Assembly (NCBI GenBank): GCA_002730315.1
Contig: PBZW01000066.1
Coordinates: 1 to 61,560 of the forward strand
Direction of reading: 5' to 3'
DNA length: 61,560 nt
Source: Fidelibacterota bacterium
GTDB lineage: Bacteria; Fidelibacterota; Marinisomatia; Marinisomatales; TCS55
Shown here: positions 1-61,560 of the stretch, one piece after another
Layout: each line of letters opens with the position of its first letter
How positions within the stretch are numbered: position 1 is the first letter of the stretch
The notes under the pieces: model-generated
What the model was told of the DNA's origin: nothing
Databases searched by the model: none
Seen by the model: the letters and a program-made list of their open reading frames with translations, nothing else
Position numbers and translations under genes: made by a program

Positions 1-411
1 CAGCCATTTTTCCCACAACTCGTCATAGTTTTGGAAAACAGGAAACACCCGAGCCCCAAAACGCTCTGCCTTTGCTCCCTGAACTTCATCTGGGGGCGGT
101 GCAATAGCGCAGATGTATAAATAACAGCCAACCATACGCTGGGCGATTCCTTGGGCCGGGGGAATACAAAAAACCCGGGTTGTGTATTGGGATAGGGATA
201 TCTGCCAGGCTTCCTGGAATATATGATCCAGTGGCGGAATAGCTTCCGGTGCATGAATCTTGTCCTGAAACCAGAACTGATTCTTTTCCCATTCTTCCCT
301 ATCGCCAGAAAACAACTGATGCGATGGATACATGTCCTCCCATCCTTCAAGTTCCGCTGGGACCTCAAAATCATGAGGGTCCGGGAACCTTCCTTCTGTT
401 TTGTTTGTCAT
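1..411 (-). CDS. N-terminal part of PEP-utilizing enzyme / phenylphosphate synthase-like protein (partial, runs off left edge)
   Basis: Manual translation from ATG at 411 (minus) is open for 137 codons to the edge: MTNKTEGRFPDPHDFEVPAELEGWEDMYPSHQLFSGDREEWEKNQFWFQDKIHAPEAIPPLDHIF...; resembles the N-terminal region of PEP-synthase-related mobile-domain proteins. Not in the ORF track. Confidence 0.65.
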   Translation of the reverse strand, partial: MTNKTEGRFPDPHDFEVPAELEGWEDMYPSHQLFSGDREEWEKNQFWFQDKIHAPEAIPPLDHIFQEAWQISLSQYTTRVFCIPPAQGIAQRMVGCYLYICAIAPPPDEVQGAKAERFGARVFPVFQNYDELWEKWL

Positions 412-618
412 TGTAGGTTTCTCCTTGCTTTGTTTGTTTTTATTTGTAAAATTTTATTGATTAAGCTCGTAAAACTCCCTTTTGTATCATTCGTCATAAT
501 TAGATATTCTTCTCTTTACTAGCTATAAATAATGAAATATGACCAATTTGGTAATAATTTGATAATAAGATCAATTTATCTAAAATTATTGTAAAAAAAT
601 AGCTACGAGTAACCATGA

Positions 619-1461
619 TTATCCTAGCCCCAAATTAACATTTTTTAAACTTGCGGAATCTTTATCAGGATAATGTCCACCTATCTCTTTCGTTATTTTC
701 TTTCCTGCTCTTAATACAGCTTTTGAAATATCAACTTTTTGACCCATCATTCTTCTTTTCAATCCAGATATACTTATAGCAGCAACCGGCTGTTTATTTA
801 TGTCAAAAATAGTTGTTCCAACACAATAGACATCATCTGCAAACTCCTCTTTATCATAGCTAATGAAAGATTTATTGACCCTTTTTAATTCTTTACGAAA
901 TTCATTTTCCGTTGTAATAGTTTTACCAGTTCGCTTGCTTAACTTTGTTATTTCAAAATATAAATCCAGAAAGTCATCATCCATAAACGCAAGAATAGAT
1001 TTTCCTAATGCAGTACAATACATAGGGTTCCTGGTCCCGACTGGAGTGTCTATGCGAATATTCTGGTTTGATTCTTCATTTGTCAAACAAAGCACATCTA
1101 CTCTATCTCGTATAGCTAAACACGCTGATTCTTTGATTTCATTGGAAAGTTCGCGTAAACAGGGTTGAGCTTTTTCCACTATAGATTGATTAACATCTAC
1201 TCGAAGACCAAGCTCAAAAAGATAAATACCTAATTTGTAAAACCCATCTTCTGTCCGCTCGACGATTCCTAGTGACCTAAGCGAATTCAGAAATCTAAAA
1301 ACGGTAGATCGGTTCATTCCCGTTGGAATAGCAATATCATTTGTAGTTAATTCTGGTTTTTCTCTGGTGAACTGTTCAAGAATTTGAAAAGTTTTATATA
1401 CTGATCCATTTTGGACAGATAAATTTACTGCGTCATCAGATTTGTTTAATAATTGAACCAT
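619..1461 (-). CDS. IclR family transcriptional regulator
   Basis: N-terminal wHTH (TTNDIAIPTGMNRSTVFRFLNSLRSLGIVER) plus IclR effector domain (GTRNPMYCTALGKSILAF). Confidence 0.9.
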   Translation of the reverse strand: MVQLLNKSDDAVNLSVQNGSVYKTFQILEQFTREKPELTTNDIAIPTGMNRSTVFRFLNSLRSLGIVERTEDGFYKLGIYLFELGLRVDVNQSIVEKAQPCLRELSNEIKESACLAIRDRVDVLCLTNEESNQNIRIDTPVGTRNPMYCTALGKSILAFMDDDFLDLYFEITKLSKRTGKTITTENEFRKELKRVNKSFISYDKEEFADDVYCVGTTIFDINKQPVAAISISGLKRRMMGQKVDISKAVLRAGKKITKEIGGHYPDKDSASLKNVNLGLG

Positions 1462-1718
1462 ATGTTTATTATATAAACTTATTACTATAATTGTTAAATG
1501 CCAAGAAAAATATTTACATGTTTACATTTTGTAAGAAAATTATATTGATTTAGGAAATTATTATAAAAAACAAAAAGGAATAGAATCTCACATTTCTGAT
1601 AAACAGGTTTTTTATATTACCTCATCAACGCTTTGATGGTTTGGTTTGATTTTGGAGGATTATATTTTATGGATAGGCCAATCCCACTCCCCATAATCAA
1701 TTTTACCTATTATTTAAA

Positions 1719-3719
1719 TTAATTCCGGTTGTGATATAACATATATTTCGCTGTCTCGAGGATACCCAATGTCATCCTCTCATAATTCTTTACCATTTCC
1801 TCGTTTCCAGAGAGGATATCTTCTGCAGGGTCGGGGCTGTTGAGATCATGAAATTCCATCCCGGAGCCATTGCGAAAGATCCGCAGATAGTAATCACTAT
1901 CTAATACACCATAACTGCTGGGGGAGATCTTTTTATTCACTACAAAGGCCATACCATTTTCATTTTTTAATACATCCCTTCCCAATGTCTTATTGGTATA
2001 ATCAATTCCGCTTAATCCGGCGATGGTCGGCATAAGGTCAGGCAAACCGCAAACAGTTTCGATCCTCCGATGATCCATTCCTAGCCCAGGCGCATAGATA
2101 ATGAATGGCACATTGTAAGAACGGAGACGAAGCGCATAGTCATCCGCAGGCATATGCTCCGCTTGGGGATCAGCGTTGCCGTGATCCCCAAACAGAACAA
2201 AGATCGTATTTTTAAAATAGTCAGCTGTATTCGCCATTTCCATAAATCTGCCGATAGAATGATCCAGGAAACGCATGGCGTTGTATTGGTCGAGTGAATT
2301 AAAACCCGCTTTCTGCAATACCTGTTCATCTTGATTCTTAATAATGAAACCGGCGTTATCCTCCGGTATGGAGTAGGGACGATGATTCGCAGCAGTTTGC
2401 ACAATAGCAAAAAATGGCTTTTCACTGTCTCTTTTTGAAAACAGGTCATGTGCCTCGCGCAGCAAATCCAGGTCAGAGATACCCCACACATCCACCCGCG
2501 GTCGGTTAAAATCACCCAATTCCAGCAGTTCCATATCCTTCAGGTTATACGTGATCAAGCTGCGGATATTCGCCCAGCTGGCGCTGCCTCCGATCAGGTA
2601 ATATTTATCATGATCTACAAATTCTGAAATAATGCTGTACTGATCGCGGATGAGAGGATTCCGTGAGGATGTTTTTGTTCGTGCCACATCCGGGATGCCG
2701 GTGACCATGGTAAACACTGATCTGGATGTACTAACCCACGGCACATAGAAATTGGGAAAAAATAATCCATTTTTAGCTAATTGATCCAAAGTGGGTGTTG
2801 TATCAAATGGGTTCCCCATCAATCTCATGCGGTTGAGCCCCACAGATTCCATGAAAATGATTACAATATTGGGGGGTGGTTCAATTTTTTTATCAGGAAT
2901 AATTTCCCTGGTGAAATTCATATTATCCTGGTCCGGTTCAGCCACCCCAAGCCAATTCGAAATCGTTGGATAATATTCCCTCACCTTTTCAATATCAAAA
3001 TCGGCTTCACTGAAATTTGAGGTATCATAAAAATACAAAACCGGGTTCAAGGCCAGTGCTGAAACAAAAGGGTCCCGACTAAAAAAAGCGTCGCTCCAAA
3101 ACAAGGCATATTGAGCAAACGTCCCCCACAAACTAAATAAGTAGATTGTACCGCCAACTATAACGCCAACTACTTTATGGGACGTATTCCTGTATTTGGG
3201 AGTTTTGGCAACTGTGGCGGCCACAAGACCATCATGGAGTTTGATCCAGGTAAAGCAGAGAAGTGCCAGGATGGATAAGAACCATACAACCGGGTAACTC
3301 TCCCAGACCATTTGAGCGGAGATAGTCGGATTTTCCAGAAGGATTAAGGCTGTGATATCCACCCGTTGCTGAAGGTATGCATAGTGGCCAAAATCAGCAG
3401 TATAAAATAATACAGCCCCTATGATCAAAATCCCGTAAATCCATTTTCCAACAGTGCGAGTTCTGTGTGAGCGACCCATATTCAAGACTGGAATCATAGT
3501 CAATACAAGCAATGGCAATGAGATTAAAATAGCCAGGCGCAAGTCAAAGCGGACGCCCATCCAGAAAGCACGAGTCAGGTCAGATGCGCTAACATCAGCG
3601 ACCGGATCATTGAACGTATAAAAGAAAACGATTCGGAATAGAATAAAAAAGAGCCACGATAAGCTTACTGCTCCCAGCAGGTAGCGCAGCCGCCGGGAAC
3701 GCATAAAGGAAAAATTCAT
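1719..3719 (-). CDS. LTA synthase family / phosphoglycerol transferase-type membrane sulfatase
   Basis: N-terminal TM helices, then sulfatase fold: PNIVIIFMESVGLNRM, FYVPWVSTSRSVFTMVTG, FVLFGDHGNADPQ. Confidence 0.88.
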   Translation of the reverse strand: MNFSFMRSRRLRYLLGAVSLSWLFFILFRIVFFYTFNDPVADVSASDLTRAFWMGVRFDLRLAILISLPLLVLTMIPVLNMGRSHRTRTVGKWIYGILIIGAVLFYTADFGHYAYLQQRVDITALILLENPTISAQMVWESYPVVWFLSILALLCFTWIKLHDGLVAATVAKTPKYRNTSHKVVGVIVGGTIYLFSLWGTFAQYALFWSDAFFSRDPFVSALALNPVLYFYDTSNFSEADFDIEKVREYYPTISNWLGVAEPDQDNMNFTREIIPDKKIEPPPNIVIIFMESVGLNRMRLMGNPFDTTPTLDQLAKNGLFFPNFYVPWVSTSRSVFTMVTGIPDVARTKTSSRNPLIRDQYSIISEFVDHDKYYLIGGSASWANIRSLITYNLKDMELLELGDFNRPRVDVWGISDLDLLREAHDLFSKRDSEKPFFAIVQTAANHRPYSIPEDNAGFIIKNQDEQVLQKAGFNSLDQYNAMRFLDHSIGRFMEMANTADYFKNTIFVLFGDHGNADPQAEHMPADDYALRLRSYNVPFIIYAPGLGMDHRRIETVCGLPDLMPTIAGLSGIDYTNKTLGRDVLKNENGMAFVVNKKISPSSYGVLDSDYYLRIFRNGSGMEFHDLNSPDPAEDILSGNEEMVKNYERMTLGILETAKYMLYHNRN

Positions 3720-3728
3720 CTAGACAGA

Positions 3729-4184
3729 CTAACCGAGCTCCTGCAGAATATCCATGGCATGGGTTTTAACATTAACTTTCTTGTATACTTTTTTGATTAT
3801 GCCATTTTCATCAATCACGTATGTATTACGAAAAATACCATTGTATTCACGACCCATGAATTTCTTTTTCCCCCATACACCATAGGCTTTCAACACATCA
3901 TTACCCTCATCGCATAACATAGGATATTCAAAATTCTGTTTATTACAAAATTTCTTTTGTTTCTGGGGTGAATCAGCGCTCATCCCAACAACAACTGCAT
4001 TTTTCATTTCAAATTGCTTGAGTTCATCCCGGAACCCTTTTCCTTCGACTGTTCATCCTGGGGTGCTAGCTTTTGGGAAAAACCATAAAACGACTTTTTG
4101 TCCTTTCAAACCGGACAGGGAAACTTCATTCCCATCTTGATCAGGCAATGTAAAATCTGGTGCCTTGCTTCCTTCTTCTAACAT
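3729..4184 (-). CDS. Peroxiredoxin (BCP/PrxQ-like), probable selenoprotein with in-frame UGA at 4053-4055 read as Sec44
   Basis: One frame from ATG 4184: [43 protein letters not shown][UGA][46 protein letters not shown]...; UGA sits exactly where the family has Cys in TPGCT. The ORF track shows only 3729..4007. Confidence 0.88.
4021..4050 (-). promoter_or_regulatory. Candidate bacterial SECIS-like hairpin downstream of the UGA
   Basis: On the minus strand, GGAA-AAGGG-UUCC (4043..4031) begins 10 nt after the UGA with a G-rich loop; possible lower pairing AGU/ACU. Judged by eye only. Confidence 0.4.
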
Positions 4185-4193
4185 AAGTACTCC

Positions 4194-4652
4194 TTAATCT
4201 ATAGTTGACCATCTCAATCGGTCATCATTTTTTAGAACCATTTCATTCACAACTTGAATACCCTGTTTTTGTCCTCTCCATACCAGATGATCCAACGTCT
4301 CTTCAATCGTGACCCATTTGTATTCGCAATGCTCGTCTGACAAGGTTATTTGATCTGAATCTACTTCAATTCCAAAAACGGGGACAAGGTTGATACGGTC
4401 ACCATGGGCCTCATAAAAACGGCTCACATGATCAGCCACAAACATGTGCTTCGGTTTAAGGCCTGTTTCCTCCAGCAATTCCCGCTTGGCTGCTTTCGGG
4501 GCAGATTCACCTGCTTCTATCTTGCCGGCCACGCCTTGCCATAAATGTTCGTAACGTTTTGTTTTCGCTCGTTTCAAGATTAAATACAATAAGCCATCAT
4601 CCGTTTTTCTAAACACATATGCATCTACAACTCGAACTACAATATTCGACAT
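4194..4652 (-). CDS. NUDIX hydrolase
   Basis: Nudix box: GKIEAGESAPKAAKRELLEETGL. Confidence 0.93.
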   Translation of the reverse strand: MSNIVVRVVDAYVFRKTDDGLLYLILKRAKTKRYEHLWQGVAGKIEAGESAPKAAKRELLEETGLKPKHMFVADHVSRFYEAHGDRINLVPVFGIEVDSDQITLSDEHCEYKWVTIEETLDHLVWRGQKQGIQVVNEMVLKNDDRLRWSTID

Positions 4653-4655
4653 AAA

Positions 4656-7235
4656 TTAATGTATATGATGTTGTTGTGATTCTCGCATTGCCCAGTCATT
4701 CGATAAAATAAAAGCTGTTTTATGAGCAGGAGCAGTTGGATCTTTTTTATACTTCAAAAATTTCTCTAAAACTTCATCAGCTGCTGTTGGATCACCAATT
4801 GCTTTATAACATAATCCTAAATTATAATATACATCTGGTTGTTCTGGATCGATGGCTAATGACCTATTGAATAAATCCACAGCTAAATGATATTTGTTTG
4901 TTAAATAATGTATTCGACCAAGTTCAAATAATACTTTTCGATCTCGTGGGTACGCTTCAAGAACGTGTGACAAATATCTTTCAGCTTCATTAAATAATCC
5001 CTGCTTTTGTTTTATAATTCCCAAATAAGCCTGGGCACGATGAGATTCCGAATCTATACTTAATGCTTTTTTTAACCACCCTGCTGCTTGATCCAAATAT
5101 CCTGCATCAATATTCGTCATGGCAGCATTAATATATGCCTCAGTATAATCTTTATTGATGTGAGTTGCTTCCTCAAACGCATCAATAGCTTCAGCATAAC
5201 GTTCTTGCCTGTATAAACCAATTCCATATCTATTTAACCGTTCATGATCATTGGTCATCTGTTTTGATTTCGAATTTGAAGTAAGGACCAAAGTATCTTG
5301 ACACACATCAACGATTGGAAATACTGGAGAATCCTCACCTAATACCCACTCAGTATACCAGCGGTTAAACCGCCGATATCGGACTTGGGTAGTAATTGTA
5401 AATGGCGGATTGGCTGATACTGGGAAATCTATTTTATAATGAACTACATCCGTTGCCTGGGCCGGTAAAGATCTGTCAAATAACATTGTGCGCACATTCC
5501 ACAAATCATGTTTCTGAATCCATTTGCTATCTTTTGTCACAGGCGGCGCAATGAATTGATGAGCGTTAGGATCAACATGTCCATCAGCATCTATTTTCCC
5601 ACTGGTGTATACTTCCTTTCCATGGTGATCAACTACAACAAACTCTAACCAAGCTTCATACAAATCCAGCGGTCCAGTGGGAAAACTATGGGCAATATTA
5701 TTTGTGACACTAACATCAAATATGACTGATTCCGTTAAATCAGGCAGGGGCATTTGTTCTTGAAGCGGTTTAGTCACATTACCATCATTTCCTCCTATTT
5801 TCATTGCAACAATATCTACAACCAATTCATCCCGTTTTAACCATGCAGTTGTTTGGTCCAATTGTTCATCAAATCCATGTAAAAACGGAATGGCTGTATT
5901 TGCCGCAATATACCTATGGGATTTCACTGTTCCATCGGTTCGCGATGGATCGGTGGAATTAACTTCACGCATATGACAATCATTACAGTTTTGTATGTCT
6001 TCCTGTCGATAAGCGAAAACTGATTCTCCGGAAAAACCGCTCTCCTGCCAGGGGTCATATTGATTCTGAAGCTGTAACCAGCGGTATTCATTCGTGTATT
6101 CATCAATGGATTGTTTATGGCAGACAGAACAATACTCCGGAGTGGAGTAAAAAGATTTCATGAATGTTTTTTTATGATGTTGTGGTTTTAATCGAATCAA
6201 TAAGTAATTTAAATAGGATGGTATTTCGCCTTCCCGATCCCAAAATAAATATCTTTCCGGCGGATTATATACATACTTGCCTGTACCCTCCAGACTCCCG
6301 GAATCCTCAATTGAGTGACATACTATACAGGAAATACCTTCACCAGGATGATTATTCCTCACGGAATTATTAGCATCCATTTTTCCTGATAACAGAGCAA
6401 TTGGATCGTGGCAACCGCCACAATACCGAGTTGCATTTTTACCTTCTGTCTCCACCATGTATTGCAAAGTCTGCTCAAAGTAGGGATTATCCGTAGAATA
6501 TCTATGAGCAGATTCTGACCATTGTTCAAAAATATCTTCATGACAATTTTTCTGACCACACCCTTCAGAACCAGCCATAGTCTTCTCATTGATAAATAGG
6601 TTGTTGGTTGTAGTGGTCATGCTGGGGGAAAATGGGTTTGAACCAAAAGGGTATGTATAGTCATTTTTCTCAATATGTGTTGGTTCATTATGGTGATAAG
6701 TCCAACTACCTAAAACTGTAAAAAACATAATTGCTGTCATCCAAACACCGCTTTTTAAAAATCCTTTTCCAGACCCGTTTAACCTTCGCTGAACCATGAA
6801 TACAGTTGGTGTCCATAAATGAAATCCTAAAAAAATAAAAAATAAAAAACTTATAATGATATGAGCCCAATAAACGATTACTCCTGATTCGGAAACGCCG
6901 GTAATAATGAGAATGATTCCACTTATGAATGAAAATAGTACAAACTGGCCTGTAAAGTGACCAATCTTGGAATCAAATGGACGAATAAAATTTTTATGAT
7001 AAAGCCAATGCCGAAAATAAAACCAACAGATAAGTGCTCCCGCTACAATTCCAATAAAGGTATGCAGAAGTACATTAAACTGTATAAAAAATTGCCCCGT
7101 TTTCCCAAAAAAACTGATTGCACCAGAAACAAAAAGGAATATTAACAATCCCAAACTAACAATGTATAATGTCGATTCCCACGATCGTTTTTGACCTTTG
7201 TTCATAAAAATTTTATTATTTTCTTTTTCTGACAA
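4656..7235 (-). CDS. Membrane-anchored multiheme cytochrome c with C-terminal TPR repeats
   Basis: N-terminal TM helices with histidines; heme motifs CGGCH, CIVCH, CSVCH, CNDCH plus CGQKNCH; C-terminal TPR repeats. Confidence 0.88.
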   Translation of the reverse strand: MSEKENNKIFMNKGQKRSWESTLYIVSLGLLIFLFVSGAISFFGKTGQFFIQFNVLLHTFIGIVAGALICWFYFRHWLYHKNFIRPFDSKIGHFTGQFVLFSFISGIILIITGVSESGVIVYWAHIIISFLFFIFLGFHLWTPTVFMVQRRLNGSGKGFLKSGVWMTAIMFFTVLGSWTYHHNEPTHIEKNDYTYPFGSNPFSPSMTTTTNNLFINEKTMAGSEGCGQKNCHEDIFEQWSESAHRYSTDNPYFEQTLQYMVETEGKNATRYCGGCHDPIALLSGKMDANNSVRNNHPGEGISCIVCHSIEDSGSLEGTGKYVYNPPERYLFWDREGEIPSYLNYLLIRLKPQHHKKTFMKSFYSTPEYCSVCHKQSIDEYTNEYRWLQLQNQYDPWQESGFSGESVFAYRQEDIQNCNDCHMREVNSTDPSRTDGTVKSHRYIAANTAIPFLHGFDEQLDQTTAWLKRDELVVDIVAMKIGGNDGNVTKPLQEQMPLPDLTESVIFDVSVTNNIAHSFPTGPLDLYEAWLEFVVVDHHGKEVYTSGKIDADGHVDPNAHQFIAPPVTKDSKWIQKHDLWNVRTMLFDRSLPAQATDVVHYKIDFPVSANPPFTITTQVRYRRFNRWYTEWVLGEDSPVFPIVDVCQDTLVLTSNSKSKQMTNDHERLNRYGIGLYRQERYAEAIDAFEEATHINKDYTEAYINAAMTNIDAGYLDQAAGWLKKALSIDSESHRAQAYLGIIKQKQGLFNEAERYLSHVLEAYPRDRKVLFELGRIHYLTNKYHLAVDLFNRSLAIDPEQPDVYYNLGLCYKAIGDPTAADEVLEKFLKYKKDPTAPAHKTAFILSNDWAMRESQQHHIH

Positions 7236-7331
7236 AAATTGTTTCTAACTTTCTTAATACTAAACATATAATTTACTTTCAAACCTAACTTTTCCCACAT
7301 ATAAATAAATTGATCATTCTCAACAAAAGGT

Positions 7332-8468
<1,137 letters not shown>

Positions 8469-9821
8469 TTAAAAAATGTGCTGAAAAGCTTCCCGGACAG
8501 ATTTTACGTCGTGAATTTTTAGTCCTTTGAAGGATTTCACATTTTTCATATTGCTTTTTGGTATAATTGCAATTTTAAACCCTAAAGCTACTGCTTCCTG
8601 CAGCCGTTGTTCTATCTTTGCTACAGATCGAACTTCTCCCGTCAACCCAACTTCACCTACGAGAACAGTGTTATTGGCAATAGGTTTATCCAAATTGCTG
8701 GAAGCCAATGCTGAAATAATGGCCATGTCTGCCGCAGGGTCCTGGATCTTCAATCCACCTACCAAGTTCACAAATACATCATTCATGCCCATGATTTTTC
8801 CCAAGCGCTTTTCCAGCACAGCCAGCAGCATAGCTAACCGGCGTGTGTCCACACCATTGGCATTGCGCTGGGGTGTACCAAAGTTGGCTTTTGAAACGAG
8901 GGCCTGAACTTCAACAAGTATGGGTCGGCTGCCTTCCATGGAAGGGAAAATAGCGGTACCGGCAGTATTTTCTGTACGTTCTGCTAAAAACAGTTCAGAT
9001 GGATTGGTAACCTCTTCCAAGCCTAATGATGTCATCTGGAAGACGCCCACTTCATTGGTGGCGCCAAAACGGTTTTTTACCGAGCGCAGGATCCGATGGT
9101 CATAGCGATCATCCCCTTCCAGATACAGAACGGTATCTACCATATGTTCCAGCATTTTCGGCCCGGCGATTGTCCCTTCTTTGGTTACGTGGCCTATAAC
9201 GATCACAGTAAACCCTTTTTGCTTGCAGGCGTTCAACAGCTGCTGGCCGCAATTCCGAAGCTGGCCAACAGAACCTGGTAATGAATCCAAGTCTTCATTA
9301 TAAACAGTCTGGATGGAATCGATCACCAACAGGGCCGGCTGTACCACAGAAACCTGTTCCAGCACATTCAGGATCTCATTTTCACCGGAGACATGGAGGC
9401 CTGTTGTTTGCACACCCAATCGCTCCGCGCGCAGGGCTAATTGATCATCACTTTCTTCAGCGGAAACGTAGAGTGCGGATTGTCCGCAACCGGCGATAAC
9501 CTGCAGGGCTAATGTGGATTTTCCAATTCCGGGCTGGCCGCCGAGGAGGATCATGGAGCCGGGCAATAATCCGCCGCCCAAAACCCTATTTACTTCGCTT
9601 AACCCGGAAGATGAACGCTTACGGCCTTTTTTATTGGTTATAGAACTTAATTTTTTTGTTTCCCTGGCTGGCGCGCCGTTGGTCTTGCGTCTGGTTTTTG
9701 GTGGGCGGAACTCACTTAAGGTACCCCATTCATTGCAGGCCGGACACTGGCCGTGCCATTTCGGAAATTCATTACCACATTGATTACATAAAAAGACAGT
9801 TTTGGGAGATGATTTGGCCAT
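8469..9821 (-). CDS. radA: DNA repair protein RadA
   Basis: N-terminal zinc finger CNQCGNEFPKWHGQCPAC, Walker A GGQPGIGKSTL, KNRFG motif, Lon-like C-terminus. Confidence 0.96.
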   Translation of the reverse strand: MAKSSPKTVFLCNQCGNEFPKWHGQCPACNEWGTLSEFRPPKTRRKTNGAPARETKKLSSITNKKGRKRSSSGLSEVNRVLGGGLLPGSMILLGGQPGIGKSTLALQVIAGCGQSALYVSAEESDDQLALRAERLGVQTTGLHVSGENEILNVLEQVSVVQPALLVIDSIQTVYNEDLDSLPGSVGQLRNCGQQLLNACKQKGFTVIVIGHVTKEGTIAGPKMLEHMVDTVLYLEGDDRYDHRILRSVKNRFGATNEVGVFQMTSLGLEEVTNPSELFLAERTENTAGTAIFPSMEGSRPILVEVQALVSKANFGTPQRNANGVDTRRLAMLLAVLEKRLGKIMGMNDVFVNLVGGLKIQDPAADMAIISALASSNLDKPIANNTVLVGEVGLTGEVRSVAKIEQRLQEAVALGFKIAIIPKSNMKNVKSFKGLKIHDVKSVREAFQHIF

Positions 9822-9937
9822 TTGCTGGTTGATAAATTATTGGTTACAGGTTACATGTGCAAAAACTTACAGATAAAAATAGACACGCTGCATCCCATCA
9901 TTGACCAGTAACCAGCTAAGAGTTACCAATTACCTAT

Positions 9938-12900
9938 TTACCAGTCAGTGCCTAAAGAAAAATAGTATTGTGGTTTGGAATAACCGGTATCATTGATATC
10001 CCAGGCAGAATCAATCCGCAGCAAGAAATACCCCAGGTTGATTTTCATACCCCACCCGAAACCGGCGACAGTATTATTGTTGAAATCAGCACCATCATCC
10101 CAAGCTGTACCAATATCCAGAAACAGGTGTGTACCCAGGTTGCTCAACATGAATTTGTCAGGAACACCCATGGCCAATAAAAAGGGAAAGCGAAATTCAA
10201 AATTGGCTAAGGCTACATTCGAACCAACCCGTTCCATATAACGCCGGCCCCTGACCGGCATGACAAATTCAGAAAAGAACACATCTTCAAGGTCATTATC
10301 ACCGTCAGTCATCGTAGAGTCGCTGAAACGGCTATTATCATCTACACCGTCTGTTTCACCAGTACCAAGTATCCAATTCTGCAAACCGCCCAAATAGAAC
10401 TTTTGTTTATTTTTACCCTGGCTTGTCCCTAAGGTTAACCGCCCGGCTAAACTGGAGTAACGGCCAATTTTGAAATATTTCCGCAAGTCTATTTTTAACG
10501 TTTTGAAGTCCAGTTTTTTACTCCCCCAACCGGGACTGACTACTAAGGTCGTATTCTGCCTAAATCCATCTATGGGTCCAGTAAAACCATAAATGGTATT
10601 ATCATACACCCAACTGGTGATGGGTAAAACAACAGAAAAATCATCATTGTTTATTTCCTCGAATTCATAATAATTGACTTGCTGCCATTCACTAAAGGAA
10701 AAATAATGATAGGACAATCCGCCTTCGATGCGCATAAAACGACTGAATGGGTGGGAAAGGTAGCCCATAATACCAAAATTTCTTAATAAGCCGCGGTGCT
10801 GAAAGCCATAAATATCATAACCCAGAAAATATTCATTCGCCGTATGGGAGATGGAAAAATAATAATCCGTAGGCCGTGTCAGGTACGCATAGCTGAAAAA
10901 ATAATCACTACGTTTTAAATCTATCACCATTTCCGTACCAAAATAGATCTGGTGGTCACCGAGCATATCGCTGAACGCAAACATGGTCATCCCCTGGGCG
11001 CCGAAAACATTATTAAAAGATGCATAGCCGTTAACCAAGTCCAGGGAAAATCGTGTTTTGTAGACTTTGGGTATATAGCCGTTGTCAGAAATATCTGTTG
11101 TATCACTGGTAAACTCTTCTGCAGCATCCGGTGCTGTTTCCATAGACTGGTTAAAATGATCATATTCCCTGGCAAAAATCCAATCCCTATAATCCCTGCC
11201 GGATGTCCGGCCGGAAGTCCATTCACCACGTTTATGCCGCCGTAAATCGGTCAAATCTTCTGTTATTTCATCCTGTTTTATTACATAGCGTGTTAATGGT
11301 GTAGCCATTTCATCTTTTTTCAACGGATGGCTCATGCTGTACACATCCCAACCCATATCGGCGTAACCGGCAAAAACCATATATTCATCATCTTCAGTCA
11401 GGCTCAACTGGAAAGCGCCAGTCAAAATATTGGTAATCGCAACAGGTTCAGAATCAAGTGAATGTCTGTAAATATTCCATACACCGCTGGCATCAGAAAC
11501 ATAAAATAACGTGTTAGTTTGTGTATGGGACCAAACGGGATAATCCTCATTGTGGTCTGTAGCCGTCAAACGCGTAATATTCCCTGTAGCAACATCGATG
11601 GAATAAAGGTCTTTTTGTGCAAAGGAAAGTTCATTGAAATTTTTGGTGTTACGTTGGCCTTTCACGTCATCATTACGATCAGAAACAAATACCAGTTTTG
11701 TGCCATCATTATTCCACGACGGTTCTGAATCAGAATACAAATCGCTTGTCAAAGAAGTGAGTTGTTTCGTATCCAATTCATACTTATACACATCACTGGT
11801 ACCATTTTTTGTACCAATAAATGCCAATTGCTTGCCATCGGGGCTCCATGAAGCAGTGAAAATACCATCCAGGTCAAATGTCAATTTTTCTTTCTTTTTT
11901 GACTTAACATCGATCAAATAGAGCGCATCTGCTTTTCCGGCCTTGGCAGCGATGACAATCCGCTTGCTGTCCGGTGACCAGGATATACCGGGCTGGAGTA
12001 ATTTTAATTCTTCAAAATCCACGGACCTGTTACCCTTTACCAGCCGCTCGATTTCCTCGCCATCAATGGCATCCAAAAGATAAATATCAAAATACCCGGA
12101 CCGGTCTGACAAGACCGCTATTTTACTGCCGTCGGGGGATACGGCCGGGGAAATATTGTAATAATTTTTCGCTTCTTTATGATCGGTCAAACGCTTGGCA
12201 ATATCTTCAATTTCATCCCGACCAGCCACATCCGGCCAATACTCCTTTTTCAAGTATTTGTGCCACTTTTTGGTAAGGTCTTTATAATCCATTCCCAAGG
12301 CACGTTCAAAGCCCTTTTCAGCATTCTGGATCATTTTCATGGCATTGATTATTTCACCAATTTTTTCACGGCCGTACTTTTCAGCAATGAACCGCCATAC
12401 TGATTGCCCGCCTTTATAGGCCATGTAGGATTCCAGTTCTTTAACCGTGGGCATTTTTTCATTGATGGATAAGTCGCGCATGGTCATGTCCGCTTTGGTA
12501 TCCCAGTTCATAGAAAGATATTCTGACAGGCCTTCATTCACCCATAGCGGTATCCTCAACTTCACCCTACCGGCAATTATGCTTTGGATACTGCCGTCGT
12601 AAATCATGTCATTCAAAAGTGCATGAACCAGTTCGTGGTGGATGACGTGCCGGAATTGTTCATAATCCCCTTCAAAAGGCAGGACAACACGGTTCTTGAA
12701 TAATTCTGTTACTCCACCAATACCTTCCTGCATGAACTGCCAGATTACGTTGGTCTGCTGGAAATCGTTATGGGAATGATAGAGAATTATGGATACTCTT
12801 TTTTTCAATGTCCATCTCAGATGCTTGGATATTTGTTCGTGGGCGTCTTCGGCAACTCCCGCTGTGAATTCAGCTAATTGGGTGTCGTCACCATAAAAAT

Positions 12901-13027
12901 AAATGTCAAAATTCGGGGAGGAAATCAGGGACCAATCGAATTCCTTATACTGCACTTTATTTTGCCCAAAAGACTGGGCCAGCAATCCTTCGGCTAAAAG
13001 AAAAACAATGATAATTATTTTACGCAT
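9938..13027 (-). CDS. Secreted peptidase-MA-like / TolB-type beta-propeller / outer-membrane beta-barrel fusion protein
   Basis: Signal peptide; HEXXH in VIHHELVHALLND with downstream LWVNEGLSEYLS; PD40-like repeats (SPAVSPDGSKIAVLSDRSG, SWSPDGKQLAFIG); C-terminal Omp85/D15-like barrel ending YYFSLGTDW. Confidence 0.82.
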   Translation of the reverse strand: MRKIIIIVFLLAEGLLAQSFGQNKVQYKEFDWSLISSPNFDIYFYGDDTQLAEFTAGVAEDAHEQISKHLRWTLKKRVSIILYHSHNDFQQTNVIWQFMQEGIGGVTELFKNRVVLPFEGDYEQFRHVIHHELVHALLNDMIYDGSIQSIIAGRVKLRIPLWVNEGLSEYLSMNWDTKADMTMRDLSINEKMPTVKELESYMAYKGGQSVWRFIAEKYGREKIGEIINAMKMIQNAEKGFERALGMDYKDLTKKWHKYLKKEYWPDVAGRDEIEDIAKRLTDHKEAKNYYNISPAVSPDGSKIAVLSDRSGYFDIYLLDAIDGEEIERLVKGNRSVDFEELKLLQPGISWSPDSKRIVIAAKAGKADALYLIDVKSKKKEKLTFDLDGIFTASWSPDGKQLAFIGTKNGTSDVYKYELDTKQLTSLTSDLYSDSEPSWNNDGTKLVFVSDRNDDVKGQRNTKNFNELSFAQKDLYSIDVATGNITRLTATDHNEDYPVWSHTQTNTLFYVSDASGVWNIYRHSLDSEPVAITNILTGAFQLSLTEDDEYMVFAGYADMGWDVYSMSHPLKKDEMATPLTRYVIKQDEITEDLTDLRRHKRGEWTSGRTSGRDYRDWIFAREYDHFNQSMETAPDAAEEFTSDTTDISDNGYIPKVYKTRFSLDLVNGYASFNNVFGAQGMTMFAFSDMLGDHQIYFGTEMVIDLKRSDYFFSYAYLTRPTDYYFSISHTANEYFLGYDIYGFQHRGLLRNFGIMGYLSHPFSRFMRIEGGLSYHYFSFSEWQQVNYYEFEEINNDDFSVVLPITSWVYDNTIYGFTGPIDGFRQNTTLVVSPGWGSKKLDFKTLKIDLRKYFKIGRYSSLAGRLTLGTSQGKNKQKFYLGGLQNWILGTGETDGVDDNSRFSDSTMTDGDNDLEDVFFSEFVMPVRGRRYMERVGSNVALANFEFRFPFLLAMGVPDKFMLSNLGTHLFLDIGTAWDDGADFNNNTVAGFGWGMKINLGYFLLRIDSAWDINDTGYSKPQYYFSLGTDW

Positions 13028-13191
13028 ATATTAAAGTTACGTCATAACCTTTGTTGAGTTCCAGAAAGTAAACTTGCCTGAAACTATGGCTGTTTTACTC
13101 ATAAGTCAATGATTGGACTGTACAATGTTCATTTAGTTAAAGGTTGACAATTCCTTTGCCTGTACATCTACGAAAAAGTAAGTTACTGCTT

Positions 13192-13932
13192 ATGCAATTG
13201 CCCGTCTATTTTATTTCCGATATTCATTTAATGCTCCAGCAAGACGAGTACGAAAAAAAACGCCAGGAAAAACTGTTTCGTTTAATGGATTATGTCGCCC
13301 AGTCCGGGGGTACCTTATTTATCGTCGGTGACTTGTTTGATTTTTATTTCGAATACAAGCATGTTATACCAAAAGTATATTTTCCTCTTTACCAGCAAAT
13401 GTATAGTTTAAAAAACAAGGGTGTCGAAATATATTTTGTCACCGGCAACCATGACCATTGGACTTTGGATTTTATGGGACAGACACTCACCACAAAAGTA
13501 TATGATGATGATTTATCGATTGATATTCAAGGTAAGCGATTTTACATAACTCACGGTGATGGGATATTATCCTTGGACAGGGGGTATAGACTGTTAAAAG
13601 CTATTATCCGCAGCAAATTGTTTATCTGGCTATACCGTGCGCTGCACCCCGCAGTTGGTTATGGTATTGCCAATGCCATTTCCAAAAGAGGCCGCCATGA
13701 TGAACATCCACAAGAGTACAACGAAAAGGTGCTCAATGAATTAAAGGTGTTTACAGAAACGGTTGTTGCGGACGGGCATGATTATGTCATTACAGGACAC
13801 TACCACCAGGCAACCGTGGAAAATGTGAATGGTGGGAAGCTGGTTGTTCTGGGCGATTGGCTGCAGTATTTTTCATACGCTGTTTTTGATGGTAATGACA
13901 TCGAACTGAAATTTTGGAAAAATGATGCGTAG
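13192..13932 (+). CDS. lpxH: UDP-2,3-diacylglucosamine diphosphatase-like metallophosphoesterase
   Basis: YFISDIHL, IVGDLFDFYFEY, TGNHDHWTLDF, ITHGDG, ITGHYHQ; start likely MQLPVYFISDIHL within ORF 13144..13932. Confidence 0.8.
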   Translation: MQLPVYFISDIHLMLQQDEYEKKRQEKLFRLMDYVAQSGGTLFIVGDLFDFYFEYKHVIPKVYFPLYQQMYSLKNKGVEIYFVTGNHDHWTLDFMGQTLTTKVYDDDLSIDIQGKRFYITHGDGILSLDRGYRLLKAIIRSKLFIWLYRALHPAVGYGIANAISKRGRHDEHPQEYNEKVLNELKVFTETVVADGHDYVITGHYHQATVENVNGGKLVVLGDWLQYFSYAVFDGNDIELKFWKNDA

Positions 13933-15049
13933 ACTAATCATACTCACACTTATGGCCGCAACACTCTCATTCCAAAGTTGTGCAATGATCAAGGGCCTTT
14001 TCGGCAAAAAGAAAGAGAAAGTAGATGTAAACCTGGCTGAAGTGGAAAACCTGCGCCGGGAGTATCAGGATGGCCGTGTCCAAGCGCTGCAGGAATTGAT
14101 TGCCATGTACAATGATTCAAATTTACCCTTTGATGTGCGTATCGCTGCCGGGGATGTTTTGGCGGAAACGCAGCACCCTACTGCTTTGAATGCCATTGCT
14201 CAAGTTGTATCCGAAGCTGAAGCCCTGGATTTAACCTTCATGGAGGCATCCATTGAACTGTTGGCAGAATTTAGAAGTAATCCAGCTGCCGGGGATGCCA
14301 TGGTCCGGGCCATGCACACCATTGATGAAAAATCAAATAAACTGCACATGACCCTGGTACGCAACCTGAACAAAGTCCGTACGAAAGACCAAATTCTGGC
14401 CCTGTTGGAACTGTATGAAGTATCCAAAGCGAATGTTTCCCGGACTGATAAACTATTAACAGAAACGCTGGGTGCAATCGGTAGTAGTGAGGTCATCCCT
14501 ATTTTGGTTACTATTTCCAAGGATCAATATATAAATATCGCCGTTCGTAACCGTGCCCTGGAAATCCTTGGTAAAAAAGATCCCCACGAAGTTGCACCGG
14601 CGTTTGCGGAACTATTGGGAGATCCAAATACCAATACAGAGATCAGGGAATTTGCCATCAATACCATGGCCGGGGTGAAAGAAGAAAACCTGATTCTGGC
14701 CCTCATTGAAACCTATAATACAGGCAAGCGCCAGTATTTCAGCATGCTCAATACTTTGTTGGATGCTTTAGGCGAATTCGATGACCCCCAAGTATACAAA
14801 GCAACTGTAGATATAGCTCAAAATGATGAATTCCCCTTCCCGATAAGATCCAAAGCCATCCGTGCTTTAGCGCGTTTTGCCGATGACGCAACTGTAGCTA
14901 AAGTACTCCCGGTCCTTGCAAATGCGGATAACTATCCATTAAGACCGGCTATAATTGAGATGCTTAAAACTATGGGCAAAACAGATATGTTTGGTGAAGA
15001 TGTCCGACGCTTAGCTTTCCAGGCACAGCAGGAGGCTGTCAACCCATGA
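13922..15049 (+). CDS. HEAT-repeat-containing lipoprotein
   Basis: Lipobox-like N-terminus (LMAATLSFQSCAMIKG); repeated alpha-helical HEAT-like units. Confidence 0.75.
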   Translation: MMRRLIILTLMAATLSFQSCAMIKGLFGKKKEKVDVNLAEVENLRREYQDGRVQALQELIAMYNDSNLPFDVRIAAGDVLAETQHPTALNAIAQVVSEAEALDLTFMEASIELLAEFRSNPAAGDAMVRAMHTIDEKSNKLHMTLVRNLNKVRTKDQILALLELYEVSKANVSRTDKLLTETLGAIGSSEVIPILVTISKDQYINIAVRNRALEILGKKDPHEVAPAFAELLGDPNTNTEIREFAINTMAGVKEENLILALIETYNTGKRQYFSMLNTLLDALGEFDDPQVYKATVDIAQNDEFPFPIRSKAIRALARFADDATVAKVLPVLANADNYPLRPAIIEMLKTMGKTDMFGEDVRRLAFQAQQEAVNP

Positions 15050-15849
15050 AAAATTGTATTATTTTGTTATGCGTGTCACTTATCTTCGCCCAGGAAGTAG
15101 ATACTACATCAACAACTGTAGACATAGCAGCAACAGACACAATAACTTCTGATACGACAGCATTGGACACTACACTATTTCCCGACGTCATAATTGAAAA
15201 AGAGAAAGCTGCAAAACTGCCAGAAGGAGAACCATTTTTTGATTATAAGGACGACTTGGATATACTGCAGATTCAAATAGATTCGTTGAAACGTGTTCTA
15301 CGTGTCCTGGAGCGTAAAAGTGCAATTCCTCCTATCAATAAAGAATTATTGAACTTGATCAAGATGCCCGAACTCCAGCACCGCATCGAACTCACTAACG
15401 GGACGGTGGTTATGGGAGAAATCGTTGAAGAGACGGACTTAGAAGTAATTATTAAGACCAGCATTGGCCAATTATTCATTGACAAAGATAAAGTGGTGAA
15501 TATTGAAGAGGAATCATCTCCGGCACCAAAAATAGAACTCATGAGCGAGCCCTTTGTGAGCGTTTATCCGGACCGGGAAAAAATAACTGGTGTGGTAAAA
15601 AATGCCGGAAAGATTCGAGCGGATTTTGTGCGTATCATTGCTAAACTATGGACACCTGAAACAGAATTGGTTACTATTGATTCTGCCTTTGCTGCAGGCT
15701 CGGAGCAAGAATATAAAACCGGCGTCAGTACAGATACAGCCATTGAACCCGGTGCTACAGCCAGTTTTACACTTACCGTTCCGCTGGCTGAAGGATTACC
15801 TGCCGTTGAATACCGTACTTACGATATCCGCTGGATTCAAGCGGAATGA
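15046..15849 (+). CDS. Secreted hypothetical protein, possible FxLYD-like C-terminal domain
   Basis: Signal peptide, Thr/Asp-rich linker, SH3-like segment LTNGTVVMGEIVEETDLEVIIKTSIGQ, C-terminal ITGVVKNAGKIRADFVRIIAKLW...EPGATASFTLTVPL. Confidence 0.6.
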   Translation: MKNCIILLCVSLIFAQEVDTTSTTVDIAATDTITSDTTALDTTLFPDVIIEKEKAAKLPEGEPFFDYKDDLDILQIQIDSLKRVLRVLERKSAIPPINKELLNLIKMPELQHRIELTNGTVVMGEIVEETDLEVIIKTSIGQLFIDKDKVVNIEEESSPAPKIELMSEPFVSVYPDREKITGVVKNAGKIRADFVRIIAKLWTPETELVTIDSAFAAGSEQEYKTGVSTDTAIEPGATASFTLTVPLAEGLPAVEYRTYDIRWIQAE

Positions 15850-15850
15850 T

Positions 15851-16753
15851 CTATTTGATCAGTAAAACCTTTTCTGTCTGAACATTATTTCCACTTACCA
15901 GCTGTATAAAGTACACCCCGCTTGGTTGGGTCGATGCATTCCAAGTGACTTCATGCTCACCGCTCATCAGTTTACTGTTTACCAGCGTTTCCACCAACTG
16001 ACCGTTTATATCATAAATATGTAGAGACGTGACATACTGGGTCTCCAATGAGAATCGTATCGTTGTCGTGGGGTTGAATGGATTGGGATAGGCCGAGTAT
16101 AACATGATTTTTTCAGGGATCAGCGGTTCATCTTCCACCTCCACTTGCGGCAAAACAACGCCAGTCAATGCAATCGTACCATTGGAAATACTGATAATTC
16201 CAGGCGGAATTCCAGCTTGTAGCGCGCCCACATCAAAACTGCCGCTTAATGAATCAGGATATGTGATGTGATCAATCGAAACATTGCCGGTAATTCCCAG
16301 ATATGACTCATCTAAAATTATTGATAAAAGGGATCCCAGGAGGTCCTCAATAAATGTCGAATCGAAATCCAGAGAATCAGGAAGCAAGTCAGTGAATTGA
16401 CTGAAAAAGGAGGTGTCAACTTCCGGGAAAAAACCAAAAATGATATTGGGGTTCAACAGGTCATTGGGCGGTAGGGACCAATTGCCGGCTGCAAAGGATG
16501 GATTATCATCCTGCATATAAATGAAAAGTACAGACATTGTTGTGGTATCAATGGTCTGAATAGCAGATAATAATAAAGTTGAAGTTGAATCACCATCGAC
16601 AGACGCTGCGCTGGCACCGCCAAACGTGGAATCGCTCAAATCAGCTTGGAAAGTGCCATTTTCAGTTCCTGAATAATCAAAACTGATCGATCCTACATAG
16701 ATGCTTTGTCCGCAACAGAGTGATATGAGAAATATAAATAATTTTTGCATCAA
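15851..16753 (-). CDS. Secreted protein with T9SS type A-like C-terminal sorting domain
   Basis: C-terminus AYPNPFNPTTTIRFSLETQYVTSLHIYDINGQLVETLVNSKLMSGEHEVTWNASTQPSGVYFIQLVSGNNVQTEKVLLIK. Confidence 0.88.
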   Translation of the reverse strand: MMQKLFIFLISLCCGQSIYVGSISFDYSGTENGTFQADLSDSTFGGASAASVDGDSTSTLLLSAIQTIDTTTMSVLFIYMQDDNPSFAAGNWSLPPNDLLNPNIIFGFFPEVDTSFFSQFTDLLPDSLDFDSTFIEDLLGSLLSIILDESYLGITGNVSIDHITYPDSLSGSFDVGALQAGIPPGIISISNGTIALTGVVLPQVEVEDEPLIPEKIMLYSAYPNPFNPTTTIRFSLETQYVTSLHIYDINGQLVETLVNSKLMSGEHEVTWNASTQPSGVYFIQLVSGNNVQTEKVLLIK

Positions 16754-17661
16754 GAAGTCAAAGCGACCATGATGGCATTCTGGGCATGGAGGCGGTTCTC
16801 GGCCTGATCAAACACAATCGAATAATCCGCTTCCATGACTTCATCAGTCGTTTCCCGGCCACGTTCTGCTGGCAGGCAATGCATAAAAAGAGTTTCTTTT
16901 CCTGTGCGAGTTATCATGTCGTTATTAACCTGGAAATCGGCGAATAATTTTTCCCGTTCTTCCGCTTCTTCCTTTTGGCCCATGGAAGTCCATACGTCCG
17001 TATAAATAACATCCGCACCTTTTACACCACCAATGGGATCATGGGTAATGACAATTTCTGAGTTAGTATTTTCTTGAGCTAATTTGACCGTGTCTTCATC
17101 GGGTGAAAATCCTTCTGGGCAAACACAGGTGAATTTCATGGGCAGGCGCAAAGTTAACTGCAACCAGGAGTGAACTACATTATTCCCGTCTCCAACATAA
17201 CAAACATGGAGGTTATCTAATGAATCTCGATGCTCATTTATTGTTAATATATCTGCCATAACTTGGCAAGGGTGATTATAATCGGTAAGGCCATTGACAA
17301 CTGGGGAATCAGAATGTTTTGCCAGTTCAATAATATGCGCATGATCGAACAATCTGGCCATGATCATATCATTGTAGCGACTCACAACCCGGGCAATATC
17401 TTTGATGGCTTCCCGCTTGCCAATGCCAATATCGTTGGGGCCAAGAAACAACGCATGCCCACCCATCCATGTAAAGCCGGTCTCAAAGGATATACGTGTA
17501 CGTGCCGAAGGCTTGGCAAAAATCATCGCCAATGATTTATTATGGAAATGTTTGAAATCTTCTTTATTCTGGAATTTAGTTTTCAAGTCCTTGGCCAGTG
17601 AAATGAGCTCATGGATCTCTTCCAGGGACAGATCCTTGATATGTAAAAAATGTTTATCCAT
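16750..17661 (-). CDS. argF: Ornithine carbamoyltransferase-type transcarbamylase
   Basis: KPSARTRISFETGF, DYNHPCQVMADILTI, FMHCLPAERGRETTDEV. Confidence 0.92.
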   Translation of the reverse strand: MDKHFLHIKDLSLEEIHELISLAKDLKTKFQNKEDFKHFHNKSLAMIFAKPSARTRISFETGFTWMGGHALFLGPNDIGIGKREAIKDIARVVSRYNDMIMARLFDHAHIIELAKHSDSPVVNGLTDYNHPCQVMADILTINEHRDSLDNLHVCYVGDGNNVVHSWLQLTLRLPMKFTCVCPEGFSPDEDTVKLAQENTNSEIVITHDPIGGVKGADVIYTDVWTSMGQKEEAEEREKLFADFQVNNDMITRTGKETLFMHCLPAERGRETTDEVMEADYSIVFDQAENRLHAQNAIMVALTS

Positions 17662-17676
17662 ACGCTAAAATTCTAC

Positions 17677-17728
17677 TTACCCCTCCTTTAATTCCTCCCC
17701 ATATGGGGAGGAAAACAAGGTGTGGTAA
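17677..17728. repeat. Intergenic palindromic REP-like element with perfect 22-nt core TTCCTCCCCATATGGGGAGGAA
   Basis: Perfect palindrome 17692-17713; flanking arms TTACCCCTCCTT / AAGGTGTGGTAA are complementary at 10 of 12 positions. Confidence 0.8.
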
Positions 17729-17745
17729 TTAATATATTAAGGTTA

Positions 17746-18591
17746 TTATTCGTTTAATGTTTTGAAGAGTTTTGAATCTGCCGGCAGGACCAATGTGGTT
17801 TTACCGTCAATGATCTTTTTATAGGCTTCCAGCGTGCGCATGAATTCATAAAAGTCGGTATCTTTGCTGAATGCATTGGCGTAGATCTCCAAAGCACGAG
17901 CTTCCCCAATACCCCGGATTTCTTCTGCTTCTTTATAAGCATTAGCTAAAATGATGGTCTTATCCTTTTCTGTCGACGCGCGAATCTTCTGGGCTTCTTC
18001 TTCCCCTTCAGAACGAAATTTATTGGCCTGGCGCTTCCGTTCAGCATCCATGCGCGCATAAATGGATTCCTCATTCTCCCTGGGAAGATCTACGCGTTTG
18101 ATGCGGACATCAATGACTTCAATGCCATATTGAGTAGTGGCTTCATCGCTGGCCTTGGTAACCACTTCCATGATCTCTTCCCTAGTTTCGGTGATGATCT
18201 CGGACATATTATGTGTACCCAATTCTCTACGCAGTTCAGAATAAACAATATCATCCAAGCGTGTAACTGCTGTGGGAATAGCCTGCACTGTCTGTAAAAA
18301 GACCAAGGGGTCAATGATCTTCCAGCGTACATAATTATCCACGATAAGTGTTTTCTTATCTTTGCTCAACACTTCTTCGGGAGCAACGTCATACTCTAAC
18401 AATCGATCATCGAAGGTAACGGCATTTTGGAATGGAACCGGCAGTTTGAAATGGAGCCCCGGTTCCTGGAGGGTACGTACTGGTTTACCCAATTGCAGTA
18501 TAACCACCTGCTGGCGTTCATCTACTGTAAATACCGTAGTGAAGAAAACAATGAGGGCTATAACAGCAATAACTAATAATAATTTTTTCAT
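17746..18591 (-). CDS. hflC: Membrane protease modulator HflC
   Basis: SPFH/band-7 family: VDERQQVVILQLGKPVRTLQEPGLHFKLPVPFQNAVTFDDRLLEYD; next to hflK. Confidence 0.94.
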   Translation of the reverse strand: MKKLLLVIAVIALIVFFTTVFTVDERQQVVILQLGKPVRTLQEPGLHFKLPVPFQNAVTFDDRLLEYDVAPEEVLSKDKKTLIVDNYVRWKIIDPLVFLQTVQAIPTAVTRLDDIVYSELRRELGTHNMSEIITETREEIMEVVTKASDEATTQYGIEVIDVRIKRVDLPRENEESIYARMDAERKRQANKFRSEGEEEAQKIRASTEKDKTIILANAYKEAEEIRGIGEARALEIYANAFSKDTDFYEFMRTLEAYKKIIDGKTTLVLPADSKLFKTLNE

Positions 18592-19547
18592 TGTTTACCC
18601 CCTTGCGCATTCAGGTTGAGGAGATTGAGCAAATTACCGCCGTCACCTTCTGGAACGATATATTTTTCAATATTAGGTAAAATTTCTTCCATAGTTTCCA
18701 GGTACATTCGTTTACGGGTCACATCTTTTGCTTTCTTATATTCAACCAGCATGGCATTGAACTTGGCTACATCACCTTCGGCACGTTTGATGCGCGCTTC
18801 CTTGAATCCTTCCGCTTCCCGGATCATAGCCTGGGCTTCACCGCGGGCTTTGGGTATCACATCGTTGCGATACCCTTCCGCCTGGTTGATCATGCGATTT
18901 TTGTCCTCTTTCGCAGACGCCACATCTTTAAAGGCAGCGACTACCTGTTTCGGCGGGGACACATCTTGGAGTTGGACCGCTACCACAAAGATTCCTGTTT
19001 CATATTTATCCAAGATTGCTTGTAAAAGCTCTTTTGACTCTTCCTGGATTTGGAATTTACCTGCTGTCAGCGCTTCATCAATTTTATGCTGACCGATGAT
19101 GGTTCTTAGGGTCGCTTCGGCAGCCTCGCGCACGGTGAGTTCCGGTTTAACAAAATTGAATGAATAAGCTACGGGATCCTTGATCTTATACTGCACAATC
19201 AATTCCGCATCGACAATATTCTCATCCCCGGTAAGCATGAGGCTTTCTTTTTCAACTGTACGGTATTGATTTTTTTCCATGGACCTGAACCCGATCTCGA
19301 TGCGTTTCACTTCAGTGACTTTAGGTGTTTGTACCGTTTCAACTGGAAAGGGTAAATGATAGTTCAACCCCGATTGAGCAACGCGTGTGTGCTTGCCAAA
19401 GGTTTGCACTACGCCCACTTCATCGGGCCCGACGACATACACACCGGTCAGTAGCCATAGGACCAGGCCAATGCCGATCATTGGCAAAATACCGATATCC
19501 GGTACACTGACCTCCCTATCGCCGATTATAATTCGTTTTGGTGACAT
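18588..19547 (-). CDS. hflK: Membrane protease modulator HflK
   Basis: SPFH family: VGPDEVGVVQTFGKHTRVAQSGLNYHLPFPVETVQTPKV; tandem with hflC. Confidence 0.94.
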   Translation of the reverse strand: MSPKRIIIGDREVSVPDIGILPMIGIGLVLWLLTGVYVVGPDEVGVVQTFGKHTRVAQSGLNYHLPFPVETVQTPKVTEVKRIEIGFRSMEKNQYRTVEKESLMLTGDENIVDAELIVQYKIKDPVAYSFNFVKPELTVREAAEATLRTIIGQHKIDEALTAGKFQIQEESKELLQAILDKYETGIFVVAVQLQDVSPPKQVVAAFKDVASAKEDKNRMINQAEGYRNDVIPKARGEAQAMIREAEGFKEARIKRAEGDVAKFNAMLVEYKKAKDVTRKRMYLETMEEILPNIEKYIVPEGDGGNLLNLLNLNAQGGKQ

Positions 19548-19634
19548 TTTTTCTCCTTGAATTTACTATTTGACAAAATTTTTATTAAAACGTATGAGTC
19601 CTTAAAAATTACATTTTACGCCTTTAATCTCTTT

Positions 19635-20966
19635 TCATATTTGTTTGCGCAGTCGGGCTACGGGAACATGAAGTTGTTCACGGTATTTTGCCACAGTCCT
19701 GCGGGCTACAGGGTAGCCTTGCTCATTTAATAATTCTTTCAATTTATCATCGGTGTAGGGATGTTGCTTTTCTTCATCATCCAGTAATTCCTTCAGCAAC
19801 CGTTTAATCTGCATGGTGCTTATCTCCTCGCCACTGGATGTTATCATCCCTTCTGTGAAGAATGATTTTAATTCAAAAATACCATACGGTGTGTCCACAT
19901 ATTTTCCCCTAGTCGATCTGCTGATTGTGGAAACATCCATATTTAAAACATCAGCGATGTCCTGGAGTTTCATGGGTTTTAACTTTTCTACATCCCCTTG
20001 GAAAAATTCAGGCTGCTTTTTGATGATCTCCTGCATGACATTTGTTAACGTTTTACGCCTTTCGGAAATGGCATCAACGAACCATTCTGCGCTATCCACT
20101 TTTTTCTTAATGAATGATTTGGCTTTTTTATCCAGTTCACCAGCCAGCATATCCACGTATTCACTGCTTACCTGCAGGTCCGGCAGCCAGCTGTCATTCA
20201 CAACAATAACCCAATTATCATCCCGTTCATACACGATCAATTCGGGTATGACTGATATGGTTTCAGAGTCTTCATGCCCTTCACCGGGTTTGGGATTCAA
20301 ATGGCTAATCACTTCCAGGGCGTGTTTCAATTCACTTGCCGAATGTCCTGTTTTCTCTGCAAGGTGCTCGTAGCGGTGATTGGCGACATCATCAAAATAT
20401 TCATTAACCAGTGCATAGGCCACCGGGTGTTCCTTCTTATCAATCTGCAAAAGTAGGCATTCCTGCAAATCCCGTGCGGCAATGCCTCGTGGTTCAAATC
20501 CCTGGACTTTTTTCAAAATAGGTAATACATCCATCATTTCCATTTCAAAACGGTCGCTGATGAGTTCCAGATCCACAGCCAAATAACCGTTTTCATCCAG
20601 ATTATAAATGATTTCTTCTGCCATTGATCTTGAATTTGTATCAAAATTAATAAGGTTCAATTGGTCAGCTAAATATTCCAAAAAATTCTTTTTTTGGGGA
20701 ATAGGCATATCTTTGAATTCTTTTTTTTCGTAAACATTTGGAGGTTCATATTCATCATCCAGTTCCCAATCCAAATCCTCATTGTCTGTCATTTCTTCTT
20801 CCTGCTCACTGTTGCTTTCAACTTGATCGAGGGCGGGATTTATTTCCAATTCTTCCAGGATGCGTTCTTCCAGGTTGTCGGTGTTGAGCTGCAGGATAGC
20901 CGCCTGCAGGATCTGTTGGGGTTGGAGGACCTGTTTTTGTTCGAGGCGTTGAGCAAGCTTGGTCAT
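19635..20966 (-). CDS. rpoN: RNA polymerase sigma-54 factor
   Basis: Gln/Leu-rich region I, acidic region II, RpoN box ARRTVAKYREQLHVPVARLRK. Confidence 0.97.
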   Translation of the reverse strand: MTKLAQRLEQKQVLQPQQILQAAILQLNTDNLEERILEELEINPALDQVESNSEQEEEMTDNEDLDWELDDEYEPPNVYEKKEFKDMPIPQKKNFLEYLADQLNLINFDTNSRSMAEEIIYNLDENGYLAVDLELISDRFEMEMMDVLPILKKVQGFEPRGIAARDLQECLLLQIDKKEHPVAYALVNEYFDDVANHRYEHLAEKTGHSASELKHALEVISHLNPKPGEGHEDSETISVIPELIVYERDDNWVIVVNDSWLPDLQVSSEYVDMLAGELDKKAKSFIKKKVDSAEWFVDAISERRKTLTNVMQEIIKKQPEFFQGDVEKLKPMKLQDIADVLNMDVSTISRSTRGKYVDTPYGIFELKSFFTEGMITSSGEEISTMQIKRLLKELLDDEEKQHPYTDDKLKELLNEQGYPVARRTVAKYREQLHVPVARLRKQI

Positions 20967-21697
20967 CAGTCTAGTCTGAATTTTTCCCCAAGGTACAAAC
21001 GGCGGGCTTCTTCGTCGCTGGCCAGGAATTCCGATGTACCGGAATTCAATATGCGACCGTCAAACAATAAATAGGAGCGGTCGGTGATGGACAGTGTTTC
21101 CCTTACGTTATGGTCTGTGATCAGCACACCGATATTACGGTCTTTCAGTGAGCGAACAATTTGCTGAATGTCTTCTACAGCAATGGGATCCACACCGGCA
21201 AAGGGTTCATCCAATAAAATGAAATTTGGATCCATGGACAACGCCCTGCAAATTTCCACGCGGCGCCTCTCTCCGCCGGAAAGAGTATTCCCTTTTTGTC
21301 CCCGCAAATGAGATACGGATAACTCTTCCAGCAATTGATCAATTATATCCTGCTGTTTCTTTGCAGATTGGGTTGTCATTTCCAAAACCAGCTTCAGGTT
21401 GTCCTCCACTGTCAGCTTGCCAAAAATGGACGGTTCCTGGGCCAGATAGCCAATCCCTTTACGGGAACGCATATACATGGCATCGCCGGTGATTTCATCG
21501 TCGTCCAAAAAGATCTCCCCTTTGGATGGTTTAATCATGCCCGTGATCATATAGAACGTGGTAGTTTTTCCGGCGCCGTTAGGGCCTAGCAAACCAACAA
21601 TCTCGCCCTGGCTCACCTCCAAGTCCACACCGGATACCACCCAGTGGGTACCGTACTGCTTGGACAGGTTTTGGCCTTTTAATGTATGTTTATTCAT
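20966..21697 (-). CDS. lptB: LPS export ABC transporter ATP-binding protein
   Basis: GPNGAGKTTTFYMITG, LSGGERRRVEICRAL, LLDEPFAGVDPIAV; next to lptC and rpoN. Confidence 0.96.
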   Translation of the reverse strand: MNKHTLKGQNLSKQYGTHWVVSGVDLEVSQGEIVGLLGPNGAGKTTTFYMITGMIKPSKGEIFLDDDEITGDAMYMRSRKGIGYLAQEPSIFGKLTVEDNLKLVLEMTTQSAKKQQDIIDQLLEELSVSHLRGQKGNTLSGGERRRVEICRALSMDPNFILLDEPFAGVDPIAVEDIQQIVRSLKDRNIGVLITDHNVRETLSITDRSYLLFDGRILNSGTSEFLASDEEARRLYLGEKFRLD

Positions 21698-22220
21698 CTT
21701 CTTTTATCGATGTCACCCCGGACGGTTTAATGATCCGCCAGTTCTCCAAGGCAATGTCCGATTCAAAACCAATACCATAGAGGGTATCTCCTTCTTCAGT
21801 CGTCAGTATAACATTATCTTCCGTATAAATTAACTCTTCTTGGGAGTCCCAGACCAACGTATCTGTATAGAGCGTTACCCCGCTGTCGGAGACCACCACT
21901 ACATTTTCCATGGCGCGCATGAAGTCATTGCCCTCCTCCACTTCCGCTAACACGGACTTAAGGTTGGTGGTATGGTTCTCCATTTCATCAAAGAAATCAG
22001 CGTCCACATTTTGATCCAGTAATACGAACTGCCTGTCGTCGTATTTTTCCAGATGACCGGAACGGACAATGGAACGGGTAACACCATGATCGGTAAGTGT
22101 AATGATGACATTCCAGCTTTCCTGATCCGGTAAGCCTGCTCTTGTATTGGCGGCTTTATCATCGACCCGGTTTGAACAACTCATGAATAAAAACAGAACT
22201 ATAAATAACAATAAACGCAT
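21690..22220 (-). CDS. lptC: LPS export periplasmic protein LptC
   Basis: Lipoprotein signal (LFLFMSCSNR), LptC-like pattern (VVVVSDSGVTLYTDTLVWDSQEELIYTEDNV), operon context. Confidence 0.85.
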   Translation of the reverse strand: MRLLLFIVLFLFMSCSNRVDDKAANTRAGLPDQESWNVIITLTDHGVTRSIVRSGHLEKYDDRQFVLLDQNVDADFFDEMENHTTNLKSVLAEVEEGNDFMRAMENVVVVSDSGVTLYTDTLVWDSQEELIYTEDNVILTTEEGDTLYGIGFESDIALENWRIIKPSGVTSIKEDE

Positions 22221-22240
22221 AAATGAAATATTAATAACCG

Positions 22241-22793
22241 CTAGTGAAAAGGATCGGTTTCCGGGGGATTAATTACCTCATCCCGCAGAGCAATAAGAAC
22301 ATCTTTCAATCGCCCTTGCTGGTTCAAGATCCATTCTACAGCTTCCCGAAAAGCTCCTGTACCTCCTGAACTATTGGTCACATATACGGCCTGTTTTTTC
22401 ACAATATCATAGGCATTAGCCACAGCAATTGGCACTGCTACTTGCTCCATAATGGCTAGGTCTATGAGATCATCGCCCACATAAGCGATTTCATTATTAC
22501 TCAAATCATGATTGGCCTTGATTTTGTCGTAAGGACCTCGTTTATCCAGGGTACCATTATATACTTCTTCAATTTTCATTTCTGCTGCCCTTACAGCCGT
22601 TGCTTCTGAATGCCGTCCCGAAATCAAAGCAAGTTTTAGCCCGGCTGCACGGGCAATGGCTGCACCTGCTCCATCTGTTACGCTGAAACGTTTTAATTCC
22701 TCACCATTGGCGCCTTTATAAATAGAACCATCTGTCAACACACCATCCACATCGGAAATGAGCATTTTAACGTTGGCGCAGAGTGCTTTGGTA

Positions 22794-22813
<20 letters not shown>
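22241..22813 (-). CDS. kdsC: 3-deoxy-D-manno-octulosonate 8-phosphate phosphatase (KdsC)
   Basis: HAD motifs [14 protein letters not shown] and [13 protein letters not shown]; next to kdsA. Confidence 0.94.
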
Positions 22814-25924
<3,111 letters not shown>

Positions 25925-26065
25925 GAGGGTAAAACCAATCTATTGAGGGGACACGTTTCCACCGGGATCAAATTGTTCGTCTTAATAATGTTCTGTTTGG
26001 GCATAAACCGGCGAAAAACTTGGCGGGAAATTAAGACTGTGTACTTGACATAAAAGACAGAAAAT

Positions 26066-27322
26066 TTATTCGAATCGTAAAGATTCTATAGGATCCAGAT
26101 TTGCTGCCCGCCAGGCAGGGTAAATACCAAATCCTATTCCAATCAATGAACATACAACCAGGCCATAAACCACCCAGTCCATGGGGATTACAGCAGGTAT
26201 ATTCATGAACATGGCCACGGCATTCCCTCCAATGACGCCCAGTAATACACCAACAATACCTCCAATTTCGCTCAGGAAAACAGCTTCGGATAAAAATTGC
26301 GTTATGATATCACGCCGCTTGGCGCCAATGGCTTTGCGAATACCAATCTCTTTGATCCGTTCTGTCACGGACACCAGCATAATATTCATGATGCCGATCC
26401 CAGCCACCAGTAAAGCGATGATACTGATGACGAATGCAAATACTTTCACGCCACCGGTGAACGATCCAAATGTATCCAGGAGCTGCGCGTTCGAAACCAC
26501 CTCAAAATTATTTTCATCGCTGGGAGGAACTTTACGAATGGCCCGCATGATACCAATCGCCTCATCCAGTGTTTTATCATATAATTCGGGCGATGGTGAT
26601 TCAATGGTGATCAACAAGCTGGTACGGCTATGGGCAAAATTGTGGAGATATGTTGATATGGGAATGATGACATAATTATCCTGGCTTTCACCAAAAGAAG
26701 ATCCTTTTCGTTCCGCTATTCCCACCACCAAAAAGCTGATGCCATCAATAGTGATATGTTTCCCGATTGGGTACTCGAACGGGAAAAGCTGATCCAAAGC
26801 ATCTCCTCCAAGTACTACAACGTTTCGTCCATAATGAACATCATTATTGGTAATATTTCGCCCTTCATCAATGGACGTGTTATAGGTCCTGGAAGTCCAC
26901 TCATCTCCCGCATATATCCTCACATTTTTTTTTGCCTGGTTATCTCCATATTTGATGGTTTTGCCCCAGGCATCATCCCCCACGCTGACAAAGGAAGCTG
27001 TTTTTACCCTTTCCTTGAGTTTTTCATATTGGTCCAATGTTATATTTTTCCGCTTGGCATATTTTTCCCATGACCCATGTCCTCCTAGGTGTATGACAGG
27101 GAATTTTTGGAATGAAAACGTATTGGTCCCAAATACATTCAAGCCGGATTGTATTGATGACTCCATTGTTGTTATTGCTGTCATGACGCCAATCACGGAA
27201 AAGACGCCAATGGTAATGCCCAGTAATGTCAATGAAGAACGGAGTTTATTCTGGCGAATGGACTGCAGGGCCATGATCAGGCTTTCCTTCAGCGTATTTT
27301 TAAAATGACCTTTCTTCTGCAT
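26066..27322 (-). CDS. MacB-like ABC transporter permease
   Basis: MacB_PCD/FtsX: LTLLGITIGVFSVIGVMTAI, GIGIMNIMLVSVTERIKEIGIRKAIGA, WRAANLDPIESLRFE. Confidence 0.93.
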   Translation of the reverse strand: MQKKGHFKNTLKESLIMALQSIRQNKLRSSLTLLGITIGVFSVIGVMTAITTMESSIQSGLNVFGTNTFSFQKFPVIHLGGHGSWEKYAKRKNITLDQYEKLKERVKTASFVSVGDDAWGKTIKYGDNQAKKNVRIYAGDEWTSRTYNTSIDEGRNITNNDVHYGRNVVVLGGDALDQLFPFEYPIGKHITIDGISFLVVGIAERKGSSFGESQDNYVIIPISTYLHNFAHSRTSLLITIESPSPELYDKTLDEAIGIMRAIRKVPPSDENNFEVVSNAQLLDTFGSFTGGVKVFAFVISIIALLVAGIGIMNIMLVSVTERIKEIGIRKAIGAKRRDIITQFLSEAVFLSEIGGIVGVLLGVIGGNAVAMFMNIPAVIPMDWVVYGLVVCSLIGIGFGIYPAWRAANLDPIESLRFE

Positions 27323-27363
27323 TATTCGAATTTCTTAATCTGAATTCCTAATCTGATTTCCAC

Positions 27364-28578
27364 TCATTCATAGCGCAACGCCTCAATAGGATCAAGCCTG
27401 GCCGCACGGAAAGAAGGGGCTAGCCCTGCTATTAAACCAACAACTGAACTCAACACCAGTGCAGTGATAGCCAAAGAAACTGGCAGTGTCGAAGGAAAAA
27501 TATATTTATCAATTAAAATACTGCCGCCCAAAGCCATGACCATACCTACAAAACCGCCAAATAGACAAATAAGTAATGCTTCAAACAAAAATTGTCTCAT
27601 AATACTGGAAGGTGTGGCTCCAATTGCCTTTCGTACTCCAATCTCTCTGGTCCTTTCTTTCACAGACACGAACATAATATTCATGATACCAATGCCACCT
27701 ACAACAAGAGACAAAACGGTGATAAAAATTCCTGTCCCGCCAATGGCTATTTTCATGGTCTGATATTGTTGCCGAAAGGCATCTTGTTGATTGATAGCAA
27801 AATCATTTTTTTCTTCGGGATGGAGACCACGCAGATTGCGCATAATGGCTGTGATTTCATCCTTCGCATCTGCAATATGGTTTTCATCCACTTTAATATC
27901 CAGGCGCATCCAGCCGCGCCTTGAAAATAATCGCTGGTATGTCCCCAAGGGGATCAAAGCTCGATTATCCATGCTGAATAAGCCTAAAAATTTGCCCTGC
28001 TTTTCTGTTACACCCACTACACGGAATACATAATTTCCAATTTTTACCTTTTCACCAATGGGGTTTTCATTTTCAAAAAGTGCATTGGCTACATCGTAAC
28101 CGATAACAATTACGCGCGTACCGCTCCTATCCTCGCCTTCAGTAAAAAATCGTCCTGATTCAATATTCAAAAATGCCGTTTGCATATATTCCGGTGTAGT
28201 GCCGGCAATATTAATACCCATGGCCATTTCATCCTCGCGGGTGATATTGACAGTACGCATGGTCACCGGGGCAGCTGCTTTGACGTATTTGCTTTGGGAT
28301 TTCAGTTTTTCAACGTAAGCCACTTTGAGGTCTGGTCGATTGCGGATCTCCCACCACTCCTGTTCACCGAACCATTCATGTTTAGCTATATATAATACAT
28401 CCCTCCCCAAGAATGACATGCTCTTTTCAAAGGAGCGGTCCAAGCCGGATATGAGCGTACCCATAAGCGTCACCGCCAGGATACCAATAATAATGCCCAG
28501 TGTTGTTAAAGCCGCCCGCAGCTTATTGCCCCAGATAGCACTCAAGGCCATGCGCAGGGATTCAATATAAGCAAACAT
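27364..28578 (-). CDS. MacB-like ABC transporter permease (paralog)
   Basis: LTTLGIIIGILAVTLMGTLI, GGIGIMNIMFVSVKERTREIGVRKAIGA, FRAARLDPIEALRYE. Confidence 0.93.
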   Translation of the reverse strand: MFAYIESLRMALSAIWGNKLRAALTTLGIIIGILAVTLMGTLISGLDRSFEKSMSFLGRDVLYIAKHEWFGEQEWWEIRNRPDLKVAYVEKLKSQSKYVKAAAPVTMRTVNITREDEMAMGINIAGTTPEYMQTAFLNIESGRFFTEGEDRSGTRVIVIGYDVANALFENENPIGEKVKIGNYVFRVVGVTEKQGKFLGLFSMDNRALIPLGTYQRLFSRRGWMRLDIKVDENHIADAKDEITAIMRNLRGLHPEEKNDFAINQQDAFRQQYQTMKIAIGGTGIFITVLSLVVGGIGIMNIMFVSVKERTREIGVRKAIGATPSSIMRQFLFEALLICLFGGFVGMVMALGGSILIDKYIFPSTLPVSLAITALVLSSVVGLIAGLAPSFRAARLDPIEALRYE

Positions 28579-28580
28579 GA

Positions 28581-29312
28581 TCAGGCAGTCGCTTTTTGCT
28601 TACGCGGTTTTTTGCGTGCTTTTGACTTATGATTTACAATGTCTTCCTCAATGCAGCCATCTAGGATATGAATCGTGCGGTGGGCATGCTTGGCAATATA
28701 GGCTTCGTGAGTAACCAAGATAATCGTGTTTCCTTCTTTGAATAGTGCATCAAAAACTTCCATGATTTCCCCACCACTTTTTGAGTCCAGGTTTCCGGTT
28801 GGTTCATCAGCCAAAATGATGGATGGATTGGTTGCCAAGGCCCTGGCAATAGCTACACGCTGGCGCTGGCCGCCTGATAGTTCATTGGGTTTATGGTGCA
28901 TGCGGTCAGTCAAGTCAACTTTTTCTAAAGCTATTTTTGCATGTTCCAAACGCTCATCCCTGGGAATATTTGCATACACAAGGGGCAGTTCAACATTTCT
29001 CAAGGCAGTGAGCTTCGGTAATAAGTTGAAGGTTTGGAATACAAAACCAATTTTGCGATTACGTATGGAAGCCAATTGATTGTCATCCATCTCATGGACC
29101 TGTTCACCCTCAAATTCATAGGTACCTTCTGTTGGGGTATCCAAACAGCCGATCATATTCATCATGGTGGATTTTCCTGACCCCGAGGGACCCATGATGG
29201 AAATATATTCATTATGATTTATAACCAGATCTACACCATCCAACGCTTTTACGATTTCTCCGCCTACGTCGTAATAACGTTTTAATCCGCTCAGTTTTAT
29301 AAGGTCAGCCAT
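28581..29312 (-). CDS. ABC transporter ATP-binding protein (MacB/LolD type)
   Basis: [59 protein letters not shown]. Confidence 0.95.
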
Positions 29313-29317
29313 AGATT

Positions 29318-30577
29318 TTATTGCTCATCTTCAAGCTTGACTTCTTTATTGTGTTTTAGATCACGGCTGATGGCCTTGTAGCTGCCGCTGACGACTTTTT
29401 CACCTGCATCAAGCCCGCTGACTATCTCATAATGAGTTTCACTGCTGATACCGACTTTCACTGGTTTGGCAATAGCAAATGGCCCGTTTTTACCCTTAAT
29501 TTCCTTGCCATCAGCAGGCTCATTCTGGACCACAAAAACCAGTTCAATCATTTCCTTTTTATTGTTACCGCTTCTGTATTTTTTATCTTCATCTTCTTCA
29601 ACATTTTCTTCTTTTTCATCAATCTCTTTGTCATAACCTTCCGGGCGGACGGTTAAACTCTGAATTGGAATGGTTAATACATCGTTGCGTATATCGGTAA
29701 TAATATTTGTATTGGCACTCATACCCGACCGGATCTGGGGATGTGAATGTAGCATGCGGATCTTCACCTTGAAATTGGTCACTTGCTCCTGGGTACCAAA
29801 GTTGGAGGTCTCTGCCACATGGGCAATTTCGCTGACAACACCATAGAGCATGGTATCTTGAAATGCGTCCACTTCAATCTCTGTTGTATCACCTATGGCT
29901 ATATGCACCACGTCATTTTCATTTACATCTATTTCTACTTCCAATTTGGTCAGGTCAGCAATGGTCATAAGCGTCGCTGCCTGGAACATGCTTCCTACGG
30001 CCATTTCACCTATTTCAATATTGATCCTGGTCACGATACCATCAGATGGTGCTGTCATTTTCAATTTAGATAATTCATCCTCTCTGGAAGAAAGTGCTGC
30101 CTTAGCCTGTTTCAGTTGGTTCACATTCAATTCATATTGTGCAGTGATTGATTCAAGTTCTTGTTCAGAGATCAGTTTCTGAGCATATAATGATTCCATT
30201 CGTTTTTTTTGAGCTGATACCTGTTTTAAACTGGCTTTAGCAGAATTCACAGATGAGGTCGCTTGCTCTACAGTTGCTAAATGTTGTTTTGCATCTAATG
30301 TAATCAGTAATTGTCCAGCTTGTACCCGGTCCCCTTCTTTAACTGTTATATCTGTTACCCACGCAGATGTTGTGGCACTGATTTTTATTTCTTTAATGGG
30401 CTGGATCTTACCGCTGGCGTTTACTTTCCTGATCACCGTCCCTTTCTGCACTTCTTCAACCTCTACTTTTACTGCACTATCATCCGCTTTAAATACATTA
30501 GCTAATATGATAATGACCAGTAGTGTAACTACTCCACCGATTAATAATAATTTTTTCTTATTCTTTTTCTTTGACAA
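29318..30577 (-). CDS. Efflux RND/MacA-type periplasmic adaptor subunit
   Basis: TM anchor, lipoyl/coiled-coil hairpin ([27 protein letters not shown]), downstream ABC and TolC-like genes. Confidence 0.92.
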
Positions 30578-30592
30578 AAGAAACTCCTTAAT

Positions 30593-31918
30593 TTATCTGT
30601 AATCTTGATCAAGCGTTCCCAATAACGCTCTTAATTGTGCTTCCTGGATCCTGACATCATATTTAGTACTGACTAATGAACTGCGTGCCTGGCTAACTGA
30701 TACCTGAGCATCCAGTACTTCTAGAATAGTAGCAGATCCTAAACTATATCTTTGCTGTACTAACTTTAAATCTTCTTCTGCAGAGTTCAAAACCTGTTCA
30801 CTGATGGGTATTAATTCTTGGTAATCTTCAAGGGTATTGATCATATGTTCCAGTTGCATCTGCGAATCATGTTTTTGAGAGAGATAATCGTATTTTTGTT
30901 TATGTACATTTAATTCAGCCTGCTGCTGACGAGAAGATAAATTATAGCCTGTAAAGATAGGCACGGATAAAGATAAAGATAAGGAGGTAGACCAATCATT
31001 TACTTGTGTCATTTCTTCAAATTCGCCCGCTGATGTGCCATAGCTCATAGACGCACTTAAATTGGGGAGCCGTGTTCCAAATAATATTTTTCTATTCAGT
31101 TCTGCTCCACTGATCTGCGAACGATACACTTTCAATGTTGGATTATACTCTTCCATTTCTGTTAATGATTGATCCAATACCGGAATCGGCAATAATGGAC
31201 GTTCTATATCTGTGATTTCAAAATTGGTAACACTGCCTATCAAACCCATACTATTCCGCAAAACTAATTCTGCGTTACGTAAACTTGTTTTCTTTAACAA
31301 AATATCTGTTTGTGCGCGACCAAATTGAACTTGAGCTTTTAATAAATCAGATTTTTTTACTGCTCCAAGATCAAATTGAGTTTTCACTAAACCTACTTGT
31401 TGATTTGCCAGGTCTAGGTTTTTTTGTGCTACATCTAACAATTGTTGAGCTTTTAATAACTGAAAAAAAGATTGGTGTACATTTAATATCACATTGATCT
31501 TTTGTTGGCGTGCTAATTGTTGTGCTATGAGTAAAGCATTATTAGCTGATTTGATCTGGTTCAACCATTGACCGCCATCATAGATGGGTTGTGAGATAGA
31601 AAATGAGGTACCATAAGTATTTGAAAAACCACCGTAGGGTGATGAAAAAGACATTGTGTCACCCATGAACTCAATTTCTGATGTAGTCACACCTTTTGCA
31701 GAATGGGACTCACTCCATGAATTTCCATAACTGATTGTAGGCAGAATATTGCTCATCGACCCTTTGGCTCCCGCCCTGGCTGATTGCACATCCAAGACTG
31801 CGGATTTTAATGACTCTTTGTTCAGTATCGCAATTTCGATGCATTCTTTAAGGGAATACACCTGTGCTTCAAGGCGTAAAAAAGCGAATAAACAGGATAA
31901 ATAAAATATATTTTTCAT
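30593..31918 (-). CDS. TolC family outer membrane efflux protein
   Basis: Signal peptide; OEP repeats (YSLKECIEIAILNKESLKSA, QRYSLGSATILEVLDAQVSVSQARSSLVSTKYD). Confidence 0.92.
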   Translation of the reverse strand: MKNIFYLSCLFAFLRLEAQVYSLKECIEIAILNKESLKSAVLDVQSARAGAKGSMSNILPTISYGNSWSESHSAKGVTTSEIEFMGDTMSFSSPYGGFSNTYGTSFSISQPIYDGGQWLNQIKSANNALLIAQQLARQQKINVILNVHQSFFQLLKAQQLLDVAQKNLDLANQQVGLVKTQFDLGAVKKSDLLKAQVQFGRAQTDILLKKTSLRNAELVLRNSMGLIGSVTNFEITDIERPLLPIPVLDQSLTEMEEYNPTLKVYRSQISGAELNRKILFGTRLPNLSASMSYGTSAGEFEEMTQVNDWSTSLSLSLSVPIFTGYNLSSRQQQAELNVHKQKYDYLSQKHDSQMQLEHMINTLEDYQELIPISEQVLNSAEEDLKLVQQRYSLGSATILEVLDAQVSVSQARSSLVSTKYDVRIQEAQLRALLGTLDQDYR

Positions 31919-31921
31919 GAA

Positions 31922-32620
31922 TTAAGTAAATAGTGACCCGAGAAATGACAAAATGGTTGTCTGCAAAAGCCAATAAATTATGAGTGCGATTGCAAATGGT
32001 TTTATATCACGATTGTATAATACACTCATCCCTACTGCTAAAACAATAATACGCCACAGGGAAAATAAATCCATACCACTCATAAAATTGTATAAAAAAC
32101 TGCCCTTTTCGCCAAGTCCAAGCAAACCCAATCCTGTATGAATATCCATACTCCATTTCGAAATCATGAGTGGAATTTTCACTAATGCTTCCAAAACAGA
32201 AATCATGTATGTGTAGGCTGTCATGACCATGATATTTGAGTAAGTTGCCTTGCCCCCGAAAAAGAAATTGCCGATTAACATTACAACCAAGGCTACAAAC
32301 AATATCCTGACCGGAGTTGATAATGCGCTGGTAACATAACCGAAAGCGATCATACCTGTTGAGGGATCTTTGATACTGGAAAGACTTTCTGCTAATATTT
32401 CTTCTTTTTGATCTTCTGGTATCTTGGAACTTTCCATAATATATTTTTCGGTCTGTTCAATTTGAACATCAACCAGTAAATCCCCCAATGCTATCATGCT
32501 GGCAATACCAACAATAGCAGTAATGATGAAAGGTAGTAAAGAATTTTTCCAGTCGTTACGTTCATGCAATGAAGTAAAAACATCCCTTGGTTCTAAAAAC
32601 ACATTCAGCAAATGATTCAT
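31922..32620 (-). CDS. YIP1-family-like membrane protein
   Basis: N-terminal LNVFLEPRDVFTSLHERNDWKNSLLPFIITAIVG and several TM segments. Confidence 0.7.
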   Translation of the reverse strand: MNHLLNVFLEPRDVFTSLHERNDWKNSLLPFIITAIVGIASMIALGDLLVDVQIEQTEKYIMESSKIPEDQKEEILAESLSSIKDPSTGMIAFGYVTSALSTPVRILFVALVVMLIGNFFFGGKATYSNIMVMTAYTYMISVLEALVKIPLMISKWSMDIHTGLGLLGLGEKGSFLYNFMSGMDLFSLWRIIVLAVGMSVLYNRDIKPFAIALIIYWLLQTTILSFLGSLFT

Positions 32621-32625
32621 TTAAA

Positions 32626-34056
32626 TTATCCTTTTTGATCAGTTAGGATCATATCCTTGTTATTTTGCATGTATTCTTTGGCAGCATCATGTTCATTATC
32701 TATTTCACCATTTAAGATCGCTTCCTCGATGGCACGTTTGATTTTCCCTACTTCTATACCTTCAGTAAGTCCAAAAGTTTCCATTATTTCATGCCCTCTT
32801 ACTGGTGACTGAAATGCACGCATTGCATCCCGTTCTTCCACGTTGGACATTTTGGCTTCAACAATCTCAAAATTCTTTAAATATTGTTGCACTCGTTTTG
32901 GATTTCGCGTGGTTATATCAGCCCGGCACAAGGTTATAAGGTCATCCAGGTCCTCCCCGGCTGCAGCCATCACACGGCGCACAGCGGAACCGGTCACATC
33001 TTCCTTAACCAAAGCAATTGGCCGTAAATGCAAGAGGGTGAGTTTTTTAAGATAATCCCGGAGCTCATTTGATAGTTTTAAATGTTTGGCAACCTTGTTC
33101 AGTATTCGTTCACCCACAGCATCGTGGCCGTGAAATGTATATCCCTTTTTCTTATCTATTCTCCGTGTATTGGGTTTTGCAATGTCATGGACCAAGGCAG
33201 CGAAGCGTAATTCCATTTTGTCCGAAAGTTGCGCCGCATTATCCACCACCTGCATGGTATGGTAAAATATATCCTTGTGATTCCATTCACTGGTTTGTTC
33301 CAGTCCGTACATGGCGTCAATCTCCGGGAAGACGTACTTCATTAAACCAGTCTTTTGCAGGATGTTTAATCCAATCGATGGTTTTTGGGTGATTAGTATC
33401 TTGATGAGTTCAGCCGTAATCCGCTCTTGTGATACAATACAAATTCGGTTCGCTTGTGTTTGAATGGCTTGCAGGCATTTTTCATCTATTTCAAAATCCA
33501 AGGCCGCGGCAAAATAAGCGGCCCGCATCATGCGCAGTGGATCTTCATTGAATGTTTCATCAGAATCCAAAGGTGTTTTCAACCTTTTTGCGTTCAGTTC
33601 TTTCATACCGCCATGAGGATCGTGTAATTCTCCAAAACGGTCCGGGTGGAGATCCACTGCCAGTGCATTGACTGTAAAATCACGGCGTACGAGATCACCT
33701 TGTAGATCTGTGTATATAACTTCTTTGGGTTTTCGGGAACCTTTATCGTATGTCTCGGTGCGGGCAGCGGCCACTTCTAATGGAATCGGTTTATAAGGTA
33801 TTTTTGCCGTAGAAAACGTTGGAAATGGAACAATTTTTTTTACCTTTAATTTTTTCGCCAATTCTTCAGCAAACTCCACACCATCACACATAACCATAAA
33901 ATCAATCTCTTTCAAGGGTCGTCCCAGGAAAAGATCACGTACGTATCCGCCCACGACGAATACGTCATGTTTCCTGTCGACTCCCAATTCACCCGCAATC
34001 TTTAGTACCTTGGAACCGACAGTATCTTCTGCAATTAAATGATGTATATTAGCCAT
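32626..34056 (-). CDS. CCA-adding/poly(A)-type tRNA nucleotidyltransferase with HD domain
   Basis: VVGGYVRDLFLGRPLKEIDFMV, RRDFTVNALAVDL, HD motif ALVHDIAKPNTRR. Confidence 0.92.
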   Translation of the reverse strand: MANIHHLIAEDTVGSKVLKIAGELGVDRKHDVFVVGGYVRDLFLGRPLKEIDFMVMCDGVEFAEELAKKLKVKKIVPFPTFSTAKIPYKPIPLEVAAARTETYDKGSRKPKEVIYTDLQGDLVRRDFTVNALAVDLHPDRFGELHDPHGGMKELNAKRLKTPLDSDETFNEDPLRMMRAAYFAAALDFEIDEKCLQAIQTQANRICIVSQERITAELIKILITQKPSIGLNILQKTGLMKYVFPEIDAMYGLEQTSEWNHKDIFYHTMQVVDNAAQLSDKMELRFAALVHDIAKPNTRRIDKKKGYTFHGHDAVGERILNKVAKHLKLSNELRDYLKKLTLLHLRPIALVKEDVTGSAVRRVMAAAGEDLDDLITLCRADITTRNPKRVQQYLKNFEIVEAKMSNVEERDAMRAFQSPVRGHEIMETFGLTEGIEVGKIKRAIEEAILNGEIDNEHDAAKEYMQNNKDMILTDQKG

Positions 34057-34149
34057 AAGAGCTCAGAAGTTACGGAAATTGGTCTAATCAATGCACAGCA
34101 TCATAATTTCATTTGTTCGAGAGAAAAACTTCCTCTATTTTCATGCGTC

Positions 34150-34980
34150 ATGGGCACTAGACAGATACTATTAACATTCCTTTTTTCCTGTTGTGTTTAC
34201 GGACAGTTTGGAGAAGTTAAGATCGTTTTTGACAACCGCCTGCTGAAAGTCCACGAACAGCAGAACATACTGCCATTAAAACAGGATATAATCCGCTATA
34301 TCAAATCAACACGCTGGGATGAAGATTACAGTGATCTGCAAATCCCTCTACACATTCAATTCATTTTCGAAGGAGCGGCCCAGAAAGGCGCCCAGGAAAC
34401 ATACCTTTGCCAAGTACTCTTTTCCACAGGAACCGATCAGCGCTATTTTGATAAATCCGTCCAATTCCCTTATGGCCAAGGCGGATTATTGTATTTTGAC
34501 CTGGTAAAGTTCGATCCGCTATCAAGTTTTCTGGCTTTTTATGTCAACCTTGTTTTAGCAGGGGAAATGGATACTTACGAACCAAATGGGGGCACACGAA
34601 TCTATGAATTATGCCGGGAGATCGCCTTGCGGGGTACAGCCAGTGAATATTCCCGGGGCTGGCCTGATAGATCGAAACTTGTTAATAATGTCAGCACCAA
34701 TTTCGGTTTACGTAAAACCAAGTTTTCGTATTATTACGCCATGGAACTATTTCAGGATGGGAATATGGATGAAGCTTTATTGGAATTCAGTAACATGATC
34801 AAAGGGCTTGATGAAGTCTATGACCGTTCACCCCGAGAGCACTATACCATGCTGTTTCTAAAAGCGCACACCAACGAATTGGCGAAAGTCCTGCAGTTAC
34901 TGGGACAAAAGAATATGCTCAAGGATATGATGGAACTGGACCCCGATAACCTCGAGATCTATAAGCAAGCGCTTTATTAA
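34150..34980 (+). CDS. DUF4835/PorD-like secreted protein (putative T9SS-associated)
   Basis: Signal peptide from MGTRQILLTFLFSCCVYGQFGEVKIVFDNRLL; LLYFDLVKFDPLSSFLAFYVNLVLAGEMDTYEPNGGTRIY pattern resembles DUF4835. Start chosen inside ORF 34039..34980. Confidence 0.6.
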   Translation: MGTRQILLTFLFSCCVYGQFGEVKIVFDNRLLKVHEQQNILPLKQDIIRYIKSTRWDEDYSDLQIPLHIQFIFEGAAQKGAQETYLCQVLFSTGTDQRYFDKSVQFPYGQGGLLYFDLVKFDPLSSFLAFYVNLVLAGEMDTYEPNGGTRIYELCREIALRGTASEYSRGWPDRSKLVNNVSTNFGLRKTKFSYYYAMELFQDGNMDEALLEFSNMIKGLDEVYDRSPREHYTMLFLKAHTNELAKVLQLLGQKNMLKDMMELDPDNLEIYKQALY

Positions 34981-35996
34981 AGGTCACTGTATTTTTTAAT
35001 ACCGCGGATATAGTGCGCAAATACAATGCTGCCGCGATAAAATTGATTTAATACTTCCCTGTCTTTCATAATTCGAATTTTTCTGACAGCTCTTCTTTTT
35101 TTGAAGATTACATGCGGATGAGTCAACAGCCAGAATAACGATTTAAATACAGCCCCAAAATGTTGCAGGTCCCATTTTGCTAAGGCATACGTAATCGCTA
35201 CAAATTCCAGTGCCAAGCGGATGGGAAAGAAATAGAGGGTCAGTGGCAGGTTATAATTCGTTAACAGCATGAAAAAAGAATTACGGTGGTTGAGATAATA
35301 TTTTTTAAATGAATGCATGGGCAAAGAAACTGCATTTTTATGATACACTACTGAAGTAGGTGCAAAAACAACCTTCTTCCCCATAAGTTGGAAACGCCAG
35401 CACAGGTCAATCTCTTCCTGGTGTGCAAAAAATGTTTCATCAAACCCGCCGGCTGTTTCAAAATCTTTTTTTCTAACCATGATGGCTGTTCCCGAGGCCC
35501 AGAAGATTTCAGCCGTTTTATCGTATTGACCATTATCTTCTTCTTGCTCCAAAAAGATCCGTCCCTTTGCAAAAGGAAAAGAGAACAAATCCATATGGCC
35601 TCCAGCTCCGCCAGCATAATCAAATTTTTTGCGTTCATAATAATTGCGAATCTTGGGCTGGACAGCAGCAATTTCTTCCTGTTCACTTACATGATCAGCC
35701 AACTTAACCATCCAGTCCTGCTCATGGATTGTATCATTGTTCAGGAATAATAACCAATCTCCCTTTGCTGAAGGCACTCCCCGGTTACAACCGCCTGCAT
35801 AGCCATAATTACTATCATTTTCAATTAAGGTGACCTCCGGATGGTTTTCCTTGATCCAAGCCTGGCTGCCATCGGTGGAAGCATTATCCACTACAATGAC
35901 CTCTTTGTTCTGATAGGTTGATTGTTTTAAGGAAGCAAGGCACTCCGACAGGATTTCGATACCATTCCAGTGGGGGATGATGATTGAAATGAACAT
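34977..35996 (-). CDS. Glycosyltransferase family 2
   Basis: ISIIIPHWNGIEILSECLASLKQSTYQNKEVIVVDNASTDGS, LFLNNDT, GGFDETFFAHQEEIDLCWR. Confidence 0.93.
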   Translation of the reverse strand: MFISIIIPHWNGIEILSECLASLKQSTYQNKEVIVVDNASTDGSQAWIKENHPEVTLIENDSNYGYAGGCNRGVPSAKGDWLLFLNNDTIHEQDWMVKLADHVSEQEEIAAVQPKIRNYYERKKFDYAGGAGGHMDLFSFPFAKGRIFLEQEEDNGQYDKTAEIFWASGTAIMVRKKDFETAGGFDETFFAHQEEIDLCWRFQLMGKKVVFAPTSVVYHKNAVSLPMHSFKKYYLNHRNSFFMLLTNYNLPLTLYFFPIRLALEFVAITYALAKWDLQHFGAVFKSLFWLLTHPHVIFKKRRAVRKIRIMKDREVLNQFYRGSIVFAHYIRGIKKYSDL

Positions 35997-36071
35997 TTTA
36001 GATGGTTAGTTTATATTTGAAGCTGATTAGTAGTGAGTTGTTCCACCATTCACCATTTACCACTACAGCAG

Positions 36072-39041
36072 CTACCCTGCACCACTCTCCATTTCCTTTA
36101 ACAGCTTTTGTGCTTCTTTGTCTTTAGGATTCCGTTCCAGCCAAGATGTTAAGAGATCCATGGCTTCATCTTCCATATCAAGCTTACGGTAATTGATGAT
36201 CAAATGGCTGACAATATCAGGATAATTTTTACGATACTGATTCCATACTTTTGTATCTACATTTTTTCTGTCTCGTCCACCCGCCAATATCTTAGCCTCT
36301 ATGGAATTGTAGCCATTGTAAAGATTTTCCAAGATTGTCAGGCTTGTGTCAAAGTCTTCCAATTCCATGTATGATTGGGCGTATTCTACACGATGGCGAA
36401 CAGTATTGTCATTGCGTTCCATGAGCTCATCCAGCACTGAACTGAATTTCTCTTTATTTCCAACACCGTAATAGAGTCTGCCAACTTGATAATGCAGGTC
36501 CCTGTTATCCATGTGGATTGTATGTTCTGGTAAGTTCTCTGACATTTCATCCAATACTTCTTCTACCTTGGCTTTCTTTATGGCAGTTGATTCTTCATTA
36601 TCAGAAGCCTGAGACTTTTGAAATTCCATAAAATGATGTACGGCTAACTGCATGTAGGCACTTCGGTAGTTTTGCAGCAAACGGATAACCTGGCTATTAT
36701 AATGCACATCTTCATTACCAAGATTGCGAAATAAGTACTTTTCATGAGGGCTCCGGAACCACATTGTTCCTTCCTGGTCTTCCCATTCTTTGCCAACAAG
36801 GCCCTTTTGCCAAGTATCTGATCCTAAATCTGTCATTAAGTGCAGTTCCATACGATCGGCATTGACCCCTCTTGTTTTATAGGGTCGCAAGCGGTAAGCC
36901 AGCCCTTCCATTTCCAAATATTCTTCCAGGCCAATACGATTTCCAGGGGAAACAGTCACGGCAAAATAGATGGGGGATTTCCAATTGGCATCATTAATGA
37001 TCTGCATGATCATCATGTCCTGAACTTTAAGGGCCTGTTTGGCAAATGTCGGTTTGACAGTCCATGTGATCTGATTTTCACTTTTGACCGGAAATGTTAC
37101 TTCCCGTGTTTTCCAACGGGTTAAACCGGCTGTAATATTACGAATATCATCATCATCAACTTTTATAAAGCGCCGGCCAATATTTTCAATACCCTCCCGC
37201 TCTTCGATAAGTTTGTTATATTCCGCATCCGTAGGTCGTAAATCACGCAGTTGCTTAATGTACCAAGGTGTATTCAACAAACTCAAATTGGCGACAGTTA
37301 CATCTTTTCTAATACCCTCAACTTCTTGAAGGTACCATAACGGAAAGGTGTCGTTATCACCATTGGTGAATAGAATGCCGTTTGGTTCACATGATTGCAG
37401 TAAATTATAGCTATAGTCCCATGCTACAAAATTACCAGAACGATCGTGTTGGCTGTAATTTGCTTTCAGCATGACGCCGGGAATAAAAATGACCTGTAAA
37501 ACCAGTGCAGTAATAATAGCATTTCGGGATACAGCAGGTTTCTTTATATATTGAGTAATCCATTCTCCGATTGCGGCTGACCCCACACCTATCCAAATAG
37601 CAAAAGCCATAAAACTGCCGACATAGGAATAATCACGTTCCCTTGGTTGCGGGTTATCCTGATTCAAATACAAAATCAGCAGCCAGCCAATTACAAAAAA
37701 TAAAGTAAAAACCGTAAAGCCAATATTCCAGTCTTTGCGGAAATGATGCACCATACCAATCAAGCCTAAAATCAATCCCAGGGGTAGACCAAATTGCAAC
37801 CAATAAACGCCATCTTCGCGAAAATTGGCTCCCATGGCTGTGGTATAATCACCTGATGAAGGACCGCGACCGGCAAATTGCCACAGGAAATAGCGGTTAT
37901 ACATTTTCCTGATCTGGTAATTCCAAAAGAAATCCCACTGTTTTGAACCATTGTAAAACATATATTTCCTGTTCTGGCTGGAAGAATATTTATTTCTTCC
38001 GGCCGCAGGTCGGCCGACGATTTCATGTTTGGCTGACAACCCTTTATAGCGTCTTGGAAATTGGCCTATTTCGCCATATTGCTCCCGTTCCAAATATGAA
38101 ATGGCTGCAGGAATATTTTCCGGATTATTCTCATCGATGGCAGGGTCTTGTCCTGAGCGAATAAAAATCAGCGCATAGCTGGAATAACCTACCAGAATCA
38201 GGACCATAGACGTCAGCGCCAGTGACAGAAGTTGATGTTTCTTAAGAATAGACCAGATCGTTACGCCAACGACCAATAAAACAAGAACGATTACACCGGG
38301 TAATCCTAAAGTTGAGCCGGCCAGGTGCGGCAAGCCTTTAATAATGCCGTTATGAATAATAAGGAATGTGAAGAATGTAATAGCGGTAGTAATAAAAAAT
38401 GTCTTCCATTCAAATTCCATTTTCCGAAAATAGATAATGAGAGCAATGAAAGGTAATGTCAATAAATTCAGTATATGCACACCAATTGCCAAACCGAACA
38501 TGTAGGCAATGATCAGGATATAACGCTCGCTTCCCTGTTCATCTGCCCGATCGGACCAGTGCAAAATCAGCCAGACTACAATAGCGGTGAAAAAAGTACT
38601 TATGGCATATACTTCCGCTTCCACGGCGTTGAACCAATGGCTGTCAGTAAAAGCAAAGGTCATGGTTCCTACAAATGCAGCGCCAAAGGCAATAATGGCA
38701 TCTTGGCGTGTACGAATTTCTCCACGGAAATGGGCGATCACTTTAACAATAATAAGATAAAGCAGCATCACCGCCACGGCGCTGGTAATAGGCGACATAA
38801 GGTTTACCCTATAAGCAATATCTGTATTAAGCGGCAGCATGGAAAAGATTCGCCCTAGTATTAAATAAAGAGGGCTTCCCGGTGGGTGAGGAACACCCAA
38901 TATATACGAAGTGGCAATGAATTCACCGCAGTCCCAATAAGGTACTGTGGGAGACATAGTACTCAAATAAACGATAAATGAAACTACCAGCGTAATAGCG
39001 GCAAGAATTCTATTCAAAAACAAATTGTCGTGGGAGATCAC
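36072..39041 (-). CDS. DUF2723 family membrane protein (TMEM260-like, putative glycosyltransferase)
   Basis: N-terminus YLSTMSPTVPYWDCGEFIATSYILGVPHPPGSPLYLILGRIFSMLPL is characteristic of DUF2723; C-terminal soluble TPR-like region. Confidence 0.9.
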   Translation of the reverse strand: MISHDNLFLNRILAAITLVVSFIVYLSTMSPTVPYWDCGEFIATSYILGVPHPPGSPLYLILGRIFSMLPLNTDIAYRVNLMSPITSAVAVMLLYLIIVKVIAHFRGEIRTRQDAIIAFGAAFVGTMTFAFTDSHWFNAVEAEVYAISTFFTAIVVWLILHWSDRADEQGSERYILIIAYMFGLAIGVHILNLLTLPFIALIIYFRKMEFEWKTFFITTAITFFTFLIIHNGIIKGLPHLAGSTLGLPGVIVLVLLVVGVTIWSILKKHQLLSLALTSMVLILVGYSSYALIFIRSGQDPAIDENNPENIPAAISYLEREQYGEIGQFPRRYKGLSAKHEIVGRPAAGRNKYSSSQNRKYMFYNGSKQWDFFWNYQIRKMYNRYFLWQFAGRGPSSGDYTTAMGANFREDGVYWLQFGLPLGLILGLIGMVHHFRKDWNIGFTVFTLFFVIGWLLILYLNQDNPQPRERDYSYVGSFMAFAIWIGVGSAAIGEWITQYIKKPAVSRNAIITALVLQVIFIPGVMLKANYSQHDRSGNFVAWDYSYNLLQSCEPNGILFTNGDNDTFPLWYLQEVEGIRKDVTVANLSLLNTPWYIKQLRDLRPTDAEYNKLIEEREGIENIGRRFIKVDDDDIRNITAGLTRWKTREVTFPVKSENQITWTVKPTFAKQALKVQDMMIMQIINDANWKSPIYFAVTVSPGNRIGLEEYLEMEGLAYRLRPYKTRGVNADRMELHLMTDLGSDTWQKGLVGKEWEDQEGTMWFRSPHEKYLFRNLGNEDVHYNSQVIRLLQNYRSAYMQLAVHHFMEFQKSQASDNEESTAIKKAKVEEVLDEMSENLPEHTIHMDNRDLHYQVGRLYYGVGNKEKFSSVLDELMERNDNTVRHRVEYAQSYMELEDFDTSLTILENLYNGYNSIEAKILAGGRDRKNVDTKVWNQYRKNYPDIVSHLIINYRKLDMEDEAMDLLTSWLERNPKDKEAQKLLKEMESGAG

Positions 39042-39445
39042 TTATCTTCCTCATTTTTTTCATCATTCATTGTAGTTCCATCAGTTTCTGGTTTATCCGT
39101 CTTTTCTGTATCATCAGTATCTTCCCCCTTTTTCATCTTACCTTGCCCATCTTCCATACTTTCTCCATTTTTAGTCTTTTTATTTTTTTCTTCCACAAAG
39201 TTCATTTTTAGTTCACGCACAAGGTGCTCAAGGTATTGATCCTCGTTATCTGTCAGGTTTCCTTTCATGCGTTTATAAAGCATATCGAGCATGTCGATCT
39301 GTACCGATGCCTGGTCCAAGTTCCGTTCCAGTTCATCATTTACCGGATTCTTTATTTTACCTAAAAAAACCCAAGCGCTGTGAACCAGCGATGAAATGAG
39401 CTGGTCAAAGAGTTGCTGTTCTGTATATTTTTTATCTGTAGACAT
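39038..39445 (-). CDS. DUF1844-like small protein
   Basis: FDQLISSLVHSAWVFLGKIKNP...QASVQIDMLDMLYKRMKGNLTDNEDQYLEHLVRELKMNFVE; charged low-complexity tail. Confidence 0.8.
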   Translation of the reverse strand: MSTDKKYTEQQLFDQLISSLVHSAWVFLGKIKNPVNDELERNLDQASVQIDMLDMLYKRMKGNLTDNEDQYLEHLVRELKMNFVEEKNKKTKNGESMEDGQGKMKKGEDTDDTEKTDKPETDGTTMNDEKNEEDK

Positions 39446-39531
39446 AATTTGATTTACCTAACGTAATAAATGTGTTGATGTTTCAGTCTAAAAAAGCCAG
39501 CGAATTTATACTGAATGTTGCAAAAGATGAA

Positions 39532-40413
39532 TCATTCATTCACTTTCATTATATAGATCAACGAACTGCATTTTTCTTTTTGAAATACAGAAATGAACCA
39601 TGAAGCCAATCCATTCACTATCCCGGAAAAATGCGACGATCCTTTATGCTTGGCACTCAAAATGGAAACATAAAACGGATCAAAATTAATTCGATGACAA
39701 CCTTGTACACTAAATCCATTTTGTGTCATGATCTTTGAGATGGATGGTGGAGTAAAATGATACAAATGTCTTGGTGTATCATAGGCTGCCCAGTCTGCAC
39801 CATATTTATGGGCATCAGGAGAATCATAATTTGGCAATGCCACCACCAATATTCCATTTTCATTTAACTGTTGTTTGAACTTTTGTAAATATTCCAAAGG
39901 ATCATGAACATGCTCCAGACTGTGCCAGCAGGTGACCACATCATATTTTTCATCTGAATTCAACCAATCATCGGGAGAAATCACTTCTATGTCAAATTGC
40001 TGTTTTACTATTTCTCGAGCTTTAGATGAAACATCCACCCCTTTCACTCTCCAACCATCAATTTTCATTTTATCAAGAAAATGACCGGCTCCACAGCCAA
40101 TATCTAAAATAGTCCCTGATCTTTTTCTGGATGACCTTTCAATGATCTTTCCTTTTCTGCCTAACATATAAGCACGGACCATATTATAAATGAAATCGAA
40201 CAGTCCTTTTGTTTCCTCCGCGTGGGAGATATACTCCTCCGATTCATAATAACTGCCAATGTTGTCTTTGTTAGGAAATGGGCTGGTCAGGCGTAATCCA
40301 CAGTCTGAACATTCTACAATATCAAATGATTCACCGCTCACTAAAAAATCTTTCGTGGTGAACACGATCGTTAGTTCATTTTTGCAGAGAGGACAATGGG
40401 TTTGATCAATCAT
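39532..40413 (-). CDS. Class I SAM-dependent methyltransferase with N-terminal zinc ribbon
   Basis: CPLCKNEL...CSDCGLRLTSPFP; ILDIGCGAGHFLDKMKIDGWRVKGVDVS; TCWHSLEHVHDPLEYL. Confidence 0.9.
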   Translation of the reverse strand: MIDQTHCPLCKNELTIVFTTKDFLVSGESFDIVECSDCGLRLTSPFPNKDNIGSYYESEEYISHAEETKGLFDFIYNMVRAYMLGRKGKIIERSSRKRSGTILDIGCGAGHFLDKMKIDGWRVKGVDVSSKAREIVKQQFDIEVISPDDWLNSDEKYDVVTCWHSLEHVHDPLEYLQKFKQQLNENGILVVALPNYDSPDAHKYGADWAAYDTPRHLYHFTPPSISKIMTQNGFSVQGCHRINFDPFYVSILSAKHKGSSHFSGIVNGLASWFISVFQKEKCSSLIYIMKVNE

Positions 40414-42488
40414 TAACTAATAGCAGCCGTTTCTAAATATTGTGCATAGTCCTTTAACATCCGATTTTTCATTAGCGGATGATCGTTCAATGCAGGATCA
40501 TTTTCAACGATGTTTTGTGCAGCTTTTCGAGCCAGCCTAATCAATGGTCCATCTGTAACCATATCCGCAATTTTATGTTTAAAAAAGCCACTCTGTTCAG
40601 TACTGAAGAATTTTCCCGGGCCACGCATTTTCAAATCCTCATCAGCGATAACAAACCCATCATTTGTTTCTTCCATAATGGCCAATCGCTTTCTCGACGT
40701 TTCCCTAATGTTCCGCTCAACCAATATACAATAACTCTTGACGCTTCCTCTTCCCACTCTTCCCCGAAGTTGATGGAGCTGTGTCAGGCCGAAGCGCTCG
40801 GCGTGTTCGATGAGCATCACCGAGGCGTTGGGAATGTCGATCCCCACTTCGATCACTGTTGTTGAAACAAGAATATTGATCTCATTTTTTGCATATGAAT
40901 CCATAATAGCATCTTTTTCATCTTTTTTCATGCGACCATGGATCAAACCAACGTTGATACCTTTGAATATCTTCTTTAATTCCTCAAACCCTTCTGTTGC
41001 AGCAGCCAGGTCTGACTTCTCTGTTTCTTCCACCAGTGGATAGACCACCATACATTGCCTTCCTGCTTCTACTTCTTCACGAATGAATTTATACACATTC
41101 TGTAACCGTTCTTCATTCACCACTTTTGTAATGACCGGTTTCCTGTCTTTTGGCATTTCATCAATGATAGACAGGTCCATGTCCCCGTGATAGGTAATGG
41201 CCATGGTCCGGGGTATGGGTGTGGCGGTCATTGCCAAAAGGTGTGGGTTTAATCCTTTTTGGGTCAGGACACCTCTTTGAGCCACACCAAAACGATGCTG
41301 TTCATCTACGATCACAAGACCCAATTCCTTGAACTCGACATCTTTCTGGATCAATGCGTGGGTCCCCACAACCACATCAATCTTCCCATCTTTAACAGCT
41401 TCTAAAGTCTGTTTTCGTTCTGATGCTTTTTGCTTGCCTACCAATAATGCACAACTGATATGGACCTTTTCCAAGTGTTTTTTGAATGTTTCAAAATGCT
41501 GGTGTGCCAATATTTCTGTAGGCGCCATGATGGCCACCTGGACACTATTGGAAACAGCCGACACTGTAGACAAAATCGATACGATGGTCTTTCCCGACCC
41601 CACATCGCCCTGAAGAAGTCTATTCATGGGAATGTTCCTTGAAATATCACTGTGGATCTCATCCACCACTCTTTTCTGGGCGGATGTCAGTTCATATCCA
41701 AGACCATCCCGGATCGTTTGTTCATAAGGGCCCATCTTTGAAAGGGGTTTTGTTCCGACTGCTTCATAAGACTTTTTACGCAGCATCATTAGTAGCTGCA
41801 GAAAAAAATGTTCATCAAATTTTAAGCGATTTATGGCCTTTTTCAGTTCATCGATGGAATCAGGAAAATGGATATGCTTGAGCGCAGTATGAAGGGGGAT
41901 CAATTTATTCTCATGGATCATTTCTGCATTTAAATGGTCATCTATTACACTAAATGAATCTTCGATACTTTTGATCATTCTGCGAAAACTGCGGTGATCC
42001 ACTTTTGCTTTCTTCAGTTCTGCAGATAAGGGGTATAATGGAATAATGGCGCCAGTATTGATGGGATCTGCGTCTGTATCCAGTTTATCATAATCAGGAT
42101 GAACGATCTGGAAGCCATTATAAAATTCCACTTTACCATGGACAGCTAAACGATCACCTTTTTGAATGGAATTCTTGATGTATTTTACACCATTGAACCA
42201 AACCAATGTGATCAATCCCGTTCCATCTGATAGGACCGCTTGAAATATTTTTCGTTTTCGTGCCTGACGCTCACCACACACCTCAATGGTTCCCACCAAC
42301 GTGGTTACGTCATTTTTTTTAATATTTCGGATCGAACTGACCGAGGTGCGGTCCAGGTATCGGCGTGGATAGTAATGGAGCAGATCATGAACCGTGGACA
42401 CGCCGACAGATTGCAGCACCTCGGCCCGTTTGGGACCGACTCCTTGGATATATTGAACCGGGGAGTTTAGATCAATTTGAGTTGACAC
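40413..42488 (-). CDS. recG: ATP-dependent DNA helicase RecG
   Basis: LLQGDVGSGKTIVSILS, VDEQHRFGVAQR, LAMTATPIPRTMAITYHGDMDLSIIDEMPKDRKPV, VGIDIPNASVMLIEHAERFGLTQLHQLRGRVGRG. Confidence 0.97.
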   Translation of the reverse strand: MSTQIDLNSPVQYIQGVGPKRAEVLQSVGVSTVHDLLHYYPRRYLDRTSVSSIRNIKKNDVTTLVGTIEVCGERQARKRKIFQAVLSDGTGLITLVWFNGVKYIKNSIQKGDRLAVHGKVEFYNGFQIVHPDYDKLDTDADPINTGAIIPLYPLSAELKKAKVDHRSFRRMIKSIEDSFSVIDDHLNAEMIHENKLIPLHTALKHIHFPDSIDELKKAINRLKFDEHFFLQLLMMLRKKSYEAVGTKPLSKMGPYEQTIRDGLGYELTSAQKRVVDEIHSDISRNIPMNRLLQGDVGSGKTIVSILSTVSAVSNSVQVAIMAPTEILAHQHFETFKKHLEKVHISCALLVGKQKASERKQTLEAVKDGKIDVVVGTHALIQKDVEFKELGLVIVDEQHRFGVAQRGVLTQKGLNPHLLAMTATPIPRTMAITYHGDMDLSIIDEMPKDRKPVITKVVNEERLQNVYKFIREEVEAGRQCMVVYPLVEETEKSDLAAATEGFEELKKIFKGINVGLIHGRMKKDEKDAIMDSYAKNEINILVSTTVIEVGIDIPNASVMLIEHAERFGLTQLHQLRGRVGRGSVKSYCILVERNIRETSRKRLAIMEETNDGFVIADEDLKMRGPGKFFSTEQSGFFKHKIADMVTDGPLIRLARKAAQNIVENDPALNDHPLMKNRMLKDYAQYLETAAIS

Positions 42489-42494
42489 AAGGGA

Positions 42495-43808
42495 CTATTT
42501 CCATTCCTTGCGGTAAGTGTATGTGACCGTTTTGGAGTCGCTTGCCTTGAGAGAAATGGGGAAATGAATAGTTGATGCATCTTTCTTTATATAATCTTCA
42601 GAAGCGTCACGTATAACCCAATCTCCATGAATTTGCTCAACCAAACGGACATTCACAGCTTCATCTCGTATATTTTTCACAATAATTTCAATGGATGCTT
42701 CCTCGCTCTTGCGCTGGCGGTCATAGTGCAGAACGGTACGCTTGCCGATCACATCAAAAGCCCTACCGGCGAAAATGGTGGCTGTTTCTCCTCGGGGTAC
42801 TTGTTTCAGAATATCTTCACCTGCGTATTCCATGGACCCATTTGGGGACAATAAATAGAGGCTGACCTTGCCCTGGGGCAGGGGAATATCCAAATTGTTT
42901 TCAGCGGTGTTGGATAGTTTGATCTCAATCTTCAACGGTTCTTCTTTTTTGCTCCTTTCTATGTTCTCAAAAACGTAGGTCTTTTCATAATCTACGTTAC
43001 GAGGTTCATACAAGCGGACTGTAACGCTTTGATTGCGGTTCAGGTCAATTCGTTCCGGTAAACTGTAAATGTGGAAATCCCCTAATTCCTGTTCATTAGC
43101 CACTGTAGGAGCATCCATGGCAGCCATACGGGCTTCTGCCCGATAAACGGGTTGAACACGACCGCCTTTTTTCTGAAGATTGCCTTCAACCAGTTTTATT
43201 GAAAAATTACTGAAATCCACATTGCTATTATTTTTTACCACTGCTTCCGGAATCAATTGTCCATTATTACCATTGAGTATAAAACGGTAAACAGCATTCC
43301 AATCAAATCCCCCTGACAAATAGACAAGATCCCCGGATATTGTGCCAGCTAAAGGGCTGTTAATATCCCAAGCTAATTCCGGGCGCAGTTGTGGAACTGT
43401 TTGCTGGTCCTTTGTATACATATAGTCCACTTTAGTACGGGCGATAGTTATTATTTCCTTGCGCGTCTGCAGGGTGACAAAACCGCCGGTAGCTTGAATA
43501 AGCGTTCCCTCGTGAACTTTAGAGTTATGCACTTTTACATAAACATATTTCCCAAGATTTTCCCGGAAATACTTATCACCACTAAATACGTTTGAATTAT
43601 ATCTCTGGTACAAGATTGTAGCATCATGGAGTGTTAAGAATGGGGACTCTGGATATAAACCGGCGGGAAGTTGATCATAGGTGATCTCGGACTTGCCTGC
43701 AGATACAGACCAATACACTGGTTCCTTTACCAAGGCTATATTGTCTTTATAGACTGTCATGGTCTGGCTGAAAAGTATAATGGGTAGTAAATATATAAAT
43801 TTTCTCAT
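42495..43808 (-). CDS. DUF4139-like secreted protein
   Basis: Signal peptide; VYKDNIALVKEP, YLSGGFDWNAVYRFILN, QSVTVRLYEPRNVDYEKTYVFE. Confidence 0.7.
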   Translation of the reverse strand: MRKFIYLLPIILFSQTMTVYKDNIALVKEPVYWSVSAGKSEITYDQLPAGLYPESPFLTLHDATILYQRYNSNVFSGDKYFRENLGKYVYVKVHNSKVHEGTLIQATGGFVTLQTRKEIITIARTKVDYMYTKDQQTVPQLRPELAWDINSPLAGTISGDLVYLSGGFDWNAVYRFILNGNNGQLIPEAVVKNNSNVDFSNFSIKLVEGNLQKKGGRVQPVYRAEARMAAMDAPTVANEQELGDFHIYSLPERIDLNRNQSVTVRLYEPRNVDYEKTYVFENIERSKKEEPLKIEIKLSNTAENNLDIPLPQGKVSLYLLSPNGSMEYAGEDILKQVPRGETATIFAGRAFDVIGKRTVLHYDRQRKSEEASIEIIVKNIRDEAVNVRLVEQIHGDWVIRDASEDYIKKDASTIHFPISLKASDSKTVTYTYRKEWK

Positions 43809-46438
43809 TGCAGCATCTCCAGGTTTGTGTTCACTTTTTCGAGTTCTGCTGACATATCATTTTGCTTTTCTTTTTCACGGGCCACCACTTCTTCCGGCGC
43901 TCTGCTTATAAATTGTTCATTGGACAGTTTTTTGGAAATTCCCGCTAAATGGCCGTTTATTTCGTTTGCCCGTTTCTGCAGCCTGGCCTTTTCCTCTTCT
44001 AAATCAATCAATCCGCCCAATGGAATATACAGTTCATTGTCGCCGATGACCACCGTTGCTGATTGTTCCGGTTTCGCCTGGCTGCTGCCAGCCGTAACCG
44101 ATGTCGTCCGCGAAAGTGTTGCAATAATTTTCTCGTATTGCTGCAAAAATGATGCCATTTTAGTATCGCACTTGGCCACTAATTCAGATTTTTTTGCAGG
44201 CGGTACATTCATTCTGCTGCGCACGGTGCGTATTCCCGAAACAATCTCCTGCAATAATGACATGTCTTGCTCAGTACGTTTGTTTAAAAATGATTCATCC
44301 GTTTCAGGCCAAGGTGAAATGATAATATCGGGATCAGCCTTTTCCTTTACGTGTGCCCACAATTCCTCGGTTATAAATGGAGCGTAAGGATGTAATATTT
44401 TATATATAGTACGCAGCACATGGACCGCTACAGCTCGAGAAACATCTGCTCGATGTTCATCACTGCCGTTAAATCGCGTTTTGGCTATTTCGATATACCA
44501 ATCACAAAAATCACTCCACGTAAAGTCGTACAATACTTTTGCAGCTTCATTAAAATGGAATCTAACCAACTGCCTGTTATAATCGTTTATAGCTGTTTGC
44601 AGGCGGCTCATAATCCAGAGTTCAGGAAGGTCCAATTCCTCATTTTCAATATCAATATCAGGGATATTTCCATCTTCCAGGTTCATCATGACAAAACGGG
44701 AGGCGTTCCAGAGCTTATTCATAAAATTCCGTCCAACCTCCAACCGGGTGGACGAGAAAAGAACATCCAGTCCCTGGGTTGCCATGAGCATGATGCCAAA
44801 ACGTACTGCATCTGTACCATATTCTTCAAACAGGTCGAAGGGGTCCGGTGAATTCCCCAGTGATTTGCTAAACTTACGCCCCGTTTCATCCCGGAGAATG
44901 GATGTGAAATACACATCTTTGAACGGCAGGTCACCCATGAATTCATAGCCGGTTATGATCATCCGCGCCACCCAGAAAAAGATGATGTCCGGACCGGTGA
45001 CCAGTGCATCGGTTGGATAAAAATAGTTTAATTCTTCACTCTCATCCGGCCAATCGTGGACGGCAATGGGCCACAGCCACGAGCTGGCCCAGGTATCCAA
45101 TACATCGGGATCTTGTGTCCAGTTTTCAGGGTCTTCAGGACCATCAACCGATACATGCAATTTTTCCGGATCATCATTATGATACCAAACCGGGATCTGG
45201 TGCCCCCACCAGAGCTGACGGCTGATGCACCAGTCTTTGATATTATCCATCCAATGATCATACGTCTTAGTCCAGTGCTCCGGGTGGAACTTTATCTTGC
45301 CGTCTTTCACTGCCTGCAGAGCAGGTTTGGACAATTCATTCATTTTCATGAACCATTGTTCGGACATATAAAATTCGATGGGCACATTCCCTCGTTCTGA
45401 ATATCCCACCTTGTTCACATATTCTTCTGTTTTTTCAAGAAACCCTTGTGAATCCAGATCCTTGACAACTGCCTTTCTGGCATCTTCCCTGGACAAGTTT
45501 TGGTATGCTTCCGGGGCATTTTCATTTAAAGATGCATCATCATTCATGACATTGATGAATTCCAAATTATGACGCTCACCCATGGCAAAATCATTGGGAT
45601 CGTGGGCAGGAGTTACTTTTACACAGCCTGTACCAAATTCCGGATCCACGTAATCATCTGCAATGACCAGCAGCTCCCTACCAACCAATGGCAAAATGAT
45701 CGTTTTGCCAACCAAATGTGCAAAGCGTTCGTCTTTAGGATGAACCGCTACAGCTGTGTCCCCCAGCATCGTTTCCGGACGGGTTGTGGCAACAACCATA
45801 AACTCATCGCTGTCCTTGATCGGATATTTAAAATACCATAAATGCCCATTGACCTCCTGGTGGATGACTTCTTCATCGCTAATGGCTGATTTGGACACCG
45901 GGCACCAGTTCACCAGGCGGTAACCTCTATAGATCAAGCCTTTTTCATATAATTTTACGAATGCTGCCAGTACTGCCCTTGAATAGCCTGCATCCATGGT
46001 GAATCGTTCCCGTTCCCAATCACATGAGCAGCCCAGTTTTTTTAACTGCTGAATAATGATACCGCCGTATTCTTCTTTCCATTTCCAAGCATGCTCCAAA
46101 AACTCTGCCCTCGTGAGGGTGCTTTTATCAATACCTTGCTCCTTGAGCATTTTCACCACTTTCCCTTCAGTGGCAATGGAAGCATGGTCTGTGCCCGGTA
46201 TCCAGCACGCTTCTTTCCCTTCCATCCGTGCTTTGCGGATCAGGATGTCTTGTATGGTATTATTGAGTACGTGACCCATTGTTAACATCCCGGTTACATT
46301 GGGCGGCGGGATCACGATCGTGTAGGGAGTCTTATCTGGATTGACCTCTGCGTGGAAGTAGTTATTGTCCAGCCAGTGCTGGTACCACTTATCTTCGATC
46401 TTGGCAGGGTTGTATACTTTTTCCAGCTGGACCGTCAT
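43805..46438 (-). CDS. valS: Valine--tRNA ligase
   Basis: IVIPPPNVTGMLTMGHVLNNTIQDILIRKARMEGKEACWIPGTDHASIATE; KFSKSLGNSPDP; C-terminal coiled coil. Confidence 0.98.
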   Translation of the reverse strand: MTVQLEKVYNPAKIEDKWYQHWLDNNYFHAEVNPDKTPYTIVIPPPNVTGMLTMGHVLNNTIQDILIRKARMEGKEACWIPGTDHASIATEGKVVKMLKEQGIDKSTLTRAEFLEHAWKWKEEYGGIIIQQLKKLGCSCDWERERFTMDAGYSRAVLAAFVKLYEKGLIYRGYRLVNWCPVSKSAISDEEVIHQEVNGHLWYFKYPIKDSDEFMVVATTRPETMLGDTAVAVHPKDERFAHLVGKTIILPLVGRELLVIADDYVDPEFGTGCVKVTPAHDPNDFAMGERHNLEFINVMNDDASLNENAPEAYQNLSREDARKAVVKDLDSQGFLEKTEEYVNKVGYSERGNVPIEFYMSEQWFMKMNELSKPALQAVKDGKIKFHPEHWTKTYDHWMDNIKDWCISRQLWWGHQIPVWYHNDDPEKLHVSVDGPEDPENWTQDPDVLDTWASSWLWPIAVHDWPDESEELNYFYPTDALVTGPDIIFFWVARMIITGYEFMGDLPFKDVYFTSILRDETGRKFSKSLGNSPDPFDLFEEYGTDAVRFGIMLMATQGLDVLFSSTRLEVGRNFMNKLWNASRFVMMNLEDGNIPDIDIENEELDLPELWIMSRLQTAINDYNRQLVRFHFNEAAKVLYDFTWSDFCDWYIEIAKTRFNGSDEHRADVSRAVAVHVLRTIYKILHPYAPFITEELWAHVKEKADPDIIISPWPETDESFLNKRTEQDMSLLQEIVSGIRTVRSRMNVPPAKKSELVAKCDTKMASFLQQYEKIIATLSRTTSVTAGSSQAKPEQSATVVIGDNELYIPLGGLIDLEEEKARLQKRANEINGHLAGISKKLSNEQFISRAPEEVVAREKEKQNDMSAELEKVNTNLEMLQ

Positions 46439-46568
46439 GAATTAATTCTTCCTAACTGGAGTAATTAAGTCGCTGGTTTTTTTGAAGAATTGGGTAATTA
46501 CAAAGGTGTGAGAATGATTGGTTGATTGGTTGATTGCCCTGCCTTCCATATTCCATCTTTCATGTATG

Positions 46569-47108
46569 TTATCTTTCGAGGATCAGACTGAAGGCAGTGG
46601 TCAGTTTTAGCACATTCTGGTTTGCCTTGACTAGGTTCCCGCAAAGAGTCCTGCACAAGTTTTGCATGACCTTGTAACCCGTTTCAGGGTGAGCATTACA
46701 GATCTCAAATAATTCTTCTTTTGTGATCTTAGCCAGTTTGCAGTCCGTTAATGCTTTAACGCTGGCTGTGCGACGGTCGCCTTCATTAAAAAGTGACATT
46801 TCACCAAAGAGCGGTTTAATCTCGCTGGTGAGTTTAATGATAGCTTTTTCGCGGTTGTCTACTTCACCCTTATTCATGGTAAGGGTCAAGGCCTGGTTAA
46901 TTTCCACTTCACCTTCCAGCAGTAGAAAAACAGAATCACCTACATCGCCCTCAACGATAAAATTATTTCCTGTTGCTACATCTACTGAGGTTGCTTTATC
47001 TGCAAAAGGTTTGATTTGGCTTTCTTCGAGTCCCTTGAAAATCGAAAAATATCTTAATGCTCCTACATCCATAATAGCCTCACGGAATAATGATGGCTCG
47101 TTCACCAT
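46569..47108 (-). CDS. Cyclic nucleotide-binding domain protein
   Basis: FSIFKGLEESQIKPFADKATSVDVATGNNFIVEGDVGDSVFLLLEGEVEI...LFGEMSLFNEGDRRTASVKALTDC. Confidence 0.88.
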   Translation of the reverse strand: MVNEPSLFREAIMDVGALRYFSIFKGLEESQIKPFADKATSVDVATGNNFIVEGDVGDSVFLLLEGEVEINQALTLTMNKGEVDNREKAIIKLTSEIKPLFGEMSLFNEGDRRTASVKALTDCKLAKITKEELFEICNAHPETGYKVMQNLCRTLCGNLVKANQNVLKLTTAFSLILER

Positions 47109-48204
47109 CTTTGATTTTATAGTTATTGTCAGGATTGATCACTGTTGTGATTTTGCTCTCTTCCTGCAGGGAAATACCGCCTTCCTTCAGTTTACGCTCA
47201 ATAAAAGCATCCAAGGCTGAAGAGTCAGCAGAAAGTACCTCTCCAATTCCAAGGTTTTCATCTTCTGCAAAAACACCCACAACTATTGAATTGTTTTTCT
47301 TCCTGAAGTGTGTAAATAGATCATCAAAAGATCTGCCTACAAATTCACTGGGTATATCCACCCGTTTGAATCGATTTTTAGATACATTATCCAAAAGATT
47401 GTTCATTGTTTGCGGAATCCCGGGATCCATTACATGGGACGCCAGCATGTATGCTCCAAAGTCATCACTGATGACCACTTCATCTGCATTGGCGCGTTTT
47501 ATGTGCGTCAGATTTTCCCGGCTGTGGAGATAAGCAATTAACCGAATATTCGGTTCCATACCCTTGATGGTCAATGCAGCTAATATAGTCTTTTCATCTG
47601 GATTATGTATGGTGTCATCCACATCACTGGGGACAATCATTGCCGTTTCCGCTTCTTCCAGGTTTGCCCTTTGAAGAATCTGTTCGCTTGTAAAATCACC
47701 CGCCACGAAGTGCAGGCGAATATTCCGATAGCGCGTTTTCAAGCGGGCGATCTCTTCTTCATCCAGATCATTGATCAAAACAAGGTCCTTGCGCCTGCCC
47801 TCTGACAAATATTGGATCGAATCAATGATCTTATCGGCATTACGATTCCAGCCGCAAAGTATTATATGATCTTTTACATTTACGTTTTCCAAACCTTTTT
47901 CCTCCCTTATTCGTTTTGCTACAAATATGGATGATATGACTGCTGTGAACATGGCTGTCAGTGAGATACCAGCAAACATGACCAGCACTGCAAAAATTCT
48001 TCCTTCAGAAGTTGATGGCGCAAAATCGCCATATCCCACAGTAGTCATAGTAACTATTGCCCACCAAAATGAGTTCTCTCCTTCAGTGATCTTTCCTGTT
48101 TCCAGGGCTCGCAAAATAAGCCCTCCCAAGATCATGACCACGAAGATGCCCATGCCTACTTGGAAGAAACTGTTGCGAATTAGTAAGCGAAACCAGTGAC
48201 GCAT
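47080..48204 (-). CDS. Potassium channel with C-terminal RCK (TrkA-N/TrkA-C) domains
   Basis: Selectivity filter TMTTVGYGDFAP; RCK ILCGWNRNADKIIDSIQYL; TrkA-C-like C-terminus. Confidence 0.92.
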   Translation of the reverse strand: MRHWFRLLIRNSFFQVGMGIFVVMILGGLILRALETGKITEGENSFWWAIVTMTTVGYGDFAPSTSEGRIFAVLVMFAGISLTAMFTAVISSIFVAKRIREEKGLENVNVKDHIILCGWNRNADKIIDSIQYLSEGRRKDLVLINDLDEEEIARLKTRYRNIRLHFVAGDFTSEQILQRANLEEAETAMIVPSDVDDTIHNPDEKTILAALTIKGMEPNIRLIAYLHSRENLTHIKRANADEVVISDDFGAYMLASHVMDPGIPQTMNNLLDNVSKNRFKRVDIPSEFVGRSFDDLFTHFRKKNNSIVVGVFAEDENLGIGEVLSADSSALDAFIERKLKEGGISLQEESKITTVINPDNNYKIKDGERAIIIP

Positions 48205-48248
48205 AGCGAAAAATTTAAGTCAGTTAGCAGAAAGAAATAAGTTAAGAA

Positions 48249-49658
48249 TCAGTTCTTTTCAAGAATCCCTACAGTCTCAATATGGGGGGTGTGGGGGAAC
48301 ATATCCACCATGGTCAACTTTTTCAGACCATAGCCATTTTCCATCAACAGGGCCACATCTCTGGATTGGGTGGTAGGATTGCAGGATACGTAGACCAGTC
48401 TTTCCGCCCCAAATTCAGGTAGTGCCTTCAACATGTCTTTGTGTATACCGGCCCGTGGAGGATCGATCACGATCACATCCGGAACAGGAAGGTCTTTATG
48501 GGTTTTCTCTTTCTTGAAGAAGAAGTCCAAATTTGCTTTATGGAAACGCACATTGGTGATAATATTGGTCATGGCGTTTCGTGTGGCATCTTCCACTGCC
48601 GACGTTATGAGTTCAAACCCGTGGACCTCTTTCGCATTTTGTGCCAGAAAAAGTGAGATAGAGCCCGTCCCGCAGTAGAGATCAAATACTATTTCTTCAC
48701 CTGTTATTTCGACACCTACTAGTACAGTTTGATACAGTTTTTCAGCTTGAATAGAATTTGTCTGAAAAAAGGAATTGGCGGATATCTCAAAAGTAAGTTT
48801 TCCCATCTTTTCAGTTATAGTGGGCGAACCATGGAGGAGAGTTTCAAATTCACCAAATGCTATATCCGCTTTCCGGGTGTTGATATTATTGATGACGGAA
48901 GTGACCTGGGGAAATGTTTCATGGATATGATCAGCCAGTGGTTGGATCAATTCAGGATTCTCATAACTGGTAACCAGGTTCACCATAATATCACCTGTAT
49001 TATGTCCAAAGCGCATAACCAAGTGCCGTAGAAAACCATTATGCGTTTTTACATCATAAGGCTTGAGTTTTAATTCCCGCGCTTTGGTTTTTACTGCATT
49101 TAATATTTCATTCCCAAATTCTGGCTGGATATGGCAATTGTTGATATCCAATATTTTATCATATCGACGGGGAATGTGAAGCCCTAATGCAAAACTTCTT
49201 TCTGTATCATCGCCCTCATCAGGTAATGTCCAGCGGCGGTTTGAGAAAGAAAACTCCATTTTATTCCGGTAGTGGAATTGTTGATCAGCCGGGATCACTT
49301 CATCTATGGTAAAATCTGAAATTCCTGCTTGGCGCCTGAAAAGGGCCTCAACCTGCTGTTTTTTCTGGTTCACCTGTTCTGCATAATCCAATTGCTGAAA
49401 GGTACAGCCGCCGCAATAGGCAAAATGTTCGCATGGAGCACTTACAATATGAGGAGACTCTTCCAATACTTCCAAGGGGCGTGCTTCGGCATATCCCTTT
49501 TTCTTGCGATAGATGAGAGCATTGACCTTTTGACCGGGAATGGAATTTTTAACAAAGATAACATATCCATCTACCTTGGCCACGCCACGTCCTCCATAGG
49601 CAAGGGAATCGATGGTCAATTCAATTTCTTGACCTTTTTGAATGGTTGTTTCAGGCAT
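48249..49658 (-). CDS. 23S rRNA (uracil-5-)-methyltransferase RumA/RlmD-like, TRAM domain
   Basis: TRAM N-terminus, CEHFAYCGGCTFQQLDYAEQ, VFDLYCGTGSISLFLA, VIDPPRAGIHKDML, VYVSCNPTTQSRDVALL. Confidence 0.94.
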   Translation of the reverse strand: MPETTIQKGQEIELTIDSLAYGGRGVAKVDGYVIFVKNSIPGQKVNALIYRKKKGYAEARPLEVLEESPHIVSAPCEHFAYCGGCTFQQLDYAEQVNQKKQQVEALFRRQAGISDFTIDEVIPADQQFHYRNKMEFSFSNRRWTLPDEGDDTERSFALGLHIPRRYDKILDINNCHIQPEFGNEILNAVKTKARELKLKPYDVKTHNGFLRHLVMRFGHNTGDIMVNLVTSYENPELIQPLADHIHETFPQVTSVINNINTRKADIAFGEFETLLHGSPTITEKMGKLTFEISANSFFQTNSIQAEKLYQTVLVGVEITGEEIVFDLYCGTGSISLFLAQNAKEVHGFELITSAVEDATRNAMTNIITNVRFHKANLDFFFKKEKTHKDLPVPDVIVIDPPRAGIHKDMLKALPEFGAERLVYVSCNPTTQSRDVALLMENGYGLKKLTMVDMFPHTPHIETVGILEKN

Positions 49659-49693
49659 TTAAAAATTATTTAAGGTTTGATCTTTATATCAGA

Positions 49694-50500
49694 TCAACTG
49701 GAGACTGTTTTCAAATAGTTGATCAATAATTTCTGCAGATCTTGAATACCAATATCAGCATTGGCCATGGTCTGTTCATGGCTCAATGATTCAGAGCTCA
49801 TTCCTGCTGCCATATTAGTGATGACAGAAATAGTAGCAATGTTCATTCCAGCATGGCGAGCCAAAATGACTTCTGGGACAGTGGACATCCCCACTGCATC
49901 AGCGCCTATTGTTTTTGCGGCTCGAATTTCTGCCGGTGTTTCAAAACTGGGACCACAAAACCAAATATACACACCTTCATGAAGTTTGATTCCTTGGTCA
50001 GCAGCAATGGAATGAAGTACATCTCGCAGATTTGGATCATAAGCATCACCCATATCTACAAATCTTGAAATGTTATCCTCTCCAAATAATGGGTTCACGC
50101 CTGTAAAATTTATATGATCATTAATGAGCATAACGCTGCCGGGCTGGGCTTCTTCTTTCAAGCTGCCGGCGGCGTTGGTCAGGAGCAATTGTTCACATCC
50201 CAAACCGGCCAGAGTACGAACTGGAACTTTCATAGCGTCAGCTTGACCTGATTCATAATAATGGACACGGCCCTGCAGCACAGCAACGGGGGTCCCTTCA
50301 ATTGTCCCCAACACCAGTTTTCCTGCATGACCACCTACTCCAGAAGGAGGAAATCCATCTAATTCGTCATATGAAAAAACGATCTGATCTTGAATTTTGT
50401 CAACAAAAGAGCCTAATCCAGAACCCAGGATGATTCCAACGGATGGTTTAAATCCATTGGATCTGGACACAATTGTTTCTACTGATCTCAATTCATTCAT
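49694..50500 (-). CDS. Purine nucleoside phosphorylase
   Basis: VGIILGSGLGSFVDKI, GRVHYYESG, LLLTNAAGSL, GPSFETPAEIRAAKTIGADAVGMSTVPEVILARHAGM. Confidence 0.95.
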   Translation of the reverse strand: MNELRSVETIVSRSNGFKPSVGIILGSGLGSFVDKIQDQIVFSYDELDGFPPSGVGGHAGKLVLGTIEGTPVAVLQGRVHYYESGQADAMKVPVRTLAGLGCEQLLLTNAAGSLKEEAQPGSVMLINDHINFTGVNPLFGEDNISRFVDMGDAYDPNLRDVLHSIAADQGIKLHEGVYIWFCGPSFETPAEIRAAKTIGADAVGMSTVPEVILARHAGMNIATISVITNMAAGMSSESLSHEQTMANADIGIQDLQKLLINYLKTVSS

Positions 50501-50525
50501 GGAAATACATTATAATTGTTAGATA

Positions 50526-51389
50526 TTAAAGACCAATCGGATGCCAGGTCGTCTTCGATTCCAGGTTGTTGAGGATATGATAAGGCCCCTGGTTTTTCTG
50601 GTCCATCCAGTCTTCATCTGCGTACACAACAGGTCGTTTTACGTTCAGTGCTGCATTTTCCTGTATTGTCTTTATATCATCAGGATCGTTTCCACAATAC
50701 ACAATAGAATTCACATCCATATGAGTTGAAAAATGTTCGATCAATTCATCCCTGTAACCTGTCAAAATATTTACTACACCTGCAGGTACATCGGATGTGT
50801 GCAGCACCTCAGCAAATGAGATGGAGCACAGCGGTTTTAATTCAGAAGCAAGTAAAACGACTGTATTCCCCCCTGCAATAATGGGCGCCATGATGGATAC
50901 CAGGCCCACCAATGATGAATCATCAGGGGCAATGGCAGCCACGACACCTGTAGGTTCGGTATAAGTGAAATTGAAATAGGGTGCTGCCACAGGATTGACC
51001 CGGCTGAACAATTGCTGATATTTATCTGCCCAGCCGGCATAATAGATCAATCGATCAATGGCTCGGTTTATTTCATTTTCCGCAGCATTTTTTGATGCAC
51101 CCTGAAGCATCAATTCATCCATGAACTGGCTACGTTTACCTTCCAGCATTTCTCCAATCCTGTACAATATTTGACTGCGGTTATACGCTGTCCTGGAACT
51201 CCAGTCGGTAAATGCATTCCGGGCAGCAACTACGGAATTCCTGAAATCTTTTCTCGATCCACGACAGACATTCACATAAGTTGAATTTTTTGGGTCAGTC
51301 CATTTAATATAGCGCCCCGATTCAGTTCTAGGGAATTTGCCGCCAATATATAATTTGTACGTTTTCTTTATATCTTCTCGTTTACCCAT
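50526..51389 (-). CDS. ALDH16-second-domain-like aldehyde dehydrogenase homolog lacking the catalytic Cys domain
   Basis: KLYIGGKFPRTESGRYIKWTDPKNSTYVNVCRGSRKDFRNSVVAARNAFTDWSSRTAYNRSQILYRIGEML...VPAGVVNILTGYRDEL; 287 aa, ends before the Cys-nucleophile region. Confidence 0.8.
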   Translation of the reverse strand: MGKREDIKKTYKLYIGGKFPRTESGRYIKWTDPKNSTYVNVCRGSRKDFRNSVVAARNAFTDWSSRTAYNRSQILYRIGEMLEGKRSQFMDELMLQGASKNAAENEINRAIDRLIYYAGWADKYQQLFSRVNPVAAPYFNFTYTEPTGVVAAIAPDDSSLVGLVSIMAPIIAGGNTVVLLASELKPLCSISFAEVLHTSDVPAGVVNILTGYRDELIEHFSTHMDVNSIVYCGNDPDDIKTIQENAALNVKRPVVYADEDWMDQKNQGPYHILNNLESKTTWHPIGL

Positions 51390-51403
51390 GATATTATCTT
51401 TCG

Positions 51404-52873
51404 TTAAACCAAGTTAACATACGGCATTAAACCTTCCAATCCGCCTTCGCGGCCCATGCCGCTTTCCTTATAGCCGCCAAAAGGAGAGGATGGATCAAAT
51501 TTATTAAATGTATTTGCCCACACAACGCCGGCTCTCACTGCTTTGGAGATCTTGAATATCTTTGAACCCTTGTCCGTCCACACACCACCAGAAAGCCCGT
51601 ATGGAATATTATTCGCTTTCGTGATCACTTCATCGACTGTCCGGAAGGTCTGGATCGCCAACACTGGTCCAAAGATTTCTTCCTGGACCACTCGATGAGA
51701 CTGACTCACATCCGTGAATAATGTGGGCGCGTACCAAAATCCTTTTTTGGGTAAAGAATAGGAAGATTGATGAATAGTACCGCCTTCTTTCTGCCCCAAT
51801 TTCACGTACATCTTGATCTTGTCTAACTGCATTTTGGAGTTGATAGCGCCGATATCCGTGTTTTTATCCAGGGGATCACCAATAATCAGTGTCTCCATCC
51901 GGTCCTTTAATTTTGAGATAATCGTATCAGCAATACTTTCCTGGACAAACAAGCGCGAACCTGCACAACAGACATGGCCTTGATTGAAAAAGATACTATT
52001 AACGATTCCTTCCACTGCCTGGTCAATGGGTGCATCTTCAAAAATGATATTGGCCGCTTTGCCGCCTAACTCAAGGGTATATCTCTTTCCTGTTCCAGCT
52101 ACCGCTCTCATGATCATTTTTCCCACTTCTGTGGATCCGGTAAAGGCGATCTTATCTACGTCAGGATGGTCCACAATGGCCTGGCCGGTTTTTCCCGCCC
52201 CGGTAATAATATTCACTACTCCTGGCGGAAGGTCAGCTTCCTGTAATACCTCAGCCAGTTTTAATGCTGTTAACGGTGTGGTCTCAGCCGGTTTTAACAC
52301 CACCGCATTGCCCGTGGCCAACGCCGGGGCAATCTTCCAGGCGGCCATCAACAGTGGGAAATTCCAAGGGATGATCTGTCCGGCTACACCGATGGGTGTT
52401 GTATCTTTCCCCGGGAATGCATATTCAAGTTTGTCTGCCCAGCCAGCATAATAAAAGAAGTGTGCGGACACCAGTGGAATATCCACATCCCTTGATTCAC
52501 GGATGGGTTTGCCTCCATCCATGGATTCGATCACCGCAAATTCACGGGCTTTTTCCTGGATGAGACGAGCGATTCGAAATATGTATTTTCCCCGTTCTGC
52601 GCCATCCATCTTTGACCAAGGACCTTTGACCGCTTTTCGGGCCGCCTTGACCGCTTTATCTACATCATCTGCTGTTGCATGACCAACTTTGGATAATGTT
52701 TTCTCACTAGCAGGATTGATCGTATCAAAATAGTTGCCATCGCTGGGAACAACGAAATCACCATTAATGAACAACTCATTTTGAGGCTTAATCTGGATAT
52801 GATCTGTACTTTCTGGAGCGGAGCTGTATTCCCAATCCGTATCAAATTCCAGTGTCGGTGATGCTTTAGCCAT
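51404..52873 (-). CDS. Aldehyde dehydrogenase (catalytically intact)
   Basis: IIPWNFPLLMAAWKIAPALATGNAVVLKPAETTPL, FTGSTEVGKMIM, LELGGKAANIIF, NQGHVCCAGSRLFV. Confidence 0.96.
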   Translation of the reverse strand: MAKASPTLEFDTDWEYSSAPESTDHIQIKPQNELFINGDFVVPSDGNYFDTINPASEKTLSKVGHATADDVDKAVKAARKAVKGPWSKMDGAERGKYIFRIARLIQEKAREFAVIESMDGGKPIRESRDVDIPLVSAHFFYYAGWADKLEYAFPGKDTTPIGVAGQIIPWNFPLLMAAWKIAPALATGNAVVLKPAETTPLTALKLAEVLQEADLPPGVVNIITGAGKTGQAIVDHPDVDKIAFTGSTEVGKMIMRAVAGTGKRYTLELGGKAANIIFEDAPIDQAVEGIVNSIFFNQGHVCCAGSRLFVQESIADTIISKLKDRMETLIIGDPLDKNTDIGAINSKMQLDKIKMYVKLGQKEGGTIHQSSYSLPKKGFWYAPTLFTDVSQSHRVVQEEIFGPVLAIQTFRTVDEVITKANNIPYGLSGGVWTDKGSKIFKISKAVRAGVVWANTFNKFDPSSPFGGYKESGMGREGGLEGLMPYVNLV

Positions 52874-52887
52874 AGATAAATCTACTG

Positions 52888-53781
52888 TTAATCGATGGAA
52901 AAATAATTTCCTGATTGATAGTGACCTGTGGATTGCTTTACGATCTGCATGAGCACATCATTGGCCAATGAACTGGCTCCAAACCTAAAGAGGTCAGGTG
53001 TCAACCAATCCTTCCCAAGAGTTTCGCGGACCATGACCAGATACTGAATGGCCTGCTTGGCTTTGCTAATTCCACCTGCTGGTTTCATTCCTATTTTTTT
53101 TCCGGTTTTTTTATAATGATCACGAATGGCTTCCAGCATAACCAGAACCACAGGTGGTGTGGCTGCCGGGGATATTTTTCCAGTGGAGGTCTTGATAAAA
53201 TCAGCACCTGCATTCAGGGCGATATCACTTGCCAGGCGCACATTATCCAATGTTACTAATTCGCCAGTCTCTAAAATAACTTTCAAATGAGCTTTTTCAC
53301 ATGCGTCCTTAATTTGGGAGATCTCATCAGCAACGTAATCATATTCCCCGCTTAAAAATTTTCCCCTGGAAATGACCATGTCCACTTCATTTGCACCATC
53401 ATCCACCACTTTTTTAACCTCATCCAACTTGTTTTCCATAGAGGACATTCCGCTAGGAAATGCCGTGGCAACTGATGCAATGTTTATGGATGTTCCCTCC
53501 AATGCTTTTTTGGCGATTGGAACCATTGTGGGATAGACGCAGATCGCTGCAACAGATGGTAGATCAGGATATTGATCGTGTAGATGGCTTGCCTTATAAC
53601 ATAATTGCTTCACTTTTCCTGAAGAATCCTTGCCCTCCAATGTCGTGAGGTCGATCATACTTAATGCCATTTTCAGGGCGTGAACCTTAGACTCTTTTTT
53701 AATGCTCCTGGAAAAAAGCCTGGCAACCCGTTCCTGGGCACCTATCTGATCGATAGGATGAATATATACTGATGTTATCAT
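52888..53781 (-). CDS. deoC: Deoxyribose-phosphate aldolase
   Basis: VAAICVYPTMVPIAKKAL, EVDMVISRGKFLSGEYDYVADEI, LKVILETGEL, ADFIKTSTGKISPAATPP, GMKPAGGISKAKQAI. Confidence 0.95.
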   Translation of the reverse strand: MITSVYIHPIDQIGAQERVARLFSRSIKKESKVHALKMALSMIDLTTLEGKDSSGKVKQLCYKASHLHDQYPDLPSVAAICVYPTMVPIAKKALEGTSINIASVATAFPSGMSSMENKLDEVKKVVDDGANEVDMVISRGKFLSGEYDYVADEISQIKDACEKAHLKVILETGELVTLDNVRLASDIALNAGADFIKTSTGKISPAATPPVVLVMLEAIRDHYKKTGKKIGMKPAGGISKAKQAIQYLVMVRETLGKDWLTPDLFRFGASSLANDVLMQIVKQSTGHYQSGNYFSID

Positions 53782-53939
53782 TTTTTATGTTTTTGACCGG
53801 AAAATTTCTACGGTTGTAAGATCATTAAGTATGCTGAGAATCGTCAATTTATGATTGCTTTACTTAACCAACAAGAATTTGATTTTTCTACTATTATTTA
53901 ATAAAACTAAACAAGAATTTTTTGTAATATTATAGTTCA

Positions 53940-54959
53940 ATGTCAGTACAAGTTAATATAGGAATTGTTGGTTTCGGCCGTATCGGCCGCAATTTATTGC
54001 GCCTTGGCTATGACGATCCGCGTTTCAATTTTGTCGGGATCAGCGACTTGGCTGAACCGGAAGCTCTCTTTTATTTACTGGGGCATGATACTGTATACGG
54101 ACCTATAGAAACTGAAACAGTACTCAAAGACAATTACATTCATTTCGGTCACCAGAAAGTACGCATACTCCCTGGATCAGGACCCGGTTCGTTGCCTTGG
54201 GATGCCCTTGGTGCTGATATTATCATTGACTGCACCGGCCGTATCTGGCCTCGCACTGATTTGGAAAAATACCTGGATGCCGGGGCAAAACGGGTTATAG
54301 TCACCAAACCGCCTGAAGATCCTGTAGATCGTATTGTTGTCATGGGCTTGAATGATAATGATATATCCACTGATGATAAAATCGTTTCCCCTTCTTCATC
54401 TACGACGCAGGTATTAGCTTTGATGCTGGATATCCTAGATAATCAGTATGGACTGGATAAGGCCATGATGACCTCCGTTCATGCTTATACGTCCGATCAA
54501 CCTCTGGCTGACAGTGTGCGGTCAGATCTGCGCCGCAGCCGATCTGCAGTGGAAAATATTATACCCAACCAGACTCAGTCACCCCAATTAGTAGAAACTA
54601 TATTGCCCCACCTCAAAGGAAAAATTGCAGGTATCGCTTTTAACGTTCCTATCCCTGACGGTTCCTGCGTGGACCTTACTACTCAATTACAAACAACACC
54701 CTCTGTGGAAGATGTGAATGCATTAATGAAAGATGTCTCTGAAAATTCCATGTCTGCCATCATCGGTTATACAGATGACCCCATTGTATCCAGCGATGTT
54801 GTAGGTGACAGCCATTCCATGATTTTTGATGCCAGGGCCACTATGATTGCTGCAGGTAAATTACTGAAGACTGTCTGCTGGTATGATGACGGTTATGGAT
54901 ATTCGCAGCGTATTCTGGAACTCACGAAAGCGTACTGCGACTTGGAAGAAGTCTCATGA
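53940..54959 (+). CDS. Glyceraldehyde-3-phosphate dehydrogenase paralog lacking the catalytic Cys
   Basis: GAPDH fold NIGIVGFGRIGRNLLRLGYDDPRF...; aligned active site KIVSPSSSTTQV versus KIVSNASCTTNC in the downstream paralog. Confidence 0.88.
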   Translation: MSVQVNIGIVGFGRIGRNLLRLGYDDPRFNFVGISDLAEPEALFYLLGHDTVYGPIETETVLKDNYIHFGHQKVRILPGSGPGSLPWDALGADIIIDCTGRIWPRTDLEKYLDAGAKRVIVTKPPEDPVDRIVVMGLNDNDISTDDKIVSPSSSTTQVLALMLDILDNQYGLDKAMMTSVHAYTSDQPLADSVRSDLRRSRSAVENIIPNQTQSPQLVETILPHLKGKIAGIAFNVPIPDGSCVDLTTQLQTTPSVEDVNALMKDVSENSMSAIIGYTDDPIVSSDVVGDSHSMIFDARATMIAAGKLLKTVCWYDDGYGYSQRILELTKAYCDLEEVS

Positions 54960-55948
54960 GAATTGGCATAAATGGCTTTGGCCGCATCGGCCGCTCGGTA
55001 TTTAGGATTTTAAATAACCAACAGGATTTTGCTGTTGTGGCCATCAATGACCTTGCTGATGATGATGCCCTGGCTTATTTGTTGAAATACGATACTGTCA
55101 TGGGACCCTTAAAAGATGAAGTGAGTGTTAATAATGGAATTTTAAGTACAACCAATCACAAAGTTAAAATGCTTAACGAGCGTGATCCAGCCGCTCTGCC
55201 CTGGACTGAATTAGGTGTTGATGTTGTCATTGAAGCCACCGGTGTTTTCAGGACCCGTGAGCAGCTGCAAGCTCATTTAGATGCTGGCACAGGACATGTT
55301 ATTCTTACAGTACCGGCCAAGGATGAAATTGATTATACTGTCGTCATTGGTGTAAATGAAGATGGTCTTAAACCTGACCATAAAATTGTTTCAAATGCAT
55401 CCTGTACAACGAACTGTTTAGCCCCTATGGCAAAAGTCCTAAATGATGCTTTCGGTATTGAATATGGTGTTATAAATACAATCCATGCCTATACAAATGA
55501 TCAAAGATTAGCTGACGTTCCTCACTCGGACTGGCGGCGCAGCAGGGCTGCCGCAGAAAACATTATACCCACAACAACTGGGGCTGCCAGAGCTGTCGGA
55601 GTTGTTTTACCAGAACTCAAGGGTAAATTAGATGGCATTGCCATGCGTGTGCCTGTCCCCGATGGCTCAATCGTTGACTTGAATGTGGAATTAAATACTG
55701 ATGTAAGCGCTGACGATATCCGCCAAGCAGTCAAAGAAGCAAGCGCAACTGACCGCCTGAATTCCATCCTGCAATACGAAGATACGCCCATTGTTTCTTC
55801 AGATATTATCGGCAACCCTCATTCATCCATTTTTGATGCACCGTTTACGTCTGTTATCAATAAACGATTTGTAAAAACACTGAACTGGTATGATAATGAG
55901 TGGGGTTATTCCAACCGAGTGGTAGACTTAATAAAATTATTGGCATAA
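54956..55948 (+). CDS. gap: Type I glyceraldehyde-3-phosphate dehydrogenase
   Basis: RIGINGFGRIGRSVFRIL, IVSNASCTTNCLAPMAKVL, WYDNEWGYSNRVVDLI. Confidence 0.97.
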   Translation: MRIGINGFGRIGRSVFRILNNQQDFAVVAINDLADDDALAYLLKYDTVMGPLKDEVSVNNGILSTTNHKVKMLNERDPAALPWTELGVDVVIEATGVFRTREQLQAHLDAGTGHVILTVPAKDEIDYTVVIGVNEDGLKPDHKIVSNASCTTNCLAPMAKVLNDAFGIEYGVINTIHAYTNDQRLADVPHSDWRRSRAAAENIIPTTTGAARAVGVVLPELKGKLDGIAMRVPVPDGSIVDLNVELNTDVSADDIRQAVKEASATDRLNSILQYEDTPIVSSDIIGNPHSSIFDAPFTSVINKRFVKTLNWYDNEWGYSNRVVDLIKLLA

Positions 55949-55973
55949 AAGGATAAGTTTTGAAATTAGTGGA

Positions 55974-56120
55974 TTATTTTATCAACATCATTTTCCTGGT
56001 TTTAATAAAACTACCGCTTTCAATCTGAACAAAATAAACACCGCTTTGCTGAATGTCTAGAAACAAAAAACCCCAGGAATGTGTGGCTTGATAATTAATA
56101 AATTCTTTAAAGATTTTAAT
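55974..56120 (-). pseudogene. Orphan T9SS C-terminal sorting-tail coding remnant
   Basis: Manual minus-strand translation: IKIFKEFINYQATHSWGFLFLDIQQSGVYFVQIESGSFIKTRKMMLIK-stop; no upstream domain, overlaps the GH43 promoter region. Confidence 0.65.
56052..56092. repeat. Direct repeat copy R1 upstream of the GH43 gene
   Basis: aatgtctagaaacaaaaaaccccaggaatgtgtggcttgat; 36/41 identical to R2. Confidence 0.85.
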
Positions 56121-56125
56121 ATTTT

Positions 56126-57796
56126 ATGGAACGATTATTAGTAATATTATTTTTTACTTACTTATTAGAAGCAAAAGAAAATTTATACATTAATCCTATA
56201 TTGCCAGGGAGCTATCCGGACCCCTCAATTTGCAAGGTTGGAGATGAGTTTTTTATTGTAAACTCATCATTTGAGTATTTTCCAGGTCTACCTATACATA
56301 AAAGTAAAGACCTTATTAACTGGGAGCTTATAGGATATGGATTACATAGAAAAAACCAATGTAACCAAAAAGTAAATTTAGTAGATGTGCAATCTAATGG
56401 TGGAATTCATGCCCCTACTATTCGATATCACAATGGCCTATTCTATATTATCACTACAAATGTCTATTATAATGAAATAGAAAAAACAACAGACTTTGTT
56501 AATTTTATAATTACATCTGAAGATGCTGCTGGCCCATGGTCAGACCCCTTTGTCGTTGAAGGAGCACCTGGAATAGATCCCGATATCTTTTTTGATGATG
56601 ATGGAAGAATATGGTATGTTGGGACACACTCTCCTGAAAAACCAAACTTTCCCGGAGAAGGCGAAATTTGGTTACAAGAATTAGATATTATTAATTGGAA
56701 GTTAAAGGGAGAAAGACACTTTTTATGGAGAGGAGCTTGTGGTGGAGTATGGGCAGAAGGACCGCATATGTACAAAAAGGATGGACGGTATTATTTAATG
56801 ATTGCAGAAGGAGGCACTAGTTTTAACCATGCGGTAATGGTTGCTGTTAGTGATAAGATTACAGGTCCTTTTATTCCCAATGAAAGAAACCCCATTCTTA
56901 GTAGCCGTCACCTTTCCTATGATAATTGGGTACATAGTACGGGGCATGGTGATTTGATTGAATTATCTGATGGAAGATGGTATATGGTTGCCTTAGGTAT
57001 ACGTGGTGATGAACTAAACGGCTCTAACATGGGGCGAGAGACATTTTTAGCTCCAGTTAAATGGGAAAGAGAACCATTTGAGTGGAAAGAGGTTAAATAT
57101 CTTTGGCCAGTTGTTGCTCCTAAGACTGGACAGATAGAACGATTTAATAAAACACCGTTTGAAAATACTAAACAACATCAGAGTTTAAATTTTTCGGATG
57201 ATTTTGATCAAAGCGATTTATCTCTTGAGTGGAATTTCCGTCGAGTACCTTTACCAAATAGTTATTCATTGAAAGCTAATACTGGACATTTAAGAGTATA
57301 TGCAAGTCCAAACATTATTAAGGAACGGGGAAGATCTAATTTCATAGGTTTTAGACAGAAAGAAACTGATTTTACTTATGAAGCCAAAATTAACTTCCAG
57401 CCAAAACAATCAGAATCCCAAGCGGGAATAGCTATGGTTCAAAAAGATAATAATTACATCACGTTTACTATTAAAAAGACAAAACTTGGTACCATGCTAC
57501 AAATAAATCTTTCACAGTCGAATAAGGAACCTATTATAGTAAAAGAAGACTTAATAAAGGATATCAATTCGATTGTGGTTTTAAAAATTGAATCGAAGAA
57601 TCAACAATATAGTTTTCACTATAAACAAAAAGGTGAGGGTTTTATTGATTTTCATAAGATGAAATCTTCCTTCATTTTAAGCAAAGGATATACTGGAGCC
57701 TATTTAGGGATTTATATTACAAGCAATGGTATACCTTCAAATGATTTTATGGATGTGGATTTTGTTAAGCATAAATCATATCAAAGATTAAATTAA
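56126..57796 (+). CDS. Glycoside hydrolase family 43 (xylosidase/arabinofuranosidase-like) with C-terminal beta-sandwich
   Basis: Signal-like N-terminus, NPILPGSYPDPSICKVGDEFFIVNSSFEYFPGLPIHKSKDLINW, GIDPDIFFDDDGRIWYVG, WAEGPHMYKKDGRYYLMIAEGGT. Confidence 0.93.
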   Translation: MERLLVILFFTYLLEAKENLYINPILPGSYPDPSICKVGDEFFIVNSSFEYFPGLPIHKSKDLINWELIGYGLHRKNQCNQKVNLVDVQSNGGIHAPTIRYHNGLFYIITTNVYYNEIEKTTDFVNFIITSEDAAGPWSDPFVVEGAPGIDPDIFFDDDGRIWYVGTHSPEKPNFPGEGEIWLQELDIINWKLKGERHFLWRGACGGVWAEGPHMYKKDGRYYLMIAEGGTSFNHAVMVAVSDKITGPFIPNERNPILSSRHLSYDNWVHSTGHGDLIELSDGRWYMVALGIRGDELNGSNMGRETFLAPVKWEREPFEWKEVKYLWPVVAPKTGQIERFNKTPFENTKQHQSLNFSDDFDQSDLSLEWNFRRVPLPNSYSLKANTGHLRVYASPNIIKERGRSNFIGFRQKETDFTYEAKINFQPKQSESQAGIAMVQKDNNYITFTIKKTKLGTMLQINLSQSNKEPIIVKEDLIKDINSIVVLKIESKNQQYSFHYKQKGEGFIDFHKMKSSFILSKGYTGAYLGIYITSNGIPSNDFMDVDFVKHKSYQRLN

Positions 57797-57866
57797 GTTG
57801 GAATTATTTACTATGCTGATAATACGCGAGAGCCCCTCGATTTGCTTGGTATATCAACTAGGCCTA

Positions 57867-57907
57867 AATGTCTAGAAACAAAAAACCAAACGAAGGTGGG
57901 GCTTGAT
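57867..57907. repeat. Direct repeat copy R2 downstream of the GH43 gene
   Basis: aatgtctagaaacaaaaaaccaaacgaaggtggggcttgat; 36/41 identical to R1. Confidence 0.85.
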
Positions 57908-57926
57908 GTTTTACTAATTAATGAAT

Positions 57927-60269
57927 CTATTTCAACAGCACCATCTTCTTAGTCTGCATGTATTCCCCAGCCTGAATCTGATATAGATAGATACCAGCAC
58001 TAACTGGTTTACCGTAATCATTGGTAGCGTCCCATATAATTGATCTGTAACCAGCGTCTTGGGTTTGGTTGATTAGGGTTTTTACTTCCCTTCCCAGCAT
58101 ATCGTAGATGGTAATATTGACCAGACCGTTTTCTGGTAGATCATAGCGCAGTGTTGTGACGGGATTGAATGGGTTGGGGTAGTTTTGATAGACCGTGTAT
58201 TGACTTGGTATAATTAAATTAACATTAGAACGTAATTCTTGAGTATTGGTTATTCCCGGTGTTGGATTCATCAACTGCCAAATTTCTGAACCATCTGGAT
58301 AACGACCATAAGATATATCAGCAATTTGTTCAGCAAATGTGAGTGAATCTATCACTGTCTCTCCATCAGGGTTAGTAAAAGCAATGAATTCCCCATTTCC
58401 TGACAGTTTAAAATTAGTGTGGATGCTGCCTTGCTCATCATCATCGTCACACCAGACGATTAAGTATTCATTCGGTGCTATTGCAAGACTACTTTCAGGA
58501 AATCTCCACTTAGTAAAATTGTCCGGATCATCTGTTAGATAGTGGTTATCTAAATAAACAGTGTCAGTACCGTGATTGTAAAGCTCTAGCCAATCATCAA
58601 ACTCACCATATTCGTCTGAATTGACAGCATCGTTGATTGCTAATAATTCATTTATCATTACATTTTCGGTCAATAATGAAGTGGCCACTTTAATGAACCA
58701 TTCACCTGTTATGGGTGTCACGCCTGTTGATTGATTTGTATTTGTGGACATAAAACGTATTCCGATGTCCCCAACAGACTCAACCGGTGGTATGGTCACG
58801 GCCCAATGATCTTCTTCTTCCGGTGTATTCGTCACCCACAAGGGATCATACTGCATGGGGTAGCTGTCATATGAACCATTGTTTACATTGTGGATGATAA
58901 CATTAATATGGTCTATATCTGGATAGCCAAATGCTGCAGCATGAATCGTAATGGAATCACCTGTTACTGGATTTTGTGGTTCCCACCAAACATCGTAAAC
59001 AAGCGGTTCGGCATTAAGATAATCGATTTGATTTTCTAGAGCTGATACCCGTTCAATTATAAATTCTTTCAGTCCATTTTTGACATGCTGATTATTGTAA
59101 CTGTTTACTGAATATGAATTGGTAAAATCATCAAATGTAAAACCATAATCAAGTGTGCGGTAAATATCGTAAAATGCAGATGTGTCAATCATTGCTTTGG
59201 TACTATCAATCCAATTTTCCCATAATTCCAAAGAAAAATGATGATCTAAATAAAAAGACAGGAAATGTGTGAAAAGGTTACGGAACGATCCAGTATCCAT
59301 GATAATATCGGCTAGCGGTCGATCAGAATTATCGATCAAATAGTAACTATAGGGATCAATGGTCGCCCAGTCCACATCAAACCAGTCAATACCAAATGTG
59401 TTATCATAATCATAAGGAATAAACTGAAACTGATCATTGTTAGGAACATAGTATAAATAATAATTATTCCGCAGGGAACGATAATCATCCCAGCTACCGG
59501 TAAGAATATTTACAGCCAAATATTTTATAAATTCTGAAACATCTAACACATGTTCCAATGAATCAGGATCATTATTTATTATATTTATTAGTCGGGCTAA
59601 CTGTGCAAAATTATATTCATCCTCATTGGTCTTAAGGTCATAAGGACGCTCATCATCGATCCAAGGATGATAATCTTCTGGATCTGGACCGCGATACGTA
59701 AGATCTGCTGGCCAGAGGCATCTCCATAAGTTTCCTGAATCATCTTGAAACCGCTTGCTTAAAAAGGTGTCATCAATGTGCTCAACAGATATATATAATC
59801 CATAATAGCTTTCATTGATATATACTTCCACATGATTAGCTCTAGAGGCGGTCATCCCGATCGATTCAAATAAGTTCCAGCATAATTTGCTGCGTATAAT
59901 TGATACATCATTATGTTCACCATTTACGTTAATTTTTTCAACATCATAAAAATCACGACCTAGGACAAAATGATTAAAATCGAGCTTGAATGATTTCTTT
60001 TGTGAAACGCGCGATGTGTTTCCCCGCAAACGAAACCCAACATTTTCTACAGTTTCATCAATAAAGCTGTTTTGAAAATGGATATCCGCCACATGCATTG
60101 AATCACTTTCCACATTATTATATATCCACACCAGAGATGCAGGATCAACATAAATATCAACCCTGCTGACGGATGAATCATCGTAAATCATCCAGCTATC
60201 GTCAGCCATTAAAAAGGAACACGAAAAAATCAATACCCAACGATAAATGGTGTTTTTTTTAATCAACAT
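57927..60269 (-). CDS. CotH kinase-like protein with lamin-tail domain and T9SS C-terminal sorting domain
   Basis: CotH region NVNGEHNDVSIIRSKLCWNLFESIGMTASRANHVEVYINESYYGLYISVEHID; LTD-like MINELLAINDAVNSDEYGEFDDWLELYNHGTDTVYLDNHYLTDD; tail NYPNPFNPVTTLRYDLPENG...AGIYLYQIQAGEYMQTKKMVLLK. Confidence 0.9.
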   Translation of the reverse strand: MLIKKNTIYRWVLIFSCSFLMADDSWMIYDDSSVSRVDIYVDPASLVWIYNNVESDSMHVADIHFQNSFIDETVENVGFRLRGNTSRVSQKKSFKLDFNHFVLGRDFYDVEKINVNGEHNDVSIIRSKLCWNLFESIGMTASRANHVEVYINESYYGLYISVEHIDDTFLSKRFQDDSGNLWRCLWPADLTYRGPDPEDYHPWIDDERPYDLKTNEDEYNFAQLARLINIINNDPDSLEHVLDVSEFIKYLAVNILTGSWDDYRSLRNNYYLYYVPNNDQFQFIPYDYDNTFGIDWFDVDWATIDPYSYYLIDNSDRPLADIIMDTGSFRNLFTHFLSFYLDHHFSLELWENWIDSTKAMIDTSAFYDIYRTLDYGFTFDDFTNSYSVNSYNNQHVKNGLKEFIIERVSALENQIDYLNAEPLVYDVWWEPQNPVTGDSITIHAAAFGYPDIDHINVIIHNVNNGSYDSYPMQYDPLWVTNTPEEEDHWAVTIPPVESVGDIGIRFMSTNTNQSTGVTPITGEWFIKVATSLLTENVMINELLAINDAVNSDEYGEFDDWLELYNHGTDTVYLDNHYLTDDPDNFTKWRFPESSLAIAPNEYLIVWCDDDDEQGSIHTNFKLSGNGEFIAFTNPDGETVIDSLTFAEQIADISYGRYPDGSEIWQLMNPTPGITNTQELRSNVNLIIPSQYTVYQNYPNPFNPVTTLRYDLPENGLVNITIYDMLGREVKTLINQTQDAGYRSIIWDATNDYGKPVSAGIYLYQIQAGEYMQTKKMVLLK

Positions 60270-60386
60270 GGTATTTAAGGTACAAATAGGAATATTTACG
60301 TAATAAAAATATTACCTGTACCAGTTTTTATATTTTGATATTGTTAATAATTTTTAATTTAATAGCTTAAACCAAAATGAAGACAG

Positions 60387-61560
60387 GTGAAGAATCTACA
60401 ATTGACAGCATTGCTCTGCACTTTTCTAATATTAATTTCGTGCACAAATAATCATATGAATATAAAAAACACTCAATTATCCTATGGCGCCTTTGTTTCT
60501 AACAACAACACTACTTTTAAAATTCATGCTCCGAAAACAACACATGCATATTTGGTCATTTTCAATTTACCGGAAGATGAAACCGGTGTAGAGTATGAAA
60601 TGACAAAACAAAATAACGGTGATTTTACGATTGAATCACATGATGCTGGTGTTGGAACGATATATGGTTTTCGCCTGGAAGGACCATTGAATGATCCCAA
60701 CTTGATAATTGCCGATCCGTATTCCAAAGCAGCCATCACCCAAAATTCCATGCATCATGTAGCTAAATCATTGGTTGTAGATGATACCTATGATTGGGAA
60801 GATGATACCTGGATCCAGATCGATCCCCGTGATCTGGTAATTTATGAAATGCATGTCCGGGATATGACAGCCCACCCTACATCCACAGCAAACCAAAAAG
60901 GTACGTATGCCGGGTTGATTGAAGCGGGCCAAAATGGAGGTATAGAGCATATCAAGGCCATGGGTGTTAACACTGTTCAGATTTTGCCCATTCAAGACTT
61001 TGCCAATTTTGAAGTACCATTTAAGGATAACAAAGCACCCATATATAATGATTGGAATCCATATGGGCGCAATCACTGGGGCTATATGACTACCTTCTTC
61101 TTTGCGCCTGAATCTTACTACGCCAGTGATGGAACGGATATCCCTGGGTCTTGGAATGGTAGAGACGGTAGGTCGATAAATGAAATCAAGGACATGGTCA
61201 AAGCTTTCCATAAAAAAGATATCGCTGTGATTATGGATGTGGTATATAACCATGTATCCAACTTTGACTGGCATCCTCTGAAATATATTGACAGGGAAAT
61301 GTATTTCAGACTCGATAAAGATGGAGACTACATAACTCGTAGCGGCTGTGGCAATGATACTCGTTCGGAACATCCCAAAATGCGGCAATTGATATTGGAA
61401 AGCGTTAAATACTGGATGACAGCATACCACGTGGATGGTTTCCGTTTTGATCTTGGCAATTTGATTGACGCTGAAACAAGACAGCTTATAATTGATGAAT
61501 TAAAAGCCATCAATCCTCATGTCATCCTCTTGGCCGAACCCTGGGGAAATGGCTATGATC
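60387..61560 (+). CDS. Lipoprotein GH13 pullulanase/isoamylase-type alpha-glucan hydrolase (partial, runs off right edge)
   Basis: Manual translation from GTG 60387: MKNLQLTALLCTFLILISCTNNHMNIKNTQLSYGAFVSNNNTTFKIHAP...LVIYEMHVRDMTAHP...VIMDVVYNHVSNF...YHVDGFRFDLGNLID...; lipobox LISC. In-frame ATG at 60456 is an alternative start. Not in the ORF track. Confidence 0.88.
   Translation, partial: MKNLQLTALLCTFLILISCTNNHMNIKNTQLSYGAFVSNNNTTFKIHAPKTTHAYLVIFNLPEDETGVEYEMTKQNNGDFTIESHDAGVGTIYGFRLEGPLNDPNLIIADPYSKAAITQNSMHHVAKSLVVDDTYDWEDDTWIQIDPRDLVIYEMHVRDMTAHPTSTANQKGTYAGLIEAGQNGGIEHIKAMGVNTVQILPIQDFANFEVPFKDNKAPIYNDWNPYGRNHWGYMTTFFFAPESYYASDGTDIPGSWNGRDGRSINEIKDMVKAFHKKDIAVIMDVVYNHVSNFDWHPLKYIDREMYFRLDKDGDYITRSGCGNDTRSEHPKMRQLILESVKYWMTAYHVDGFRFDLGNLIDAETRQLIIDELKAINPHVILLAEPWGNGYD

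Follow-up and report, generated by a model that had tools for sequence, protein, structure and literature searches.

Here, we describe a gene that very probably encodes a complete, selenocysteine-containing peroxiredoxin of the PrxQ/BCP type (Prx), in which an in-frame UGA would be read as selenocysteine (Sec). It lies in a 61,560-nucleotide stretch of DNA from a Fidelibacterota bacterium (contig PBZW01000066.1, positions 1 to 61,560), which we refer to as the window. Our high confidence covers the claim that this is a Sec peroxiredoxin; the step that resolves its oxidised form lies outside it.

The peroxiredoxin gene and its in-frame UGA

The frame runs on the minus strand from ATG 4184 to a TAG at 3731-3729, and its single in-frame UGA is codon 44 (4055-4053), translated in the context PKASTPG-U-TVEGKG (Table 1). 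The standard list of open reading frames contains just a 3' piece of 92 residues (3729..4007). As the first-pass annotation had proposed, the same frame continues upstream of this piece to ATG 4184, a lone UGA stands where the peroxidatic Cys is expected, and the family match is clean on both sides of it; its warning that the gene would be misannotated as truncated is borne out by the ORF list. The AAGGAG sequence is located 5 nt upstream of ATG 4184, and no comparable ribosome-binding site was found before ATG 4007.

Table 1. Features of the peroxiredoxin locus in the window
Feature	Position	Strand	Basis
Complete predicted selenoprotein gene, 151-aa PrxQ/BCP-type peroxiredoxin with Sec44	3729..4184	-	sequence, translation, profiles
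In-frame UGA for predicted Sec44, peroxidatic position (TPG-U-T)	4053..4055	-	sequence; orthologues (49/51 UGA, 2 Cys)
Codon for Lys49, where E. coli-type BCP has its alpha-2 resolving Cys (absent here)	4038..4040	-	
Codon for Cys80, a candidate resolving cysteine in alpha-3 that aligns with Cys84 of Xanthomonas campestris PrxQ	3945..3947	-	
Predicted bacterial SECIS hairpin (GGGUUC-CGGGAU-GAACUC), located 16-33 nt past the UGA	4020..4037	-	folding, covariation
Shine-Dalgarno-like AAGGAG that overlaps the stop of the NUDIX gene upstream	4190..4195	-	
NUDIX hydrolase gene, upstream of Prx and adjacent to it in relatives	4194..4652	-	
Sulfatase-family protein gene, downstream of Prx and adjacent in some relatives	1719..3719	-	

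The sulfatase-family gene starts 9 nt past the Prx stop, and the NUDIX and Prx genes are probably co-transcribed. The relatives of the NUDIX gene that carry names come mostly from metagenome-assembled genomes (MAGs) of Candidatus Marinimicrobia / Neomarinimicrobiota, now Fidelibacterota. In all seven of these named loci the NUDIX gene adjoins Prx, and in some of them a sulfatase gene then follows. Elsewhere in the window, two glyceraldehyde-3-phosphate dehydrogenase genes lie adjacent in tandem on the plus strand (53940-55948).

The protein was assigned to its family with Cys placed at residue 44. In this form it matches AhpC-TSA over residues 5-132 (3.5e-40; 137 bits, cut-off 26) and the NCBIfam model for thioredoxin-dependent thiol peroxidase (NF006960/PRK09437) with 171 bits, above the cut-off of 140. 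Its AlphaFold model (pLDDT 96.6, pTM 0.91) finds BCP/PrxQ structures as its best PDB matches, with a TM score of 0.96 to a BCP chain. Moreover, the PrxQ/BCP motif P(K/A/R)(D/A)xTxG-C (PMC5302317) is present as PKASTPG-U, with Sec replacing Cys, and the active-site Arg119 is invariant in the alignment. Profile score, motif, arginine and fold thus place the protein in PrxQ/BCP. The PrxU family of NCBIfam (NF040737) belongs to the same superfamily, but the window protein scores 39.4 bits there against a cut-off of 270; it was therefore placed as a PrxQ/BCP-type Sec peroxiredoxin outside PrxU.

If the UGA were a true stop created by nonsense mutation, the locus would be a pseudogene, or else two open reading frames with an internal restart at ATG 4007. 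Other open reading frames of the window do end in UGA, but the divergence of the gene argues against a stop here: compared with its nearest relative (L012), 19 of 24 changes N-terminal of the UGA and 22 of 35 changes C-terminal of it fall in third codon positions. This bias on both sides indicates that both halves are under purifying selection, and the N-terminal part thus also appears to be selected as protein. In addition, the restart codon lacks a ribosome-binding site, the C-terminal piece alone would be without an active site, and conservation of the UGA extends over the order and the class. We consider a true stop highly improbable and reject the pseudogene reading on the grounds of the purifying divergence and the conserved codon.

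Conservation of the UGA and of the hairpin that follows it

We searched 61 genomes of the order and read 51 orthologues, including five divergent ones. The codon 44 column contains UGA in 49 and Cys in the remaining two (from genomes G048 and G060), with no other residue, and the UGA is kept in orthologues down to about 40% protein identity. The exchange between UGA and Cys that the first-pass annotation had suggested looking for is thus present, without unrelated residues. In one of the two Cys genomes, G060, neither SelB nor SelD nor tRNA-Sec gave a match above its cut-off, as expected if Cys remains where Sec decoding has been lost. The other, G048, still has all three, so its Cys is read as an ordinary Sec/Cys exchange.

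The same column bears on the possibility that the codon is in truth UGC or UGU and the protein an ordinary Cys-PrxQ. UGA is one base away from both Cys codons and our source is a MAG, but 48 further orthologues, from genomes assembled separately, show UGA at this codon, and the closer ones share a covarying hairpin. A sequencing or assembly error is therefore exceedingly unlikely; error or chance at this codon is refuted by the 48 other orthologues.

In a phylum-wide sample, the UGA form is almost wholly confined to the class of the window's genome, and in the other classes almost every match lacks an in-frame stop and presumably carries Cys. Isolated TGA-bearing matches occur outside this main distribution: one in another class (G097:C48:29918-30355) and one (G159:C3:66086-66460) in a small-genome family otherwise without stops. 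A plasmid search with Prx returned only distant Cys-type BCPs, all less than 60% identical.

The relatives also contain a second, paralogous PrxQ, which keeps the alpha-2 Cys (TPGUTKEACG) and in some cases has a longer N-terminus. This paralogue alternates between Sec and Cys among genomes, with UGA in L084, L086, L087, L090, L091, L094, L095, L097 and L099, and Cys in L085, L088, L089, L092, L093, L096, L098 and L100. Its hairpin differs, being GCGGGUUCCGC in most UGA versions and degraded in the Cys versions.

According to the passages on bacterial SECIS elements in PMC1088965, such an element is a hairpin just downstream of the UGA with a small apical loop that contains a G. The window gene has a hairpin of this kind, with its G-containing apical loop at 4031-4026. 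In an alignment of 39 genes, from which seven UGA genes without a hairpin in the same register were omitted (the five divergent ones, L072 and L073), 99.1% of the cells are paired and 21 cells are changed on both sides. Pair 18-31 is divided evenly between G-C and A-U (17 against 17), and pair 19-30 between U-A and C-G (34 against 4). Through these swaps, a silent GGG/GGA exchange in a Gly codon is tied to a Leu/Phe replacement. When the partners are slid by one base, pairing falls to 58-65%, and none of 500 shuffles matched the observed pairing or covariation score. These shuffle statistics are strong indications and not probabilities, because the shuffles leave the relatedness of the genes in.

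Across 42 genes, the hairpin is more stable than in synonymous recodings of the same peptides (mean z about -3), and for the window gene's own hairpin the same comparison gives p = 0.01. The pairing is broken in both Cys versions (L065 and L078). Rfam gave no match at the hairpin and elsewhere only chance-level hits. In two UGA orthologues, L072 and L073 (from G041 and G053), the main hairpin is absent and CGCAGUUUGCG stands instead, which resembles the GUU-loop hairpin of the paralogue.

Selenocysteine machinery of the genome

A search for the Sec machinery, which the first-pass annotation had also advised, found the three protein genes expected in a bacterium that makes selenoproteins. SelA (456 aa) and SelB (620 aa), both over their curated cut-offs, are encoded by adjacent genes on contig C27, which we describe as an operon, and selD is located on C13 (L103, G000:C13:33985-34911), and is likewise interrupted by an in-frame UGA, in GSG-U-ACK. 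SelD is thus itself a predicted selenoprotein, and nearly all SelD genes of the relatives also have one TGA.

The fourth component, tRNA-Sec, was not found in the genome's own assembly, which is 73% complete and in which the best matches are ordinary tRNAs. Among 61 genomes (the window's own and 60 relatives), 48 have a tRNA-Sec over the family cut-off. In the closest congener (G005), the gene has a 2-oxoacid:ferredoxin oxidoreductase gene on one side and a SPOR/TPR gene pair on the other, and relatives of SPOR and TPR flank tRNA-Sec in all 12 other loci checked. The syntenic contig of the window's genome (C55) breaks off within the gene for the oxidoreductase, leaving about 220 bases to the place expected for the tRNA, and no counterpart of the second flank was found in this assembly. 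Since the contig ends before the conserved position, the absence is most simply explained if the tRNA-Sec gene falls in an assembly gap.

A UGA that is evidently read through would also be accounted for if this organism had reassigned UGA generally to one of the ordinary amino acids. However, long genes of the window end in UGA (for example at 16750-16752 and 48249-48251), the Sec machinery is present, and the Prx UGA swaps with Cys only. On these three grounds code reassignment was rejected, and we give it next to no probability. A scan of all in-frame UGAs with redox-like motifs suggested no second selenoprotein in the window.

The Sec reading of the first-pass annotation is thus supported by selA, selB and selD, by a column that holds only UGA and Cys, and by a covarying hairpin. 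For Sec insertion at this codon, the support comes close to the most that sequence alone could give. The sequence data strongly support a scheme in which SelB, with Sec-tRNA-Sec, would decode the Prx UGA with the help of the downstream hairpin.

The resolving step and its place among known peroxiredoxins

By analogy with the family, the selenolate of Sec44 would attack peroxides and become a selenenic acid. We think it probable that Cys80 resolves this acid, forming an intramolecular Sec44-Cys80 selenenylsulfide, and that thioredoxin then reduces it. U44 and Cys80 align without gaps with Cys48 and Cys84 of X. campestris PrxQ, an enzyme with C48S, C84S and LUss structures in the PDB, and in the AlphaFold model Cys80 is part of helix 73-83 (alpha-3). 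This places Cys80, by PDB titles and alignment, at the position of the second redox residue. The Sec-Cys route is for this reason the likelier one in the window protein.

Alternatively, the selenenic acid could be reduced directly by an external thiol, with no resolving Cys, as the first-pass annotation had suggested after seeing that the PrxQ resolving Cys five residues further on is replaced. That residue, the alpha-2 resolving Cys of E. coli-type BCP, is indeed absent, position 49 being Lys, and 1-Cys BCPs exist (PMC8945050). Moreover, of the 44 core UGA orthologues, Cys80 is present in 28, Cys91 alone in five and neither of them in 11, seven of the last being entirely Cys-free, so a resolving Cys is evidently dispensable for Sec enzymes in this family. 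However, a 1-Cys or 1-Sec enzyme would have no resolving Cys at either alpha-2 or alpha-3, and the window protein and its closest relatives retain Cys80 in helix alpha-3, at the place of Cys84 in X. campestris PrxQ. The proposed 1-Sec mechanism is thus weakened for this protein, where we regard it as possible and as the less probable route, and the Sec44-Cys80 selenenylsulfide is favoured with some confidence. Because Cys80 is lacking in 16 of the 44 core UGA orthologues, its resolving role does not appear to be a family-wide rule; orthologues without it would presumably use an external thiol instead.

Several known proteins share parts of this arrangement. PrxQ of X. campestris (5iiz, 5iox, C48S, C84S) and of Xylella fastidiosa (3ixr) have the same spacing of 36 between the peroxidatic residue and the alpha-3 Cys, with a Foldseek probability of 1.00 and a TM score of about 0.9, but they carry a peroxidatic Cys in place of Sec and are about 33% identical to the window protein. 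E. coli-type BCP (CP-x4-CR) belongs to the same PrxQ/BCP family and has a peroxidatic Cys and an alpha-2 resolving Cys, where the window protein has Sec44 and Lys49. In Deinococcus, too, there are BCPs with a pair of Cys separated by about 38 residues (PMC8945050).

That Sec-containing peroxiredoxins were already known, as the first-pass annotation had stated, is borne out by an established family, COG1225 (Bcp, TxxU), as treated in the relevant passages of PMC1088965, PMC9312934 (Table 1) and PMC13188914. The experimentally supported entry in PMC9312934 refers to work on Eubacterium acidaminophilum published in 2001, and the 2005 selenoproteome of the Sargasso Sea, in which these proteins are abundant, counted 43 Sec-containing peroxiredoxin genes (PMC1088965). 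In these passages the family shares with the window protein the fold family, the TPGU site, a bSECIS-like hairpin with a loop G downstream of the UGA, and a common occurrence in marine metagenomes. We found no difference in kind there; those passages do not treat a Marinimicrobia host or the arrangement with Cys80 in alpha-3. A search of the open literature, which was not exhaustive, found no paper on Marinimicrobia selenoproteins in particular. The window gene is a solid further example of the Sec peroxiredoxins already known and not a new kind.

Ordinary annotation would report this gene as truncated, and likewise its orthologues across an order of a marine phylum that is mostly uncultured. 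Within Marinimicrobia, Sec-PrxQ occurs widely in one class. The natural enzymes, some with a resolving Cys and others lacking one, provide a series in which the contribution of selenium to peroxide reduction could be studied. It is tempting to speculate, and we do so tentatively, that the alpha-3 resolving Cys has been repeatedly lost or gained in the Sec-PrxQ family while Sec stayed fixed, and that Sec may make this Cys dispensable. If this is true, the family would form a natural series of Sec with Cys80, Sec with Cys91, Sec alone and Cys alone, which would be suited to testing why Sec is kept in peroxiredoxins.
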